This document shows, one piece after another, positions 1 through 64,000 of a stretch of 64,000 nt of DNA (positions within the stretch are counted from its first letter, which is position 1; the number at the start of each line of letters is the position of its first letter). This DNA is from Bacteroidales bacterium. GTDB taxonomy: Bacteria > Bacteroidota > Bacteroidia > Bacteroidales > F082. The DNA lies in contig JAFGXS010000082.1 in assembly GCA_016936505.1 (NCBI GenBank), positions 1 to 64,000 on the forward strand. The letters are read 5' to 3'. The notes under the pieces are model-generated. The model ran no database searches. It saw only the letters and a program-made list of their open reading frames with translations, and was not told where the DNA came from. The position numbers and the translations under genes are program-made.

Positions 1-75
1 AAATTGTTGTATTCAAGTGCATAATTGAAAAAAAGTTTTAGTTTTGTCAAATCTATAGTAGCTAATCAATTCATT

Positions 76-1533
76 ATGGCAAAAATTTTAATCCTGGGAG
101 CAGGAATTTCGGGGCATACTGCGTCCACATGGCTCCGGAAAAAACTTTCAAAAAAACATGAAGTTGTTGTGGTGGCTCCCACCAAACATTACCACTGGAT
201 TCCTTCCAACATCTGGATTGGAGTAGGGCGAATGACCCAAAAACAAGTCAAATTTGAACTCGAACCCCGATACAAAAGGGTCGGTATTGTTTTTAAACAG
301 GCTAAAGCTGTTTCCATTCATCCCGAAGGAGATAAAACGATGGAAAAAGGATTTGTAACCATCGAATACACAGGGCAGAATAAGGTTGGTGAAGTTGAAA
401 AAGTAGATTATGACTTTTTAATTAACGCTACCGGCCCAAAATTAAACTTTGATGGCACAGAAGGTCTCGGTCCGGGCAAACACACCGTTTCCGTCTGTTC
501 TTTTGACCATGCTGCAGAAGCATGGGAAAAACTAAAGGAAGCCATTGCTAAAATGGAAAAAGGTGAAAAACAAAAATTTGTAATTGGAACAGGACATCCT
601 GGTGCAACCTGTCAGGGAGCAGCTTTTGAATACATCCTGAATGTATATCATGAAGTTGCACGTAGAAAATTACTTGACAAAGCCGAAATCAAATGGATAT
701 CAAATGAATACGAGCTTGGCGATTTTGGTATGGGCGGTGCTTACATCAAGAGAGGTGGATATATAACTTCAACAAAGACATTTACTGAGTCATTTCTTAA
801 AGAAAGAGATATTACCTGGATCAAAAGAGCAGGAGTAAAAAAGGTTGAAAAAGGCAAGATCCATTACGAACTTCTGGATGGAACCGAACATGAAGAAACT
901 TTTGATTTTGCCATGTTGATTCCCGGGTTTATCGGCAGTGGATTTAAAGCGTTCAACAAAAAAGACGAAGATATTACAGCTGATATTTTCGCCCCTAACG
1001 GTTTTATGAAAGTAGATGCTGACTATTCCAAAAAACCATTCGAAGAATGGAAAGCCTCAGACTGGCCATCTACTTACCAAAATCCATTATACAAAAATAT
1101 GTTTGCCGCAGGTATTGCATTTGCTCCTCCGCATCCTATTTCCAAACCTATGTTCAGCCCAAATGGTACTGGAATTTTCCCGGCACCTCCAAGAACGGGA
1201 ATGCCTTCTGGTGTTATAGGAAAAGTAATTGCTCAAAACCTTATCGATTGGATCAAAAAAGGCGACACCTCTTTAAAACACAGGGCTACCATGTCTAAAA
1301 TGGGTGCTGCTTGTATTGTTTCAGCTGGTTATGGCATGCTCAATGGCGCAGCTGCTTCTATGACAGTTTTCCCAATTGTTCAGGATTGGGAAAAATATCC
1401 TACCTATGGTCGCGATATCAAATACACTGTTGGAGAAGCCGGTTTGGCAGGTCACTGGTTAAAATGGTTCATGCATTACATGTTCCTGCACAAAGCAAAA
1501 GGTTATCCATTCTGGTGGCTGCTACCCGAATAA
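76..1533 (+). CDS. sqr: Sulfide:quinone oxidoreductase-type flavoprotein
   Basis: FAD-dependent oxidoreductase expected to oxidise sulfide and pass electrons to menaquinone at the inner face of the cytoplasmic membrane. An N-terminal Rossmann motif (ILGAGISG) starts four residues in. The three cysteines used by SQR enzymes are visible: Cys141 (SVCSFDHA), Cys179 (GATCQGAAFE) and Cys413 (AACIVSAGYG). The C-terminal ~25 residues are aromatic and basic (KWFMHYMF, PFWWLLPE), as in the membrane-anchoring tail of this family. The frame stays open upstream to a TTG at 25, but the ATG at 76 puts the FAD motif at its usual position and gives 485 residues. A 54-residue gene follows 32 bp downstream. Related flavocytochrome c sulfide dehydrogenases are possible but less likely, since no signal peptide is seen. 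Confidence 0.85.
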   Translation: MAKILILGAGISGHTASTWLRKKLSKKHEVVVVAPTKHYHWIPSNIWIGVGRMTQKQVKFELEPRYKRVGIVFKQAKAVSIHPEGDKTMEKGFVTIEYTGQNKVGEVEKVDYDFLINATGPKLNFDGTEGLGPGKHTVSVCSFDHAAEAWEKLKEAIAKMEKGEKQKFVIGTGHPGATCQGAAFEYILNVYHEVARRKLLDKAEIKWISNEYELGDFGMGGAYIKRGGYITSTKTFTESFLKERDITWIKRAGVKKVEKGKIHYELLDGTEHEETFDFAMLIPGFIGSGFKAFNKKDEDITADIFAPNGFMKVDADYSKKPFEEWKASDWPSTYQNPLYKNMFAAGIAFAPPHPISKPMFSPNGTGIFPAPPRTGMPSGVIGKVIAQNLIDWIKKGDTSLKHRATMSKMGAACIVSAGYGMLNGAAASMTVFPIVQDWEKYPTYGRDIKYTVGEAGLAGHWLKWFMHYMFLHKAKGYPFWWLLPE

Positions 1534-1565
1534 AAATAAATTGACAACATAATAAACTAAATATC

Positions 1566-1730
1566 ATGAAACAAGGAGAACACAGAACCATAGCTTACTC
1601 TGAAGAATCCTATCCTCCCATGCCAACCAAAGCTACTTTGTTTTGGAGACGTTTCTGGCCCTATCAGGCTTGGCGCTGGGTAGTCTTAAATATAAAGATC
1701 CTCAGAATTGTAGTTGGGGGCCACTCATAA
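1566..1730 (+). CDS. Small Trp/Arg-rich protein downstream of SQR (54 aa)
   Basis: This short reading frame begins with ATG and ends at TAA 1728-1730. The N-terminal half is hydrophilic with a YPPMP stretch. The C-terminal half has four tryptophans (W27, W31, W36, W38) interleaved with arginines (LFWRRFWPYQAWRW), followed by a short hydrophobic run (LNIKILRIVVGG). That pattern suggests a peptide lying at the membrane surface. It sits 32 bp after the SQR gene and ends before the hairpin terminator at 1766, so it is probably co-transcribed with SQR and could be an accessory or anchor for it; that role is inference from position only. No family is recognised. Confidence 0.55.
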   Translation: MKQGEHRTIAYSEESYPPMPTKATLFWRRFWPYQAWRWVVLNIKILRIVVGGHS

Positions 1731-1765
1731 TGATTCTTTGACAATTACACTTATTGAACCAAATA

Positions 1766-1802
1766 AAAAACCCTTTCTGTCTTCACGACCGGAAGGGTTT
1801 TT
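1766..1802 (+). terminator. Rho-independent terminator after the SQR unit
   Basis: An A-rich left arm reading AAAAACCCTTTC pairs with GGAAGGGTTTTT, 12 bp with one G-U pair and a 13-nt loop, followed by a T-rich run. It closes the SQR/small-protein unit. It ends one base before the queA -7 promoter element at 1804. Confidence 0.8.
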
Positions 1803-1803
1803 C

Positions 1804-1811
1804 TATTTTTG
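1804..1811 (+). promoter_or_regulatory. Bacteroidota -7 element (TATTTTTG) for queA
   Basis: Exact match to the Bacteroidota -7 consensus TAnnTTTG, directly after the preceding terminator. The queA ATG lies only 8 nt further on, so the transcript would have almost no leader. No clear -33 TTTG is seen. Confidence 0.55.
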
Positions 1812-1819
1812 CAAACCAA

Positions 1820-3052
1820 ATGAAAAGCATGAACATCACATCATTAAGCATTGAAGACTTTAACTACCCTCTGCCGGACGAACGCATAGCTAAATACCCT
1901 ATAGCGCAACGCGATCAATCCAAACTACTTTCATACAATAACGGACAGATCTCGGAGCATCGCTTTTTCGAAATTCCTGAACTTTTGCCTGAAAATACAC
2001 TACTTGTTTTTAACGAAACCCGTGTCATTCAGGCTCGATTGCTGTTTAGAAAAGAAACAGGTGCACAGATTGAACTTTTTTGTCTGGAACCTGTTGAACC
2101 GGTAAACGATTTTCAGCTAGCCATGCAACAACAATCACCTGTCACCTGGAAGTGTATGGTCGGCAATGCAAAAAAATGGAAGTCCGGAAAAATTGCCGCT
2201 ACTTTACACATCAATAATAAGAAAGTGCAGCTTTTTGCAGAAAAAAAAGAAAAGCTCAGCGATGCTTTCTTGGTAGAATTTTCATGGGAACCAAAAGAAG
2301 TTGATTTTCTTTCAATTTTAGAAACGGCAGGATTAACACCCTTGCCACCATATCTTCATCGACAGGCAGAAACTTCCGATAAAGAACGTTACCAGACCGT
2401 TTTTGCAAAACTGAACGGTTCTGTAGCAGCTCCAACAGCCGGACTGCATTTTACCGATGATTTATTGAAACAAATTGCTGATAAAGGTATTCGCTCCGAA
2501 AAACTGATTTTGCATGTAGGTGCCGGAACTTTTAAACCCGTATCAGAAGAAAAAGTAGTTGACCATGAAATGCATACTGAAAAAATCAGAGTTCCGATTC
2601 AAACCCTGAAAAATCTGCACCAGGCTGATAACAAAATAATTATACCCGTTGGAACCACATCTATGCGCAGCTTGGAGAGTTTATTTTGGATGGCATTGAA
2701 TAAACTTCATGGTAAAGAAAATTACACCATTATTGAGCAATGGGCACCTTATCAAACGGAGATTCCTGAAGGGTTCACTACAAAAAAAGCTTTAAAAGTG
2801 CTGATTGAGGCATTGGAAACAGAACAAAAAGACACACTCGATGGCGCAACACAAATGATTATTGTTCCGAGTTATCAATATCGGTTTGCACAAGGGCTTA
2901 TTACCAATTTTCACCAACCAAAAAGTACACTATTATTATTGGTAGCTGCGATGGTAGGAGATGACTGGAAAAAAGCCTATGATTTTGCTTTGAATAATAA
3001 CTTTCGTTTTCTGAGTTACGGAGACAGCTGCCTTTTCCTGCCCAGAAGGTAG
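1820..3052 (+). CDS. queA: S-adenosylmethionine:tRNA ribosyltransferase-isomerase
   Basis: QueA transfers and isomerises the ribose of SAM onto 7-aminomethyl-7-deazaguanine at position 34 of tRNA, making epoxyqueuosine. Family features include the N-terminal DFNYPLPDERIAKYP segment, the LLVFNETRVIQARL region, the SVAAPTAGLHFT motif, the LHVGAGTFKPV stretch and the C-terminal TNFHQPKSTLLLLVAA. At 410 residues it is longer than the ~350 of proteobacterial QueA, with extra sequence around residues 90-150 and near residue 300, as I would expect of Bacteroidota members. The frame is open upstream to 1754 through the terminator, so the first ATG at 1820, just after the -7 element, is chosen; the ATG at 1829 is an alternative. 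Confidence 0.93.
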   Translation: MKSMNITSLSIEDFNYPLPDERIAKYPIAQRDQSKLLSYNNGQISEHRFFEIPELLPENTLLVFNETRVIQARLLFRKETGAQIELFCLEPVEPVNDFQLAMQQQSPVTWKCMVGNAKKWKSGKIAATLHINNKKVQLFAEKKEKLSDAFLVEFSWEPKEVDFLSILETAGLTPLPPYLHRQAETSDKERYQTVFAKLNGSVAAPTAGLHFTDDLLKQIADKGIRSEKLILHVGAGTFKPVSEEKVVDHEMHTEKIRVPIQTLKNLHQADNKIIIPVGTTSMRSLESLFWMALNKLHGKENYTIIEQWAPYQTEIPEGFTTKKALKVLIEALETEQKDTLDGATQMIIVPSYQYRFAQGLITNFHQPKSTLLLLVAAMVGDDWKKAYDFALNNNFRFLSYGDSCLFLPRR

Positions 3053-3084
3053 AAGTTCATTACTTTGTGAAAAAATATCATTAG

Positions 3085-3118
3085 TTTTTTGATAACTTCA
3101 CAATGATTTGTAGCTTTG
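3085..3118 (+). promoter_or_regulatory. Full Bacteroidota promoter (-33/-7) for the acyl-CoA ligase
   Basis: TTTTTTG at 3085-3091 and TAGCTTTG at 3111-3118 are separated by exactly 19 nt, matching the TTTG-N19-21-TAnnTTTG consensus. It is the best two-box promoter found in the window and lies 28 nt before the ATG at 3147. Confidence 0.75.
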
Positions 3119-3146
3119 GGGAAATTAACCTCAAAACTCACCCGTT

Positions 3147-4916
3147 ATGAAAGAAATGAGCCACGATGCGCAAAAGTTTTACAACCTGCGCAATTTTCTT
3201 CTGAATGTTAAAAATTATAATGAAGCTGTGGAAGACTTTCGCTGGCCACGCATTACAAAATTCAATTGGGCATTAGATTATTTCGATAAGATTGCTGAAG
3301 GGAATGATAAAACAGCCCTCATCTTTGCTGATGTTGAAGGAAATGAAGAATACATCAGTTTTGATGAAATGCGAAAGCGTTCCAACAGAGTAGCCAACTT
3401 TTTAAACGACCTTGGACTCCAAAAAGGCGATCGTGTTATGCTGATGATGGATACTTCTGTTGAAATTTTTGAATTGTTTCTTGGTATTATGAAAGCCGGA
3501 GGTGCCATTATTCCTGCCTCTACCCTGCTATCCCCTACCGATGTTTCTGACCGGATTATTAGTGGAGAAGTTAAATTTGTTGTAGCTCATCATCCTTATG
3601 TTGAACGAGTTGACCAGGCAGGAGATACTTTAAACAGGTTAACAGGAATGATTTGTGTGAAACCAGAAAAACAAGACTGTAACTGTGAAAAACAAGATAA
3701 TATGCCCTGTTGGGTTGACTATTACGACCACTTACGATATGAAGATTCCTTTGAATCCAACTTTATCACATTTTCCAGCGATATGATGTTCTTGTTCTTT
3801 ACTTCAGGGACAACCTCCAAACCGAAGCTTGTCATGCATTCACATCATTATCCAGTTGGACATTTAACTACCATGTACTGGCTCGATTTAAAACCTGATG
3901 ACGTGCATTATAATATTAGTTCACCAGGCTGGGCAAAATTTATCTGGAGTAGTTTCTTTGCACCCTGGAATGCAGGTTGTACAGCCTTCACTTTAAAATA
4001 CAGTCAATTTAATGCCAGCCAGGTTTTGGATGCAATGGAAAAACACAAAATCACCAGTTTATGTGCCCCACTGAGCGTATGGAAATTATTTGGTCAGGAG
4101 GATTTTTCAAAATACAATTTTGCATTAAAGAAAATGGTCAGCGCAGGGGAGCCTGTCAATCCTGAAATCAGTAAAATGGCTGAAAAGTTAACAGGTATTC
4201 AACTTCGTGAAGGATATGGCCAGACTGAAACCACTGCCCTAATTGGCACTTTTCCGGGACAAAAAACCAAACCGGGTTCCATAGGAAAAGTTGCTCCCGG
4301 ATACGAGGTTAAAATTTTAGATGCAAAACTCGATGAAGTTGAACCAGGTAAAGATGGACAAATTTGTGTGGCAACCTATCCTGTTAAACCACAGGGATTA
4401 TTAACCGCTTATGAAGATTCGGCACGAAACAAAGATATTTTCAAAGGGGGCTGGTACCTCACCGGTGATACAGCTTACCGCGATGATGAAGGTAACTTTC
4501 ACTTTGTAGGAAGAGTTGACGACGTGTTCAAAAGCCTGGATTATCGAATTAGCCCGTTTGAGGTGGAAAGTGAGATCATTGAACATCCCGCCATTATGGA
4601 AGTAGGGGTGATTCCAACGAAGGATGAAAAAGAGCGCATTGTTCCCAAAGCTTTCATTGTATTGAATCCTGAATACAATGCCAATCGGAAAATGGCTTTG
4701 GAAATTTTCCGGTTTATCCGCGATAATATGGCCCCATATAAAAGGCCCCGCTCTTTGGAATTTATGGATGAATTTCCTAAAACAATAAGCGCTAAAGTTA
4801 TGAGAAAAGATTTACGGGCTTATGATGAGGAATTAAAAAAACAAGGCTCAAAAGGAGCTCATGAATTTTATGAACAAGAATTTGCCAAAGAACTGAATCT
4901 TCGCAAAAGAAAGTAA
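3147..4916 (+). CDS. AMP-binding acyl-CoA ligase (medium-chain/acetyl-CoA synthetase type)
   Basis: Adenylate-forming enzyme that activates a carboxylic acid with ATP and joins it to CoA. The ATP-binding loop is FFTSGTTSKPK (near residue 216). The GYGQTET motif, the TGD motif with a conserved following region (TGDTAYRDDEGNFHFVGRVDD) and the C-terminal lysine loop (PKTISAKVMRKDLR) are all present. Its 589 residues and N-terminal layout resemble medium-chain acyl-CoA ligases (ACSM type) rather than long-chain FadD. The substrate cannot be told from sequence; butyrate, propionate or an aromatic acid are all possible. It has its own promoter and a terminator behind it, so it is a single-gene unit. 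Confidence 0.85.
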   Translation: MKEMSHDAQKFYNLRNFLLNVKNYNEAVEDFRWPRITKFNWALDYFDKIAEGNDKTALIFADVEGNEEYISFDEMRKRSNRVANFLNDLGLQKGDRVMLMMDTSVEIFELFLGIMKAGGAIIPASTLLSPTDVSDRIISGEVKFVVAHHPYVERVDQAGDTLNRLTGMICVKPEKQDCNCEKQDNMPCWVDYYDHLRYEDSFESNFITFSSDMMFLFFTSGTTSKPKLVMHSHHYPVGHLTTMYWLDLKPDDVHYNISSPGWAKFIWSSFFAPWNAGCTAFTLKYSQFNASQVLDAMEKHKITSLCAPLSVWKLFGQEDFSKYNFALKKMVSAGEPVNPEISKMAEKLTGIQLREGYGQTETTALIGTFPGQKTKPGSIGKVAPGYEVKILDAKLDEVEPGKDGQICVATYPVKPQGLLTAYEDSARNKDIFKGGWYLTGDTAYRDDEGNFHFVGRVDDVFKSLDYRISPFEVESEIIEHPAIMEVGVIPTKDEKERIVPKAFIVLNPEYNANRKMALEIFRFIRDNMAPYKRPRSLEFMDEFPKTISAKVMRKDLRAYDEELKKQGSKGAHEFYEQEFAKELNLRKRK

Positions 4917-4922
4917 TTTGAT

Positions 4923-4951
4923 AAGCCTGACTGACGCCAGGCTTTTGTTTT
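4923..4951 (+). terminator. Terminator after the acyl-CoA ligase
   Basis: AAGCCTG (4923-4929) pairs with CAGGCTT (4938-4944) around an 8-nt loop, then TTGTTTT. A 7-bp stem with a T-rich tail directly after the stop codon. Confidence 0.7.
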
Positions 4952-4993
4952 ATTCAATATGTTTTTCTGGCTGAAGAATAAAAGGATTTATCC

Positions 4994-5001
4994 TAAATTT
5001 G
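4994..5001 (+). promoter_or_regulatory. -7 element (TAAATTTG) for the mobA-like gene
   Basis: Exact TAnnTTTG match ending 11 nt before the ATG at 5013. It supports that ATG over the upstream ATG at 4959, which would lie ahead of the transcription start. Confidence 0.55.
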
Positions 5002-5012
5002 TGCTTCAAGCT

Positions 5013-5612
5013 ATGAAAACAAATAAAGAAGAAGTAACCGGAATTATTTTGGCCGGAGGCAAAAGCAGCCGGATGGGCAAAGATAAAGGACTGTGTGATT
5101 TCAACGGAAAGGCTTTGGTTTCTTATGCCATTGAAACGCTGAAACCACTTTGTGGAACTCTGATGATTTCAGCCAATTATTTTCCTGAAAAATACACAGA
5201 ATACGGTCTTCCTGTCGTTGCTGATGATGTGAAAAATATTGGGCCGATGGGGGGGATTCTGACTTGTCTGAGAAAATCTCAAACCCAGCATAATTTGGTG
5301 TTATCCTGTGATACTCCTTTCGTTACCACAAAAGTCTTTCAAAAATTACTTGATGCTGTGGAAAAAGATCAGGTTGTAGCTCCGGTACACCACACTTTTC
5401 TGTTAGAACCTTTAAGTGCATATTATAATACAAATGTAATTAACGACATGGAGCATGCCATTAAAAGTGGTAATTATAAAATGATGGACTTCATGAAATC
5501 TGTTCGTTTTAAAAGCCTGGATATTGAGCATCTTCCATTTTTTTCAGAATATTTGTTTCTCAACCTAAACAGTCCCCAGGACATGGAAAAAGCCCAAAAA
5601 CTGGGATTATGA
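5013..5612 (+). CDS. mobA: Molybdenum cofactor guanylyltransferase-like NTP transferase
   Basis: MobA attaches GMP to molybdopterin to give the dinucleotide cofactor of many molybdoenzymes. The nucleotide-binding signature LAGGKSSRMGKDK starts at residue 13. A metal-binding aspartate occurs in LSCDTPF, and the central VADDVKNIGPMGGI matches the conserved GPLAGI-type loop. The product is 199 residues, the usual MobA length. The start is set by the -7 element at 4994. The stop overlaps the next gene by 4 bp (ATGA), so the two are translationally linked. Other small nucleotidyltransferases (MocA, CofC) share the fold, but the RMG-KDK motif and the GPMGGI loop favour MobA. Confidence 0.8.
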   Translation: MKTNKEEVTGIILAGGKSSRMGKDKGLCDFNGKALVSYAIETLKPLCGTLMISANYFPEKYTEYGLPVVADDVKNIGPMGGILTCLRKSQTQHNLVLSCDTPFVTTKVFQKLLDAVEKDQVVAPVHHTFLLEPLSAYYNTNVINDMEHAIKSGNYKMMDFMKSVRFKSLDIEHLPFFSEYLFLNLNSPQDMEKAQKLGL

Positions 5613-6793
5613 AAACAGGCAATCCGGATAACGAACTTTGGCTCAAAGCAGCAGTAGTTGGAGGATTGTGGGCTTCAGTTGAAATCATCATTGGTAGTTT
5701 TTTACACAATACACGAATACCTTTTGCAGGATCTATTCTGGCTTTTTTTGGAACGGTTTTGCTCATTGGGTTTTATCAGCTTTGGCCCCATCGCGGACTT
5801 ATCATTAGAGCGGGTTTTATCACAGCTTTGATGAAATCCGTCTCACCCAGTGCTATCATTTTAGGTCCCATGACCGGAATTTTCATGGAAGCCTTGCTTA
5901 TTGAACTTTTCATTTTGATGCTTGGAAATAATTTGGTTTCCTATGCTGTTTCAGGAGTGTTTAGCTTGTCCAGCGCACTGTTACACAAAATCATCAGCAT
6001 CATTATTGTTTATGGCTTCAACATTGTAACGATTTATGTAAATATCATCAATTTCGGACTGAAACAATTGGGAATTGATGCAGCTTCTGACATTCAAATT
6101 CTAGCAGCTTTGCTTGTTGTTTATTTTGTTGCGGGTTCAGTTGCCGGCTTGTTGGGATTTTTGATAGGTAAAAAAGCATTAAACATAAAAACTACTGAAG
6201 TTTTTATAGCTGACTTTAAAAAACATAACCGGGAATTTTTTTCAGTGGATGAAACTCAAAGAACATCACTTTGGCTGTTAATTATTCATATACTTTCTAT
6301 TCCTTTGGGGCTTTTTTTGGTTAACAGTTCGTTGAAAAATGAAGGTTTTGTTTTTATAGGATTATATCTCATCGTTACAGGTTTCTTTTACAGGAAAACC
6401 TTGCGAAGGCTTCGTAAACCGGTTTTCTGGTCGCAATTACTGATTATTGTTTTACTGTCGGCCCTGTTTTGGGATATTGGAAAAGCAGACCACCATTGGA
6501 TTAGTGAAAAAGGTTTTTTCATTGGACTGGAAATGATGATACGGGCACTGTTTATTATTGCGGCTTTTTCTGCACTAAGTGTTGAGTTAAGAAACAAACA
6601 TATACGGCTGTTCATCACGCACATTGGTTTCGGAAGATTTTACCACGGACTTGAACTGGCATTTGGGGCTTTACCTGTAATGATTTCCTTACTTCCTTCT
6701 TCAAAAGAAATCCTGCGTTCACCCATGCGTTCACTGTTGAAACCATTGATAATGGCTGATCAGTGGCTTGAGTTTTTCAGGAATGAAAAGTAA
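5609..6793 (+). CDS. Polytopic membrane protein linked to mobA
   Basis: About ten hydrophobic segments across 394 residues. The N-terminal part (roughly residues 10-115, with the stretch SPSAIILGPMTGIF) resembles the substrate-binding S component of ECF transporters. Residues 125-190 carry two more long hydrophobic stretches. After a hydrophilic stretch (residues 195-220) the C-terminal half has four or five further segments and ends in a cytoplasmic-looking tail. I do not recognise a named family. Four-base overlap with the mobA-like gene suggests a joint role, for example uptake of molybdate, a pterin or another cofactor precursor; this is inference. The 3' end overlaps the convergent menD gene by 34 bp. 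Confidence 0.6.
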   Translation: MKTGNPDNELWLKAAVVGGLWASVEIIIGSFLHNTRIPFAGSILAFFGTVLLIGFYQLWPHRGLIIRAGFITALMKSVSPSAIILGPMTGIFMEALLIELFILMLGNNLVSYAVSGVFSLSSALLHKIISIIIVYGFNIVTIYVNIINFGLKQLGIDAASDIQILAALLVVYFVAGSVAGLLGFLIGKKALNIKTTEVFIADFKKHNREFFSVDETQRTSLWLLIIHILSIPLGLFLVNSSLKNEGFVFIGLYLIVTGFFYRKTLRRLRKPVFWSQLLIIVLLSALFWDIGKADHHWISEKGFFIGLEMMIRALFIIAAFSALSVELRNKHIRLFITHIGFGRFYHGLELAFGALPVMISLLPSSKEILRSPMRSLLKPLIMADQWLEFFRNEK

Positions 6794-8448
6794 TCGCGCA
6801 AAAACTTTGCATTTTCCTTACCAGGAGTAAAAACTTCCAGCAAGGCAGGCTGAGATAAATCCTGATAGAATTCAGGTAAGACCTTTTCCAAGTCATTTTG
6901 ATTCTTAGCTTTGAAATATTTCACATCAAAAGCTTCAGCAACTTTTTCTGCTTTCCAAGAATGCGTTGCTTCAAAAAAAGGTTCAAGTTGTTCCGTGGTA
7001 TCCGGTCCGGGAATAAAACGGAATATTCCACCGCCACCATTATTAATGACAATAATCTTCAGGTTACCTTTTAGGTGACGATTCAATAAAGCATTAGAAT
7101 CATAAAAAAATCCCAAATCACCTGTAATAATCGTATTGGTTTTTTCACTTTTCAATGCAAAACCAGCAGCTGTAGAAACTTGTCCGTCAATACCGCTTAC
7201 TCCGCGATTGGAATAATATTCAAATTTCTTATTACTACCAAAAAGTTGAGAGTAGCGGACAGGTGTGCTGTTTCCTAGATGTAGAACACTATTTTCAGGC
7301 AAGTTTTGCAACAACAACTCAAAAACTTTCAGGTCAGAATATGGAACCTTTTGCAAATACTCAGCCCTTAATTCTGTTACACGTTTTTTTAATTTTAACC
7401 ATAGTTTTCCAAAATTACCCGGAATATTTTTTAGTTCTTCGGAAATGGAAGAAAGAAAATCCATTGGCGAAGCGGAAACCAAATGAGAAAGCGCAAAAAA
7501 TGTATCCACTTTTTCACTCGATGGTGACAAATGCCAGTGTTGTTCAGGTTTATGATCGCGCAGATATTTCTTTATCTTTTTTGAAACGATAGCCCCACCG
7601 GTTGTGATCAGTAATTGTGGAGCATATTCAGCTTCCTCACCTTCAGGAATAACAGTCAGAACATTATCAATACAATCAATCAAATGCTCATCATTCAAAT
7701 TGGAAGTGGTTTCAGTCATCACCACTACCTGCTCCATCTTTGCAAACTCAGATAGTAAAACTTCCATTTCTCGAGAAGGGTTTGCCTGCCCCGAAAGAAT
7801 CAAAATCTTTTTACCTGAGTTCCACGATTCAATAAACTCCTTCCATAACTGCTCCGGAATTACAGATAAAGGTTCAGCAGTATTTTCAACCTTTCCTTCT
7901 CGGCTTTTTTCAGTAGTCCCGTATATTGGTTCATCCAAAGGTATATTAATGTGAACCGGTCCGGGTTCCGGATATAGACAAGCATCAATCGCTTCGTTAA
8001 TTATATGATTGGCTTTAGAAAAATCATTATCACTTTCAATATTCAGCGGAAGCGTGAAACTTTTTTTTATGTAAGAAGCAAATATATTTTCCTGACGAAT
8101 GGTTTGTCCGTCTCCAATATCAATCATATGCGGCGGACGGTCAGCTGTGAGTACCAGCAACGGTATTTTTTGATAATATGCCTCAGAAATTGCAGGAGCA
8201 TAATTCAAAACCGCACTTCCGGAAGTACAGGTTATAGCTACAGGTTTTTCTGTTTGTTGTGCCATGCCCAGAGCAAAAAAAGCCGCACTTCGCTCGTCAA
8301 CAACAGTGTAGGCATTCACGTCTTTGTTTCCTCCAAAAGCTATAATCAGGGGGGCATTTCTGGAACCGGGAGAGATAACGATGTCTGTAAGTCCTTTTTT
8401 CACAAAAAGGTCAGCCAACAGGCTGACAGTTTTTTTGTCGCTTGTCAT
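6760..8448 (-). CDS. menD: 2-succinyl-5-enolpyruvyl-6-hydroxy-3-cyclohexene-1-carboxylate synthase
   Basis: MenD is a thiamine-diphosphate enzyme that joins 2-oxoglutarate to isochorismate in menaquinone synthesis. The N-terminal domain shows DIVISPGSRNAPL and the cofactor-activating glutamate in DERSAAFFALG. The diphosphate/Mg site is GDLGFFYDSNALLN in the C-terminal domain. At 562 residues it has normal length. Its ATG overlaps the stop of menF by 4 bp, and its 3' end runs 34 bp into the oppositely oriented membrane protein gene. Confidence 0.95.
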   Translation of the reverse strand: MTSDKKTVSLLADLFVKKGLTDIVISPGSRNAPLIIAFGGNKDVNAYTVVDERSAAFFALGMAQQTEKPVAITCTSGSAVLNYAPAISEAYYQKIPLLVLTADRPPHMIDIGDGQTIRQENIFASYIKKSFTLPLNIESDNDFSKANHIINEAIDACLYPEPGPVHINIPLDEPIYGTTEKSREGKVENTAEPLSVIPEQLWKEFIESWNSGKKILILSGQANPSREMEVLLSEFAKMEQVVVMTETTSNLNDEHLIDCIDNVLTVIPEGEEAEYAPQLLITTGGAIVSKKIKKYLRDHKPEQHWHLSPSSEKVDTFFALSHLVSASPMDFLSSISEELKNIPGNFGKLWLKLKKRVTELRAEYLQKVPYSDLKVFELLLQNLPENSVLHLGNSTPVRYSQLFGSNKKFEYYSNRGVSGIDGQVSTAAGFALKSEKTNTIITGDLGFFYDSNALLNRHLKGNLKIIVINNGGGGIFRFIPGPDTTEQLEPFFEATHSWKAEKVAEAFDVKYFKAKNQNDLEKVLPEFYQDLSQPALLEVFTPGKENAKFLRDYFSFLKNSSH

Positions 8449-9560
8449 GGTGCAAAGTTCCGTATTTTTTCCAATACACTCAACATTGTACGCGATTTAT
8501 ACTGCGTTTCCTGCCATTCTTTTTCAGGAATTGAGTCAGCAGTGAGTCCACCGCCTACATACACTTCCAGCTCATTATCCAATATTTTGGCACAGCGAAG
8601 GTTTACAAACAACTGAGTGTCATCATGAACGTTCCACGGACCTAAAAAGCCTGTATAAAAAGTACGGTTGTGAGGTTCTGTTTTCAAAATCAAATCCGCA
8701 GCTTTATCTCTGGGCAATCCGCAAACTGCCGGAGTGGGGTGTAGTGCTTTGACCAATGAACCTATTTTACCTGAAACTTGTATTTCTGGTATTGAAAATT
8801 GTGTACACAAATGTGCCAGCTGACCTGCAAAAACAGTTTCCGGCCCATTTTTTTTATACAAACTGATTTCCAGTTTTTTCAGTTGTTCATCAATAAAATG
8901 AGTTACAAAAGCCTGTTCCTGAATTTCTTTTTCTTTCCAGGATAGCACTTCTCCAGAATCAGATTTTAGTTGGGTTCCTGCCAAAGCCATTGTCTCATAC
9001 GAATCTTTTTTTCTACTGATTAATGTTTCTGGGGAGGCACCACACCAAAGCCCTTTTCCCGGAAGGAAAAAAAGATAAACAAAAGCACGCGGATAAGTTT
9101 TTTCAAGGAGGTTGAAAAAATCATTCAAAGCAAAATGTTCGGGTAAATCTTCATGGAGCACTCTTGAAAAAACCACTTTATCCAGCTCGCCTTTTTGCAT
9201 TTCTGTTACCAGAAGCTCCACTTTGGAAAGATAATCCAATTGATTTATGGCAGTTGTTCTGCTTCCAAGTAAAACTTGCTCTTCAGGCAACGAATGAATC
9301 CATTGTTTGAGCTCATCTGAACTTTCCAGATTCCTTAAAAGGAAATCCGGTTCAACAAAATAGGCTTTGCCGGTAATGTAACTATCGAAATGTGCTATTA
9401 TAAATCCGTTTTTTGATTCAAGTTCGGAAATCAAAAATTCCTGAACAGATTTGTTTTTCTGAATCATCAGAACGTTACTCTCGGTTCCCGGCATTCGCCA
9501 GGCAGCAAAAGGAATGTTTTTTTTTATAAGATCCTGAAAATTGATCACTTCAGTTTTCAT
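8445..9560 (-). CDS. menF: Isochorismate synthase
   Basis: Converts chorismate to isochorismate, the first committed step toward menaquinone. The C-terminal chorismate-binding domain is clear: a GASPETLISR region, ETMALAGTQ, HPTPAVCGLPRDKA and the closing FYTGFLGPW segment. The ATG at 9560 lies 4 bp after the stop of the thioesterase gene; the open frame continues upstream only to a TTG inside that gene. The length is 371 residues. EntC-type enzymes for siderophore synthesis have the same fold, but position directly ahead of menD settles the role. Confidence 0.93.
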   Translation of the reverse strand: MKTEVINFQDLIKKNIPFAAWRMPGTESNVLMIQKNKSVQEFLISELESKNGFIIAHFDSYITGKAYFVEPDFLLRNLESSDELKQWIHSLPEEQVLLGSRTTAINQLDYLSKVELLVTEMQKGELDKVVFSRVLHEDLPEHFALNDFFNLLEKTYPRAFVYLFFLPGKGLWCGASPETLISRKKDSYETMALAGTQLKSDSGEVLSWKEKEIQEQAFVTHFIDEQLKKLEISLYKKNGPETVFAGQLAHLCTQFSIPEIQVSGKIGSLVKALHPTPAVCGLPRDKAADLILKTEPHNRTFYTGFLGPWNVHDDTQLFVNLRCAKILDNELEVYVGGGLTADSIPEKEWQETQYKSRTMLSVLEKIRNFAP

Positions 9561-9564
9561 GAAA

Positions 9565-9987
9565 TTATTTCTTAATGGGAGCAATAAAAATAGTTAAACG
9601 GCAGGTTGAAAGTAGTTTGTCGTGTTCATCTTTTATGTCCACATTCCACAAATGTGTGGTTTTTCCCCGATGAATGAGTTCTGCTTCGCCATAAACCCAA
9701 CCGCTGCTGGCACTGCGCACATGTGTGGCTGTTACATTTTGGCCTTTTACCAGGTATTTTTCAGAATCAACAGCTAATGCTGAACCAATGCTTGCCAGTG
9801 TTTCGGCCAAAGCTATAGTAGCACCGCCATGCAAAATTTTGTATGGCTGAAAGGTTCGTTCATCAACCGGCATTCTTCCCTTTATAAAACCATCCTTTGC
9901 TTCCAGGTATTCAATACCCAGTTGTTCCATTAAGGTCCCTTTGTTGAGTTGATTAATCTGTTCCGGACTATACCTTTTATCTGACAT
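9565..9987 (-). CDS. menI: Hotdog-fold thioesterase, probable DHNA-CoA hydrolase
   Basis: Small thioesterase of the PaaI/YbgC-like hotdog superfamily (140 residues). The family signature ILHGGATIALAETLASIGS is near residue 55, and the second half contains the usual GxVxGEAELIHRGKTTHLW-like strand pattern. As first gene of a menF-menD operon it probably hydrolyses 1,4-dihydroxy-2-naphthoyl-CoA, the step between MenB and MenA. Start at 9987 is set by the TACCTTTG -7 element just upstream; the open frame extends further but lies ahead of that promoter. A general acyl-CoA thioesterase remains possible. Confidence 0.78.
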   Translation of the reverse strand: MSDKRYSPEQINQLNKGTLMEQLGIEYLEAKDGFIKGRMPVDERTFQPYKILHGGATIALAETLASIGSALAVDSEKYLVKGQNVTATHVRSASSGWVYGEAELIHRGKTTHLWNVDIKDEHDKLLSTCRLTIFIAPIKK

Positions 9988-10003
9988 TAGGAATATTTTA
10001 GAA

Positions 10004-10011
10004 CAAAGGTA
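10004..10011 (-). promoter_or_regulatory. -7 element (TACCTTTG) for the menI-menF-menD operon
   Basis: Reverse-strand exact match to TAnnTTTG ending 16 nt before the menI ATG. The 174-bp gap to the divergent biotin carboxylase gene also holds a TATCTTTA (10147-10154, plus strand), one mismatch from consensus, as a candidate for that operon. Confidence 0.55.
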
Positions 10012-10218
10012 ATATTTTCCATGCAGTTGAACCTGTGAAAACACAGTCAGATTTTTCAGGGTTTTGACCCTTTTTTCCTATAGCTTCTATAGTTTTTCAT
10101 TTGCGCTGCAATTTCAGCATTTAAGTATAACTCTGTTAGAATTTATTATCTTTACCCCTCGAAATTCACACAAAAAATAGTTTAATCTATTCAATTTCAG
10201 TTAACTAAATCATTAGGA

Positions 10219-11727
10219 ATGATAAAAAAGATTCTGATTGCCAACCGTGGAGAGATAGCCATCAGGGTGATGAATACCTGCCGCGAAATGGGCATCAAAA
10301 CCGTAGCCGTTTATTCCGAAGCGGACTACAGCTCCCTGCACGTATCCTACGCCGATGAGGCATATTGCATTGGGCCAGCCCCATCAGCCGAAAGCTATCT
10401 TAACATTGAAAAAATTATTGAAGTCGCAAAAAAAACCGGAACTGATGCCATTCATCCCGGTTACGGCTTTTTGTCAGAGAATGCAAAATTCTCACAACGT
10501 TGTAAAGATGAAAAGATAATCTTTATCGGCCCTGATCCATATGCCATCAATACGATGGGTGACAAAATTACGGCTCGTAAAACCATGATGGATGCAGGGG
10601 TTCCTGTTGTTCCCGGAACAAAAGAACCTATCACTGACCTTGATCAAGCAGTTAAAGTAATTAAAGAAATCGGACTACCGGTTATGGTTAAGGCCAGTGC
10701 CGGTGGTGGTGGTAAAGGGATGCGTTTAGTAGAAAAAGAGGAGGATATTATTTCTTCTGTCAAAGCTGCTAAATCAGAAGCGCTTTCTGCCTTTGGAAAC
10801 GATGCTGTTTATGTTGAAAAGTACATCAGTTCTCCACACCACATTGAGTTTCAGATTTTGGCCGACAACCATGGAAATTGCATTCACCTTTTTGAACGTG
10901 AATGTTCCGTTCAACGTCGCCATCAAAAAGTAGTTGAGGAAACACCTTCTCCAATTATGACTCATGATGTTCGTATGGAAATGGGAAAACATGCAGTTGC
11001 TGCTGCTAAAGCTGTTAATTACTCAGGTGCAGGAACCATCGAGTTCATAACAGATGATGATCTGAATTATTATTTCCTCGAAATGAATACACGTTTACAG
11101 GTTGAGCATCCCATTACCGAAGAAGTAGTTGGCGTTGACCTTGTAAAAGAGCAGATCAAAATTGCAAATGGCGAAAAGCTGATGTTAAAACAAGAAAATC
11201 TGACCCAACGTGGACATGCCATTGAAGTACGTATTTACGCTGAAGACCCTGACAATAATTTCATGCCTAACCCTGGAAAAATTGAACACATACAGTTTCC
11301 TTTAGGCCCCGGGATCAGACACGACACCTATGCTTATAACGGATTTCAGATTCCAATATATTATGATCCAATGATCTCCAAACTGGTAATCTGGGGAAAC
11401 AACCGTACAGAAGCTATAGAACGAATGAAAAGAGCATTAAAGCTCTTTAAAATAAATGGCGTAAAAACTTCTATACCTTTTCTTTTTCAGATTATGAATG
11501 TTGATTCCTTTGTCAAGGGAAGATACACCACTCATTTTATACAAAACAATGAGCAAGAGTTAAAACAACGTGAAAAAACACCAGAAGTTGCCAAAGATCT
11601 CGCTGCAATTACAGCTTTTATTGACTATACCAATAAATTAGAAAAAGTTAAAACTGAGAAATCTGAGGATATTCAAACCAGTAAATGGAAAGATTATGGA
11701 AGACGAAATGCTCTTTCACGTTTGTAA
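10219..11727 (+). CDS. Biotin carboxylase subunit of an acyl-CoA carboxylase
   Basis: ATP-grasp enzyme that carboxylates biotin on its carrier protein. The N-terminal domain begins IKKILIANRGEIAIRV. The glycine-rich ATP loop is KASAGGGGKGMR (near residue 157) and the active-site region EMNTRLQVEHPITEE is intact. The 502 residues are longer than housekeeping AccC (~450), with a C-terminal extension as in propionyl-CoA carboxylase alpha chains that lack their fused biotin domain. The carrier and carboxyltransferase genes follow within 70 bp, so the three form one complex. Propionyl-CoA is the likeliest substrate; acetyl-CoA cannot be excluded. Confidence 0.9.
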   Translation: MIKKILIANRGEIAIRVMNTCREMGIKTVAVYSEADYSSLHVSYADEAYCIGPAPSAESYLNIEKIIEVAKKTGTDAIHPGYGFLSENAKFSQRCKDEKIIFIGPDPYAINTMGDKITARKTMMDAGVPVVPGTKEPITDLDQAVKVIKEIGLPVMVKASAGGGGKGMRLVEKEEDIISSVKAAKSEALSAFGNDAVYVEKYISSPHHIEFQILADNHGNCIHLFERECSVQRRHQKVVEETPSPIMTHDVRMEMGKHAVAAAKAVNYSGAGTIEFITDDDLNYYFLEMNTRLQVEHPITEEVVGVDLVKEQIKIANGEKLMLKQENLTQRGHAIEVRIYAEDPDNNFMPNPGKIEHIQFPLGPGIRHDTYAYNGFQIPIYYDPMISKLVIWGNNRTEAIERMKRALKLFKINGVKTSIPFLFQIMNVDSFVKGRYTTHFIQNNEQELKQREKTPEVAKDLAAITAFIDYTNKLEKVKTEKSEDIQTSKWKDYGRRNALSRL

Positions 11728-11745
11728 TAAATTAAAGAGAAGAAC

Positions 11746-12252
11746 ATGTCATACGAAGTAAATATTAACGAAGAAACTCTACCTATACAAATTATCAGTC
11801 GTAAACAGAATATGGTAATTGTTAAACTGGGAGAGAAAACCTATGAACTCAGTGTTTTGGAACGGGAACCAGGAGTTTTTTCATTACTCCACCAGGGTAA
11901 AACTTATAACTTTCTACTGAAAGCTGACTCATCAAAAAAGTACAAAGTTACAGCTGACTCCGAGATCCTGAATGTAGATATTATTGACCCTGAAAGTCGT
12001 TATCAAAAAAACAGAAAAGGTGATCATGCAGAAGATGCCGATTACATTTCTACTCCTATGCCCGGACAAGTTGTTAAGATTCTTGTTGAAGAAGGTCAGG
12101 AGGTTAAAGGTGGAGAAACGGTTATTATTGTATCTGCCATGAAAATGGAAAGTGAGTATAAAGTTGTAAAGGACCGTGTGATTAAAAAAATACTAGTAAA
12201 AGAAGGCGATAAAATTGATGGTGATCAACCGCTAATTCTTTTCGAATCATAA
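11746..12252 (+). CDS. Biotin carboxyl carrier subunit
   Basis: Carries biotin between the carboxylase and the carboxyltransferase. The C-terminal biotinyl domain (roughly residues 95-168) contains the biotinylation motif SAMKMES, with the modified lysine in the middle, preceded by STPMPGQVVKILV. The N-terminal ~90 residues form a beta-rich linker domain of the type seen in propionyl-CoA carboxylase alpha C-termini. It is 18 bp downstream of the biotin carboxylase gene. Confidence 0.93.
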   Translation: MSYEVNINEETLPIQIISRKQNMVIVKLGEKTYELSVLEREPGVFSLLHQGKTYNFLLKADSSKKYKVTADSEILNVDIIDPESRYQKNRKGDHAEDADYISTPMPGQVVKILVEEGQEVKGGETVIIVSAMKMESEYKVVKDRVIKKILVKEGDKIDGDQPLILFES

Positions 12253-12320
12253 ATTACTAAACAAGTTTTAGCACAAATATGAATCATATTTTGTGAGGAG
12301 TATAACTAAAAACGAAAAAT

Positions 12321-13853
12321 ATGTCACTGGAATCAAAGATTAAAGTATTAGAAGAAATGCATATTACAGCCGAGCAGGGCGGCGGACAAGAGCGTATTGA
12401 TAAGCAACACAGCGCAGGCAGAAGAACTGCACGTGAAAGAATTGAGCTCCTGCTCGACCCGGGTTCATTTGTAGAAATAGACAAATTTGTTACCCATACG
12501 GCTACTGATTTTGAAATGGACAAAAACAAAATCCTCGGCGATGGAGTTGTTACCGGACATGGTAAAATTGAAGGTCGTTTAATGTTTGTTTTTGCTCAGG
12601 ATTTTACAGTATTTGGCGGTTCACTCAGCCGTGCCAATGCAAATAAGATTATTAAATTAATGGAACTCGCTATGAAAATGGGGGCTCCTGTGATTGGACT
12701 GAATGACTCAGGTGGTGCGCGAATTCAGGAAGGGGTTCAAAGTTTGGCCGGATATGCCGATATCTTTTATCGTAACGTAAGAGCATCGGGTGTAATTCCA
12801 CAAATCTCTGCCATTTTAGGTCCTTGTGCTGGTGGCGCAGTTTATTCACCGGCTATTACCGATTTTATTCTGATGTCAAAAGAAACTTCGTACATGTTTG
12901 TTACCGGTCCGGATGTAATTAAGGCTGTAACTCATGAAGAAGTAACAAAAGAAGAACTAGGCGGTGCAATGACACACAATAAAAAAAGTGGGGTAGCACA
13001 TTTCCTGGCTGATGATGAAGAGCAGTCACTGATGATGATTCGTGAACTCATGAGCTTTTTGCCTCTGAACAACATGGAAGATCCTCCGGTAAAAGCCTGT
13101 GATGATGATCCACAACGTATTGATAAGAAACTGGATGAAATAATTCCAAATGATCCCAATAAACCCTACGATATGAAAGAGATCATTCATTCGGTAGTGG
13201 ATCATGGTCATTTTCTGGAAGTTCAGCCTCACTATGCTCAAAACATCATTGTAGGTTTTGCCCGCCTCAATGGACGTTCAGTGGGTATTGTTGCCAATCA
13301 GCCACAGGTTCTGGCCGGTGTACTTGACATCGACAGCTCTACAAAAGCAGCACGTTTTGTTCGTTTTTGCGATGCCTTTAATATTCCTTTGATCACACTT
13401 GAAGATGTTCCCGGATTCTTACCAGGAACAACACAGGAATATGGTGGTATTATTAAACATGGTGCTAAGTTGCTTTATGCCTATGCTGAAGCTACTGTTC
13501 CAAAAATTACCGTTATTACCCGAAAAGCTTATGGTGGTGCCTATGATGTGATGGCATCCAAACATATTGGAACTGATGTAAACTTTGCATACCCAATGGC
13601 AGAAATTGCCGTAATGGGGCCAGAAGGCGCTGTTAATATTATATTCAGAAACCTGGATGAAGAAACCAGAAAAGAAAAAGTTCAGGAGTACAGAGACAAT
13701 TTTGCCAGTCCTTTCAAAGCTGCAGAAGTAGGTTATATTGATGAAATCATTTACCCACGGAATACACGTAAAAAACTCATACAGGCACTGGAAATGACTA
13801 AAAATAAAAGAGACTCAAACCCTCCGAAGAAACATGGAAATATTCCATTGTAA
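12321..13853 (+). CDS. pccB: Acyl-CoA (propionyl/methylmalonyl-CoA) carboxyltransferase subunit
   Basis: Moves the carboxyl group from carboxybiotin to acyl-CoA. Typical crotonase-fold halves are visible: an N-terminal half with [17 protein letters not shown] and [13 protein letters not shown], and a C-terminal half with [23 protein letters not shown] and the [11 protein letters not shown] oxyanion region. At 510 residues it matches PccB/MmdA. With the two upstream subunits it would make methylmalonyl-CoA from propionyl-CoA, or work in reverse in a succinate-propionate pathway. No membrane decarboxylase subunits are in the window, so a sodium pump is not supported here. Confidence 0.9.
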
Positions 13854-13864
13854 TAAAAGTAATC

Positions 13865-13904
13865 AACAAAAAAAGCTGCTTCAAACGAAACAGCTTTTTT
13901 TGTT
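13865..13904. terminator. Perfect bidirectional terminator
   Basis: A 14-bp perfect inverted repeat (AACAAAAAAAGCTG and its complement) around a 12-nt loop. The arms give A-runs on one side and T-runs on the other, so it can stop both the carboxylase operon and the convergent small membrane protein gene. Confidence 0.85.
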
Positions 13905-13917
13905 AGAAAGATTTTCC

Positions 13918-14094
13918 TTAAGCTCCTAAAACTTTTAATGCATCATAAATAAGGAAAACCGGCCAAACAATGGCTTTCAAAAAGCCTAGTACACCCATCC
14001 AAAATCCAGTAGCATGAGTAATGTAATAAATAGCAGCCCCAATAAAGCCTAAACCGTAAATGGCATTAGAACTGTGTGAACATTTACCTTCCAT
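13918..14094 (-). CDS. Small conserved membrane protein (58 aa)
   Basis: Begins MEGKCSHSSNAIYGLG, then a hydrophobic glycine-containing stretch (FIGAAIYYITHATGFW), then a second hydrophobic stretch near the C terminus (FLKAIVWPVFLIYDALKVLG): two short membrane segments. It has an unusually strong ribosome-binding site for this genome, AGGAGG followed by a 6-nt gap before the ATG, which strongly supports that it is translated. Similar 55-60-residue proteins with a GxIGAAIYY core occur in many bacteria as uncharacterised inner-membrane proteins, to my recollection. It lies 17 bp after a secreted-protein gene on the same strand. Confidence 0.8.
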   Translation of the reverse strand: MEGKCSHSSNAIYGLGFIGAAIYYITHATGFWMGVLGFLKAIVWPVFLIYDALKVLGA

Positions 14095-14111
14095 GTTTAC
14101 CTCCTTTTTTA

Positions 14112-14759
14112 TTATTTATTGGATACATACGCAATTCTACGTGATGCTTTTCTCATCAATATATTAACCATGTCCTGTGTACTACTTCCCAAACTTCCGG
14201 CAACTCCTTTATTGTAATTGAGCAATACCATATTATCGCCTGAATTATAAATAAACAAATTCATTGTAGCTCTATTCGTGGCACCCCACACACCAAACAA
14301 AACTCCTACAGCAACAGAAACCCCATCTGACATAGGTTTTGTAGTCTCCAGTGTACCCATAATAACCGCATCTACCTTGAGCAATTTAGCAATATCAGCC
14401 GGGGTATAAGAGTCAATATTACTTTCATCTATTCCTGCCTTTTTCAATTCTACATTCGTAACTACCGGTTGTTGAACCTGAACCGATAACCTGCCTTGTT
14501 GACTCCGTTTCATGAACCACGAAAACAGAGCCGACTGAATTCCTTTCCCTTCATTTATCTGCATATCTTTCAATTGTTCAGGCGTGATTTTCTTCATTTG
14601 ATTAGGCCTTAAGTTAATGGAGACTTTGAAAGGTAGAATGGCAATAATCTTTTGATTTTTTGCAATTTCAGGAAACTTTGGATTAACATACAGTTTCGTT
14701 TGTGCGAATAAAACCACACTTATCAAAGCAAAAAAAGCTGTAATAAAAAATTTTTTCAT
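14112..14759 (-). CDS. Secreted protein of unknown function
   Basis: The 215-residue product starts with a clear signal peptide (MKKFFITAFFALISVVLFAQ, cleavage likely after the AQ). The mature part includes an IIAILPFKVSINLRP segment and a later DIAKLLKVDAVIMGTLE segment; this pairing resembles periplasmic proteins of the CsgG/TolB-N-like class that compute with a beta-alpha fold, but no family can be named with confidence. A glycine-rich hydrophobic stretch (residues 150-165) follows. It shares a strand with the 58-residue membrane protein downstream. Confidence 0.7.
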   Translation of the reverse strand: MKKFFITAFFALISVVLFAQTKLYVNPKFPEIAKNQKIIAILPFKVSINLRPNQMKKITPEQLKDMQINEGKGIQSALFSWFMKRSQQGRLSVQVQQPVVTNVELKKAGIDESNIDSYTPADIAKLLKVDAVIMGTLETTKPMSDGVSVAVGVLFGVWGATNRATMNLFIYNSGDNMVLLNYNKGVAGSLGSSTQDMVNILMRKASRRIAYVSNK

Positions 14760-14846
14760 GTTGTTGTTTTAAATTTTTTTGATGATAAAAAAGAATCCCG
14801 AAATCAACCAGGATACTTACACAAATATAATTTATTTTCGACTGGC

Positions 14847-15215
14847 TTAAACCACTTCCTTTCCAAAAGGTGTTAGTGCCAATCCTGCCATTTTAAAATG
14901 TTGTTTTGCAAATGGTATCCCAACGATCGTGATAGCCAGTAAAATTCCAAACCCAATGTGCGTTAAACTGATCCAGATTCCTCCAATCAGAATCCAGATA
15001 ATATTCATTATCGTAGTCAGGCATCCTGTTGGCTGCGCTACCGATCGCACCTGACTTCCAAAAGGCCATAATGCCAAAACGCCTAATTTTAAGGTCTGAA
15101 GGCCAAAAGGAATTCCCACAATAGTGACAAACAACAAAATGCTGGAGACAAAATATTCCAGCGCAGTAGCAAGACCACCAAACAAAAGCCATAGAAGATT
15201 TCCCAAAAATTTCAT
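14847..15215 (-). CDS. YccF-domain inner membrane protein
   Basis: Two near-identical halves, each with a hydrophobic segment ending in a TIVGIPFG or TIVGIPFA loop followed by LALxPFG. This internal duplication (LLFVTIVGIPFGLQTLKLGVLALWPFG-like in the first half, mirrored in the second) defines the YccF family. Four hydrophobic segments are expected in 122 residues. The function of the family is not established. Confidence 0.88.
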   Translation of the reverse strand: MKFLGNLLWLLFGGLATALEYFVSSILLFVTIVGIPFGLQTLKLGVLALWPFGSQVRSVAQPTGCLTTIMNIIWILIGGIWISLTHIGFGILLAITIVGIPFAKQHFKMAGLALTPFGKEVV

Positions 15216-15273
15216 AGTCTATTTTTTGTTTGAAATTATAAATAAAATCAGACCCGACAAATAACCTTTTTAA

Positions 15274-15597
15274 TCATTCTTTCTCAAAACCATACTCCCG
15301 CTCAACTTTTGCAATCCGAACCCGGAAACTTTTGTACCAGATACTGCGCCCGTTTTCTCTCGCCAATACATGCTCCGAATGATTTCTCCACCGTTGAATC
15401 GAATCCAAATCCCGCCAGTAAGAAACCGTAATTCCTATATCATCTCTTGCACTTTCAACGCCTAAAAATCCATCCTGTTGCTTTGCCAGTTCAACCATTT
15501 GTTCCGACATTTCATTATACCCTTTATCATCCCGGGTTCTGACCGAAGTAAAAATTACAGCATAGTAAGGATGATGAGTTTTATTCTCAATGTTCAT
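15274..15597 (-). CDS. ABM-fold (antibiotic biosynthesis monooxygenase-type) protein
   Basis: The 107-residue alpha-beta barrel protein resembles YgiN/HmoB-type proteins. Recognisable features are YYAVIFTSVR at the first strand, EMVELAKQQDGFLGVESARDD in the middle and a WRDLDSIQRWRNHSEH stretch. Such proteins act as small oxygenases, haem-degrading enzymes or simple dimeric ligand binders; the sequence does not decide. Its ATG overlaps the stop of the esterase remnant by 11 bp, so the two were once co-transcribed. Confidence 0.82.
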   Translation of the reverse strand: MNIENKTHHPYYAVIFTSVRTRDDKGYNEMSEQMVELAKQQDGFLGVESARDDIGITVSYWRDLDSIQRWRNHSEHVLARENGRSIWYKSFRVRIAKVEREYGFEKE

Positions 15598-15859
15598 TTT
15601 TATTCGGATTGTAATGGTTAACCCATTTCAGCCAGCGGGCAGCTATTTCGGGCCAGTGACCTGGAATATCCGTACCCACAGACAGTCCAAAACCATGTCC
15701 TCCCTGTTGGAAAACAACCAGTTCAGCAGGAACATGATGTCGGCGTAACGCTTCATAAAACAACAAACTATTCTCCGGTTTTACCGCATGATCATCATCT
15801 GCAAGAAAAATAAAAGTAGATAAAATTGTCGTAAACTTATCTAAGAAAGTAAATTTGTT
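15587..15859 (-). pseudogene. 3' remnant of an alpha/beta-hydrolase (esterase/lipase family)
   Basis: Translation in this frame gives about 78 residues of the C-terminal end of an acetyl-esterase/BD-FAE-like hydrolase: FIFLADDDHAVKPENSLLFY supplies the aspartate of the triad (DDD) and FQQGGHGFGLS supplies the histidine. Upstream in frame the sequence loses similarity near 15825 and meets a TAA at 15860-15862, so the nucleophile-bearing N-terminal two thirds are absent. No N-terminal part is found elsewhere in the window. The stop overlaps the start of the ABM gene, fixing the frame. The break abuts the 3' end of the GNAT/ATP-grasp gene, which suggests a deletion or insertion at about 15830-15890. 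Confidence 0.75.
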
Positions 15860-15892
15860 TTACAACAAAACTTTCTATTGGCTATATAAGCA

Positions 15893-17845
15893 TCATTTAT
15901 TGATAAAGTTAATCTTACTGATATTTCTGGCGGTTTCAATCCTATTTATGAAAGAATCTATCAGTTGTTCATATAAAGCATCTTTGGAGATCATGTCTTC
16001 CACACCAAAGTCAATATTCGGATTATCGTTTACTTCAACCACATAAACTTTTCCATCAACAAGTTTCAAATCAACTCCGTACAGTCCATCTCCAATCAAA
16101 GACGAGGCTTTGACTGCAGTTTTGATGATATTTTCGGGAACATTTTGAATAGGGAGTGTTTCAGCATCGCCTGACTTTTCTTCGTCGTCACTGTTCCAGT
16201 CGTAAATCTGCCAATGGTTTTTCGACATAAAATATTTACAGGCAAAAAGTGGTTTGTTATCCAGAACCCCAATCCGCCAGTCAAACTCTGAATACAAAAA
16301 CTCCTGGCAGATGACCATATCGGATTTTTTAAATAACTTCATCAGTTCGGTTTCGGCTTCCTCTTTATTTTCCACTTTTTTAACTCCCAGAGAAAATGCA
16401 CTGTCGGGTTGCTTTAAAATCATCGGGTACTGAAACTGATCAAGCATTTTCTTTCGGGAAAAATTCTTGGTCAGAGCAACGGTATTAGGCGTTAAAATTT
16501 TATGCTTTCTGAATAATTCGTTCTGATAGATTTTGTTCGAACACCGCAAAATAGACCATGGATCGTCAATTACCACGAGTCCTTCGGCATAGGCCAGTCG
16601 AGACAATTCATAGGTGTGGTGGTTCACATTGGTAGTTTCCCTGATGAACAGCGCATCAAATTCATTGATTTTATCGGCATCTTCTTTCGTTATGAACTCT
16701 ACGTAAACGCCCTTTTTATTACCCACGTTTTTAATCTTTTGCAAAGCTTCCTGGTTCGACGGCGGATTTTTCTCTTTAGGATTCACCAATACAGCCAAAT
16801 CATATTTATAATTGATCAACTTGGCAAAATTGTATCGCTTTCTATTGAAATAGTTTGAAGCCAACTGATAAAGCAGCTCTTTTTCACTCTCCGGTATACT
16901 ACTAAGTGTTAAAGTATTAATACTTTTTATCAACCATGAATCATGTTTAATAAATTCCACTTTAAACAATGGCGCTTCAAATAACTGATAGAGTTTCATC
17001 GCCAATACCTCATATTTCTTATCGGTAGTTTGCCCAAAATAAATATTTAATGAGAAAACATTTGAAGTGTTTTTATTCAATAAATTATTGATTAAACGAT
17101 CAATATCGTTAGCAGCCGACTGGATTACATGATTGATCTTAAAATCTCGGATCGTAGTAATATTCGGAATAACTCTTTGTCCGCGTGCCGATGCCAGCAA
17201 GGAAACATAATACCCATAACTCTGGTATTTATATGAACTGCAAAGATTGAATATTCTGAAATCGGAGGTGTTCTGATAAACCGGATTATTAATGTATTCC
17301 TTTACCGAAATCACTTTTGCATTGATTGGATAATCCCACTTAAACGGCTTATTAATAACAATAATATTATTAATCTCCTCTTCTTTGGAAATCACCACAT
17401 TAAACTCCATTGTCAACGCATGCTTTCCCGGACGATAATAATCTTTTTTATATCCTGTTATCTGAAAGCCTCTTGATTGATACCATTCTGTTAAATCGGA
17501 GTTTCCAGCGTCAACTTCAAGAATAATTTTTAAGTATCCGTTTTTTAATGCCCGGGCTTTAATAAAATCAAGCATCTGGTTACCAATACCTTTACTTTGA
17601 AAATCCTTTAATAAGGCAATAGAGTAAATTCGCAGAGACTTGGGATATTTGAACAGGACAAATGAACCTATGGCAGAATTTCTTTTTGAGGCTATTTCAG
17701 TTATGAAAATTTCCTGAAATTTACTTTTAATTCCGTATTGAATGCTTTTTTTTGAGTTTTGCTGAAACTCTTCAAAAGACTCTTTTTCCAAACAAAGCAA
17801 AAAATCCAAATCAGATTCATTTGCTTCTCGAATTTTAATTTTCAT
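15893..17845 (-). CDS. GNAT acetyltransferase / RLAN / RimK-like ATP-grasp fusion
   Basis: Three domains in 650 residues. Residues 1-150 are a GNAT N-acetyltransferase, with the acetyl-CoA loop QSKGIG at 83-88. Residues ~160-330 look like the RimK-like ATP-grasp N-terminal (RLAN) domain. Residues ~400-635 are an ATP-grasp carboxylate-amine ligase: YPMILKQPDSAFSLGV for nucleotide binding, then DWRIGVLDNKPLFACKY and the metal-binding VVEVNDNPN. Such fusions are described among amidoligases predicted to build or modify peptides. The usual partner, a GCS2-like ligase, is not adjacent. The gene is rich in Asn, Lys and Ile codons, more AT-rich than its neighbours by eye, with 237 bp of AT-rich sequence upstream and a truncated gene downstream; recent acquisition is plausible. 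Confidence 0.82.
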   Translation of the reverse strand: MKIKIREANESDLDFLLCLEKESFEEFQQNSKKSIQYGIKSKFQEIFITEIASKRNSAIGSFVLFKYPKSLRIYSIALLKDFQSKGIGNQMLDFIKARALKNGYLKIILEVDAGNSDLTEWYQSRGFQITGYKKDYYRPGKHALTMEFNVVISKEEEINNIIVINKPFKWDYPINAKVISVKEYINNPVYQNTSDFRIFNLCSSYKYQSYGYYVSLLASARGQRVIPNITTIRDFKINHVIQSAANDIDRLINNLLNKNTSNVFSLNIYFGQTTDKKYEVLAMKLYQLFEAPLFKVEFIKHDSWLIKSINTLTLSSIPESEKELLYQLASNYFNRKRYNFAKLINYKYDLAVLVNPKEKNPPSNQEALQKIKNVGNKKGVYVEFITKEDADKINEFDALFIRETTNVNHHTYELSRLAYAEGLVVIDDPWSILRCSNKIYQNELFRKHKILTPNTVALTKNFSRKKMLDQFQYPMILKQPDSAFSLGVKKVENKEEAETELMKLFKKSDMVICQEFLYSEFDWRIGVLDNKPLFACKYFMSKNHWQIYDWNSDDEEKSGDAETLPIQNVPENIIKTAVKASSLIGDGLYGVDLKLVDGKVYVVEVNDNPNIDFGVEDMISKDALYEQLIDSFINRIETARNISKINFINK

Positions 17846-18082
17846 TCTTATGAAAACAGTAAGTTGTTCATTTTAGTAAGTTATGAACCTAATTATCATG
17901 ATATTAGCAAGAATCATCTTTGAAAGCCGAGCAAAATATCTTGTGTCCAAAATTACACTCTTTTTAATCTGATCAGCTAATGAATTTTAATTTTTGTAAT
18001 TCGATTTTAGTTCTTTTTCAATGTTGTTGTCAATAAATAATTTAAAACATTATACCTGATAATAACGCCTTTGGTCATTCCA

Positions 18083-19114
<1,032 letters not shown>

Positions 19115-19219
19115 TTAAAATTAGCGAAACCAGAAACTGTCAGAAACAGTACTTCTCGTAAAAAATCCTAAATCTTTAGATTCTTCTTAATTTCCTAACC
19201 TGAAAGGGAGTACAGACAT

Positions 19220-20020
19220 TCATTCACCGTTCAACAGTATAACAAATTCATGTCCGAACCTATGAGCATCGCCGGGCCAGCGTGCCGAAAGATAATTTCC
19301 GTCACAAACCGTAAATCCATTGGTGAAATTCCCCGGCTTATCTCTTCCCAAAGGAATCGGGAACCCCGGCCCTTTTGAATAATCATCAGGGCTTTCCAAG
19401 TACGATACCAACTCATCCTGCATGGTTACTATTTTCCCATCATGGTCGAGTTCGGGGTAAGTACGATAATAATCTTTTAGGTAAAGCTTTGTCAAATAAT
19501 AACTGATCAGTTCCTGGATGCGCGTAAGCCCTGTAGTTTTTCTGCCGTACAACACCGATCGGCCTGTTTTCAGTGAAGTACTTCTACCTGCCAGCAACGT
19601 ACCATGACAAATAGCAGCTACCGGTTTTTTTGCATCAAAAAACCCCGCCACTTTTTCCTGAAGTAACGCCGAACCCAAATATTCCCTCATCCCTTTGTCG
19701 TGGCCTCCGGATAAAAGAAGCGCATCAAATTCATTCCAATCAATTTGTTCATAGGAAATGGGATGATGAAATTCTGATGACTTCTCTAATTTAGCATAGG
19801 CTCTCTGTCCGTTTTTGTCATTCATCAATACACTTTTCAGAACACCGAGATCTTTACCGGTGAGCATACGAATATCTGCCTGTGCCGGTTTCCCATCGGG
19901 TGTGGCAAATACTGTTTGAAAACCGGCATCATTAAGATACATCCATGGCACCGATGATTCCGTCGGATCAAAACCATAATTTGGCAAAGGGATTAAAATT
20001 TTTTTATTTCTTTTTTTCAT
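19220..20020 (-). CDS. DJ-1/PfpI-type glutamine amidotransferase-like protein
   Basis: Class I glutamine amidotransferase-like fold, 266 residues. The nucleophile elbow is AAICHGTLLAG and a glycine-rich LLLSGGHDKGMREYLGS precedes it. This group includes chaperone-like Hsp31 and glyoxalase III enzymes as well as uncharacterised ThiJ/PfpI proteins; the exact activity is unclear. The frame opens with GTG at 20023, directly before an ATG at 20020, which is chosen. It follows the peptidase gene by 27 bp, so co-expression is likely. Confidence 0.83.
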   Translation of the reverse strand: MKKRNKKILIPLPNYGFDPTESSVPWMYLNDAGFQTVFATPDGKPAQADIRMLTGKDLGVLKSVLMNDKNGQRAYAKLEKSSEFHHPISYEQIDWNEFDALLLSGGHDKGMREYLGSALLQEKVAGFFDAKKPVAAICHGTLLAGRSTSLKTGRSVLYGRKTTGLTRIQELISYYLTKLYLKDYYRTYPELDHDGKIVTMQDELVSYLESPDDYSKGPGFPIPLGRDKPGNFTNGFTVCDGNYLSARWPGDAHRFGHEFVILLNGE

Positions 20021-20047
20021 CACAAAATTCTTTAAAGGAAATTTAAT

Positions 20048-20977
20048 TCATTCTTTGGTCATCCTCTTCATTTCACTCTTCAGCATCTTTTTATTTTCAG
20101 GATCAGAAGAAGAGTGCCCGGCAACTGTTATGTTCAAAGTAGAGTTATTTAATCCGGAATGCAAACGGAAAGCCTGAACCGGAGGACAAATAAAATCGAA
20201 TCTTCCCTGAACAATCGTTGTTTTAATGTCCTTAATTTTGTGGATATTTTTCATGATAAAATCCTCAGACAGGAAACAACAGTTTTTGATATAATAGGCT
20301 TCCAGAATGGCCATAGATTTATACGAAAGCGTATCCAGCAAATCGTCGGTTTCTTCAATTTTTCGAATGGTATAAAACGACATTTCATATCGCGCCCACT
20401 CGTAAGCATATTGGTTGCTCACCTTTTCATCTTTGGAAAGCATTTGTTTCAGGTAATAATCCACCGGCTTTTCACCGGGTTTTACCAGGTCGGAAAAACG
20501 GCCCCATACATCGGGGAAAAATTCCTTAATGCCGCCCCCGATATAGTGGTCAATACCATAATCGTTGGCCAGCCATACACCGCGCAAAATCAAGCCCAAA
20601 ACCCTTTCGGGATGATGAATGGCATAAACGAGTGCCAGCGTACTTCCCCACGAACCGCCAAAAAAATAAGCTTTGTCAAAGCCCGGTTTATCCATTATCA
20701 GATTAATGTCGCTGACCAAATGCTGCGTGGTATTATTTTCAACCGAACCAAAGGGACGGCTACGCGAAGTGCCGCGCTGGTCGAAAAACAAAACATTGTA
20801 ACGGCGTTTGTCGAAAAACTGTTTGTCACTATCGGAAAATCCGGCACCCGGACCGCCATGTAAAAACAAAACGGGAATTCCTTTCGGGTTGCCATATAAT
20901 TCGTAATACAATTCGTGCCCGTCGCCAACGGGGATATATCCTTTTTCGTAAGATTCAATATTTTTTGGAGTAGCCAT
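20048..20977 (-). CDS. pip: Prolyl-aminopeptidase-family alpha/beta hydrolase
   Basis: Alpha/beta hydrolase of peptidase family S33. The oxyanion motif HGGPGAG (residue 40), the FFDQRGTSRS segment, the nucleophile elbow GGSWGSTLAL and the triad Asp (GRFDFICP) and His (AGHSSSD) are all present. Proline iminopeptidases remove N-terminal proline from small peptides in the cytoplasm. Length 309 residues is normal. No signal peptide is seen. Confidence 0.88.
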   Translation of the reverse strand: MATPKNIESYEKGYIPVGDGHELYYELYGNPKGIPVLFLHGGPGAGFSDSDKQFFDKRRYNVLFFDQRGTSRSRPFGSVENNTTQHLVSDINLIMDKPGFDKAYFFGGSWGSTLALVYAIHHPERVLGLILRGVWLANDYGIDHYIGGGIKEFFPDVWGRFSDLVKPGEKPVDYYLKQMLSKDEKVSNQYAYEWARYEMSFYTIRKIEETDDLLDTLSYKSMAILEAYYIKNCCFLSEDFIMKNIHKIKDIKTTIVQGRFDFICPPVQAFRLHSGLNNSTLNITVAGHSSSDPENKKMLKSEMKRMTKE

Positions 20978-21006
20978 ATTTTTTTTGGGTCTAATTTATA
21001 AACTAA

Positions 21007-21738
21007 TTACCACATGGCCCGAACCCGCTTTTTCTCTCTTTCAATATCCGTTCCCACTAACCCGTCCCAAAGTTTAATTCCGGTGTATTGTTCCACTTTG
21101 GTGGTGGGAACACGAAAATCTGCCAAAGGTTTATCGCTGCCTTCATTGTCCATGAGAAAGGACCACATCTTAAGTTTTCCTTTTTTATCTTCTGTCAGAA
21201 CCGATTTAAAATACGCATGAGGAATGGGAATGGAAACGTCATTTTCGTCTTCAGTTCCTATAGCCGTTACCGGCTGATCGAAATAAAACACCGGCCCCGA
21301 AACGACATAAGTTTCCAGGATATTCTTTTTACTGTTCAGAACCCGCACTTCATTTTCCAGTTTCCTCCAGATGTGTCGGTTGAGATCCGGTTTCTGCGGC
21401 GACATGTTCGATAAAAGAAAAGTTTCGCTGTTTTGCAATTCCAGTCCGCGCTGGTCGGCACTGGGAACCATGTGTCCACGGTCGTAACCCGAACCCTCAA
21501 AATCAACTAAATCGGCTCTGAACATTTGCGGAATTCTGTAATCGGATCGGAAATTGTCCAACCGTTTTACGCCTTCAGGTTCAGCATTAATAGCCGGTGG
21601 ATTGACAATCTCCAATGCCCATTTGGGTTGCCTGAAATAATAGGAATATCCCGCGATATAATAGCGGTTAAACAGAATTTGATCTGCCGCAGGCATACCG
21701 TACCGGGTTTCCCTGCGCAAGCTTGGTAAATCAATCAT
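21007..21738 (-). CDS. DNA/RNA non-specific endonuclease (NucA-type)
   Basis: Beta-beta-alpha-metal nuclease with the active-site signature GYDRGHMVPSAD, containing the catalytic His, and the metal-binding Asn in LLSNMSPQKPDLN. The product has 243 residues. Most relatives are exported or come with an inhibitor, but this start shows no signal peptide and no immunity gene is beside it. Either the protein is retained in the cell or an unusual start has been missed. The gene lies 29 bp upstream of the peptidase gene. Confidence 0.87.
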   Translation of the reverse strand: MIDLPSLRRETRYGMPAADQILFNRYYIAGYSYYFRQPKWALEIVNPPAINAEPEGVKRLDNFRSDYRIPQMFRADLVDFEGSGYDRGHMVPSADQRGLELQNSETFLLSNMSPQKPDLNRHIWRKLENEVRVLNSKKNILETYVVSGPVFYFDQPVTAIGTEDENDVSIPIPHAYFKSVLTEDKKGKLKMWSFLMDNEGSDKPLADFRVPTTKVEQYTGIKLWDGLVGTDIEREKKRVRAMW

Positions 21739-21806
21739 AACCTTAGTTTTTTAGTAAAGATAATGAAACTTACACAAGCAAACAACTGTACTGCAACCCG
21801 GTAACT

Positions 21807-22499
21807 TTACAAATCAAACGGCAATTGACGAACAATTTTTATTTCTTCAGGTGTGACCTTTGCCTGCACAGGAAAAATTTCCACACCCGATTCATAAGCT
21901 CTTTTCAAAGCGTTGGCATATTCCGGATCAATTTCTTTTGCCGGGCCAAATTTTGACACATCCGTTCTTTGAATCACATAAAGCATCACCGCCCTGATGC
22001 CCTGCTGTTTTACCCTGATTAAAGTTTCCAAATGCTTTCGTCCCCGAGTGGTCACGGCATCGGGAAACAAGGCAAAGTCGCCCACTTTCATGGTTACATT
22101 TTTCACCTCAATAAAACAACGCTCTGTATCATTTTCAGCATACACATCAAAACGGCTGTCTTGAAATTTCACTTCACGTTCAACACGGGTATACCCTTTC
22201 AGTTGCTCAATTTCCCCATCGCGAACCGCCTCAAAAGCCAACATATTGGGAACCGAAGTATTGATACCAATCCAGTCCTCATTCATAAAAATCATTTCCC
22301 AGGTAAACTTTGTCTTTCGCATGGGATCATTCACCGGAGTAAGATAAACCGGGGCATTTTCCTCAATACAGGTTTTCATCGATCCCGAATTGGTGCAATG
22401 TGCTGTAACTATAGTTCCGTCATCCAGACACACATCTGCTAAAAAGCGTTTGTATCTTTTGATTAATCTTCCGTGAACCAGTTGAACAGGAAACTTCAT
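21807..22499 (-). CDS. sfsA: SfsA family DNA/RNA nuclease-like protein
   Basis: The 230-residue SfsA homologue carries TVTAHCTNSGSMKT-like N-terminal sequence (VTAHCTNSGSMKTC), the CFIEVKNVTM motif of the PD-(D/E)xK-like core and FPDAVTTRGRKHLETL. E. coli SfsA was first linked to sugar fermentation and later proposed as a nuclease; the role is not settled. It is divergent from menB across 174 bp and heads the minus-strand run. Confidence 0.93.
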   Translation of the reverse strand: MKFPVQLVHGRLIKRYKRFLADVCLDDGTIVTAHCTNSGSMKTCIEENAPVYLTPVNDPMRKTKFTWEMIFMNEDWIGINTSVPNMLAFEAVRDGEIEQLKGYTRVEREVKFQDSRFDVYAENDTERCFIEVKNVTMKVGDFALFPDAVTTRGRKHLETLIRVKQQGIRAVMLYVIQRTDVSKFGPAKEIDPEYANALKRAYESGVEIFPVQAKVTPEEIKIVRQLPFDL

Positions 22500-22673
22500 C
22501 TTTTCTTTTTTGCGAAACTAAACAATCTTCCCGTAAGGAGCGCTGCATTTAAAGCATCAGAAGTTTTGATTTAAACATCAATCAACATGCTTTTTAACCA
22601 TTTTTATAAACTTATGCATTAAAGTCTATGCGTAAAAAAGTGTTACCTTCGCAGGCGTAAAAAAATTGATATC

Positions 22674-23495
22674 ATGAGCAAAAGAAACTGGGAAACCATA
22701 AGAGAATTTGAGGAAATTAAATTCGAAAAATGGAACCACATTGCCAGGATCACCATCAACCGTCCCCGCTACTACAATGCCTTTACTCCTACCACTACTA
22801 CCGAAATGGCAGTAGCTATGGATATTTGTCGTGAAGATATGGATATTTATTCCGTAATTTTTACCGGTGAAGGCGATAAAGCATTTTGTGCCGGTGGCGA
22901 CCAGAATGTAAAAGGAAAAGGCGGTTATATTGGTAAAGACGGTATTCCAAGACTGAATGTGCTGGATGTACAACGTAAAATCCGCTCCATTCCCAAGCCT
23001 GTAATTGCTATGGTAAACGGATACGCCATTGGTGGCGGACATGTTTTACATGTAGTTTGTGATATGACCATTGCTTCCGAAAATGCACGTTTCGGACAAA
23101 CAGGGCCAAAAGTGGGAAGTTTTGATGCCGGTTTGGGTTCATCCTACCTGGCAGCCATTGTCGGACAGAAAAAAGCCCGTGAAATCTGGTTTCTGAACAA
23201 ACAATACACGGCCAAAGAAGCTGAAGAAATGGGACTGGTAAACAAAGTAGTTCCTTTTGATCAGCTGGAAGACGAAACTGTGGAATGGTGCCTTACCATG
23301 CACAAAAGAAGTCCTATGGCCTTGCGTATGATTAAACTGGGGATGAACGCAGAACTGGACGGACAAATCGGAATTCAGGAATTTGCAGGAAACGCTACGT
23401 TGCTTTACTATATGACCGACGAAGCTCAGGAAGGCAAAAATGCATTTCTTGAAAAACGCGATCCTGATTTCCATAAATATCCCAAATTTCCCTAA
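22674..23495 (+). CDS. menB: 1,4-dihydroxy-2-naphthoyl-CoA synthase
   Basis: Crotonase-fold enzyme that cyclises o-succinylbenzoyl-CoA in menaquinone synthesis. Clear MenB features are [10 protein letters not shown] (bicarbonate-independent active-site loop region), [18 protein letters not shown] and the [17 protein letters not shown] segment unique to MenB. The 273-residue length is normal. A degenerate -7 element (TACCTTCG, 22644-22651) precedes it. menA starts 3 bp after its stop. Confidence 0.96.
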
Positions 23496-23498
23496 CGA

Positions 23499-24431
23499 GT
23501 GAATCAAAACAATACGCTGCAACAAACAGGTAAGCCAACTATTGGCGACTGGATTGAAGCTTCCAGGCTACGGACGCTTCCGTTGGCTTTAGCCAGTATA
23601 ATTACCGGTGGATTTTTGGCCATTGATGAAAAAAAATATCAATGGACCACACTGGTATTTGCCGTGGTTACCACTGTTTTTTTGCAGATACTTTCCAACT
23701 TGGCCAACGATTACGGCGATGCCATAAAAGGCACCGACAATGAACACAGAACCGGTCCTGAAAGAACGGTACAAAGCGGACGCATCAGTCCGGCTCAAAT
23801 GAAAAAAGGAATTATTGTCTTTACTGTTTTATCTTTCCTTTCGGGATTGATGTTGTTGTATTTCTCGCTGGGTGACAAACTTATTGAGGTATTAATTTTC
23901 CTGATACTTGGAATAGCAGCCATTGCCGCAGCCATACGTTATACGATTGGTTCCAAAGCCTACGGCTACAAAGGTATGGGTGATGTGTTTGTGTTCCTGT
24001 TTTTTGGTTTGCTGGGCGTTGCCGGAACATGGTTTTTAAACACACTGGAATGGCACTGGGATGTACTGCTACCAGCCACGGCACTTGGATTACTCAGCAC
24101 CGGAGTTTTAAACCTGAACAACATGCGCGACATGGACAACGACCACAATTCCGGAAAAAGGACTGTAGCCGGAATGATGGGATACAATACAGCCCGTGTT
24201 TACCACCTACTGATGATTGCTGGTGCCTTTGCCACAGCTACTATTTTTGTAGCCTTGCACAAAAACAGTTTGCTGAGTTACCTGTTTTGGATTTCAGCTC
24301 CGTTGTTTGCCCGCGATTTAATTCTTATTTTCAAAACCAAAGACAAACACCTATTGGATCCATTTTTGAAAAAACTGGCCCTGTCCAGTTTGCTGTTTTC
24401 CATTCTTTTTGGTGTTGGCTTGATGTTATAA
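23499..24431 (+). CDS. menA: 1,4-dihydroxy-2-naphthoate polyprenyltransferase
   Basis: UbiA-type membrane prenyltransferase that attaches the polyprenyl tail to DHNA. The first aspartate motif is NLANDYGDAIKGTDN and the second is NNMRDMDNDHNSGKRT, with about eight hydrophobic segments between and after them. Translation begins at a GTG 3 bp after the menB stop; there is no ATG near the expected N terminus, and the first motif positions fit this start. It completes the menB-menA pair and is followed 10 bp later by lgt. Confidence 0.95.
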   Translation: MNQNNTLQQTGKPTIGDWIEASRLRTLPLALASIITGGFLAIDEKKYQWTTLVFAVVTTVFLQILSNLANDYGDAIKGTDNEHRTGPERTVQSGRISPAQMKKGIIVFTVLSFLSGLMLLYFSLGDKLIEVLIFLILGIAAIAAAIRYTIGSKAYGYKGMGDVFVFLFFGLLGVAGTWFLNTLEWHWDVLLPATALGLLSTGVLNLNNMRDMDNDHNSGKRTVAGMMGYNTARVYHLLMIAGAFATATIFVALHKNSLLSYLFWISAPLFARDLILIFKTKDKHLLDPFLKKLALSSLLFSILFGVGLML

Positions 24432-24441
24432 AACAAAAAAG

Positions 24442-25284
24442 ATGCTTTTAAATTATATTGTCTGGAATGTAAGCCCCGATATTTTCGCGCTTCCTGCTGA
24501 CATACCTCTTATTGGTGGTTTCACTCTTCGATGGTACGGTGTTTTATTTGCCACCGGATTTGTGTTGGGATATCTGATTTTGCAAAAAATATTTAAAAAT
24601 GAAGGAATTGATCAGAAACTAACCGATGATTTGTTTACCTACATGTTCATCTTCACTATCCTTGGTGCCCGCTTAGGACATGTGCTATTTTATGAACCTC
24701 ATTATTATTTTACCCATCCATTACAAATACTGGAAATATGGAATGGAGGACTCGCAAGCCATGGAGCTGCCATTGGAATATTACTAGGTTTGTATTTATT
24801 TGCAAAACGACACAAAAAAAAGTATATCTGGGTTTTGGATCGTATTGCTATTGTTGTTCCCTTGGCGGGTTTCTTTATACGAATGGGTAACCTGATGAAT
24901 TCTGAAATTTTCGGATATACCACACACATGCCCTGGGGATTTATTTTTGTAAGATCAGAGGATCCTGCCCTGGCAATAGGCCCACATCATCCAACACAAA
25001 TTTATGAAGGACTCTCCTATCTATTAATTTTTGTTTTTATTCTTTGGTATTACCAGAAACACAAAACCGGTTTAAAACCCGGGAAACTTTTTGGCTTTTT
25101 TATGCTGTTCATTTTTCTGGCTCGTTTCCTCATAGAATTCCTTAAAGAACCTCAGGAAGCATGGGAAAAACATTTATGGCTGGATATGGGTCAGATCCTT
25201 AGTATTCCTATGATTATTCTGGGTATTGGAGTGCTCATCTGGTCCGCTAAACAGCAAGGTGAAAATTTTGTCAAAAAAGGTTAG
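24442..25284 (+). CDS. lgt: Prolipoprotein diacylglyceryl transferase
   Basis: Transfers a diacylglyceryl group from phosphatidylglycerol to the cysteine of prolipoproteins at the inner membrane. The Lgt signature RMGNLMNSEIFG is present, along with the essential-histidine motif GGLASHGAAIG and the RWYGVLFA segment near the N terminus. The protein has 280 residues and about seven transmembrane segments. The third gene of a menB-menA-lgt run, it shares no obvious pathway with the other two. Confidence 0.95.
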   Translation: MLLNYIVWNVSPDIFALPADIPLIGGFTLRWYGVLFATGFVLGYLILQKIFKNEGIDQKLTDDLFTYMFIFTILGARLGHVLFYEPHYYFTHPLQILEIWNGGLASHGAAIGILLGLYLFAKRHKKKYIWVLDRIAIVVPLAGFFIRMGNLMNSEIFGYTTHMPWGFIFVRSEDPALAIGPHHPTQIYEGLSYLLIFVFILWYYQKHKTGLKPGKLFGFFMLFIFLARFLIEFLKEPQEAWEKHLWLDMGQILSIPMIILGIGVLIWSAKQQGENFVKKG

Positions 25285-25301
25285 AAGAAAAAATTATTTA
25301 T

Positions 25302-25309
25302 TAATTTTG
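25302..25309 (+). promoter_or_regulatory. -7 element (TAATTTTG) for tRNA-Pro
   Basis: Exact TAnnTTTG match 43 nt upstream of the tRNA 5' end, with TTAG about 17 nt further up as a weak -33 element. Confidence 0.45.
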
Positions 25310-25352
25310 CAGCCTCCTTTTGGAGAAAGCAAGAAAAGTGTTCATATAAGTA

Positions 25353-25426
25353 CGGGGTGTGGTGCAGTTGGCTAGCATGCTTGCATGGGGTGCAAGTGGT
25401 CGCAGGTTCGAGTCCTGCCACTCCGA
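25353..25426 (+). tRNA. tRNA-Pro (anticodon GGG)
   Basis: 74-nt cloverleaf folded by hand. Acceptor arm CGGGGTG/CACTCCG has one G-U pair. The D arm is GTGC/GCAT. The anticodon stem CTTGC/GCAAG has loop ATGGGGT, giving anticodon GGG after the invariant T33. The T arm is GCAGG/CCTGC with loop TTCGAGT. The discriminator is A, and the 3' CCA is not encoded. It reads CCC and CCU proline codons. Confidence 0.95.
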
Positions 25427-25430
25427 CAGA

Positions 25431-25467
25431 AAAAAAGCTTCGGAGATTAATCTTTGAAGCTTTTTTT
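25431..25467. terminator. Terminator between tRNA-Pro and the chemosensory operon
   Basis: AAAAAAGCTTC pairs with GAAGCTTTTTT around a 14-nt loop. The symmetric A and T arms let it act on both strands, closing the tRNA unit and the convergent chemosensory operon. Confidence 0.75.
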
Positions 25468-25523
25468 ATTCATAACACCAACAAGAGATAGAAGAACCAC
25501 TTCCTGTGTTTTACTGATATTTC

Positions 25524-25910
25524 TTATCGTAAAAATTTATTCAAAGACTCAAGTAAGCTATTTAATTTAATTGGTTTTGACATAAATTCATTAGCACCCA
25601 TCTCTCGGCTTAATTGCTCCTCACCCGATAAAATATAAGCAGTTTGCACAATAACAGGTGTTGTACTATCTTTTGACCTGATGTGTTTTAACACATCGAA
25701 ACCACTGGTTGTAAACAGGTTTAGATCCAGCAAAACCAGATCAACTTTATTTTGATCAAACAACTTAATGGCTTCATCACCATCTTCTGCAAAAAGGGTA
25801 TTAGCGTTGGTTTTTTTCAAAGCAGCGTCAAAAAAACGAATACTGGTTTCTGTATCTTCAACAACCAGAATTGTTTTATCATTAAAATCAAACTTCTCTA
25901 ATTTTTCCAT
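25524..25910 (-). CDS. Single-domain response regulator (last gene of chemosensory operon)
   Basis: The 128-residue receiver domain has no output domain. The phosphoacceptor is Asp62 (LVLLDLNL); the acidic pair is VVEDT near residue 18 and the conserved lysine lies in SKPIK. Six base pairs separate it from the hybrid kinase gene, which is its likely phosphodonor. It could serve as a phosphate sink or as the final output regulator of the chemosensory system. Confidence 0.9.
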   Translation of the reverse strand: MEKLEKFDFNDKTILVVEDTETSIRFFDAALKKTNANTLFAEDGDEAIKLFDQNKVDLVLLDLNLFTTSGFDVLKHIRSKDSTTPVIVQTAYILSGEEQLSREMGANEFMSKPIKLNSLLESLNKFLR

Positions 25911-25916
25911 CCTCTT

Positions 25917-27494
25917 TTAGTGTTCTTTTTTATACTTTTTAAAAACCGAAATTAACTCTTCTTCTTTAAAAGGTTTACTTACATAATCATTCATACCGGC
26001 TTCAAGATAATTTTCCCTGTCCCCGGGAAGGCTGTTGGCTGTCATTGCAACAATGATAAGTTTATCCTGATTGTTACCTTCTCTTTCCTCCCACCTTCGT
26101 ATTGTTTCAGTTGCTTCAAGACCATCCATCACAGGCATCTGAACATCCATTAAAATAATGTCGTAATGCTTTTTTTTAACCATTTCAACAGCCTCAAGTC
26201 CATTATGAGCAATTTCTACTTTTTGTCCCAGAAAATTCAAAAAAGCTGTTGCAACCTTTTGGTTAATAACATTATCCTCAACCAATAAAACCGACATCAC
26301 AACATCGCAGTGCATTTTGGCTTTAATATCATCTGAATGAGCTGAAACATTTGCTTCATCAGACAGATCAAAATTAGCTGTGAACCAAAATGTTGAACCT
26401 CTACCCGGTTCACTTTCAACACCTATTTCTCCCCCCATCATTTCGGACAGGTTCTTACATATGGCAAGTCCTAAACCTGTGCCACCGTACTTACGTGTGG
26501 TTGATTTATCAACCTGCGAAAAAGATTGAAACAAACGCTTCTGTCCTTCTTCGGGTATTCCAATACCCGTATCAGTTACACGAAACAAAAATAAAGCATC
26601 TTTTAGTTTATTCTGCTCTTTCAATTGTAGAGAAAGAGTAATTTTTCCCTCCTCGGTAAATTTAATAGCATTGTTAACCAGATTGATGATTATTTGTTTC
26701 AAACGAACAGGATCGCCAATAACTTTATCCGGAATATCTTTAGGAAGGTTCATTTCCAGTTTCAGGCCTTTCTTTCCGGCAACAACCTGCAACATGCGCA
26801 TGATGTTGGTGAGCTCATTGGATATAGAAAAACGAATATGTTCCAGATCAACTCTACCCGCCTCAATTTTTGAGTAATCTAAAATATCATTGATAATAGT
26901 TAGCAGGCTCTCTCCTGAAGATTCAATTATTGAAATATATTCATACTGCTCTTCATTGAGGGGGGTACGTTTCAGGATGTCAACCGTACCGATGATCCCA
27001 TTCATTGGAGTACGAATTTCGTGAGACATATTGGCCAGAAAAATCGCCTTTGCATCAGCAGCAGCTTCTGCTTCCTTTTTTGCCTTAATCAATTCATCCA
27101 TATTTTGTTTCAGGCGAACGTGTAAGCTAACACGTGATAAAAGTTCTTCTCGTGAAAACGGCTTGGAAATATAATCTACAGCACCTGCATGAAAAGCTTT
27201 TTGTATATTTTGCGGATCACTTAAAGCTGTAAGAAAAATAACCGGAACCTCCCGGGTCATAGTATCATTCTTTAAAGTTTTACAAACAGCAAAACCGTCC
27301 ATTTCAGGCATCATTACATCCAGTAAGATCAAATCAAACTGATTGGCTTTTGCCTTCCGAATTGCAGTTTTACCATCAGAAGCAGTAACTACTATAGAAT
27401 CTTCCATCTGTCCTAAAACCTGTGAGATTAAATCCAGATTCACTTTCATGTCATCTACAGCCAGAATTCTGGTTTTTTTCTTTTCTTCAGCCAT
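25917..27494 (-). CDS. Receiver-histidine kinase-receiver hybrid protein
   Basis: Soluble 525-residue signalling protein. Receiver 1 covers residues 8-125 with Asp59. A short coiled coil (135-150) leads to HisKA with phosphoacceptor His158 ([12 protein letters not shown]) and an ATPase domain (~260-375: [24 protein letters not shown]). Receiver 2 follows at ~400-520 with Asp450. There is no transmembrane segment and no DNA-binding output. Lying in the chemosensory operon, it probably takes or passes phosphate within that pathway, with the adjacent single receiver as a partner. Confidence 0.92.
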
Positions 27495-27535
27495 TGTATA
27501 TCAGCTAATATTTTTTAAAAGTACTTATTTTTTTA

Positions 27536-28591
27536 TTACTTCAAAGCATTAAGAAAATCAGCTATTTCAGATAAGGAGCTTACTTTTGATGCCGCTCCAT
27601 ACTTCACTGCTTTACCAGGCATCCCCCAAACAACAGAGCTTTTTTCATCCTGAGCAATCGTGAATACTCCGGATTGTTTCATATCCAGCATAGCTTTTGC
27701 ACCATCTTCCCCCATACCAGTAAGCAAAATGGCCACCATCTTTTCTGTGGGAACACATTTAAGTGCTGACCTGAATAACACATCAACCGCAGGTTTATGC
27801 CTATTTACAGGCTCATCATCCGAAAGTTTTGTTTTATAGTTATAACCCGATCTTTCCACAAGTAAATGATAATCACCATTTGCCACATACACATGGTTCA
27901 TCTCCAGTGTTTGATTATCCTGCGCTTCGACAACGGCTAAAGAACAAATACTGTCCAGCCTTTCAGCAAAAGACTTTGTGAAACCTCCCGGCATATGTTG
28001 GGTTATTAAAACAGGAGGCAAAGGAGGTTCAATACGGGTCAGAATATATTCAATTGCCTGAGTTCCACCTGTAGATGCACCCATAAAAATAATCTTATTA
28101 ACCAACGAAAGAGTATTCATTGTCGGTTTAACTACGGCAACATCCTTTATCGGTTTAAGTGAACGAACCAAATGAAGTTTATTTTTAGAATGAGCGGCAG
28201 CTTTCAATGCGAATAAGATTCGGGATCTGGTTTCTTTCAGAGCCTGTGGGTCAATACTTTTTGGCTTTGGAATTACTTCCAAAGCTCCATATCTGAATGC
28301 CATAATAGCATTTCTGGAATTAGCTTCAGCCACACCGGAAAATATAACAACAGGAATAGGATGCTGGTTCATTATCTTTTTCAGAAAAGTAATGCCATCC
28401 ATTTTGGGCATTTCAATATCCAGCAATATTACATCAGGCGTTGCCAACTGAATCAGCTTAACTGCCTCATAAGGATCACCGGCCACCCCCATAACTGTTA
28501 ATTCAGGATCGCGCTCCACCAGATCAGTTAAAAGACCACTAACGATCCTTGAATCGTCAACAATCAACACTTTAATTTTTTCAGTTTTCAT
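27536..28591 (-). CDS. cheB: Chemotaxis protein-glutamate methylesterase
   Basis: CheB removes methyl groups from receptors to reset adaptation. An N-terminal receiver (residues 1-125, Asp58 in ILLDIEMP) is joined to a C-terminal esterase domain with triad Ser173 (GASTGG), His199 (TQHMPGGF) and Asp296 (TGMGEDGA). The length of 351 residues is standard. It sits between cheD and the hybrid kinase gene. Confidence 0.96.
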   Translation of the reverse strand: MKTEKIKVLIVDDSRIVSGLLTDLVERDPELTVMGVAGDPYEAVKLIQLATPDVILLDIEMPKMDGITFLKKIMNQHPIPVVIFSGVAEANSRNAIMAFRYGALEVIPKPKSIDPQALKETRSRILFALKAAAHSKNKLHLVRSLKPIKDVAVVKPTMNTLSLVNKIIFMGASTGGTQAIEYILTRIEPPLPPVLITQHMPGGFTKSFAERLDSICSLAVVEAQDNQTLEMNHVYVANGDYHLLVERSGYNYKTKLSDDEPVNRHKPAVDVLFRSALKCVPTEKMVAILLTGMGEDGAKAMLDMKQSGVFTIAQDEKSSVVWGMPGKAVKYGAASKVSSLSEIADFLNALK

Positions 28592-28596
28592 AGAAA

Positions 28597-29076
28597 TCAG
28601 GTTTTACTATTTCCCAGATATTTCTGACGCACTTCACCGGTTAACGTATCAAAAACGATTTTTCGTCCTTGATTTCCTCCTGTACTTGCGGCTGCTATTT
28701 TAATTTGCATTTCTTGCTCCAGTATTACATCTGCAATTCGAATGTTGCGATCACCGATAAAAAAGACATTGTTCTGACTTTCCAAAACGGCTGCTCCGCC
28801 AAAAACTTTAGCTATCAAATCCTGCTTTCGGCTACCCATCCTGTACATTCTATCGACCAACTGTTGAATAGCAATATTTCCATATTTTGGCGAGGCTAAT
28901 CCTTTGCCATTCCACATGGGTAATAAATAATGATTCATCCCTCCGTACTGCTGCCGCGTATCATACAAGCAAACCGCAACACACGATCCCAACAACGTTG
29001 TGATGTAATGCGGGTTTTTGTCGACAAATAAACTACCCGGGTATAAATAATATTTACTGTATTCTTCCTGATTCAT
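28597..29076 (-). CDS. cheD: Chemoreceptor glutamine deamidase
   Basis: CheD deamidates receptor glutamines and in some systems interacts with CheC. The catalytic Cys is in LLGSCVAVCLYD and the His in GGMNHYLLP; the FGGAAV segment is also typical. Its 159 residues match the family. No CheC is present in this operon. The start codon overlaps the stop of the upstream kinase-like gene by one base (TAATG). Confidence 0.95.
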   Translation of the reverse strand: MNQEEYSKYYLYPGSLFVDKNPHYITTLLGSCVAVCLYDTRQQYGGMNHYLLPMWNGKGLASPKYGNIAIQQLVDRMYRMGSRKQDLIAKVFGGAAVLESQNNVFFIGDRNIRIADVILEQEMQIKIAAASTGGNQGRKIVFDTLTGEVRQKYLGNSKT

Positions 29077-29951
29077 TAAAAAAGCTCCTGGTCTTGATCA
29101 TCTGAGAACAAACCATCTTCATCAAAAAAATCAGTTTCCGCAACAGATTCAGGCAGCTTTACTGTAAAAACACTACCATTACCGGGTGTGCTCACAACAT
29201 CAATGGTTCCATCCAAAACATGCACCAAACCATCTACGACTGCCAAACCTAACCCGTTTCCGGGATTCAGCGAATGAATGCGTGAATCAACTCTGTGGAA
29301 ACGGTCAAAAATCTTACCGATTTCTTGCTTATCCATTCCGATGCCTTCGTCCTCAACATCGACCTTTAACAGATTTTCTGCACTTCCGATCCTTACCTGA
29401 ATATTTCTTCCTTTTTCAGAAAATTTGATCCCGTTGCTAATCAGGTTCACCAGAATCAGTTTTAATTTTTCTTTATCAGTATGAAAATAAAGAGTGTTTT
29501 CCGGAACTAACTCATAACTGACTTTAATTTGTTTACGATCCTGCTCCGGCTGCAAACTTTCCAGCACATCATCGATAAGCTGCTGTAGATCGACCCGACT
29601 GGCTTCAACAACAACTTCCCCTGCTTCCAGTTTGGCAGCAGCAAACGTGTTGTTCAGCTGAAAATCCAGAAATGCAGCCTCAGAATAGATTAGACCTGCC
29701 AAATGACACACCTCATCTTTCTGATTATCATCAGCGGTCATCATACTTTTTGACAAACCCAGGATGGATGAAAAAGGATTGACAATTTCATTGGTTACAT
29801 TTGAAATAAAATGACTTTTGAACGCTTCTGCGTCCAGTAGTTTTTCATTCAGCTCCTCCAGTTGCTTCTCGAGTCGTTTATTTTCCTCTGTAAGATGTTT
29901 TATGATACCATCCTTTTCTTCGGGTGACTGTTTTAAATTCTGTTCACTCAT
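29076..29951 (-). CDS. Histidine kinase-like ATPase lacking the phosphoacceptor His
   Basis: Residues 1-45 form a coiled coil. The H-box region (residues 48-65) aligns as FISNVTNEIVNPF, where normal kinases have [13 protein letters not shown]: Asn54 replaces the histidine. The ATP-binding domain is intact, with NLISNGIKF, DEGIGMD, FDRFHRVD and GNGLGLAVV motifs. A short acidic tail ends the 291 residues. There is no membrane segment. It may bind ATP and phosphorylate or regulate a partner, or act as a structural pseudokinase in the chemosensory complex; this is inference. The codon was checked in the nucleotide sequence (AAT at 29790-29792, minus strand). Confidence 0.85.
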   Translation of the reverse strand: MSEQNLKQSPEEKDGIIKHLTEENKRLEKQLEELNEKLLDAEAFKSHFISNVTNEIVNPFSSILGLSKSMMTADDNQKDEVCHLAGLIYSEAAFLDFQLNNTFAAAKLEAGEVVVEASRVDLQQLIDDVLESLQPEQDRKQIKVSYELVPENTLYFHTDKEKLKLILVNLISNGIKFSEKGRNIQVRIGSAENLLKVDVEDEGIGMDKQEIGKIFDRFHRVDSRIHSLNPGNGLGLAVVDGLVHVLDGTIDVVSTPGNGSVFTVKLPESVAETDFFDEDGLFSDDQDQELF

Positions 29952-29956
29952 GATCT

Positions 29957-30811
29957 TTATATTTTCTGATAAACAGAAGAACTGATTAATTTCAGTTCTT
30001 TAATATTCATATTTATTAATGCTTCGGAATGTCCCACAAAAAGATAGCCTCCCGGCAACAGATGCCGTAACAATCGGTTTACAACCTTTTCCTGAACGGC
30101 CAAATCAAAATAAATCAGTGTATTTCTACAAAATATCATATGAAAATCGCCGGGTATCTGATAAAATTCATCTGCCAGATTAAGCCAGGTAAAGCATGTT
30201 TTTTTTCTTATGGAGGGGGCTATTCTTATCCTGGGATTTGATACATCTTTACTTTTCAACAAAAATTTCTTTCTATACTGTTCAGGAATTTCTTCTACAA
30301 GCCTGAAAGGATAAATCGCCATTTTGGCCTGATCAAGAACTCTTTCCGAAACATCGCTACCACAAACATTATAATCAAGTATCCCATGCTTTTGCCGCAA
30401 GCTTTCCAGCAACATAGCCAGCGAATATACTTCCTGACCGGTTGAGCACCCCGCACTCCAGACTTTTAAATCAACATCCGGCCATTGCTTTGGAATATTT
30501 TGTTCTATAAAATCGAAATGATGCTTTTCCCTGAAGAAATCGGTTTTATTTGTTGAAATTACTTCAATCAATTTGAGGACTTCTGCTTTGTTACCATTGA
30601 GTACATAGTTAGTATAATCGGTATAGTTACTCATGTTGAGTTCATGAAGCCTTTTCGTTAACCGGCTTTGAACCAGATAATGCTTTTTTTCGGGAAGATG
30701 AATACCAAATTCCTCATAAATGAAACTACTTAGTCTTTTAAAATCACCTGCTTTCAAAAGGCCAAAGGGTTTCCCTAAATCAGGGTTACTATGTTTTTTT
30801 TCTAACGACAA
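29957..30811 (-). CDS. cheR: Chemotaxis protein methyltransferase
   Basis: CheR methylates glutamates on the chemoreceptor with SAM. The N-terminal all-alpha domain begins near residue 20 (DFKRLSSFIYEEFGIH). The SAM-binding motif is VWSAGCSTGQEVYSLAM, followed by a GSDVSERVL stretch and the IFCRNTLIYFD motif. The 284-residue length is normal. No ATG exists near the N terminus and an in-frame TAA lies directly upstream, so translation must start at the TTG at 30811. MCP is 18 bp upstream. Confidence 0.93.
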   Translation of the reverse strand: MSLEKKHSNPDLGKPFGLLKAGDFKRLSSFIYEEFGIHLPEKKHYLVQSRLTKRLHELNMSNYTDYTNYVLNGNKAEVLKLIEVISTNKTDFFREKHHFDFIEQNIPKQWPDVDLKVWSAGCSTGQEVYSLAMLLESLRQKHGILDYNVCGSDVSERVLDQAKMAIYPFRLVEEIPEQYRKKFLLKSKDVSNPRIRIAPSIRKKTCFTWLNLADEFYQIPGDFHMIFCRNTLIYFDLAVQEKVVNRLLRHLLPGGYLFVGHSEALINMNIKELKLISSSVYQKI

Positions 30812-30829
30812 TTAATTGTATCTAAAAAA

Positions 30830-32455
30830 TCAGAATCTTTCAAACTCATCGTCAATATCATCCGGTTTACCTAAATCAATATGCACACCTGATGTGCTTC
30901 GTCTCAGGTTTCTTGCTTCGGGAAGTTTCTTATTTTCTGCCTTGGTTTTGCTTTTTGAAGATCTGCTGGTCTGTACATCCAGTTTAAAAAACGACAAGGC
31001 ATCCATCAACGCTTCAGATTGCGCATTCAGCTCTTCTGCACTGGTAGCAATCTCTTCTGATGCAGCAGCATTTTGCTGGGTAATTTCATTCAATTGCTGA
31101 ATTGCATCATTAATTTGTTCAGCACCCAGAATCTGCTCTTCGCTGGCTAAAGAAATATTATTTACCATTTGTGCATTCACTCCAATTGTAGGAGCAATTT
31201 CATCAATCAACGTACCAGCATTCTGAATTACCTGAACGCTGGACCGAGCCAACTCTTCAATTTCTGAAGCAGCTTCTTTACTCCGGTCGGCAAGTTTTCC
31301 CACTTCAACAGCAACAACACCAAACCCTTTACCGTGTTCACCGGCACGCGCAGCTTCAACGGCTGCGTTCAAAGCTAAAATATTAGTTTGAAAGGCAATT
31401 TCGTTTATAATACCGATCTTTTTAGCAATTTCTTTGATCTTTTCCTGGCTTTTAGCCGCTGAATCCACAATATCTTTTGCACCATGAGCCATTTCATCAG
31501 AAAGTGCCGATGCCTTTTTCGAATGTTCTGTATTTTGGTGGATATTAGCTACCATTTGTTCCATTGATGAGGAAACCTCTTCTGTTGAAGAAGCCTGCTC
31601 TGTTGCACCCTGCGATATACTTTGCGAAGAAGCGCTCAAATCGCGGCTTGCAACGGTAAGGTTATCAACCATTTCGAATACTTTATTCAGGGTAAGAGCC
31701 AACTGATCACGCAAAGTGGAAATCTTACGAATAACCATTCCCAACTCATCATCAGCAACTCTGGGAATTTTAACTGTAATCTCCCCCTCTGAAAGTTTAT
31801 GCAATACCTTCATGGCAATTCTGAATTTTCTCGCAATTCCGCTGATAAGTAGTGCGCCAAAAATAAGAACAACCAGAAACGCTCCCAACCCCACAATTAA
31901 ATCGTTGGTTTTTATTTGTTGATATCTTTCGCTCAAATGTGTGATCCGTTCTGTTTCCTGAGACTGCTTAACATTCATGTAATTCCTCACCTGAGATTTA
32001 AACGCATTGCTCGAATTAATAAAGGCATTCAATGTTTGCATCTTCTGATCATTTTGCCCATTATTTTCAAGCAACTGCATATATTGCTCAGAAAGCATAA
32101 GAACCTGTTGAAAATCTGAAACTATAACTTTATACTGACTATTCTCATTTTTTTCTGATAACATATTATTCTGCAACTCTTTCAGATGCACAATGCTTTG
32201 TTTTAGACCAATCATTTGATCCAAAGAAAGTTTATTATACTGTGAGATCAGAATTGGTTTCTCCACATTATCCATAAAGGGGACAAGAATCTGTGTTGTT
32301 AAACCCACGTCATATTTGTCGTTTTTCGACAGACTCTTTGTATCGTCGTAAAACACTCCAAACTGACTCAGGTTATAAAACCACATAAAGGCTATGGTTG
32401 CCAACACAAAAACCAGCATCAAAATCATCTTTGTTTTATAAGACAGACTTTTCAT
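30830..32455 (-). CDS. Methyl-accepting chemotaxis protein
   Basis: Transmembrane receptor of 541 residues. TM1 spans about residues 8-27 and TM2 about 185-207. The periplasmic part of ~155 residues looks helical, as in four-helix-bundle sensors. HAMP (~208-260) and a cytoplasmic coiled-coil domain follow. The kinase-binding hairpin tip is at ~353-387 (EIAFQTNILALNAAVEAARA), and glutamate/glutamine pairs near residues 287-300 and 463-480 are candidate methylation sites. No C-terminal CheR-docking pentapeptide is seen. It is the only receptor in the window and is encoded with its signalling partners. Confidence 0.95.
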   Translation of the reverse strand: MKSLSYKTKMILMLVFVLATIAFMWFYNLSQFGVFYDDTKSLSKNDKYDVGLTTQILVPFMDNVEKPILISQYNKLSLDQMIGLKQSIVHLKELQNNMLSEKNENSQYKVIVSDFQQVLMLSEQYMQLLENNGQNDQKMQTLNAFINSSNAFKSQVRNYMNVKQSQETERITHLSERYQQIKTNDLIVGLGAFLVVLIFGALLISGIARKFRIAMKVLHKLSEGEITVKIPRVADDELGMVIRKISTLRDQLALTLNKVFEMVDNLTVASRDLSASSQSISQGATEQASSTEEVSSSMEQMVANIHQNTEHSKKASALSDEMAHGAKDIVDSAAKSQEKIKEIAKKIGIINEIAFQTNILALNAAVEAARAGEHGKGFGVVAVEVGKLADRSKEAASEIEELARSSVQVIQNAGTLIDEIAPTIGVNAQMVNNISLASEEQILGAEQINDAIQQLNEITQQNAAASEEIATSAEELNAQSEALMDALSFFKLDVQTSRSSKSKTKAENKKLPEARNLRRSTSGVHIDLGKPDDIDDEFERF

Positions 32456-32466
32456 GATTTAAAAGT

Positions 32467-32952
32467 TTAAATTTCAGTATTTGTAATATTTTTTATTTCA
32501 TTGTCATCAAACAAGCTGTTTACCTTTAGTACAAAGGAAAAACGATCTTTTCTGTTAAGAACGCCTTGTATGAACGCCCCCTTTTCCTGATTTCCGGAAA
32601 CAGGATATGGCTTTATATCGTTTGGGTTCCACTCAAAAACTTCGTCAGAATCATCTACCAGAATTCCTATTTCAACATCATTATCCTGATAAAGAACACT
32701 AAGAATAATAATCAGCTGATGATCGCTATTTGAACTTTCTTTGAACCCGAATTTCTGATGAAGGTTCACAACAGGAATAATTTTTCCGTTAAAATTTGTT
32801 ACCCCCTTTAAAAAACCAGGAGCCTGGGGAACAGGCGTAAAAGAGGTGGCCTGCATAACCTGAATAACCTGTTGCACATCTATAGCAAAAAGCTCATCCG
32901 CCAACGAGAATGAAATATAATATCTTGTTTCTGTATCAGTTGTATTTTTCAT
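32467..32952 (-). CDS. cheW: Chemotaxis coupling protein
   Basis: CheW bridges receptor and CheA. Typical features are YYISFSLADELFAIDVQQV at the start, GFLKGVTNFNGKIIPVVNLHQKFG in the middle and GILVDDSDEVFEW in the second half. The 161 residues are normal. The gene overlaps cheA by 4 bp (ATGA), ensuring matched synthesis. Confidence 0.95.
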   Translation of the reverse strand: MKNTTDTETRYYISFSLADELFAIDVQQVIQVMQATSFTPVPQAPGFLKGVTNFNGKIIPVVNLHQKFGFKESSNSDHQLIIILSVLYQDNDVEIGILVDDSDEVFEWNPNDIKPYPVSGNQEKGAFIQGVLNRKDRFSFVLKVNSLFDDNEIKNITNTEI

Positions 32953-35000
32953 TGCGTTGTATTTGTATATTGTTGCATTATTCTGTAAGGATCAATAACT
33001 AATGCTACTTTACCATCGCCCAATACGGTAGCTCCTGAAAATAGTTCCTTTCCTTTGACAAATTGATTCAGCGGTTTAATTACTGCCTGATGTTTTCCTT
33101 CTATTCCGTTAATCACAAAACCAATTTCTTTGTTTTCAAAACTAAAAACCAACAAAAAAGCTTTCTCAAAAGAAAAGTCATGGATTCCAAATTCCTGTAT
33201 CAAATGAACAAATTGTATCTGCCTGCCTTCTTTAACCACCACCTGGCTAAAACCGGTCTTATCCAGCTCGCTCTGATCCAGGGGATAAATGCGCTTAATA
33301 TTTTCCAACGGAATAAGATACCTGGAATCCCCTATCAATACAAGCAAGCCATCAATAATAGACAAGGTTAAAGGCAAACGAATCCTGACGGTTGTTCCCT
33401 TACCCTTTTCGCTGTCTAACTCAACATAACCTCTAAGCTCCGTAATATTTTTTCTCACAACATCCATTCCAACACCTCTTCCCGAAAGCTGGCTCACTTT
33501 ATCAGAGGTACTGAAACCAGGGTTAAAAATCAGATTCATTATTTCCTCTTCCTCCAATTGGTCAGAGGGTAAAATCAGGTTCTTTTCAATGGCTTTTTTT
33601 CTGATCTCATCCGGATCAATTCCACGACCATCATCGCGTACTTCTATAACTACATACGATCCTGAATAATAAGTTAATATTTCGATTATTCCTTCTGGTC
33701 TTTTTCCGGCATTTGACCTTTCTTCCGGCAATTCAATACCATGATCGAGACTATTCCTAATAATGTGCATCAACGGATCGTAGAGCATTTCTATTACAAA
33801 TTTATCCAGTTCTGTTTCCGTTCCTGTTGTTCGAAAATTCACCTGTTTATTCAACTCATAACCCACGTCACGAACCATTCTTTTAAAACGGGTCAGCAAT
33901 GTGTAGATCGGAATCAGACGCATTTCCAGAGTATTGGTTCGAAGCTGCCGGAAAAGCTTTTCAAAATCCTCTGCCAGAAGCTGAAGATCAGAATTTTTTA
34001 ATCTTTTACTCAAATGATCCAGTCGCGCCTGAGCTGTAACCAGCTCACTCACAAGATCCATCATATTGTCAAGTTTGACTGAGCCCACCCTAATGCTGTT
34101 CATTTCGTTAACAACCTGACGGTTTACTCCTGTCGGAACCGATTCCTGTTCTGAAGGTTTTTCCTCCACACTTTTATAGCTTTCTTTAAAAGCAACTATT
34201 AAATTATCAAGTTTCTCACGAGAAAACGACTCATAAAGGCTGGTTTTTTCTGCTTCGGATTCAAAATACTGATTATTGATCAAGTTTTCGTCTGCTAATT
34301 TCCGAATCTCAATCACACTATTGTCTTCAACAAAAATGAAAACATCCATTAAACTCTCTTCCGGTTCCGAAGTAACCAATAAGAAGTCCCAATACAAATA
34401 GGCCAGATCAGGAATTAATTGATCAAATTCCGGGATCTTTTCAAAATGAGCGAAAGCTTTTCCGACTCCAAAGTCAAGCAACTCATCAATTAAATACAAC
34501 GGATGTGTACCATCTTTCAGAACCCCTTCTCCTGGCTGAAAATGAATATGGTACGTATATTTTTCCGATTCAAAAACATCGTCATTAATATAAATTTCTT
34601 CAACCGAACGCGCAACTTCTGGTAAAGATTGGTTCAGAAATCGTTCTTTGATCTCACGGGCAAAAAGGTTCTTTTGCACCAAAACCTTTTCATCATTGGG
34701 TGTAGCCAACAACTTTCCAATTAAATCAAGGCTCCTAAAAGTAATATCGATCAACTCTTTGGTAAGGGGTAATTTCATGGAACGAACCTTGTCATAAAGA
34801 CTTTCCAGGTCGTGAGTATGCTCGCTCAAAGCATCAAACCCAAACATGCCACCGGTACCCTTCAGTGTATGCATAACCCGAAAAACCTCATCAATCCTTT
34901 CCTTATCTTTTGGATTGGCTTCCAGTTCGAGCAAAGCTGACTCAAGTTTTCCCATCATTTCATGGGCTTCTTCCAAAAATCTTTCCCTCAGTTCTTCCAT
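32949..35000 (-). CDS. cheA: Chemotaxis histidine kinase
   Basis: CheA phosphorylates CheY and CheB in response to the receptor. The N-terminal Hpt domain (1-105) carries phosphoacceptor His44 (RVMHTLKGTGG). A mid-region domain (~155-245) may bind response regulators. The P3 dimerisation helices start near 295, the P4 ATPase domain runs ~340-530 (IRNSLDHGIE, DDGRGIDPD, GRGVGMDVV), and the CheW-like P5 domain fills the C terminus. At 683 residues it is a complete CheA. It starts one base inside the stop of cheY (TAATG) and overlaps cheW. Confidence 0.96.
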   Translation of the reverse strand: MEELRERFLEEAHEMMGKLESALLELEANPKDKERIDEVFRVMHTLKGTGGMFGFDALSEHTHDLESLYDKVRSMKLPLTKELIDITFRSLDLIGKLLATPNDEKVLVQKNLFAREIKERFLNQSLPEVARSVEEIYINDDVFESEKYTYHIHFQPGEGVLKDGTHPLYLIDELLDFGVGKAFAHFEKIPEFDQLIPDLAYLYWDFLLVTSEPEESLMDVFIFVEDNSVIEIRKLADENLINNQYFESEAEKTSLYESFSREKLDNLIVAFKESYKSVEEKPSEQESVPTGVNRQVVNEMNSIRVGSVKLDNMMDLVSELVTAQARLDHLSKRLKNSDLQLLAEDFEKLFRQLRTNTLEMRLIPIYTLLTRFKRMVRDVGYELNKQVNFRTTGTETELDKFVIEMLYDPLMHIIRNSLDHGIELPEERSNAGKRPEGIIEILTYYSGSYVVIEVRDDGRGIDPDEIRKKAIEKNLILPSDQLEEEEIMNLIFNPGFSTSDKVSQLSGRGVGMDVVRKNITELRGYVELDSEKGKGTTVRIRLPLTLSIIDGLLVLIGDSRYLIPLENIKRIYPLDQSELDKTGFSQVVVKEGRQIQFVHLIQEFGIHDFSFEKAFLLVFSFENKEIGFVINGIEGKHQAVIKPLNQFVKGKELFSGATVLGDGKVALVIDPYRIMQQYTNTTQ

Positions 35001-35365
35001 TAACGCAAAACTCTGTTTATGATCTGCAAAAGTTTTTCATTACTGAATGGCTTTGTAATCCATCCTGTTGCTCCAGCATTCTTGGCCTCAAGTTTAATCT
35101 CTGAATTCGTTTCTGTAGTTAGGAACAGAATGGGTAAGTATTGATGATCGTCACCCTGACGTACATGCCGGATCAAATCAAGACCATTCATATTGGGCAT
35201 ATGCAAATCTGTAATCAACAAACTCAAATCCTTCCTGTCCAGATATTGCAATGCATCTTTTCCATCCTCGGCCATCAAAACCTGATATCCTGCTCTGGTT
35301 AATACAACCAGCAATAAATTTCGGATGCTGTAAGAATCATCAACAATAAGTATGGTTTTTCCCAT
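35000..35365 (-). CDS. cheY: CheY-like response regulator
   Basis: The 121-residue receiver-only protein has the acidic pocket in LIVDDSYS, phosphoacceptor Asp53 (LLITDLHMP), a conserved Thr-Thr at FLTTET and Lys in TKPFS. It is the likely direct target of CheA. The frame starts at a TTG at 35371, but the ATG at 35365 puts the first strand in its usual place. The stop overlaps the cheA start. Confidence 0.93.
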   Translation of the reverse strand: MGKTILIVDDSYSIRNLLLVVLTRAGYQVLMAEDGKDALQYLDRKDLSLLITDLHMPNMNGLDLIRHVRQGDDHQYLPILFLTTETNSEIKLEAKNAGATGWITKPFSNEKLLQIINRVLR

Positions 35366-35367
35366 AA

Positions 35368-35679
35368 TCAATTTTTTAAAATTTGGTCAAATGCTCTCTT
35401 TAATCCGGCCCGTTCGAGCAACCTTTCCTGCTCTTCATCCAATTGAATATCCATAACTATTTCTTTACCGTTCATCTTTAATTTCTTCAAATATGAATAA
35501 AGCAACTGAAAAAAGCTCATATCAATATGATCCACATCAGAAATACCAATGAAGCATTTCTTTTCGTCAGGAACCTCAGTTCCCATCATTGAATAAAGCC
35601 TGTTCATTTCTGAAACACTCAGATTTCCAGTGAACATATACTGGATTTCACCGGTTATTGTTTGATCGGTTTGTAACAT
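35368..35679 (-). CDS. STAS-domain protein, first gene of the chemosensory operon
   Basis: Its 103 residues fit the sulfate transporter/anti-sigma-antagonist fold: an N-terminal beta-strand segment, then CFIGISDVDHIDMSFFQLL, where Ser55 occupies the position that is phosphorylated in SpoIIAA-like proteins, and the LKKLKMNGKEIVMDI strand-helix. STAS proteins usually work as on/off partners controlled by serine phosphorylation. None of its usual partners (serine kinase, PP2C phosphatase) is in the operon, so here it may report to the chemosensory proteins. Its role is unknown. Confidence 0.8.
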   Translation of the reverse strand: MLQTDQTITGEIQYMFTGNLSVSEMNRLYSMMGTEVPDEKKCFIGISDVDHIDMSFFQLLYSYLKKLKMNGKEIVMDIQLDEEQERLLERAGLKRAFDQILKN

Positions 35680-35879
35680 TGCAACACAAGATCATCTTAT
35701 TAATTCACATAAAAAACAATTTCTCTTAATCACTGCAATTTAACACTTTCTTCAAATACCAAAAACATTTATCACAATATTGTAGTACAAACAATACTAA
35801 AATGAAGAATGATTTTTTGCAATGAACACCACAAAGAATTCGTTCTTAAGAATTAAGTAAATAAATGAAAAGGAAACGG

Positions 35880-36227
35880 CTAAAGAATAATTTCAGCCTT
35901 AAATTTATGATCATACAGAGCATAGCCGGTTTTTTTATCAAAAACAGCTAACCGATAACGACCTTTTGCCTTGGCCACAAAAGTATCTTTAAAAACAGCT
36001 GTTACTTCGCACTCCGTTCCATTTACGCTAACGGCATCGCCAACCTGCACATTTCGAAGTCCTTCTCTCTGCTTTTTCAATCTTCTTTTGACTAAATCAT
36101 ATTCACTGTTAATTTCACGCATTATAGCCTCATTCCCGCCACGATCAGGATGATACAGCACTGCCAAACGTTTATAGTTTAAACGAGCCTGAATCTCATT
36201 TTCAATATTATCGGGGAAAAACCGCAT
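35880..36227 (-). CDS. J-domain (DnaJ-like) protein
   Basis: The 115-residue protein has a shortened J domain with the Hsp70-activating motif LYHPDRGG (about residues 25-32) and a following helix, then a beta-rich C-terminal part beginning VQVGDAVSVNGTECEVTAV that looks like a small barrel. Such proteins stimulate Hsp70 ATPase; the C-terminal part may bind a client. The frame is open to a GTG at 36359, but an exact TAATTTTG -7 element lies at 36246-36253, so the ATG at 36227 is preferred. ATGs at 36272 and 36323 remain possible. Confidence 0.7.
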   Translation of the reverse strand: MRFFPDNIENEIQARLNYKRLAVLYHPDRGGNEAIMREINSEYDLVKRRLKKQREGLRNVQVGDAVSVNGTECEVTAVFKDTFVAKAKGRYRLAVFDKKTGYALYDHKFKAEIIL

Positions 36228-36245
36228 GTAATTATGTTTCTGACC

Positions 36246-36253
36246 CAAAATTA
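36246..36253 (-). promoter_or_regulatory. -7 element (TAATTTTG) for the J-domain gene
   Basis: Reverse-strand exact match to TAnnTTTG, 18 nt before the ATG at 36227. It argues against the longer upstream frame. Confidence 0.45.
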
Positions 36254-36742
36254 CAAGCCAAAAAAACGACATGAAAATAAATTCGGATGTTTTTATGAGC
36301 ACCGTATTGTTAATTAAACCCATCCCTATTTCCGCAAAATTTGCAAAAAAAATCTCCACCTAAGTTCCGCAAACCTTTTCGTTATTTTCTTCTTTTACTT
36401 CACAAAATACTGAATCCCTTTACCAGCAAAGGTTACAAGGCTTTTTATACACCTAAATACTATTTAAGACTGATAAACACCTAAATTACAGTATTATACA
36501 CAATCAATCCGATACACTAAAAACTATGCCAAAAAAAATTTTTTGCGTTATTCACAGACAATTAAATGCGTAATATTTTAATTCTGCGCATTTTAATATT
36601 TATTAACACTTTATGGTGAATAAAATTTTGATTCAATCATTGGTTTTGTGTTGTACATTGCACCAAAATCGGAACTAGACTCCCTAAAAAATAGTCGTCT
36701 GATTTTGCGCTTATTATATATATTTTGACCTACAAAGCTGCT
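36254..36742. other. AT-rich intergenic region upstream of class II RNR
   Basis: About 490 bp between the J-domain gene and nrdJ (the far-upstream start options of the J-domain gene would use part of it). It is very AT-rich, with A and T tracts near 36530-36545 but no credible reading frame. It holds a hairpin just before nrdJ (listed separately). No cobalamin riboswitch B12-box sequence (GCCACTG) and no convincing NrdR-box pair was found by eye. Confidence 0.5.
36665..36706 (+). promoter_or_regulatory. Hairpin upstream of nrdJ, possible leader control element
   Basis: AAAATCGGA (36665-36673) pairs with TCTGATTTT (36698-36706), 9 bp with one G-U pair. An inner GACT/AGTC stem of 4 bp encloses an 11-nt loop. 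It ends 36 nt before the nrdJ ATG. It could be an attenuator, an operator or a promoter-overlapping structure; no function is shown. Confidence 0.35.
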
Positions 36743-39475
36743 ATGAATAATAATTTATACCTCCAGTTTAACGATGAACCGGAACAAAAAACTACGGCAT
36801 TACCGGTAGAAGAAAAAAGTGAAGAAAAAGGCTTTTACGATAAAGTATTGGAAGAACGAAGAAAAACCGAGCAAATGCAGAAAAACCATCCGGAAATTTC
36901 CATAAAGTCATTAGACTTAAACACTGTAAACCAATCAGAATCAGCGCCTGTAGACAAACCCTTGTCTTATGATGAAGTTGTTGAAGCGGCAACCAAATAT
37001 TTTGAAGGCGACTCTCTGGCCGCCAATGTATGGGCCAACAAATATGCATTAAAAGACAGTAAAGGCAATATTTTTGAAAAAACACCGGACGAAATGCATC
37101 GGCGTATTGCAAAAGAAATTGCCCGGATTGAACAAAAATACCCAAATCCGCTGAGCGAAGAAGAACTCTTTGATGTCCTTGATCACTTTAAATACATTAT
37201 ACCTGCCGGAAGCCCTATGGCTGGCATTGGAAACAACTATCAAATTTCCTCTCTTTCCAATTGTTTCGTAATTGGAAACGATGGTGAATCAGATTCCTAT
37301 GGTGGCATCATGAAAATTGATCAGGAACAGGTTCAACTAATGAAACGCAGAGGCGGTGTTGGTCATGACTTCACTCATATTCGACCAAAAGGAAGTCCCG
37401 TAAACAATACTGCACTAACCTCAACAGGTGTTGTTCCTTTTATGGAAAGATACTCCAACTCTACCCGTGAAGTTGCACAAGACGGACGCAGGGGAGCACT
37501 AATGTTGAGCATCGGAATTAAACACCCCGATTCCGAAAACTTTATCGATGCTAAAATGGAACAGGGTAAAGTTACAGGAGCCAATGTTTCTGTTAAAATT
37601 GATGATGAATTCATGAAAGCTGTAAAAAAAGGGCAGCAATATATTCAGAAGTATCCGGTAGATTCAAATCAGCCGATGTATAGGAAAGAAATCAATGCGC
37701 AGGAATTGTGGAATAAAATTATACACAACGCATGGGCTTCTGCCGAACCGGGTATTTTATTTTGGGACACTGTAATTCGCGAGTCAGTTCCTGACTGTTA
37801 TGCAGATAAAGGTTTTAAAACCGTTTCAACAAATCCGTGTGGCGAAATTCCTCTTTGTCCTTACGACTCATGTCGTTTACTGGCCATCAATCTTTACAGC
37901 TATGTTGAAAATCCGTTTACCGAAGAAGCTTATTTTAACGGTGAACTGTTTAGTAAACATACTCGTATTGCCCACCGAATGATGGACGATATAGTGGATC
38001 TTGAAATTGAAAAAATTGATGCTATTCTGAACAAAATAGCTTCTGATCCTGAATCTGAAGAAATCAAGATGACCGAACGCAGATTATGGGAAAAGATTCG
38101 TGAGAAATCAGTTCAGGGTCGCAGAACAGGTATCGGTATTACCGCTGAAGGAGATATGTTGGCTGCTCTGGGACTTCGTTATGGTTCTGATGATGCCATC
38201 AACTTCTCTGTTGAAGTTCATAAACTGCTTACTTTAGAAGCTTACCGCAGTTCTGTTGATATGGCTGAAGAAAGAGGCTCTTTCCCCATTTATGAAGCAT
38301 CAAGAGAAGCTGATAATCCTTTCATCTTGCGCATCAAAGAAAATGCACCCCATTTGTACAACAAAATGACCCGTGTAGGACGACGCAACATTGCCATGAT
38401 GACCATTGCCCCTACAGGAAGCATCAGCATATGTACACAAACCACTTCCGGTATTGAACCGGTATTCCTTGTTTCTTACAAACGCAGAAGAAAAGTGAAC
38501 CCTAACGACAAAAGTGTAAATGTAACTTTTGTAGACGAAGTGGGAGACTCATGGGAAGAATACAACGTGTTCCACCCAAAATTTGAAACCTGGCTTAAAG
38601 TAAAAGGATACAATGTTGATGAAGTAAAAAATATGCCTGAGGAAAAATTACAGGAAATCATCAAAAAGTCACCTTACTACAAAGCAACTTCAGCTGACAT
38701 CGATTGGGTAAGCAAAGTAAAAATGCAAGGTAAAATTCAAAAATGGGTGGATCATTCAATTAGCGTTACTGTAAATATTCCGGAAAATGTAACCGAAGAT
38801 GTGGTAAGTAATATTTACATGACAGCATGGGAAAGCGGCTGTAAAGGAATGACTATATACCGTGACGGATCACGTTCTGGTGTTCTGGTCAGCAGCTCGG
38901 AAAAAGAAAGGAAAGAAGCCCAGTTTAAGGAAACCAGCGCTCCCCCAAGACCAAAAGTTTTGGAAGCTAATGTCCTTCGTTTCCAGAATAACTATGAAAA
39001 ATGGATCGCTGTTGTTGGAATCCTTGACAATCGTCCATATGAAGTATTCACAGGAAAAGCAGACGATTTTTATTTACCTCCTCATATTGAAAACGGTTGG
39101 ATTATAAAAAATAAAATTAAAGGACAACCCTCTCGCTACGACTTCCAGTTTGAAGACAAAGAGGGCTATAAAATTACCATTGAAGGATTATCCAGATCAT
39201 TTGACAAAACTTTCTGGAACTATGCCAAACTCATTTCAGGACTTTTGCGCCATGGCATGCCTTTGCCATATGTTGTTGATCTGGTAGGTAATTTAAACCT
39301 CGATGATGATAACATCAACACATGGAAAAATGGCGTTGTAAGAGCACTGAAACGCTATGTTGAAGATGGCGAAAAGGTTGTGGATAATATTTGTCCCGAA
39401 TGTAGCGAACCCTCATTGATCTATCAGGATGGATGCTTAACCTGTAGCTCATGCGGATATTCAAAATGTGGTTAA
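36743..39475 (+). CDS. nrdJ: Adenosylcobalamin-dependent ribonucleotide reductase
   Basis: Class II enzyme that reduces nucleotides to deoxynucleotides using a B12-derived radical, active with or without oxygen. The 910-residue protein shows SPMAGIGNNYQISSLSNCFV, RRGGVGHDFTHIRPKG, the STNPCGEIPLC active-site loop, TAEGDMLAALGL and APTGSISI. The C terminus has paired CxxC motifs (CPECSEP, CSSCGYSKCG), acting as zinc ribbon and redox-relay cysteines. A TTG at 36725 is open upstream, but the ATG at 36743 is preferred. It implies the cell makes or imports cobalamin. A strong terminator follows. Confidence 0.94.
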   Translation: MNNNLYLQFNDEPEQKTTALPVEEKSEEKGFYDKVLEERRKTEQMQKNHPEISIKSLDLNTVNQSESAPVDKPLSYDEVVEAATKYFEGDSLAANVWANKYALKDSKGNIFEKTPDEMHRRIAKEIARIEQKYPNPLSEEELFDVLDHFKYIIPAGSPMAGIGNNYQISSLSNCFVIGNDGESDSYGGIMKIDQEQVQLMKRRGGVGHDFTHIRPKGSPVNNTALTSTGVVPFMERYSNSTREVAQDGRRGALMLSIGIKHPDSENFIDAKMEQGKVTGANVSVKIDDEFMKAVKKGQQYIQKYPVDSNQPMYRKEINAQELWNKIIHNAWASAEPGILFWDTVIRESVPDCYADKGFKTVSTNPCGEIPLCPYDSCRLLAINLYSYVENPFTEEAYFNGELFSKHTRIAHRMMDDIVDLEIEKIDAILNKIASDPESEEIKMTERRLWEKIREKSVQGRRTGIGITAEGDMLAALGLRYGSDDAINFSVEVHKLLTLEAYRSSVDMAEERGSFPIYEASREADNPFILRIKENAPHLYNKMTRVGRRNIAMMTIAPTGSISICTQTTSGIEPVFLVSYKRRRKVNPNDKSVNVTFVDEVGDSWEEYNVFHPKFETWLKVKGYNVDEVKNMPEEKLQEIIKKSPYYKATSADIDWVSKVKMQGKIQKWVDHSISVTVNIPENVTEDVVSNIYMTAWESGCKGMTIYRDGSRSGVLVSSSEKERKEAQFKETSAPPRPKVLEANVLRFQNNYEKWIAVVGILDNRPYEVFTGKADDFYLPPHIENGWIIKNKIKGQPSRYDFQFEDKEGYKITIEGLSRSFDKTFWNYAKLISGLLRHGMPLPYVVDLVGNLNLDDDNINTWKNGVVRALKRYVEDGEKVVDNICPECSEPSLIYQDGCLTCSSCGYSKCG

Positions 39476-39490
39476 TCCGATTGAATCAAT

Positions 39491-39523
39491 AAAAAAAGCC
39501 GAAGTAATACTTCGGCTTTTTTT
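39491..39523. terminator. Strong bidirectional terminator after nrdJ
   Basis: AAAAAAGCCGAAGT pairs perfectly with ACTTCGGCTTTTTT around a 3-nt loop. It serves nrdJ and the convergent lipoprotein gene. Confidence 0.9.
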
Positions 39524-39541
39524 ATATCGATAAGCTACAAA

Positions 39542-40000
39542 TTAATTGTATACATGCAACATTTGCCCGTCATATTGCGCCTGATAACGAACCATCGGGT
39601 AAGAACCAGAACCACTGTATAGGGTTCCGTCTTGTAAATTATATAAGTTACCGGTACAAGGATCTTTAGCAAAAGGAAAATTATCCCCGACAATTAACTG
39701 GGTTGTGCTTCCACATTTATTTGGATCATTAGGAGGAATCCTATCATAAGCGACAAAACTTGAAATACCCGTTCTGTAAATAATAACACCCCTTGATTCA
39801 ATACTCAGGTAAACACCAGGATCGCCATTCTTAACATAAACCCATCCCCCAACAGTATTTAACGACTGGTATAACGTTGAACCCGGATCAATGTTAATCT
39901 GAACATCGGCTGGTTTAATGTCAGGATTATAGTTTCCTTTTCCACATCCGGAAAAGAAAAACAACAGAACAACGAAAAACAATCCCGCTAATTTTTTCAT
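39542..40000 (-). CDS. Rieske-fold-like lipoprotein without cluster ligands
   Basis: Signal peptide with lipobox (FFFSGC, Cys at about residue 19). The mature part, with SSFVAYDRIPPNDPNKCG, then DPCTGNLYNLQDGTLYSGSG and the end MVRYQAQYDGQMLHVYN, follows the strand order of Rieske iron-sulfur proteins (FxAYDRxCPH ... C..HGS.F....G), as found in a family of Bacteroidota lipoproteins. The CxH/CxxH ligands are not present, only single cysteines, so it probably does not bind a [2Fe-2S] cluster. The function is unknown. The start at 40000 was chosen over an upstream GTG/ATG-like codon because of the signal peptide; 152 residues. Confidence 0.65.
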   Translation of the reverse strand: MKKLAGLFFVVLLFFFSGCGKGNYNPDIKPADVQINIDPGSTLYQSLNTVGGWVYVKNGDPGVYLSIESRGVIIYRTGISSFVAYDRIPPNDPNKCGSTTQLIVGDNFPFAKDPCTGNLYNLQDGTLYSGSGSYPMVRYQAQYDGQMLHVYN

Positions 40001-40076
40001 TTGGCTTCGAATAACTTTCCAAAAATAACACATTTCTTTTTTTAATTTACTGCCTCATGCACTCCATTGGAATATG

Positions 40077-40084
40077 TATTTTTG
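40077..40084 (+). promoter_or_regulatory. -7 element (TATTTTTG) for thiL
   Basis: Exact TAnnTTTG match ending 13 nt before the thiL ATG at 40098. Confidence 0.5.
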
Positions 40085-40097
40085 CAAAAAATTTTTT

Positions 40098-41138
40098 ATG
40101 AACGCTTCCAAACTGACTACAATCTCTGATCTGGGCGAATTCGGCCTCATTGAACGCCTGACTTCTGATATAACACCCAAAAATGAATCCACTGTTTTTG
40201 GCATAGGTGATGATGCTGCCGTACTCGATAATGGCGGTGAGAAATTTACTATAATCTCAAAAGATCTTCTTGTAGAAGGGGTGCATTTCGACATGGTTTA
40301 TACTCCTTTAAAACATCTGGGTTATAAGGCCGCTACCGTAAATTTTTCTGATATGGCAGCCATGAACGGAGTCCCAAAACAAATGATTGTCGGACTGGCT
40401 ATTTCAAGCAAATATTCAGTAGAAGCTATTGAAGAAGTTTACGAAGGCATGAAAATGGCCTGCGATGTTTATGGAGTTGACTTTGTAGGTGGCGATACTA
40501 CAAGCAGCTTGCACGGGCTGGTTCTTTCAGTAACAATAATCGGTGAAGTAGAAAAAAATAAAATTACTTACAGAAAAGGCGCTCAACCTAATGATCTGCT
40601 GTGTGTAACCGGTGACCTTGGCGGTGCTTATATGGGTCTTCTCGTATTAGAAAGAGAAAAACAAGGGTTCAAAGCCAACCCGGATATTCAACCGGATATG
40701 GATGGTAAGGAATATATTCTGCAACGACAGCTCAAACCTGAACCCAGAACAGATATTGTAAAAAAACTGAGTGAAAACAATATCATCCCCACGGCAATGA
40801 TTGACATTTCCGATGGCCTGGCATCAGAAGCTTTACACATTGCCAAAGCTTCGAACACAGGAGTGGCCATTTATGAAGAAAAAATACCAATTGACCAGAG
40901 CACTTTTGATACAGCTAATGAATTTAAAATTGTTCCCTCGGTTGCTGCTTTAAATGGTGGTGAAGATTATGAACTCCTGTTTACAGTGAACCAGAATGAT
41001 TTTGAAAAAATAAAAAACCTGGACGGGATTACCATTATTGGATACATTACTGACAGCACAGAAGGCAACCGCCTGATTACAAACGGGAATCAGGTAGTAG
41101 AGCTGAAAGCTCAGGGTTGGGACGGCTTAAGAAAATAG
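40098..41138 (+). CDS. thiL: Thiamine-phosphate kinase
   Basis: Phosphorylates thiamine monophosphate to the active diphosphate cofactor (used for example by MenD). Family features include GEFGLIERL near the start, VFGIGDDAAVLDNG (nucleotide/metal site), SKDLLVEGVHFD, AVNFSDMAAMNG-like sequence and the DISDGLASEALH segment in the C-terminal half. At 346 residues it is standard for ThiL. The start follows the -7 element; an upstream in-frame ATG at 40074 overlaps the promoter. Confidence 0.93.
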   Translation: MNASKLTTISDLGEFGLIERLTSDITPKNESTVFGIGDDAAVLDNGGEKFTIISKDLLVEGVHFDMVYTPLKHLGYKAATVNFSDMAAMNGVPKQMIVGLAISSKYSVEAIEEVYEGMKMACDVYGVDFVGGDTTSSLHGLVLSVTIIGEVEKNKITYRKGAQPNDLLCVTGDLGGAYMGLLVLEREKQGFKANPDIQPDMDGKEYILQRQLKPEPRTDIVKKLSENNIIPTAMIDISDGLASEALHIAKASNTGVAIYEEKIPIDQSTFDTANEFKIVPSVAALNGGEDYELLFTVNQNDFEKIKNLDGITIIGYITDSTEGNRLITNGNQVVELKAQGWDGLRK

Positions 41139-41241
41139 TGTTTTTTGTTTCTTAATTTCTTCCCTGCAATACTGTGTCATATTTTATATTCAGCTCAAAC
41201 GCAAGAGCATAAATAAAGATTCCAATAACGAAAAGTTTTTT

Positions 41242-41249
41242 TATTTTTG
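41242..41249 (+). promoter_or_regulatory. -7 element (TATTTTTG) for the FIST/histidine kinase operon
   Basis: Exact TAnnTTTG match ending 21 nt before the ATG at 41271, in the 132-bp gap after thiL. It suggests that the six genes from 41271 to 47594 form one transcription unit. Confidence 0.5.
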
Positions 41250-41270
41250 TTATTTACGTCTCGACTGAAT

Positions 41271-42416
41271 ATGATCAGATCTTTTAGTTTTTCTGTTAAT
41301 ATTTTTGCTGAATTCAATAAAAAACTGGATCAGGCAATACAATATGTAGATTTCAAACCCACACTGGCTTTTGCATTTATTTCACACGATTTCCCCGTTG
41401 CCAAAATCATGGATGCTTTTAAATCGAATAACATCCGTCTTATGGGAACCTCCTCATCTGGTGCTATTAATTTCACTAGTAAAGAAGATCTGATTCTTGA
41501 AAAAGGTGGGCTATTTGTTTTAACAGATATCCGATACGAGGATTTTCATCTTGAAAGCCTTAACCTGAAGAAAAAAACATGGTTTCAGCTGGGTAAGGAA
41601 ACAGGAAAAAAAGCTACTGAATTAACAGAAAATCCTGCCATTTTATTCTTTACCGGCGGCATCCATGCCGATGGACATACCGTTACAAAAGGGATTCTTG
41701 ATAATTCCAAACCGGGCCTGGAATTATTTAGCTGCATGGCCGGAGATAATCTAAAATTTGAAAACACCTTTGTTTTTACAGAAACTGATGTCGAGGAAGA
41801 AGGTATTGTTTTTCTGGTTCTGAACACTGAAAAAATAAGTATACAAGGAATGATGACCAGCGGGTGGATTGGATTAGGAAGTGAATTTACCATTACACAA
41901 AGCAAAGACAACATCATTTACAAAATCAATGACCTGTCAGCACTCGATTTATACACCAACTATCTTAGTATTTCAATTGACGATTTGCCTGCTATTGGTA
42001 CCGAATACCCACTCATGATGAAAATGGAAGACGGATCATATGTTACCAGAATGATTACAGGAATTAACAGAACAGAGAAAAGTATTATTCTTTCAGGCTC
42101 GGTTCCGGAAAAGAGCACAGTCAGCTTTTCCGCATCACCGGGTTTTGAAATTCTGGAAAGCACCAGAGAGAAAATTATTGAGTTTCACTCAAAACATAAA
42201 GAGGCCGACCTGATGTTATTATTTTCAGGTGTAGCGCGCAATATTGCACTTGGGCCACTCATTACTACCGAAATTAAACTGGCTCCCATTAAATGGAAAG
42301 TTCCATTATATGGTTTATTTGGCTATGGTGAGACAGGAAAAAACAAAAATGAAAAAAGCCGCTTTTGCAACCAAACACTCACGCTTATTCTACTAAAAGA
42401 TAATACCGTTCAATAA
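41271..42416 (+). CDS. FIST-domain sensory protein
   Basis: Cytoplasmic 381-residue protein made of a FIST N domain and a FIST C domain. The N-terminal half has AFAFISHDFP, IRLMGTSSSGAI and the ILFFTGGIHADG stretch; the C-terminal half ends with LLFSGVARNIALG and PLYGLFGYGETG, the family's closing motif. FIST domains are proposed small-ligand sensors, with amino acids suggested as ligands on genome-context grounds. It lies 2 bp ahead of a hybrid histidine kinase and would feed it. No membrane segment is present. The start at 41271 follows the promoter; the TTG at 41247 overlaps it. Confidence 0.9.
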   Translation: MIRSFSFSVNIFAEFNKKLDQAIQYVDFKPTLAFAFISHDFPVAKIMDAFKSNNIRLMGTSSSGAINFTSKEDLILEKGGLFVLTDIRYEDFHLESLNLKKKTWFQLGKETGKKATELTENPAILFFTGGIHADGHTVTKGILDNSKPGLELFSCMAGDNLKFENTFVFTETDVEEEGIVFLVLNTEKISIQGMMTSGWIGLGSEFTITQSKDNIIYKINDLSALDLYTNYLSISIDDLPAIGTEYPLMMKMEDGSYVTRMITGINRTEKSIILSGSVPEKSTVSFSASPGFEILESTREKIIEFHSKHKEADLMLLFSGVARNIALGPLITTEIKLAPIKWKVPLYGLFGYGETGKNKNEKSRFCNQTLTLILLKDNTVQ

Positions 42417-42418
42417 TT

Positions 42419-44182
42419 ATGAAAAGAATACTTAAATTACTGACAGATAAAATCAATGCTATGGATAAGTCAACATCCATAGAAAAACTGAAGTTTGAAA
42501 TGCTTCAGGATATTGAACGACTGGATCAGGAGATAGGTATTGCTGACTTCAAAATATCAAAATCGTTAAAGGACAAGAATATTCTTAACTCATTATTAGC
42601 TAAAACTTCTGAAGATCTAAAAAACGCATTAAAGCAAATTAAGAATCAGGCCGACGAACTCAATATTTTGCTTGACACCATTCCTGCGATGGTTTATTTT
42701 AAAGACGAGCATCTACGATACAGAATAGCAAACAAGGCTTTTCTCGATTTTTCAGGAACCAACCGAAACGATATCATTGGCAAACCACTGAAAGAAGTGT
42801 TCAAAAATTATCTACCAATCGGTGACTACGAAAAAAGGGAAGATCTGGTCATTTCTCAGGGCAAATTTTTCTTTAACATTGAAGAACAACTTGAAAAAAA
42901 TGATGAAATCATCTGGGTTCAAACCAATATCGCTCCTGTACGTAGTGATGAGGGAAAAATTATCGGCTTGATTGGCGTTTCCTGGGATATAACTGACCAA
43001 AAGAATTATGAACAGGCCTTAACCCGGGCTAAAGAACTTGCTGAACAAAATGAACAGATTAAAGACAAGTTCCTTACAAATATGAGTCATGAAATAAGAA
43101 CCCCGCTAAATGGCGTTATGGGCATGGCCGAACTCATGGAGAAAACTTCTCTTACAAAAACACAAAATGAATTCCTCGGCATGCTGAAAGAGTCGGGCGA
43201 ACATCTGGTTTCCATCATCAATGATGTTTTTGAATACTCTTCAATTGAGAAAGGTGAAATTTCTGTTATGTTAAAGAAATTCAAACTAAGAGAAATAACC
43301 GAAGAAGTAATTAAACAAAACGTTGAAAAGCTCAATCACAAATCCCTTACTACTGATATTATTATCGAAGAAAATTTGCCGGAAATAGTCGTTGGCGACC
43401 CTAAATTGATTCGTAGAATTCTGGAAAATTTCGTTTCGAACGCTATAAAATTTACCAAACAGGGTGGAGTTAAACTTAGGATTTCCAAAAACAAACTGAT
43501 CAGACCGGGGAAAATACTTCTTAGATTTGAGGTACAGGATACCGGAATTGGTATTCAGGAACAACATCTGAATAAATTATTTGAAAGTTTTATACAGCTT
43601 GATCTCTCTGCCAGCAAGGTTTATCAGGGAACCGGTTTGGGCCTTGCCATTGCCAAAAAACTGGTAAATATGATGGGGGGTGAAATAGGGGTAGAAAGTG
43701 AATGGACAAAGGGATCAATATTTTGGTTTACTTTGCCTGTGGAAGTACCTGAAGAAAAAGAACGCTTATCTTATGACAAAAATATGGTGCTTAATGTTTT
43801 GAAAGATTTCAGAATTCTTCTGGCCGAAGATAACCTCATTAACCAGAAGATCACCAAGCTCACACTGCAAAAAGAAGGCTGTAGCGTGGACGTGGCAAAC
43901 AATGGACAAGAATGCTTTGAAAAATACCAGAGAAATCAGTATGACCTCATTCTCATGGATATCCAGATGCCCATTATGGATGGATTAGAAGCCACGAAAA
44001 AAATCCGGGAATATGAAAAAGAACACAAAAACAGGCATACTTATATTGTCGCCTTAACCGCCAACGCTCTTAAAGAGGATCGCGACAGAGCCTTGGGTTG
44101 TGGCATGGACGGCTTTATTGCCAAACCTTTTAAACCGGACGAACTATTCCACGTATTACACCAATTTATCATCAGAGATTAG
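42419..44182 (+). CDS. PAS hybrid histidine kinase with C-terminal receiver
   Basis: Soluble signalling kinase of 587 residues. A helical N-terminal part (1-80) precedes a PAS domain (~80-200, DTIPAMVYFKDE, closing SWDITDQK). HisKA has phosphoacceptor His224 (NMSHEIRTP), followed by an ATPase domain (~325-440: [23 protein letters not shown]) and a receiver with Asp514 (LILMDIQMP). No membrane segment and no DNA-binding domain are present. The adjacent FIST protein is the likely input; a separate regulator not in the operon must carry the output. The permease gene starts 1 bp after its stop. Confidence 0.93.
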   Translation: MKRILKLLTDKINAMDKSTSIEKLKFEMLQDIERLDQEIGIADFKISKSLKDKNILNSLLAKTSEDLKNALKQIKNQADELNILLDTIPAMVYFKDEHLRYRIANKAFLDFSGTNRNDIIGKPLKEVFKNYLPIGDYEKREDLVISQGKFFFNIEEQLEKNDEIIWVQTNIAPVRSDEGKIIGLIGVSWDITDQKNYEQALTRAKELAEQNEQIKDKFLTNMSHEIRTPLNGVMGMAELMEKTSLTKTQNEFLGMLKESGEHLVSIINDVFEYSSIEKGEISVMLKKFKLREITEEVIKQNVEKLNHKSLTTDIIIEENLPEIVVGDPKLIRRILENFVSNAIKFTKQGGVKLRISKNKLIRPGKILLRFEVQDTGIGIQEQHLNKLFESFIQLDLSASKVYQGTGLGLAIAKKLVNMMGGEIGVESEWTKGSIFWFTLPVEVPEEKERLSYDKNMVLNVLKDFRILLAEDNLINQKITKLTLQKEGCSVDVANNGQECFEKYQRNQYDLILMDIQMPIMDGLEATKKIREYEKEHKNRHTYIVALTANALKEDRDRALGCGMDGFIAKPFKPDELFHVLHQFIIRD

Positions 44183-44183
44183 T

Positions 44184-44981
44184 ATGAGTGCAGTTGAGAT
44201 TGTAGTATTAATTTCCTCAGGATTACTGGTGGGATTCATAAACACTCTTGCCGGTGGAGGAAGCATTATTTCTCTTTCTATTCTCATTATGTTGGGCTTA
44301 CCTGCAACAATAGCCAACGGCACAAACCGCATTGCTGTTGGACTACAAAATGTTGTTGCGGTTTCAAGTTTCAAACAACAGAAAGTGCTGAGTTGGAAAA
44401 AAGGACTTCAATTAGCAGTCCCTACTATTATTGGTTCGTTACTGGGCGCCGAAATTGCAGTAGATATTAATGAAAAAGATTTTCAGATTGCCATCGGTAT
44501 CATTATGCTGTTAATGCTGGTTTTTATCCTTTTCAAACCGCAGAAATACATTTACGGAAAAGCCGAAGTACAGGACAAACCTATTAACTGGAAAGTTTAC
44601 ACCATTTTCTTCTTTATCGGTGTTTATGGAGGGTTCATTCAGATGGGAGTAGGATACTTTTTACTGGCAGGTATTTTACTGGGAGCCGGTTTTGATCTGG
44701 TTAAAGCCAATGCCATTAAAGTACTAATTGTCTTGGTTTATACCCCATTTACACTACTTGTCTTTTTCCTCAACAATCAGATCAATTGGAAATATGGTCT
44801 TATTCTGGCCATCGGTAACATGGCAGGAGCCTGGATTGCCTCAAGAATGGCCGTAAAAAAAGGGGTAAATTTTGTAAAATGGGTTATTGTAATTGTAATT
44901 CTCATTACTGCCGGACAGATGTTTGGATTGTATGATTTTAAACCAATTATTGCCCCATTAATACAAAAAGCTGCTCACTAA
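44184..44981 (+). CDS. TauE/SafE family permease
   Basis: Membrane transporter with about seven to eight hydrophobic segments in 265 residues. The family's repeated motif appears at the start (GFINTLAGGGSIISLSIL) and again in the middle (GVYGGFIQMGVGYFLLAG). TauE/SafE proteins export or import sulfite, sulfonates, sulfur compounds or organic acids; the substrate here is unknown. The ATG at 44184 is right behind the kinase stop; the longer frame beginning at 44100 lies inside the kinase gene. Operon position suggests the substrate is related to what the FIST sensor detects. Confidence 0.9.
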   Translation: MSAVEIVVLISSGLLVGFINTLAGGGSIISLSILIMLGLPATIANGTNRIAVGLQNVVAVSSFKQQKVLSWKKGLQLAVPTIIGSLLGAEIAVDINEKDFQIAIGIIMLLMLVFILFKPQKYIYGKAEVQDKPINWKVYTIFFFIGVYGGFIQMGVGYFLLAGILLGAGFDLVKANAIKVLIVLVYTPFTLLVFFLNNQINWKYGLILAIGNMAGAWIASRMAVKKGVNFVKWVIVIVILITAGQMFGLYDFKPIIAPLIQKAAH

Positions 44982-44991
44982 AAACAAATTC

Positions 44992-45993
44992 ATGAAAAAA
45001 ACTCTACTCTTACTAATCCTTACATTGTTTGTTTTCTCGGCTTGTAGCCAGTTGGGAAACAAAAGCAAAAAAACTATTGGAAAATACACATTGGTAATAC
45101 ATGGAGGTGCAGGTTATATAGACAAAAATAATATGCCCGACTCTATTGCCCGGAAATATAAAGATAAACTGCAACAAGTACTAGACAGCGGTACTTATAT
45201 ATTAAAAAATGGCGGTACAGCCCTCGATGCGGTAACCAAATGTATCACCATGATGGAAAACTCACCATTGTTCAATGCCGGAAAAGGAGCTGTTTTCAAT
45301 GCCGAAGGAATCAACGAAATGGATGCTTCCATTATGGACGGTTCTAACCTTATGGCCGGTGCCGTTGCCAATGTACACACCATTAAAAATCCTATTTTGG
45401 CTGCTCGCGCTGTTATGGAACATACGCCACACGTTTTGCTCATTACAAAAGGTGCCGAAGATTTTGCAAAGAATCAGGGGCTTGAGATTGTTGACCCTTC
45501 ATATTTTTTTACAGAAAGCCGCTGGAAATCATATGTGAGAGTAAAAGAACAAAAAGAACAGGGTGAAAAACACGGAACCGTTGGCGCCGCCGCATTGGAT
45601 AGGCATGGAAATCTGGCAGCCGGAACATCTACAGGTGGAATGACTTACAAAATGCCCGGGCGTGTTGGCGACTCTCCCATTATTGGAGCCGGCACTTATG
45701 CCGATAATGCCAGCTGCGCAGTTTCCTGCACCGGGCATGGAGAATTCTTTATCCGCGATGTGGTTGCCTACGATATTGGTGCTCTGATGAAATACAACCA
45801 ACTTAGTTTAAAAGAAGCAGCCAACTATATTGTGCTTGATAAGCTTAAAAAACAAAAAGCCGATGGAGGGATCATTGCTGTTGACAGGTTCGGTAATTTT
45901 GCCCTTACATTTAATACATCTGGAATGTTTAGAGGATTTGCTACTTCAGACGGGTTTCACGGAGTTTATATTTTTAAAGATCACAAAGAATGA
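44992..45993 (+). CDS. Isoaspartyl peptidase / L-asparaginase (lipoprotein)
   Basis: Ntn-hydrolase of 333 residues that cleaves isoaspartyl dipeptides and/or asparagine after self-processing. A lipoprotein signal peptide (LFVFSACSQ, modified Cys at about residue 18) places it at the periplasmic side. The autocleavage site is HGTVGAAALD, with the Thr nucleophile of the beta chain. GGAGYIDK and GNLAAGTSTGGMTYK match the family. The gene overlaps glsA by 4 bp (ATGA). Plant-type asparaginase and glycosylasparaginase share the fold, but no extra domain is present. Confidence 0.92.
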   Translation: MKKTLLLLILTLFVFSACSQLGNKSKKTIGKYTLVIHGGAGYIDKNNMPDSIARKYKDKLQQVLDSGTYILKNGGTALDAVTKCITMMENSPLFNAGKGAVFNAEGINEMDASIMDGSNLMAGAVANVHTIKNPILAARAVMEHTPHVLLITKGAEDFAKNQGLEIVDPSYFFTESRWKSYVRVKEQKEQGEKHGTVGAAALDRHGNLAAGTSTGGMTYKMPGRVGDSPIIGAGTYADNASCAVSCTGHGEFFIRDVVAYDIGALMKYNQLSLKEAANYIVLDKLKKQKADGGIIAVDRFGNFALTFNTSGMFRGFATSDGFHGVYIFKDHKE

Positions 45994-46910
45994 GCATCAA
46001 CTATCAGCAGATTTTAAACGAAATTGTTGAAGAAACACAATACTTAACCGGAAAAGGAAAAGTAGCTGATTATATTCCTGAGCTGGCTAAAGTATCGCCC
46101 AACCAGTTTGGTATTTTCCTGCAAATGATGGATGGCAGCTCATATCATGTTGGAGCTGCACACACGCAATTTGCCATTCAAAGCATCTCAAAAGTATTTT
46201 CATTGAGCCTGGCAGTTTCTTTGTTGGGAGAAAAAGTTTGGGAACGCGTAGATGTTGAACCTTCGGGAACCGCGTTCAACTCATTGTTACAACTGGAATA
46301 TGAAAAAGGAATTCCCAGAAACCCTTTCATTAATGCCGGGGCATTAGTTGTAATAGACATGCTTATTTCTGAACTGAAAAAACCGAAAGAAGATTTGATG
46401 GATTATATCAGAATGTTGGCAGGAAAAAATGAGGTTCATATCAACAAAAAGGTAGCACATTCCGAAAAACAACACGGATTTAGAAATGCTGCTGTTGCGA
46501 ACCTGCTCAAAGATTTTGGTAATATTCACAATAAAGTGGAGGATGTTCTGGATTTGTATTTCGATATGTGTTCCATTGAAATGAATTGTGCAGAGCTGTC
46601 GCAAACTTTCAAAATGTTCGCAAACCACGGTGTACTTCCCGGAACTGAAAAACAAATTCTAACACGCAGTCAGACCAAACGCCAAAACGCTTTAATGCAA
46701 AGTTGTGGCTTTTATGATGAGTCGGGAGAGTTTACTTTTACGGTTGGCCTTCCGGGAAAAAGTGGTGTGGGTGGAGGCATTGTAGCGCTTTTTCCAGAGC
46801 AATTTACCATTACCGTTTGGAGCCCGTTGTTGAATGAAAAAGGAAATTCCATCAAAGGGATGAAAGCGTTGGAACTGTTCACAACCAAATCTGAGCTTTC
46901 ACTATTTTAA
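45990..46910 (+). CDS. glsA: Glutaminase
   Basis: Serine-dependent glutaminase (beta-lactamase-like fold) that hydrolyses glutamine to glutamate and ammonia in the cytoplasm. The Ser-Lys motif is FAIQSISKVFSL. RNPFINAGALVV and GGGIVALFP are also family motifs. The length of 306 residues is normal. Overlapped by the asparaginase gene and followed 3 bp later by the phosphodiesterase gene; the pair shows the operon handles amide nitrogen. Confidence 0.95.
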   Translation: MSINYQQILNEIVEETQYLTGKGKVADYIPELAKVSPNQFGIFLQMMDGSSYHVGAAHTQFAIQSISKVFSLSLAVSLLGEKVWERVDVEPSGTAFNSLLQLEYEKGIPRNPFINAGALVVIDMLISELKKPKEDLMDYIRMLAGKNEVHINKKVAHSEKQHGFRNAAVANLLKDFGNIHNKVEDVLDLYFDMCSIEMNCAELSQTFKMFANHGVLPGTEKQILTRSQTKRQNALMQSCGFYDESGEFTFTVGLPGKSGVGGGIVALFPEQFTITVWSPLLNEKGNSIKGMKALELFTTKSELSLF

Positions 46911-46913
46911 AAT

Positions 46914-47594
46914 ATGCTCATCGTTGCACATAGAGGTGCCAGCGGCACACAGCCTGAAAATACACTGGCTTCATTTCAAAAAGCATTGGATGCAGATGCT
47001 ACAGCCATTGAACTGGATGTTCATGTTTGCCGCAGCGGAGAACTGGTGGTCATCCACGACGAAACTGTAAACCGAACCACAAACGGCAAAGGAAAGGTTG
47101 CTGACTTAACACTTGCTGAGCTTCAAAACCTGGATGCCGGAAATGGAGAAAAAATCCCCACTCTGCAGGAAGTGTTTGATCTGGTTCAGGGCAAAGCACA
47201 AATTAACATCGAACTGAAAGGTAAACATACGGCTAAACCCGTAGCAGATCTTATTCGGCAAAATAGTATCGAAAATATCTGGCACACGGAAGACTTTCTG
47301 ATCTCTTCTTTTAACCACAAAGAGCTGAAACGCTTTCACAAACTCTTACCCGAGGTGCGTATTGGTATTTTATACAATTATCGGCCTTTCTTTTTCAGAA
47401 CCAAAGCAAGAAAGCTCAATGCTTTTTCTATCAATCTGTCTACAAAAGTTGTCAAAGCTAAACGGGTGGAACGCATCCATAAAAACGGACAACAGGTGTG
47501 GGTGTACACGGTAAACGACCATCAAACTTTTGAGCGGGTTTCCGACACAGGAACCGATGCCGTGTTTACTAACTTTCCGGAGCAATTTGTTTAA
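46914..47594 (+). CDS. Glycerophosphodiester phosphodiesterase
   Basis: Cytoplasmic GDPD of 226 residues that releases glycerol-3-phosphate from glycerophosphodiesters such as deacylated phospholipids. The catalytic motif is IVAHRGASGTQPENTLASF at the N terminus, with the general-base His again in VIHDETVNRTTNGKG. The C terminus has VWVYTVNDHQTFERV and TDAVFTNFPE, normal for the family. Glycerol kinase and GlpD are encoded just downstream on the other strand, so glycerol phosphate metabolism spans the repeat array. Confidence 0.93.
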   Translation: MLIVAHRGASGTQPENTLASFQKALDADATAIELDVHVCRSGELVVIHDETVNRTTNGKGKVADLTLAELQNLDAGNGEKIPTLQEVFDLVQGKAQINIELKGKHTAKPVADLIRQNSIENIWHTEDFLISSFNHKELKRFHKLLPEVRIGILYNYRPFFFRTKARKLNAFSINLSTKVVKAKRVERIHKNGQQVWVYTVNDHQTFERVSDTGTDAVFTNFPEQFV

Positions 47595-47719
47595 ACAATA
47601 TTTTTTCCGGGCGATGCTTTGGCCATTCTGAATACAACAAAGGTTCAGAAAAGCGTGTCCGGATTACAAAAGAAAACAGCATTGACAAAATAATAAATGG
47701 CAGTCAGGAAAAAAACTTA

Positions 47720-48013
47720 TTGAAACCTCTCAGCAAACTGTTGGAACAAGTTAGACAATTGTTGGCGCCATAAAATGAAGTGTTGGAAGCCATCAGTCAG
47801 CTATTGGAAACGATTTGTGAACCGTTGGAGCCTTTCAGGATGTTGTTGGGTTCATTTAGCCAACTATTGGATACATTCAGAAAACCTTTGGTTATATTGA
47901 GAAGATGTTTGGACACATTGAGAAGACCCTTGGAACCATTCAATGCTTGTTTGGGGATATTGAGAAGAGAATTAGACGTATTCAGTATTTGTTTGGACAA
48001 CGTCAGTGAACAG
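47720..48013. repeat. 21-bp degenerate tandem repeat array, 14 units
   Basis: Fourteen consecutive units with exact 21-nt spacing begin at 47720, 47741, 47762, 47783, 47804, 47825, 47846, 47867, 47888, 47909, 47930, 47951, 47972 and 47993. Consensus is TTGGANNCATTNAG plus seven variable bases. TTGG is kept in 12 of 14 units, AG at positions 13-14 in 11, and T at position 11 in 13. The array lies in the gap between convergent operons (47595-48046); the 125 bp before it show no gene. Both strands have open stretches because 21 is a multiple of three, giving heptad-like peptides, but a TAA at 47771 interrupts the plus frame inside the array. Non-coding architecture or a decayed coiled-coil gene are both possible. 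Confidence 0.9.
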
Positions 48014-48046
48014 CCAACAAATTTTACACCCACCTTGCCCATTCAA

Positions 48047-49528
48047 TCAATACGCTCCATTCAAGGTCTGCACTACTTTTTTCCATTCTTCCAGTAAAGG
48101 CTGAACTTCCGTATTCTTTTGTTGGGGAGTAAACGTTCTTTCAACAGCCCATTGCTTTTCAATTTCTTCCACACCGGACCAAAAACCGGTGTGTAAACCG
48201 GCAAAGTAAGCTGCTCCCAGCGAAGTACTCTCCACCACCTTTGGCCTTTGTACAGCGGTTTGCAAAATATCAGACTGAAACTGCATCAGCAAATTGTTGG
48301 CAGCAGCACCGCCATCCACCCGTAAGGTGTCTATGGGAAAACCGGCATCCTGTTCCATGGCTTTCAACACATCGTAGCTTTGAAAAGCAATAGATTCCAA
48401 TGCTGCCCGCATAATGTGTGCTTTGGTACTGCCCCTACTCAGTCCGTAAATTAACCCGCGGGCATCAGGATTCCAGTAAGGTGCTCCCAAACCCGTAAAG
48501 GCCGGTACAAAATAAACTCCTCCATTATCTTCAACAGAGTAAGCCAGGCGCTCACTTTCTGACGAATCAGCAATAAACTGCAAACCGTCGCGTAACCACT
48601 GTACAACAGCACCTCCTACAAAAACACTGCCCTCCAGCGCATAAGTTGTTTCTTCGTTCAGTTTCCATCCCACTGTTGTAAGTAGCCGATGACTGGATAA
48701 TACCGGTTCTGAACCCGTATTCAGCATAATGAAACATCCTGTCCCATAGGTATTCTTCACCATTCCTTTATGAATACACATTTGCCCGAACAAAGCAGCC
48801 TGTTGATCGCCAGCAACACCTGTAACCGGAATGTTTCCAGAGAGCACCGATGTTTCAGTAAATAAACTGCTGTTGGAACGTACCTCAGGCAACAAAGAAG
48901 CTGGAATATTAAAAATTTTCAACAACTCTTCGTCCCACTGCAATGTATAAATATTAAAAAGCAGAGTTCTGGAAGCATTGGAAACATCAGTCAAATGCAC
49001 TTTTCCTCCGGATAGATTCCACATCAGCCAGGTATCAACGGTTCCAAAAGCCAATTCTCCTTTTTGAGCCATCTTTCGCATTCCGGGCACATTATCCAAA
49101 ATCCAGCTAATCTTGGTTCCCGAAAAATAGGCATCAATCTCCAATCCGGTTTTTTTACGAACCAGCTCTGCATACCCTTCCTTTTTCAGTCCGTTACAAA
49201 ATAGTGAAGTACGACGATCCTGCCACACAATTGCCCTGTAAACAGGTTTTCCGGTTTTACGCTCCCAAACAATTGTGGTTTCCCGTTGATTGGTGATTCC
49301 AATAGAATCTATCTGGCTGTAGCCAACACCAGACTTCTCCAGCACTTGCCTTGCCACCTCCAGTTGCGACTGATAAATTTCTTGAGCATCGTGTTCCACA
49401 TAACCCGGTTTTGGAAAATACTGGGTAAATTCTTTTTGGGCTATGCCACAAATATTTCCAGAAACATCATATAGTATGGCTCTGGAACTTGTGGTTCCCT
49501 GGTCAAGCGCAAGTATGTATTTTTTCAT
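48047..49528 (-). CDS. glpK: Glycerol kinase
   Basis: Phosphorylates glycerol with ATP. FGGY-family motifs include ALDQGTTSSRAILYD at the N terminus, the GVAGDQQAALFGQ loop and GGAAANNLLMQFQ in the C-terminal half. The 493-residue length is normal. Its ATG overlaps the glpD stop by 4 bp, so glpD and glpK are co-translated. It ends just beyond the 21-bp repeat array. No glycerol facilitator gene is nearby. Confidence 0.96.
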   Translation of the reverse strand: MKKYILALDQGTTSSRAILYDVSGNICGIAQKEFTQYFPKPGYVEHDAQEIYQSQLEVARQVLEKSGVGYSQIDSIGITNQRETTIVWERKTGKPVYRAIVWQDRRTSLFCNGLKKEGYAELVRKKTGLEIDAYFSGTKISWILDNVPGMRKMAQKGELAFGTVDTWLMWNLSGGKVHLTDVSNASRTLLFNIYTLQWDEELLKIFNIPASLLPEVRSNSSLFTETSVLSGNIPVTGVAGDQQAALFGQMCIHKGMVKNTYGTGCFIMLNTGSEPVLSSHRLLTTVGWKLNEETTYALEGSVFVGGAVVQWLRDGLQFIADSSESERLAYSVEDNGGVYFVPAFTGLGAPYWNPDARGLIYGLSRGSTKAHIMRAALESIAFQSYDVLKAMEQDAGFPIDTLRVDGGAAANNLLMQFQSDILQTAVQRPKVVESTSLGAAYFAGLHTGFWSGVEEIEKQWAVERTFTPQQKNTEVQPLLEEWKKVVQTLNGAY

Positions 49529-51105
49529 GATCCGGCAATTTCATCATTTAAAATATATTCATTGGCCAGTAAAGTATAAGCCTCAACCTGCTCTTTCTGC
49601 CAACGACGACGTGTTCCAAGTTGTTCGGCCATAATTTTTGCCACAAGGGGTGCTATTTTAATACTTTCTCTTGCATCCAGTAACAAAAACCGTGTTCTTC
49701 GGGCCAAAAAATCTTCTACCGTTCTGGCCATCTCATACTGTACAGCCCAAACCACCTGAGCTTTAACGTAAGGATAATTTTCGCTCAGCTTTTCTCCCAA
49801 ACTATGATCCTTAACAATAAGGTCTTTAATCTTAGGAGCATCAGAACCGTAATAATGCAGAGGATCATTTATATTGACATTCTTAACATAACCGTGAATG
49901 GGCATATTGGCTGTAACAGACTCTTTTACATCCATACCTGCGACCAAAATAGCTTTATCAAGTGTATCTTCTCCCATTTTTCGGTAAGTTGTCCATTTCC
50001 CACCAATAATATTGACCAGTCCCGACGGTGAAACTGTTACTTTGTGGCTACGGGAAATTTCTTTGGTTTTCTCACCCTCTTCTCCGGGAGCTGCCAACGG
50101 ACGTAATCCGGCATATACACTCAGCACATCGCTGCGCTTGGGCTGATAGGTCAGATATTGGCCTGCTGTGCTCAGAATAAAATCTATTTCTTCTTTCAAT
50201 GCACGAGGTTCCAGTGAAATGTCTTCCATTAAAGTATCAGTGGTACCAACTATTACCTTTCCGTGCCATGGAACAGCAAACAATACGCGACCGTCTGAGG
50301 TTTTGGGAATCATAATAGCCGATTCGCCCTGAAGAAACTTTTTTTCCAGAATGATGTGCACTCCCTGCGACGGAACAATTGTTTTACGGGCATTCGGTTC
50401 ATCCATTCTAATCACTTCATCAGCAAAAACACCTGTGGCATTAATAACAACTCTGGCCGACAATTCATACGATTCACCCGATTCCTGATCATGAACTGTA
50501 ACACCTGAAATAAATCCATGCTCATCTTTTATTAAACCAACCACTTTCATATAATTGATGGCAACACCATCATTATCTTCCAGTGTTTGGGCAAGGTTCA
50601 CAGCCAGACGGGCATCGTCAAACTGTCCGTCATAATAAACCACACCGCCGTTCAGTCCTTTTTTCTTTAGATTAGGGATACACTGCATCACTTCTTTAGT
50701 GCTGATGTGCTCAGAAGGTCCCAGCCCCAGTTTACCAGACATCATATCATATACTTTTAAACCCAGTGTATAAAATGGGCCTCCCCACCAATCATAATTG
50801 GGAATAATGAAAGACTGGTTACGCACCAGGTGGGGTGCATTTTGTCTTAAAAGGCCTCTTTCCTTAAGAGCTTCAAGTACCAGTGACACATCTCCTTGCG
50901 CCAGGTAACGCACCCCTCCATGAACCAATTTTGTGCTCCTGCTGGATGTTCCTTTAGCAAAATCATGTTGCTCGAGCAGAAGAGTTTTAAGTCCGCGGGT
51001 AGCCGACTCCACTCCGCAACCTAAACCCGTTGCTCCGCCCCCAATAACGATCACATCCCAGGGTTGGCCTAGTTTTATTTTTTCGAGATTTGTATTTCTG
51101 TTCAT
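49525..51105 (-). CDS. glpD: Glycerol-3-phosphate dehydrogenase (aerobic-type, FAD)
   Basis: Membrane-associated FAD enzyme that oxidises glycerol-3-phosphate to dihydroxyacetone phosphate and reduces the quinone pool. The FAD motif VIGGGATGLGCG is at about residue 20, and the GTSSRSTKLVHGGVRYL segment is family-specific. Start at 51105 follows from the position of the FAD motif; the longer frame to 51153 adds an unrelated N terminus. The 526-residue length fits. It heads the glpD-glpK operon. Confidence 0.95.
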   Translation of the reverse strand: MNRNTNLEKIKLGQPWDVIVIGGGATGLGCGVESATRGLKTLLLEQHDFAKGTSSRSTKLVHGGVRYLAQGDVSLVLEALKERGLLRQNAPHLVRNQSFIIPNYDWWGGPFYTLGLKVYDMMSGKLGLGPSEHISTKEVMQCIPNLKKKGLNGGVVYYDGQFDDARLAVNLAQTLEDNDGVAINYMKVVGLIKDEHGFISGVTVHDQESGESYELSARVVINATGVFADEVIRMDEPNARKTIVPSQGVHIILEKKFLQGESAIMIPKTSDGRVLFAVPWHGKVIVGTTDTLMEDISLEPRALKEEIDFILSTAGQYLTYQPKRSDVLSVYAGLRPLAAPGEEGEKTKEISRSHKVTVSPSGLVNIIGGKWTTYRKMGEDTLDKAILVAGMDVKESVTANMPIHGYVKNVNINDPLHYYGSDAPKIKDLIVKDHSLGEKLSENYPYVKAQVVWAVQYEMARTVEDFLARRTRFLLLDARESIKIAPLVAKIMAEQLGTRRRWQKEQVEAYTLLANEYILNDEIAGS

Positions 51106-51187
51106 GGAATAAGGGTTTGAAAAGAGTAAATTTAAACAATTATCCCTTATCAAAAAGCCAAAAAATAAGCAGGAAAAATTCGGAACT

Positions 51188-51739
51188 TTACTGATCTGAA
51201 TCCGATAAATGGAAAAAACTGAAGTTTACTTTACCATATTTTCTGTGTTGAGAAAAATAGGGAGATGTTTCAAAATTGACAGATATTGGATGTTCGATTA
51301 CAAACCATCCATCAGGGTTTAAAAAGTTGTTGTTGAATATAAGTTGGGGGATCTCGTGAAACTTATCTAAATCGTAAGGAGGATCAGCAAAGATCAGGTC
51401 ATATTTTCTAAACGATGGTCGGGACAATAATTTGAACACATCAGACTGCACAACCTGTAATGTGTTCATCTCTAAATCCTGACTTGCTTTTTTAATCCAT
51501 TGCACGCAGTTTCTGTTCTGATCCACAGCCGTTACCTGTGAACTACCTCTCGAAATCATTTCCAGAGCAATGGAACCGGTTCCTGAAAACAAATCAAGAG
51601 CAGCTGTGTGTTCCCAGTCGATCCAATGCTCAAGTATATTAAACAAGGCTTCTTTTGCCATGTCTGTTGTAGGCCTGACCGGAAGATTATTGGGAGGATG
51701 CAGCTGTCTGCGCTTATGTGAACCGCCTATAATTCGCAT
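51188..51739 (-). CDS. rsmD: 16S rRNA (guanine966-N2)-methyltransferase
   Basis: SAM-dependent enzyme that methylates G966 of 16S rRNA. Begins MRIIGGSHKRRQL, contains the RPTTDMAKEALFNIL segment, the SAM loop DLFSGTGSIALE and the catalytic LIFADPPYD motif. The 183 residues match RsmD. It overlaps the DUF3822 gene by 13 bp, an arrangement common in Bacteroidota. Confidence 0.95.
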   Translation of the reverse strand: MRIIGGSHKRRQLHPPNNLPVRPTTDMAKEALFNILEHWIDWEHTAALDLFSGTGSIALEMISRGSSQVTAVDQNRNCVQWIKKASQDLEMNTLQVVQSDVFKLLSRPSFRKYDLIFADPPYDLDKFHEIPQLIFNNNFLNPDGWFVIEHPISVNFETSPYFSQHRKYGKVNFSFFHLSDSDQ

Positions 51740-52599
51740 TGCAGAACATTGTACAGTGTATAAAATTTATGATGCAGCACATTGTCCAGAGAGTGTGAAT
51801 ACTGAAGGTTTTCATTTTTCTGGATAAACTCACTATTCCTGATATACCGGTATATCATTTCGTATTTGGCATCACTTTTATCCAGATCACCCATCATGAT
51901 TAAATGTACTGTTTCAGGATTCAGTGAAAGGTGTTCGATTGCTGAGAGCAGGAAATAAATAAAATCTTCCTGAGTATGGTACGTAAAGTTATTGTAGTAA
52001 TAGAGTTTATTGTCTTTGAATAACACCAAATCAAAATTATCCGCATGAACATCCAAAAACAGATGGTGAATATCGAGTTTGTTCTTAAACCCAACCATCA
52101 GACTTTCTATCAATCCTGTGGAATAATGACAAATTTGAGCATTGGCCCAAAAATCCTTTACTTTTTCAGCCACCGGATTTGCCAAATAATAAACATTGGC
52201 CGTTTCTACATTCTTCAGTTGATCGAATACAATGCGATGATCTTCTTTAAACGGTTGATTAAAGCCCAGATAAAGATTCTTGTTTTTCTTATCAAACAAA
52301 GGCAGAGGAATCAGTGTGCTGTAATTATTTTGTGTAAGGAAAATAAGCTTTTGATATGGATAAGCAAACCATCCTGCCTGGTTCAAGATTAAGTCAAACA
52401 ACATGGGAATATCAGCAGGTTGTTTTTTTTCACCAAAACGATAGGACTGAAGTCCGATTACCTTGTTTTTTTCAGGATGGAATATAACAAAAGTAAGGCC
52501 ATGCAAATTCAATTGCATGGCCATAGTATACATTCTTGTGTTGTTGTCTTTAAAAGACTTGTCCAAGAAACTGATATGTGGTTTTATGCTTAAAGGCAT
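51727..52599 (-). CDS. DUF3822 family protein
   Basis: The 290-residue soluble protein of a Bacteroidota family (DUF3822) is typically found next to rsmD. It has an actin/hexokinase-like feel: two similar halves with LHGLTFVIFHPEKNKVIGL in the first and LFLDVHADNFDLVLFKDNKLYYY in the second, as in pilus assembly ATPase-fold proteins, though no ATP motifs are obvious. Function not established. Overlap with rsmD implies co-translation. Confidence 0.85.
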   Translation of the reverse strand: MPLSIKPHISFLDKSFKDNNTRMYTMAMQLNLHGLTFVIFHPEKNKVIGLQSYRFGEKKQPADIPMLFDLILNQAGWFAYPYQKLIFLTQNNYSTLIPLPLFDKKNKNLYLGFNQPFKEDHRIVFDQLKNVETANVYYLANPVAEKVKDFWANAQICHYSTGLIESLMVGFKNKLDIHHLFLDVHADNFDLVLFKDNKLYYYNNFTYHTQEDFIYFLLSAIEHLSLNPETVHLIMMGDLDKSDAKYEMIYRYIRNSEFIQKNENLQYSHSLDNVLHHKFYTLYNVLQCEL

Positions 52600-52610
52600 A
52601 ACGGGAATAA

Positions 52611-53210
52611 TTATTCCCAGTTACCATCAGTTGATGGTTCCTGCATAGAACCCACTTTCAGTCCGGGATATTTTTTCATTTCTTTTCTACTAGCAATCAG
52701 GTTCATTACGGTTTGTTCATCCATACCTTTCAGGAAAGCAGTGTAAGGAGCTTCAATCTGAAAGACATTAACATTTACACCTCCCCTGTTGATCACACCA
52801 GCTTTCAAGCTAAACTTCTCACCATTGGAGAAAGGGATTAAATCAATGTTTTTGTAGTTAAAGTTAGGTCTTTTGCCAAAAAGAGAATCGGCAACGCGAA
52901 CATAGCCTACAGTATCATTAATAGTACGACGGTAAGTGGTATCGGTTGGATCCGGAACCATTTTAACAACAGGAATTTCTGCTGTACCCATAAACTGGAT
53001 CAAAGTATCAAATGATCCGGTGTATTGGTTGTTCAACTGCCTGTAAATAGCTTCTGCTGAACGTAAGTCTTTTAAATACTGAATCACAACAGCTTCACGG
53101 GCATCTTTTTGTTTATTGAACCTTACGGGCTGCATAACACTGTCGTAAATCAGGTAAGCAAATACAATCGCAATGGCGATGAGGATAACTTGAAAAATTT
53201 TATATTTCAT
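52611..53210 (-). CDS. Single-pass membrane protein of unknown function
   Basis: The 199 residues begin with one N-terminal hydrophobic segment (residues 5-23), then a largely helical stretch with AVVIQYLKDLRSAEAIYR, which resembles the long helix of type IV pilin-like or pseudopilin proteins, then a beta-rich domain. The layout (short tail, TM, periplasmic part) suggests a membrane-anchored extracytoplasmic protein. It is 11 bp upstream of the DUF3822 gene and preceded by a TAAATTTG -7 element, so it starts the 53210-51188 unit. No family name is assigned. Confidence 0.7.
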   Translation of the reverse strand: MKYKIFQVILIAIAIVFAYLIYDSVMQPVRFNKQKDAREAVVIQYLKDLRSAEAIYRQLNNQYTGSFDTLIQFMGTAEIPVVKMVPDPTDTTYRRTINDTVGYVRVADSLFGKRPNFNYKNIDLIPFSNGEKFSLKAGVINRGGVNVNVFQIEAPYTAFLKGMDEQTVMNLIASRKEMKKYPGLKVGSMQEPSTDGNWE

Positions 53211-53229
53211 GCTTCAATATTTTACCGGA

Positions 53230-53237
53230 CAAATTTA
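53230..53237 (-). promoter_or_regulatory. -7 element (TAAATTTG) for the DUF3822/rsmD unit
   Basis: Reverse-strand exact match to TAnnTTTG, 19 nt before the ATG at 53210. Confidence 0.5.
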
Positions 53238-53314
53238 TAATTTTTTATCATTAAAGAGGAAATTTGTTTTATTTATGCCTACTTTTTTCACATCAAAATA
53301 ACAAACCAACTTTT

Positions 53315-53764
53315 TTATAATGATTCATATGGCGGAATATTTTCCAAAAATAAGTAACTGTGATTCTGATAATCCATTTTACAGGCATAATGGGTCATGC
53401 CATTACTCACCATTAAATAATCCGCTTTAAGCACAAAATTGTAGGCTGCAATCTGATCAAAAACCTGCTGTGATATTTTAACCGAAGGGGCTTTAAATTC
53501 TATCAAAACCAAAGGCTGACCATTCGGAGTAAAAACTACAGCATCAAACCTTCGCGTCATGCTGTTTACCATGAGTTGTCGTTCAACACCTATTAAACTT
53601 TGAACAAATCCTTTTTCGTAAACCAGAAAATTGAGAAACTGCTGGCGCACTTCTTCCTCGGGGGTAAGTCTTACGAATTTCCTGCGAAAAACATCCAGCA
53701 CCTCCTTATCTCCTTTTTTATTCAACTGCATTCGCAAAGGATATTCCGGTAAGTTCAGTTGCAT
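53315..53764 (-). CDS. HsdR N-terminal-like (PD-(D/E)xK fold) protein
   Basis: The 149-residue protein matches the type I restriction HsdR N-terminal domain family in its core: VERQLMVNSMTRRFDAVVF followed by PLVLIEFKAPS, which supplies the Asp, Glu and Lys of a PD-(D/E)xK nuclease. The rest of a restriction enzyme is absent, and no methylase or specificity gene is nearby. Single-domain copies like this occur near holA in Bacteroidota and may act in DNA repair or replication; the role is not established. Confidence 0.8.
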   Translation of the reverse strand: MQLNLPEYPLRMQLNKKGDKEVLDVFRRKFVRLTPEEEVRQQFLNFLVYEKGFVQSLIGVERQLMVNSMTRRFDAVVFTPNGQPLVLIEFKAPSVKISQQVFDQIAAYNFVLKADYLMVSNGMTHYACKMDYQNHSYLFLENIPPYESL

Positions 53765-53854
53765 ATAATCAGTTTTTGTGTAAAAATAAAAAATTACTGA
53801 TCCGTTATTTTGATAAAATCGTTTAAAAATAAAAAGCCGAAGCTTACTTTATTG

Positions 53855-53862
53855 TAAATTTG
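53855..53862 (+). promoter_or_regulatory. -7 element (TAAATTTG) for the AMP nucleosidase/holA unit
   Basis: Exact TAnnTTTG match ending 14 nt before the ATG at 53877. Confidence 0.5.
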
Positions 53863-53876
53863 CGTGTAAAAAAATT

Positions 53877-54647
53877 ATGATCACTAAATCTGAAATAGTA
53901 AAGGACTGGCTACCCAGATATACAGGAATGCCACTGGAAAAATTTGGGCAATATATTTTACTTACCAACTTTAGCCAATATGTTGACCTTTTCTGCGAGC
54001 TGAAAAACACCAGAATTTATGACGAACATAAGCCTATGATGACAGCTACGGCTGACAACATTACCATCATCAATTTTGGAATGGGAAGTGCCAACGCAGC
54101 AACAATTATGGATCTGTTATCGGCAATCAATCCTAAAGCGGTTCTTTTTCTTGGAAAGTGCGGTGGTTTAAAAAAGAAAAATCAGGTTGGAGATCTCATT
54201 TTACCTATTGCTGCTATCAGAGGTGATGGTACTTCTAACGACTATTTCAGCTCAAAAGTACCGGCATTACCAGCATTTAACCTGCAAAAAGCTATTTCCA
54301 GCACCATTCGTAAAGCTTCAAGAGATTACTGGACCGGTACGGTTTATACAACCAACCGCAGGGTGTGGGAACACGATAACAAGTTTAAAAAGAAACTTCG
54401 TAAGACACGCAGTATGGCAATTGATATGGAAACAGCTACTATATTTACTGTAGGTTTTTACAATAAAATTCCAACCGGCGCTTTGTTACTGGTTTCAGAC
54501 CAACCCATGGTTCCGGAAGGAGTAAAAACCAGCGAAAGCGATAAAAAGGTAAGTGCTGAATATGTGAACCAGCATGTTGAAATTGGAATTACCTCACTTG
54601 AATTATTAATCAATAAAGGGCTGACCGTTAAACACCTGAAATTTTAA
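53877..54647 (+). CDS. amn: AMP nucleosidase
   Basis: Splits AMP into adenine and ribose-5-phosphate in the cytoplasm. The nucleoside phosphorylase fold is indicated by IINFGMGSANAATIMDLL, VLFLGKCGGLKKK and the AIDMETATIFTVG motif with the catalytic glutamate. The 256-residue length is typical of the short Bacteroidota form, which lacks the N-terminal regulatory domain of the enterobacterial enzyme. It shares one base with the holA start (TAATG), suggesting a common transcript. Confidence 0.88.
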   Translation: MITKSEIVKDWLPRYTGMPLEKFGQYILLTNFSQYVDLFCELKNTRIYDEHKPMMTATADNITIINFGMGSANAATIMDLLSAINPKAVLFLGKCGGLKKKNQVGDLILPIAAIRGDGTSNDYFSSKVPALPAFNLQKAISSTIRKASRDYWTGTVYTTNRRVWEHDNKFKKKLRKTRSMAIDMETATIFTVGFYNKIPTGALLLVSDQPMVPEGVKTSESDKKVSAEYVNQHVEIGITSLELLINKGLTVKHLKF

Positions 54648-55651
54648 TGACCTCCAGGGAAATTCTTCAGGATCTGAAAAACAAAATCTTCCGACCCGTA
54701 TATTTCTTTCACGGTGAGGAACCTTTCTTTATGGACGAGCTCACCTCATTTATTGAGGAAAATGCTCTTAATGAAGCCGACCGTGATTTCAACCAACAGA
54801 TTTTGTATGGAAGAGATGTAAGCGCTCAGGATATTGCTGATGCTTCACTCCGATTTCCTATGATGAGTAATTATCAGGTAATCATTGTAAGAGAAGCTCA
54901 GGAGATTGATAAATGGGAAGCCTTGGAAACTTACTTTAAAAAACCTTCATCAACAACTATTCTTGTTATCAATCATAAATACAAAAAGCTTGATAAAAGA
55001 AAGTCCCTATATAAAACACTGGATAAAAATAAGGACGTTGTTCTTTTTGAATCGGCAAAAATGTATGATGACAAACTTCCCGCTTGGATTACTCAAAGGG
55101 CTCAGGAACTGAATTTTTTAATTAAACCTCAATCAGCACTTCTTCTGGCAGATCATATCGGTAACGACCTGAGTCGTATAAATAATGAGCTTTTAAAACT
55201 CACCATTAATCTGAAACCGGGCGAAACCATTACCAACGATCATATTGAAGAACACATTGGAATCAGTAAGGAGTTTAATGTATTTGAACTGAATAAGGCA
55301 TTGGGAAAGAAGGATGTTTATCAGGCGCTAAGAATTGTACAGTATTTTGAGTCCAATCCAAAATCTAATCCTTTGTTTGTGATTGTTCCTGTCGTTTATT
55401 CGTTTTTTGTTAAAGTAATGCTATACCATCAGTTTAAAAATGAGGACCCAAAGATTATTCCGGCAAAACTGGGAATCAGTGGCTTTTTTCTGCGTGAGTA
55501 CCAACTGGCGTCAAAAAACTATTCGGTTGCTGAGATCAAAAAAATTATGATAGCCATCCATAGTCTGGATCTAAAAAATAAGGGGCTCAACATCAATGAT
55601 TCAACATCGTATGGCCCCTTAAAGGAATTTATAATACAATACGTTTCTTAA
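54647..55651 (+). CDS. holA: DNA polymerase III delta subunit
   Basis: Clamp-loader subunit that opens the beta sliding clamp. The family's N-terminal segment PVYFFHGEEPFFMDE is present, followed by conserved VSAQDIADASLRFPMMSN and helical C-terminal regions with EEHIGISKEFNVFELNKALGKKD. Its 334 residues are normal for HolA. Its stop overlaps the convergent acyl-CoA synthetase stop by 4 bp. Confidence 0.92.
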   Translation: MTSREILQDLKNKIFRPVYFFHGEEPFFMDELTSFIEENALNEADRDFNQQILYGRDVSAQDIADASLRFPMMSNYQVIIVREAQEIDKWEALETYFKKPSSTTILVINHKYKKLDKRKSLYKTLDKNKDVVLFESAKMYDDKLPAWITQRAQELNFLIKPQSALLLADHIGNDLSRINNELLKLTINLKPGETITNDHIEEHIGISKEFNVFELNKALGKKDVYQALRIVQYFESNPKSNPLFVIVPVVYSFFVKVMLYHQFKNEDPKIIPAKLGISGFFLREYQLASKNYSVAEIKKIMIAIHSLDLKNKGLNINDSTSYGPLKEFIIQYVS

Positions 55652-57420
55652 TCGCCTCCCTGATTAAACATTGAAAGAATCAATTCTTCGTATTTACCAT
55701 GAATGAATTTTCTTTTCAGTTTCAGGTTAGCTGTGATTTCTCCCGTTTCAATAGACCATTCGTCGTTAATTAACTCAAACTTTTTAATTTTCTCAGTGTC
55801 GCCAAAAAACTTGTTGTATTTATTGATTTCCTCTTTGAAACGTTTGATTATTTCGGGATGTTTAATAATTTCTTCGTTCGATTTATAAGGACAGTTTTTC
55901 AATTTACACCAGCTCCGTAAATATTCAAAATCAGGAGTAATAATTGCCGCTGCAAATTTCTGGTTCTCTCCCACTACCATAATCTGATCAATAAAAGCCG
56001 ATTCTTTAAACTTGTTTTCAATCAGTGCCGGTGAAATGTATTTCCCCATTGATGTTTTAAAAATTTCCTTCACCCTTCCTGTAATTTTCAGCATTCCGTC
56101 CTTATCCAGATACCCGACATCACCGGTATGCATCCAGCCATCTACTACAGTTTCTTTGGTCATCTCAGGATCTTTAAAATATCCTATCATCACATTATCG
56201 CCCTTAACCAAAATTTCACCCTGCTCTGAAATCCGGATTTCAACACCTTTCAACGGTGGGCCAACTGTTCCTATTTTCCTATTTCCTGGTTCAAAAGTAT
56301 TACATGCAATTACAGGTGCTGTTTCGGTCATACCATAACCTTCAACCAAAGGAATTCCGGCAGCGTTAAACACTCGTGCGAGCCTGGGCTGAAGTGCAGC
56401 ACCACCCGAAACAATAGCACGCATATTTCCGCCCAATGCGGCGCGCCATTTGGAAAAAATAATACCATCATAAAATTTTCTCCGAGCATGATATACCGGA
56501 TTCTTTTTATCATACTCATATTTATCACCCAAATCAACAGCATTATAAAAAAGGCGTTTTGGAATCGGTTTCAGATCACGACCTTTGGCCATAATCTTAT
56601 CATAAACTTTCTCCAACAATCTGGGAACCGTTGTAAGCAGGTGCGGTTTAATTTCCAGAATATTGGCAGCTATGGTTCCCATATTTTCAGCATAATATAC
56701 CGAAACGCCGAGATACATGAGAATATAAATATTTGTCCTTTCGTACACATGACACAGAGGAAGATAGCTAACCGCCTTACAGTGTTCATCAACAGGAAAA
56801 ATATGATACAAACTCATTACATTACTAAGAATGTTTTTGTGAGAAAGCATCACCCCTTTGGGATTTCCGGTTGTGCCTGAAGTATATATAATTGTAGCGA
56901 CATCTTCCGGATAAACCGAAGCTTTAATCTCTTCCAGCTTAATTGGCAACGCATTTACTTTACCCAATTCAATTAATTCCTGCAAATGAGGAACATCATC
57001 AAAATGTTTAAAGGTATACAGCCCCTTAATATTAGGAACATCGGGAACAATATGCTTTATTTTTCTGTAGAGATCCCATCCTGAAACAAAAATATAAAGC
57101 ACTTCTGAGTGCTCAAGAATAAACCGGTAATCTTTTTCACTGATTGTAGGGTAAATGGGCACATGGATGGCTCCCATTTGTAAAATAGCCATATCCAGAA
57201 TATTCCATTCGGGCCTGTTGGGTGAGATTGTTGCAATCTTATCACCCTTTTTAACACCCAGCTTCATTAAGCCATAACTAATGTTATCAGCCATTTGCCG
57301 GATTGTTTTAATGTCAAATTTCTCCCATTTTCCATCAACCTTACCTGCCAAAACATCTTCCTTATGAAGAAATGATTCTTCATAGTGATCAAGGAGATCA
57401 AAAAGTCTTCTAACTTTCAT
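55648..57420 (-). CDS. fadD: Long-chain fatty acyl-CoA synthetase
   Basis: Activates long-chain fatty acids to CoA esters. The adenylate-forming core shows IIYTSGTTGNPKGVMLSH (AMP-binding loop), the EGYGMTETAPVIA motif and the HTGDVGYLDKDGMLKITGR segment with the hinge aspartate. The 590-residue length fits bacterial FadD/ACSL-type enzymes. The start is at the ATG at 57420, 10 bp after the SDR gene stop; an upstream open frame to 57456 overlaps that gene. Likely works with the FadL-like porin encoded downstream. Confidence 0.9.
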   Translation of the reverse strand: MKVRRLFDLLDHYEESFLHKEDVLAGKVDGKWEKFDIKTIRQMADNISYGLMKLGVKKGDKIATISPNRPEWNILDMAILQMGAIHVPIYPTISEKDYRFILEHSEVLYIFVSGWDLYRKIKHIVPDVPNIKGLYTFKHFDDVPHLQELIELGKVNALPIKLEEIKASVYPEDVATIIYTSGTTGNPKGVMLSHKNILSNVMSLYHIFPVDEHCKAVSYLPLCHVYERTNIYILMYLGVSVYYAENMGTIAANILEIKPHLLTTVPRLLEKVYDKIMAKGRDLKPIPKRLFYNAVDLGDKYEYDKKNPVYHARRKFYDGIIFSKWRAALGGNMRAIVSGGAALQPRLARVFNAAGIPLVEGYGMTETAPVIACNTFEPGNRKIGTVGPPLKGVEIRISEQGEILVKGDNVMIGYFKDPEMTKETVVDGWMHTGDVGYLDKDGMLKITGRVKEIFKTSMGKYISPALIENKFKESAFIDQIMVVGENQKFAAAIITPDFEYLRSWCKLKNCPYKSNEEIIKHPEIIKRFKEEINKYNKFFGDTEKIKKFELINDEWSIETGEITANLKLKRKFIHGKYEELILSMFNQGGD

Positions 57421-57430
57421 GGTTAATCTT

Positions 57431-58189
57431 TTATTCTTTATGAAATACTGTAGCACTAGCCTGTGCAGTAGGCATAATCACTAAATCATTAATATTTACA
57501 TTCGACGGTAGCGATGTTACAAAATAAACTACATCAGCAATGTTTTCAGGGTGTAATGGTTCAAAGCCCTTATAAACAGCATCCGCTTTATCTTTATCGC
57601 CTTTGAACCTTACAATTGAAAATTCCGTTTCCACAGCGCCGGGTGCAATTTGCGTTACTTTTATTCCATGATGAACCGTATCAATCCTGATACCTTTGGT
57701 TAAAGCATCAACAGCATGTTTTGTTGCACAGTAAACCCCTCCGTTCGGGTACACTTCTTTTCCTGCAATTGAACCGATGTTCACTACGTGGCCTTTTTTT
57801 CTTTGAACCATTCCCGGTAATACCGCTCTACTGATGTACAACAACCCTTTAACATTTGTATCAATCATACGTTCCCAATCGTCTGTATCTCCATCCTGAA
57901 TGGTTGACAAACCTACAGCCAATCCCGCATTATTAATCAGAACATCAATTTCCGACCAATCGGAAGCCAGGTTTTCTATAGCCCTATTTACTTCCGCACT
58001 GTTCCTCACATCAAACACCAATGGAAGAACATCAACATGATGCTTTTCCTTAAGTGTTTCAGCAACTTCTTTCAGACGTTCATTACGCCTTCCTGTTAGT
58101 ATTAATTTGTGTCCTTCCTGAGCAAATTTCTCGGCACATGAATATCCTATTCCACTTGTAGCTCCTGTAATCAGAATTGTTTTTTGCAT
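57431..58189 (-). CDS. Short-chain dehydrogenase/reductase
   Basis: The 252-residue SDR is of the YdfG/serine-dehydrogenase-like type. The cofactor motif is TGATSGIGYS, the NNAGLAVG strand follows, and the active site is YCATKHA with the Ser in NIGSIAG. Substrate cannot be told; YdfG relatives oxidise L-allo-threonine and 3-hydroxy acids. It is 10 bp upstream of the acyl-CoA synthetase gene. Confidence 0.9.
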   Translation of the reverse strand: MQKTILITGATSGIGYSCAEKFAQEGHKLILTGRRNERLKEVAETLKEKHHVDVLPLVFDVRNSAEVNRAIENLASDWSEIDVLINNAGLAVGLSTIQDGDTDDWERMIDTNVKGLLYISRAVLPGMVQRKKGHVVNIGSIAGKEVYPNGGVYCATKHAVDALTKGIRIDTVHHGIKVTQIAPGAVETEFSIVRFKGDKDKADAVYKGFEPLHPENIADVVYFVTSLPSNVNINDLVIMPTAQASATVFHKE

Positions 58190-58300
58190 GGATTATTTTT
58201 TGATTATGCTGCTAATATAAAGAATTTATTTTTCATCAATTATTCATTGCCAAATGGCAATACAAAGATCTGTATTTCAGATTATAACAACAGTTAATAT

Positions 58301-60283
58301 TTATAAATTAATGTGAAACCGAACCCCTCCCATAACCCAGATGCCCGGCAACAATACACTTCCAGTATCATGATATCTTTGATTCAGCAAGTTGTTTGCC
58401 TGAAGATATATTTCAAATTTGTCTAGCTGATACATCAGTTTAGTATCGAGCAAGAAAACTGTTTCATAAGGTTTAAGTTGAGAAGTTTCATAATCCAGAT
58501 AACTACCGTTTCTTTTCTCCAGCTTAAATGTAACAGAAGAAGTAAGTCGATGAAGTAATCGGTTCATCATAAATAAGCTGACATCATGTTTTAAATAATC
58601 AAGTGCGTAAAGTGAGATATATCCTGAAGCGTTCTTATCACTCTGAAGAAATGTATAATTTAAACCCAGTGATTGCACAAAACTGTTTTTGGAAACCGAC
58701 TGATAAACACCTGCAAAAGCAATTCCATAAGTATTAAGACGGGTAAGGTTTTCACTACTCCATTTCTCATCTGGTGATGTTTTGACCCAATCAATCATGT
58801 GCACACCTATCCGATCAAATATTGATGCTGTTACAAAAAAAGTACGCGAGAAATATTTGATCCCTGTTTCTATACCGGTTATTTGTTCCGGTTTTAAATC
58901 AGGATTACTCACATGATCTGGACCTTCATAATATAAGTCCGTAAAAGTAGGTAATCGAATGGCCCTGTTTACCGATGCAAACAGTTGATATGAAACGGAT
59001 AAACCATAGCTTAAATTCAAACCCGGAGAGAAAAACACTCCAAACATATTACTGTAAAACAAGTTAAAGCCCGCAGATACTGTGAAGTTCTCCTTTGAAT
59101 ACAATTGATTTGCATTCAGATTCAATTCATTCCTTTGAGCGCTGTTAGTGTAGTAAGCCTGAGGATCACACAAAGAGTGTAAAGTGTCTGCCATAAGGGT
59201 TCCCAACACATTGCTTATAATATAATCTCTTTTGAACGATACTGACATCGCCGTTTTTCCAAATAATGAAGAAAAATGCATCTGTCCTTTTCCAAACAAC
59301 ACATCGGTTCTATGAAAATTCGGACCTGTATAAGGAAAAAATCCATAAGGGGTTCTGTACCCCGCACTATCCTGCCCCATCACATACCAGTTACCCTCTT
59401 TCTCATACCAGTTTGTTCCCTGCCGGAACAATTCAAAACGATCGTACATTCTTCTCCATGAAACTGCTCCATTCCATTTCACTTTTCTTCCGGATCCTAT
59501 GCTAAGTGAAGAAAACAAGTTTCGGGTATGTTCAAACTGATCAGGATATTGAGCTGTATAAAAGCCATTGGCTCCGTAGGCCTTATCCTGATAAGATACT
59601 TGTAACTGAACACGGGTTAATCTATTCTGATAAACAGACTGATGAAACAGACCTGTTGCTTTAAAGTCCGTATCCTTTTGATAGCCATCAGATTTACTGT
59701 ATCGGACTGATGTGAGGTTTCTGATTTTTCCCAGAATGTAATTACCTGAAACCAAACCCGAAAACAATCCATACTGACCTCCTGTTAAATGAAAACTAAT
59801 ATTATTGACACTATCGGGTTCGGTGATAATATTTATCCCTCCTGAAAAGGCATTTGGTCCGAACCATCTTGAAGCCGGTCCCTGAATTACTTCAATCTTC
59901 TTAATATTGTCGGGAGCAAGAGAAAAATCCAAAGTGTTATGACCTGTTTGCGGATCATTTATCGGAATTCCATTAAGCAAAATAACATTCTGATCAAAAG
60001 AACCTCCGCGAATACTCAAATCTGACTGAACGCCAAAAGGCCCACGGCTACGAACATCAAAACCACTGAATTGGTTTAAAACACCTTCAACATTATTCAA
60101 AGGAAATCTATTGATTTCTTTCTGGTTCAGAACCTGAATAAATCTTCCTGATCTATCAAGCAAAACGGGGTTTGCCGAAGATGTAATTTTAACTTCGGAT
60201 AACTTGATTATTGTATCGTTTTGAGAAAAAGCTGTAAAAAAAATACCTACAAAAAGAAGTGTCGCAATAAATTTCAATTTCAT
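58301..60283 (-). CDS. TonB-dependent outer-membrane receptor
   Basis: Outer-membrane transporter of 660 residues energised by TonB. Signal peptide to about residue 20 (FTAFSQ), then a plug domain with LSEVKITSSANPVLL, IRGGSFDQNVILLNGIPINDPQTG and KKIEVIQGPASRWFGPNAF, and a barrel with alternating aromatic strands to the C terminus (GGVRFHINL). Its compact size is like vitamin B12 or siderophore receptors rather than SusC proteins, but the substrate is not determined; no cofactor genes are next to it. A TAGTTTTG -7 element precedes it. Confidence 0.93.
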   Translation of the reverse strand: MKLKFIATLLFVGIFFTAFSQNDTIIKLSEVKITSSANPVLLDRSGRFIQVLNQKEINRFPLNNVEGVLNQFSGFDVRSRGPFGVQSDLSIRGGSFDQNVILLNGIPINDPQTGHNTLDFSLAPDNIKKIEVIQGPASRWFGPNAFSGGINIITEPDSVNNISFHLTGGQYGLFSGLVSGNYILGKIRNLTSVRYSKSDGYQKDTDFKATGLFHQSVYQNRLTRVQLQVSYQDKAYGANGFYTAQYPDQFEHTRNLFSSLSIGSGRKVKWNGAVSWRRMYDRFELFRQGTNWYEKEGNWYVMGQDSAGYRTPYGFFPYTGPNFHRTDVLFGKGQMHFSSLFGKTAMSVSFKRDYIISNVLGTLMADTLHSLCDPQAYYTNSAQRNELNLNANQLYSKENFTVSAGFNLFYSNMFGVFFSPGLNLSYGLSVSYQLFASVNRAIRLPTFTDLYYEGPDHVSNPDLKPEQITGIETGIKYFSRTFFVTASIFDRIGVHMIDWVKTSPDEKWSSENLTRLNTYGIAFAGVYQSVSKNSFVQSLGLNYTFLQSDKNASGYISLYALDYLKHDVSLFMMNRLLHRLTSSVTFKLEKRNGSYLDYETSQLKPYETVFLLDTKLMYQLDKFEIYLQANNLLNQRYHDTGSVLLPGIWVMGGVRFHINL

Positions 60284-60304
60284 ATACTAAAGTTGAAAAG
60301 GCGG

Positions 60305-60312
60305 CAAAACTA
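60305..60312 (-). promoter_or_regulatory. -7 element (TAGTTTTG) for the TonB receptor gene
   Basis: Reverse-strand exact match to TAnnTTTG, 21 nt before the ATG at 60283. Confidence 0.45.
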
Positions 60313-60355
60313 AAGATTTTTTCCAGAATGGTTCTGAGCAAAATGTAGAACTCAG

Positions 60356-61054
60356 TTATTTGTTTTGTACTATTTTGTTGAAGCCTTCAATTGAACGTAC
60401 TTTATTCAGCAGTGCTTTTTTGTCGAGAAAGTTTGAATACTGCAATTTCTGGTACCATTTCCCTGCCTCATCAAACTTACCTTCCTGAATTAAAATTTCA
60501 ATAATATTCTCATAGAAAACTCCAAAGGGATAATCAGGGTAAAGTTTTACAATACGCTCAAACATACCGAGGGCATCGGCTGTTTTATTTACCCGGTACG
60601 CATCATAAGCGGCATTAATATAGCGGTTCATATTCTCGTCTAATACGAGACCATACAGAGTAAAACAATGATCTTTACAATCTTCAACTACATTAACATA
60701 CCGGGTTTTCTTATCCAGAACAGGGAAAGTCAGGAAAAAGGTTTTCTGCTCTCCTTTCCATTTAAAATGATACACATCAGGGCAATGAGGGAGACCCGAT
60801 TCTTTCGACATATAAGTTCTGATTCCTGTTACAAGATCCTCAATAAATACCTTACGATTAACACAAAAATAACCCTCGTCTGACTTATTTTCTACTGAAA
60901 GAACCAAAACCAGAGAATCTGAATAAGCAGCAGCCGAAACTACAGTTATTGGATGGGTTGACACTGTAAAAAAGGGATCATGCTGAACTTTTTGTGCCAG
61001 AATAATCACAGGTATTATGACAAATAATACAGAAAAAATTGCGCGTTGTTTCAT
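60356..61054 (-). CDS. Secreted protein with a C-terminal helical repeat region
   Basis: Signal peptide (MKQRAIFSVLFVIIPVIILAQ), then a beta-rich domain containing cysteines (YFCVNRKVF, LPHCPDVYHF, VVEDCKDHCFTL) and from about residue 150 helices with TPR-like pattern (INAAYDAYRVNKTADALGMFERIVKLYPDYP, followed by a second unit; the first is 31 residues long in total). It is 72 bp upstream of the TonB receptor gene. A second in-frame ATG at 61060 would add two residues. Function unknown. Confidence 0.65.
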   Translation of the reverse strand: MKQRAIFSVLFVIIPVIILAQKVQHDPFFTVSTHPITVVSAAAYSDSLVLVLSVENKSDEGYFCVNRKVFIEDLVTGIRTYMSKESGLPHCPDVYHFKWKGEQKTFFLTFPVLDKKTRYVNVVEDCKDHCFTLYGLVLDENMNRYINAAYDAYRVNKTADALGMFERIVKLYPDYPFGVFYENIIEILIQEGKFDEAGKWYQKLQYSNFLDKKALLNKVRSIEGFNKIVQNK

Positions 61055-61069
61055 AAGCATAACTAAACG

Positions 61070-61099
61070 AAAGAGCCACGGACTATTCCGTGGCTCTTT
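61070..61099 (-). terminator. Terminator after the FadL-like gene
   Basis: AAAGAGCCACGG pairs perfectly with CCGTGGCTCTTT around a 6-nt loop (12-bp stem). It lies between the FadL-like gene and the secreted-protein gene; the T-run is short. Confidence 0.75.
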
Positions 61100-61121
61100 G
61101 TATAATAGAAATTATAAATAA

Positions 61122-62744
61122 TTATTTTCCAATCTTGAAATCAAGACCTAAAGAAACACCAAAAGTACTCTTTTTGTAAGTTGTTTGATAAGGAACTGAA
61201 CTATATGTATAATCATAAGTTTTAGGTTGGTACATTGTATAGTAACCACCTAATTGTACAGTAACATTATCATTAATTTTATATGCACCACCAGCACCAA
61301 CAGTATTTGTATTCAGGCTAAATCCTAAATCACTCTGATAAGACTGGTTAACACCGGTAATCGTCATTAAATAACCAGCGCTCAACAACAAGTTTGGTGT
61401 AACATTAAATTCTGCACCCAAACCATATTCCTGATAATTTTTACCTACAGTACTTTTAACATCTTTCCAACCAGTGTTTCTGTCACCATAAAAATGTGCA
61501 CCACCCTGGAGGCTAATCATATCATTCACTTTATAGCTAACTCCGATAGATAACATAGAAGGCATATCAGCATTTATTTTTTCACCGTCAGGGAACATAT
61601 AGATTGGGGTTCCATCTGTGTTCAAACCAATCATGTAACCTTTTCCTGCAGGTGTTGAATTGGTTAATGACATGTGGGTAATGAACTCATATTTTAAACC
61701 AATATCAAGTTTTTTATCCATTAAAGTCAGATTTGCTCCAAAAATAGGGGTAAATCCGTGTCCTGTTTGTGTAACATCAATTTGTTGATCAGCCATTAAT
61801 TTTGCAGCAGCATATAACTGCATTGCCTGTGCCGTTAATGAACTTGAAACCCCATAGAAAGAAGTTTGAGCTGATGACAATGTCATGGCGTCAATCTGAG
61901 CCTGTGAAAATCCAAATGCCAAAAGAGCTCCCTCAAAAGTTGCTCTTTGAGTAGCTGTCATAACATTATTGCTTACAGCCTGATCAAAAGTCATACCAGC
62001 AACCGTTGCTCCGGAACCAACCCAGTTTTGTAAACCATTACCTGCGGATGTTGCACTAGTAGCACCAGCTGTTGCCTGATCGCCAACATTATTCATAAAA
62101 TCATCAGCGCGAACATAACCTGAAGCTGTTTTATATTCAATATCCTTTACGTATCCTGAATAAGAATTCTTGGCCATAACATAGCGAACACCACCATAAA
62201 GTGATAAGTTTTCTGAAACTTCAAAACTTACACCAGCTTGTAAACCAAAATAAACTGAAGTTCCTTTCAGATACATATCCATCTTATAACCGGTTACTCC
62301 CATACTTGAAAATGAAGTCCAAGATGCAGCAATTGGAATTTCGGCCATTGGAATACCAGCAGCAAATTCGGCACCACCACCACCACCAATAGGCATAAAT
62401 CCAGCTGAAAATGCCCAACGTCCTGTTTTATAAGCCACATAAACATCAGGGAAAATAGGAGCTGAAACTTTTCCTTCGTAGGTTTTATTATTCAATAATG
62501 AAAAAGTACTGGTAAGGGTTTGTGTTTGAAATATTGTCTGATTACTCAAAGAAATATGAAGTCCGTCAGAAAGCTTAGTAAGTGCTGCAGGATTATAATA
62601 AACAGCATCTATACTGGTAGAGGCATCGCGAACAAGCATACGTGCCCATGCTGCACTTTGGTTTGTGTTGGTTACCAAACCACCTGCATAACTCAGGTTT
62701 ATTGCTAACATCATTGCCAGCATGGTAATTGTAATTTTTCTCAT
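61122..62744 (-). CDS. FadL/OmpP1/TodX-type outer membrane porin
   Basis: Outer-membrane channel for long-chain fatty acids or aromatic hydrocarbons, 540 residues. Signal peptide ends near SYAG, followed by the FadL N-terminal hatch motif NQSAAWARMLVRDASTSIDAVYYNPAAL. The barrel shows alternating aromatic strands. A long Ala/Ser/Gln-rich stretch (residues ~220-320) is inserted in the barrel, making it longer than E. coli FadL (~450). The neighbouring long-chain acyl-CoA synthetase gene supports fatty acid uptake. Confidence 0.9.
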   Translation of the reverse strand: MRKITITMLAMMLAINLSYAGGLVTNTNQSAAWARMLVRDASTSIDAVYYNPAALTKLSDGLHISLSNQTIFQTQTLTSTFSLLNNKTYEGKVSAPIFPDVYVAYKTGRWAFSAGFMPIGGGGGAEFAAGIPMAEIPIAASWTSFSSMGVTGYKMDMYLKGTSVYFGLQAGVSFEVSENLSLYGGVRYVMAKNSYSGYVKDIEYKTASGYVRADDFMNNVGDQATAGATSATSAGNGLQNWVGSGATVAGMTFDQAVSNNVMTATQRATFEGALLAFGFSQAQIDAMTLSSAQTSFYGVSSSLTAQAMQLYAAAKLMADQQIDVTQTGHGFTPIFGANLTLMDKKLDIGLKYEFITHMSLTNSTPAGKGYMIGLNTDGTPIYMFPDGEKINADMPSMLSIGVSYKVNDMISLQGGAHFYGDRNTGWKDVKSTVGKNYQEYGLGAEFNVTPNLLLSAGYLMTITGVNQSYQSDLGFSLNTNTVGAGGAYKINDNVTVQLGGYYTMYQPKTYDYTYSSVPYQTTYKKSTFGVSLGLDFKIGK

Positions 62745-62922
62745 GGTAAATAAATTTGGTTAATATTGATGCTAATTTATAAAAAATTAAACATGAACCC
62801 CTTGGATTCAAAAAGAAATTTATACACAAGGAATCATATTGAGGATATCTTTACCTATCAACCAAATAATCAAAAAATTAAACCAGAAACCTTTTTTGAA
62901 TTTTAAATCCTAAAAGTCAGTT

Positions 62923-64000
62923 TTATGAAATAAACTGCTGAAGCCATTTTCTGGAATTTACAAAGGCTTCAATCCACGGGGTAACTTCGTCTGCTGATCT
63001 GTTTTCAGGATAATGTGCCCATTGCCATGGAAAAACAGAGCGCTCCAAATGAGGCATCATAGCCAAATGACGACCATTATTGGAACAAATAGCAGCTGCC
63101 GACCAGTCTGAACCGTTTGGATTACCCGGATATAATTCATAACTATAGGACGATGGAATATGGTATTTATCCTTGTAATAAGGAAAGCTAAACTTTCCTT
63201 CCCCATGAGCAACCCATACTCCTAAACGGTTCCCAGCCAATGAATGCAACATCACAGAATTATTCTCATGAATATTAACATTGATAAATCCTGACTCAAA
63301 CTTTAATGAATCATTCAACTCCATTTCAACAGGTTCGGGATGTTCGGGATAAATCAGATTGAGTTCAACCATCAACTGACAGCCATTACAAATTCCCAGA
63401 CTTAGCGTATCCTGTCTTTTATAAAAATTATCCAATGCACTTTTAGCCTTATTATTATACAAAAAGGCACCAGCCCACCCCTTTGCTGAACCCAGCACAT
63501 CGGAATTTGAGAAACCACCAACAAATACTATAAAACCAACATCCGACAAATCCTCTTTCCCACCAATCAGATCCGTCATGTGAACATCTTTAACATCGAA
63601 ACCGGCCAAATAAAGTGCATAGGCCATTTCACGGTCACCATTAACTCCCTTTTCTCTGATAATGGCTGCTTTAGGTCTTTTTAAATCCTTTCTTATGTCA
63701 ATGCCATAACTCGATTTTAACCCTGAAAAAGATCTGCCAAAATGAAACTGAAGATCCTGTTTTTTGTAATTCTTATAACGATCGTAGGCGTTATTACCCG
63801 AGGTTTGCTTTCTATCCAGAAGATATGACGTTTCAAACCAAATATCACGATAATGATTTATGTCAAAAATATGTTTCTGATCTTGATATTCAACACTTAA
63901 ATGATGACTTTCCGTTACTTTTCCCAAAAGGGTATATGAAACATCATTTTTTTCCAACAACAGTTTTGTTTCATCTATATTTCCAACCTGAAGAACAACT
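62923..64000 (-). CDS. purL: Phosphoribosylformylglycinamidine synthase, C-terminal part (cut by the window edge)
   Basis: The last ~358 residues of a large PurL. The C-terminal glutamine amidotransferase domain is visible: PKAAIIREKGVNGDREMAYAL, the nucleophile elbow GICNGCQLMVEL, and the MPHLERSVFPWQW motif with the triad His and Glu. The first 40 bases of the window edge continue the same frame without a start (VLQVGNIDETK), so the gene runs beyond 64000. It supplies formylglycinamidine ribotide for purine synthesis. Confidence 0.93.
   Translation of the reverse strand, partial: VVLQVGNIDETKLLLEKNDVSYTLLGKVTESHHLSVEYQDQKHIFDINHYRDIWFETSYLLDRKQTSGNNAYDRYKNYKKQDLQFHFGRSFSGLKSSYGIDIRKDLKRPKAAIIREKGVNGDREMAYALYLAGFDVKDVHMTDLIGGKEDLSDVGFIVFVGGFSNSDVLGSAKGWAGAFLYNNKAKSALDNFYKRQDTLSLGICNGCQLMVELNLIYPEHPEPVEMELNDSLKFESGFINVNIHENNSVMLHSLAGNRLGVWVAHGEGKFSFPYYKDKYHIPSSYSYELYPGNPNGSDWSAAAICSNNGRHLAMMPHLERSVFPWQWAHYPENRSADEVTPWIEAFVNSRKWLQQFIS

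Follow-up and report, generated by a model that had tools for sequence, protein, structure and literature searches.

A degenerate 21-bp tandem array at a convergent gene junction, a probable member of a class of 21/42-bp intergenic arrays in a Bacteroidales lineage

Between two convergently oriented glycerol-phosphate genes of a Bacteroidales genome lies a degenerate tandem array of 14 units of exactly 21 bp, and this array very probably belongs to a class of non-coding intergenic arrays in the lineage that share a period of 21 bp, or its double, while their letters mostly differ. As to what maintains it, our tentative preference, short of calling it probable, is that a motif is kept in whole-unit register as a helically phased protein-binding site that may serve as a barrier at the operon junction. 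Neutral minisatellite turnover, in which 21-bp units are duplicated by slippage or unequal exchange and aged by substitution, with step and motif both arising from copying (for example at microhomology), is a close rival and could well be correct. Here, the window is the whole 64,000-nt stretch of DNA that was analysed, coordinates are positions within it, and the source genome and its sister species are labelled G000 and G148. The features of the junction are as follows.

47720..48013, plus strand: degenerate tandem array, 14 units of exactly 21 bp (from lag-21 identity and column counts)
47595..48046, no strand: 452-bp gap separating the GDPD and glpK stop codons, containing the array
46914..47594, plus strand: glycerophosphodiester phosphodiesterase gene (GDPD), left neighbour (Pfam PF03009, E 3.3e-50)
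48047..49528, minus strand: glycerol kinase gene (glpK), an FGGY kinase, convergent right neighbour (Pfam PF00370, PF02782)
49525..51153, minus strand: glycerol-3-phosphate dehydrogenase/oxidase-like gene (DAO/DAO_C) behind glpK (Pfam PF01266, PF16901)

The preliminary description had placed the array between glycerol-phosphate genes on both strands, and the Pfam assignments agree, with GDPD on the plus strand and the FGGY kinase and DAO/DAO_C oxidoreductase on the minus strand. Glutaminase and asparaginase genes precede GDPD. A Pfam check of eight ORFs of the region, two of which are ORFs of the array itself and gave no match, revealed no replication protein.

The 14 units at 47720-48013 follow one another back to back with no insertion or deletion, exactly as the constant 21-nt spacing described earlier would have it. 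Self-identity of the array at lag 21 is 0.538, compared with 0.262 +/- 0.026 in shuffled versions (z 10.6) and a maximum of 0.381 among 20,000 shuffles, and when all 64 kb were scanned with a 294-bp frame the top values were those of lags 63, 42, and 21 at the array (0.576, 0.575, and 0.55), the highest score of any other lag at any position being 0.401. Tandem Repeats Finder calls just the middle of the array, 47867-47942. The unit consensus can be written TTGG-N6-T-N-AG-N7, where N is a free base. The near-fixed columns are T1 and T2 (14 of 14 units each), G3, G4, T11, and A13 (13 each), and G14 (12); A5 is found in 10 units and C8, A9, and T10 in 9 each, and in the remaining ten columns the top base is present in 5 to 10 of the units. 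Exact TTGG occurs in 12 of the 14, the exceptions being unit 1 (TTGA) and unit 13 (TTAG). Of the motifs said to be kept, TTGG and AG are borne out, but the "ATT core" is not, since T11 is near invariant while A9 and T10 are each found in only 9 units. The 14 free columns are close to random, with a mean identity of 0.35 versus 0.27 expected from composition.

This unevenness bears directly on how the array is maintained. If all columns decayed uniformly, the observed spread would be exceptional (reached in 0 of 20,000 simulations), and heavy substitution without slippage of phase, another feature of the preliminary description, is confirmed by a Jukes-Cantor estimate of about 110 substitutions alongside zero indels; both results favor a phased binding site and count against neutral turnover. 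Neighboring units resemble each other in the free columns no more than distant ones do (p 0.33), a point against neutral copying. In contrast, identity in the free columns drops slightly with the distance between units (r -0.27, p 0.014), which fits local duplication and counts for the minisatellite and against the binding site.

The junction itself can be compared across relatives. GDPD is present in 26 of 172 genomes of the family and in 11 of 12 of the genus (source genome included), and eight genomes carry both GDPD and glpK at the locus. The distance between aligned ends of the two genes is 459 bp in the source genome, 368 bp in G148, and 32-82 bp in the six other genus members. The G148 gap is periodic at 42 and 21 (identity 0.51 and 0.38 over 200 bp), a periodicity matched by 0 of 1,000 Markov sequences over 200 bp, with p 0.001 over 105 bp and 0.009 over 63 bp; this array falls below z 5 in the class scan described below, its support coming from the separate Markov test. 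A 21/42 register is therefore present at the same junction in both sisters, and the same holds for a second gap, behind ppdK, where 21-bp arrays occur in the source genome (L207) and in G148 (L267), an observation that counts for the binding site. Aligned on the same strand, the GDPD-glpK arrays of the two species align no better than shuffles do (score 18, p 0.63). The opposite strand yields a single 21-bp stretch with 17 of 21 positions identical (p 0.016 against Markov sequences and 0.009 against shuffles, both strands considered). To judge from these alignments, kinship of the two arrays is marginal at best, and the inverted match may be the remnant of a shared unit, which weakens the claim that spacing alone is kept. 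The L207 and L267 arrays resemble each other by eye in A-rich stretches with AGGT (AAGGT), and local alignment of the two lends kinship no support (p 0.33).

Lagged identity (z >= 5.5 in stretches of 105 bp, with plain ORFs as gene calls) was scanned in the source genome (1.25 Mb, 41%), G148 (0.76 Mb), G143 (0.40 Mb), and 76 loci from mixed phyla (0.62 Mb). The scan yielded 10 non-genic arrays in the source genome (periods 11 twice, 21 twice, 37, 42 four times, and 62) and 5 in G148 (10, 11, 21 twice, and 42), and in the controls 2 in G143 (both of period 16) and 6 in the mixed loci (18, 23, 24, 39, 51, and 68). Removal of one 42-bp array that lies within groES (Cpn10; L298 19062-19249) reduced the 15 to 14. 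Thirteen of these 14 strong non-genic arrays have a period of 10/11, 21, or 42, one of the 13 being a tie (L298, 6.5 at lag 37 and 6.4 at lag 21), versus 0 of the 8 in the controls. The 14 include the window array and that of contig C73, both known before the scan, without which the proportion is 11 of 12, and they count two orthologous pairs (L207/L267 and L301/L283) twice. No array was found in 0.79 Mb of Markov sequence scanned. This clustering of periods argues for a helically phased site and against neutral turnover. Two points temper it: both 21 and 42 can be divided by 7 and by 3, not just by 10.5, and at z >= 5.0 the mixed control loci show period 21 (four) and period 42 (one) among 13 non-genic arrays, so that array length is not unique to this lineage. 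Among genic arrays at z >= 5.0 the period is a multiple of three in 21 of 23 (source genome) and 25 of 26 (G148), as coding demands.

The preliminary description proposed testing whether such arrays sit mainly in convergent gaps, which holds only in part: of nine 21/42-bp arrays (the G148 array at the GDPD-glpK junction excluded), two are convergent (the window array and L298), four co-directional (L207, L267, L208, and L214), one unclear (L225), and two at contig ends (L321 and L323), with no divergent location known in this small sample of nine. Some members vary between the sisters. The convergent gap between genes for a beta-CASP metallo-hydrolase and groEL is 420 bp long in the source genome and holds a degenerate 21-bp array; in G148 it measures 76 bp and has none. 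L208 and L214 are two dispersed 42-bp arrays of one kind in the source genome, and L214 is missing from the same site in G148. Arrays missing from the sister at the same site, as at the groEL gap and at a phosphodiesterase gap, are evidently dispensable, which speaks against the binding site, and gain or loss of this sort between sister species is what neutral turnover would produce. The array of contig C73 likewise fits neutral turnover, with a homogeneous 21-bp core (0.97 identity) and margins that decay in phase, like an ageing array; it adjoins DNA that shares 77% identity over 283 bp with G148 sequence located at a gene for a low-molecular-weight phosphatase (L225, L320). In G148 a 21-bp array (L321) lies behind a 5'-nucleotidase gene, and the source-genome locus ends 153 bp past that gene; the sequence there resembles units of a G148 42-bp array (L323), by raw count at 17 of 20 positions at best. 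Arrays of 21 bp occur in other genera of the family too, and in genus g11 the units are alike in three species.

Some arrays of the sisters were noted in their own right. A non-genic array with a period of 11 or, doubled, 22 and with units like GTCGGACCTTT lies at L301 15536-15735 in the source genome and at L283 2914-3113 in G148, and is conserved between them at 72% identity over a 215-position alignment. Another non-genic period-11 array of the source genome (L291 11199-11404, z 8.1) lies between divergently oriented ORFs. At L331 2730-3160 of the source genome a 42-bp array stands behind a phosphodiesterase gene, in extra DNA that by eye is flanked by copies of CAGGAATGAAA, and at the corresponding site of G148 (L332) there is a short gap in which CAGGAATGAAA appears, by eye, as an inverted repeat.

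The search for copies of the 21-bp unit itself elsewhere in the genome, suggested earlier, gave no support for them, the exact pair pattern matching the window array alone. Three successive TTGG motifs at this period without mismatch gave 9 matches in the array and 4 isolated ones elsewhere in the genome, and with one mismatch 33+19 matches compared with 30+22 for the reversed control. What recurs, in this genome and in the sister, is a 21/42 period with mostly other sequences, not the same unit. Four TTGG motifs at period 21 occur in 52 of 173 family genomes, versus 7 of 172 at period 22 and 2 of 172 at period 20, a weak control because the 52 include, among the places listed, heptamer and coding repeats. 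A stricter pair pattern gave 0 matches in 393 genomes of the order; as it also overlooked the source genome, this zero carries no weight. In plasmid records 295 matched, and the 20 of the 295 that were listed are all short (7% of the query), with E values of 2 to 6. A rotation test of kinship between units brought 5 of 136 pairs to p 0.01, where chance would give 1.4. Two of the five are g11 pairs; the others join the window unit to G144 (opposite strand, 14 of 21), L207 to L267 (opposite strand), and L321 to G144. The G144 array matched by the window unit is probably genic, as it lies inside a 225-aa ORF. By eye the window unit also resembles the G148 array behind the 5'-nucleotidase gene (GGANNC..TCAG); this pair is outside the 16 best of the 136 in the rotation test, and a pair pattern made for the likeness matches 2 of 172 genomes, G148 and, with a single match, G047, and is absent from G000.

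How might a phased binding site of this kind work? Units would be added 21 bp at a time, and every array would retain a single short motif for each two turns of the helix (TTGG......T.AG in the present case). A putative DNA-binding protein, probably abundant and sequence tolerant, might then occupy motifs facing one side of the helix, perhaps cooperatively, and the bound array could act as an insulator or roadblock at the meeting point of the two operons, if the position between converging transcripts is indeed relevant. The motif differs between arrays, so that one specific protein cannot explain all of them, which counts against the proposal. In plasmid iterons, sites for a binding protein are repeated directly and in phase, roughly two turns of the helix apart, and the window array shares with them an exact two-turn direct-repeat spacing of 21 bp. 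Unlike iterons, it has no replication gene among its Pfam-checked neighbors, lying instead beside chromosomal glycerol genes; it is also far more degenerate, and the class has no common motif. A more far-reaching version, in which the array is a regulatory or architectural DNA element set by spacing, not by sequence, is doubtful to our minds: at shared operon junctions the two sisters would preserve the 21-bp register even as the letters were replaced almost completely, because the cell would select motifs for returning to a single face of the helix. If so, the beat of such arrays may matter more than their letters. Taken together, the exact period, the constraint on a short motif at the DNA level, non-coding status, and the existence of further arrays have stood from the preliminary description, and a bend from phased A-tracts and copies of the same unit have not.

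In having head-to-tail units of at least 10 bp outside genes, the array resembles a minisatellite. With the intergenic minisatellites of bacteria (VNTR type) the class also shares a location between genes, a presence that varies among close relatives and, in one related array, a homogeneous core with fading margins. It is unlike them in that the units of the window array are strongly diverged yet in exact phase, with uneven columns, and in that the class prefers 21 or 42 bp.

Given that 21 is 3 x 7, the arrays could instead derive from the intergenic heptamer repeats common in the family, an origin that we regard as improbable. Heptamers, described with SPADE, are reported in PMC6344855 as the most abundant intergenic tandem repeats, with no known function and an unexplained preferred length, and the present arrays resemble them in being intergenic, in a preferred length that is likewise unexplained, in a period that is a multiple of 7, and in occurring in a family with many heptamer arrays. 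Two genomes of another genus in this family show, by eye, runs of heptamers directly beside homogeneous 21-bp arrays (L047 1440-1840 and L337 4746-5187), and period 14 dominates in G167. But the window array itself carries no heptamer signal (0.213 at lag 7 and 0.193 at lag 14, against 0.262 in shuffles), unlike the SPADE repeats, and G000 and G148 at z >= 5.5 have arrays of period 10/11 and none of period 14, 28, or 35. Sampling of three further genomes was too sparse to enter the counts; its 73 kb from G043 and G167 gave one non-genic 21-bp array in G043 and period 14 in G167. Locus L340 of G167 (1554-10135) is rich in heptamers, with at least seven period-14 arrays within 10 kb, five of them non-genic and two genic.

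A unit of 21 bp is also seven codons long, and in the plus frame it would read L-[DE]-x-[FL]-[RS]-x-x, raising the prospect of a living or relic gene for a heptad-repeat (coiled-coil) peptide. The features relevant to coding are the following.

47771..47773, plus strand: TAA in unit 3, closing the heptad-like plus frame
47780..48097, plus strand: mechanically called 105-aa ORF whose pattern resembles a heptad, judged a non-gene (no Pfam match; frozen synonymous sites)
47797..48042, minus strand: mechanical ORF of 81 aa across the array, judged a non-gene (no Pfam match)

The in-frame TAA at 47771 reported earlier is present, and each of the six frames is interrupted by at least one stop inside the array. 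At the would-be leucine codon the 14 units have TTG 13 times, TTA once, and CTN never, compared with 66 TTG among 302 leucine codons in 8 neighboring genes, while the wobble base of the codon that follows is random (0.02 bits), which points to constraint on DNA letters, not on codons, and so favors a binding site. The two checks suggested at the outset also came out against a gene: the difference between codon-position classes is not significant (p 0.38-0.39), and in the same gap of G148 each frame holds 3 to 9 stops. With all six of its frames interrupted, its synonymous leucine sites frozen, and the sister gap closed in every frame, the array is most likely not a gene. In favor of coding, the plus frame is free of stops for 12 units after the TAA, and its third positions are less conserved (mean 0.54 bits, versus 1.02 and 1.00). 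Across the 10 arrays tested, six have stops in all six frames, including the window array and the same-gap array of G148, and four (L214, L267, L321, and L323) keep at least one open frame, the codon-class difference in L321 reaching p 0.052. On balance a heptad-repeat gene seems very improbable.

The least credible explanation is a structural element: the DNA could be intrinsically bent, or the array could give the converging transcripts an RNA structure or a terminator. In L207, L208, L214, L225, and L321 the AA/TT power at 10.5 bp is at or above the 99.9th percentile, although in regular 21-bp arrays such power can follow from the period itself. The bend suggested earlier gains no support from phased A-tracts in the window array: its best 168-bp stretch reaches the 95th percentile of single background windows, and its whole-array power is 1.9, whereas versions with permuted columns average 4.3 (p 0.66). 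The RNA alternative found no support either: both strands of the array fold more weakly than shuffles (z +1.20 and +1.85), the 452-bp gap contains no terminator-like site, and an Rfam search of the gap gave no match up to E 1.

That tandem repeats lie between bacterial genes is already known, and they mostly serve as typing markers. Among the matches listed in a search of the open-licence literature, none described comparable 21/42-bp arrays in Bacteroidota. A lineage whose strong non-genic arrays fall almost solely at one, two, or four helical turns offers a clean test of protein platforms against stepwise copying error, and the fact that two species maintain the register at one shared junction adds to that test. 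Elsewhere in the window, a weak 21-bp periodicity (z 5.2) is seen at 30996-31132, within a 541-codon ORF on the minus strand.
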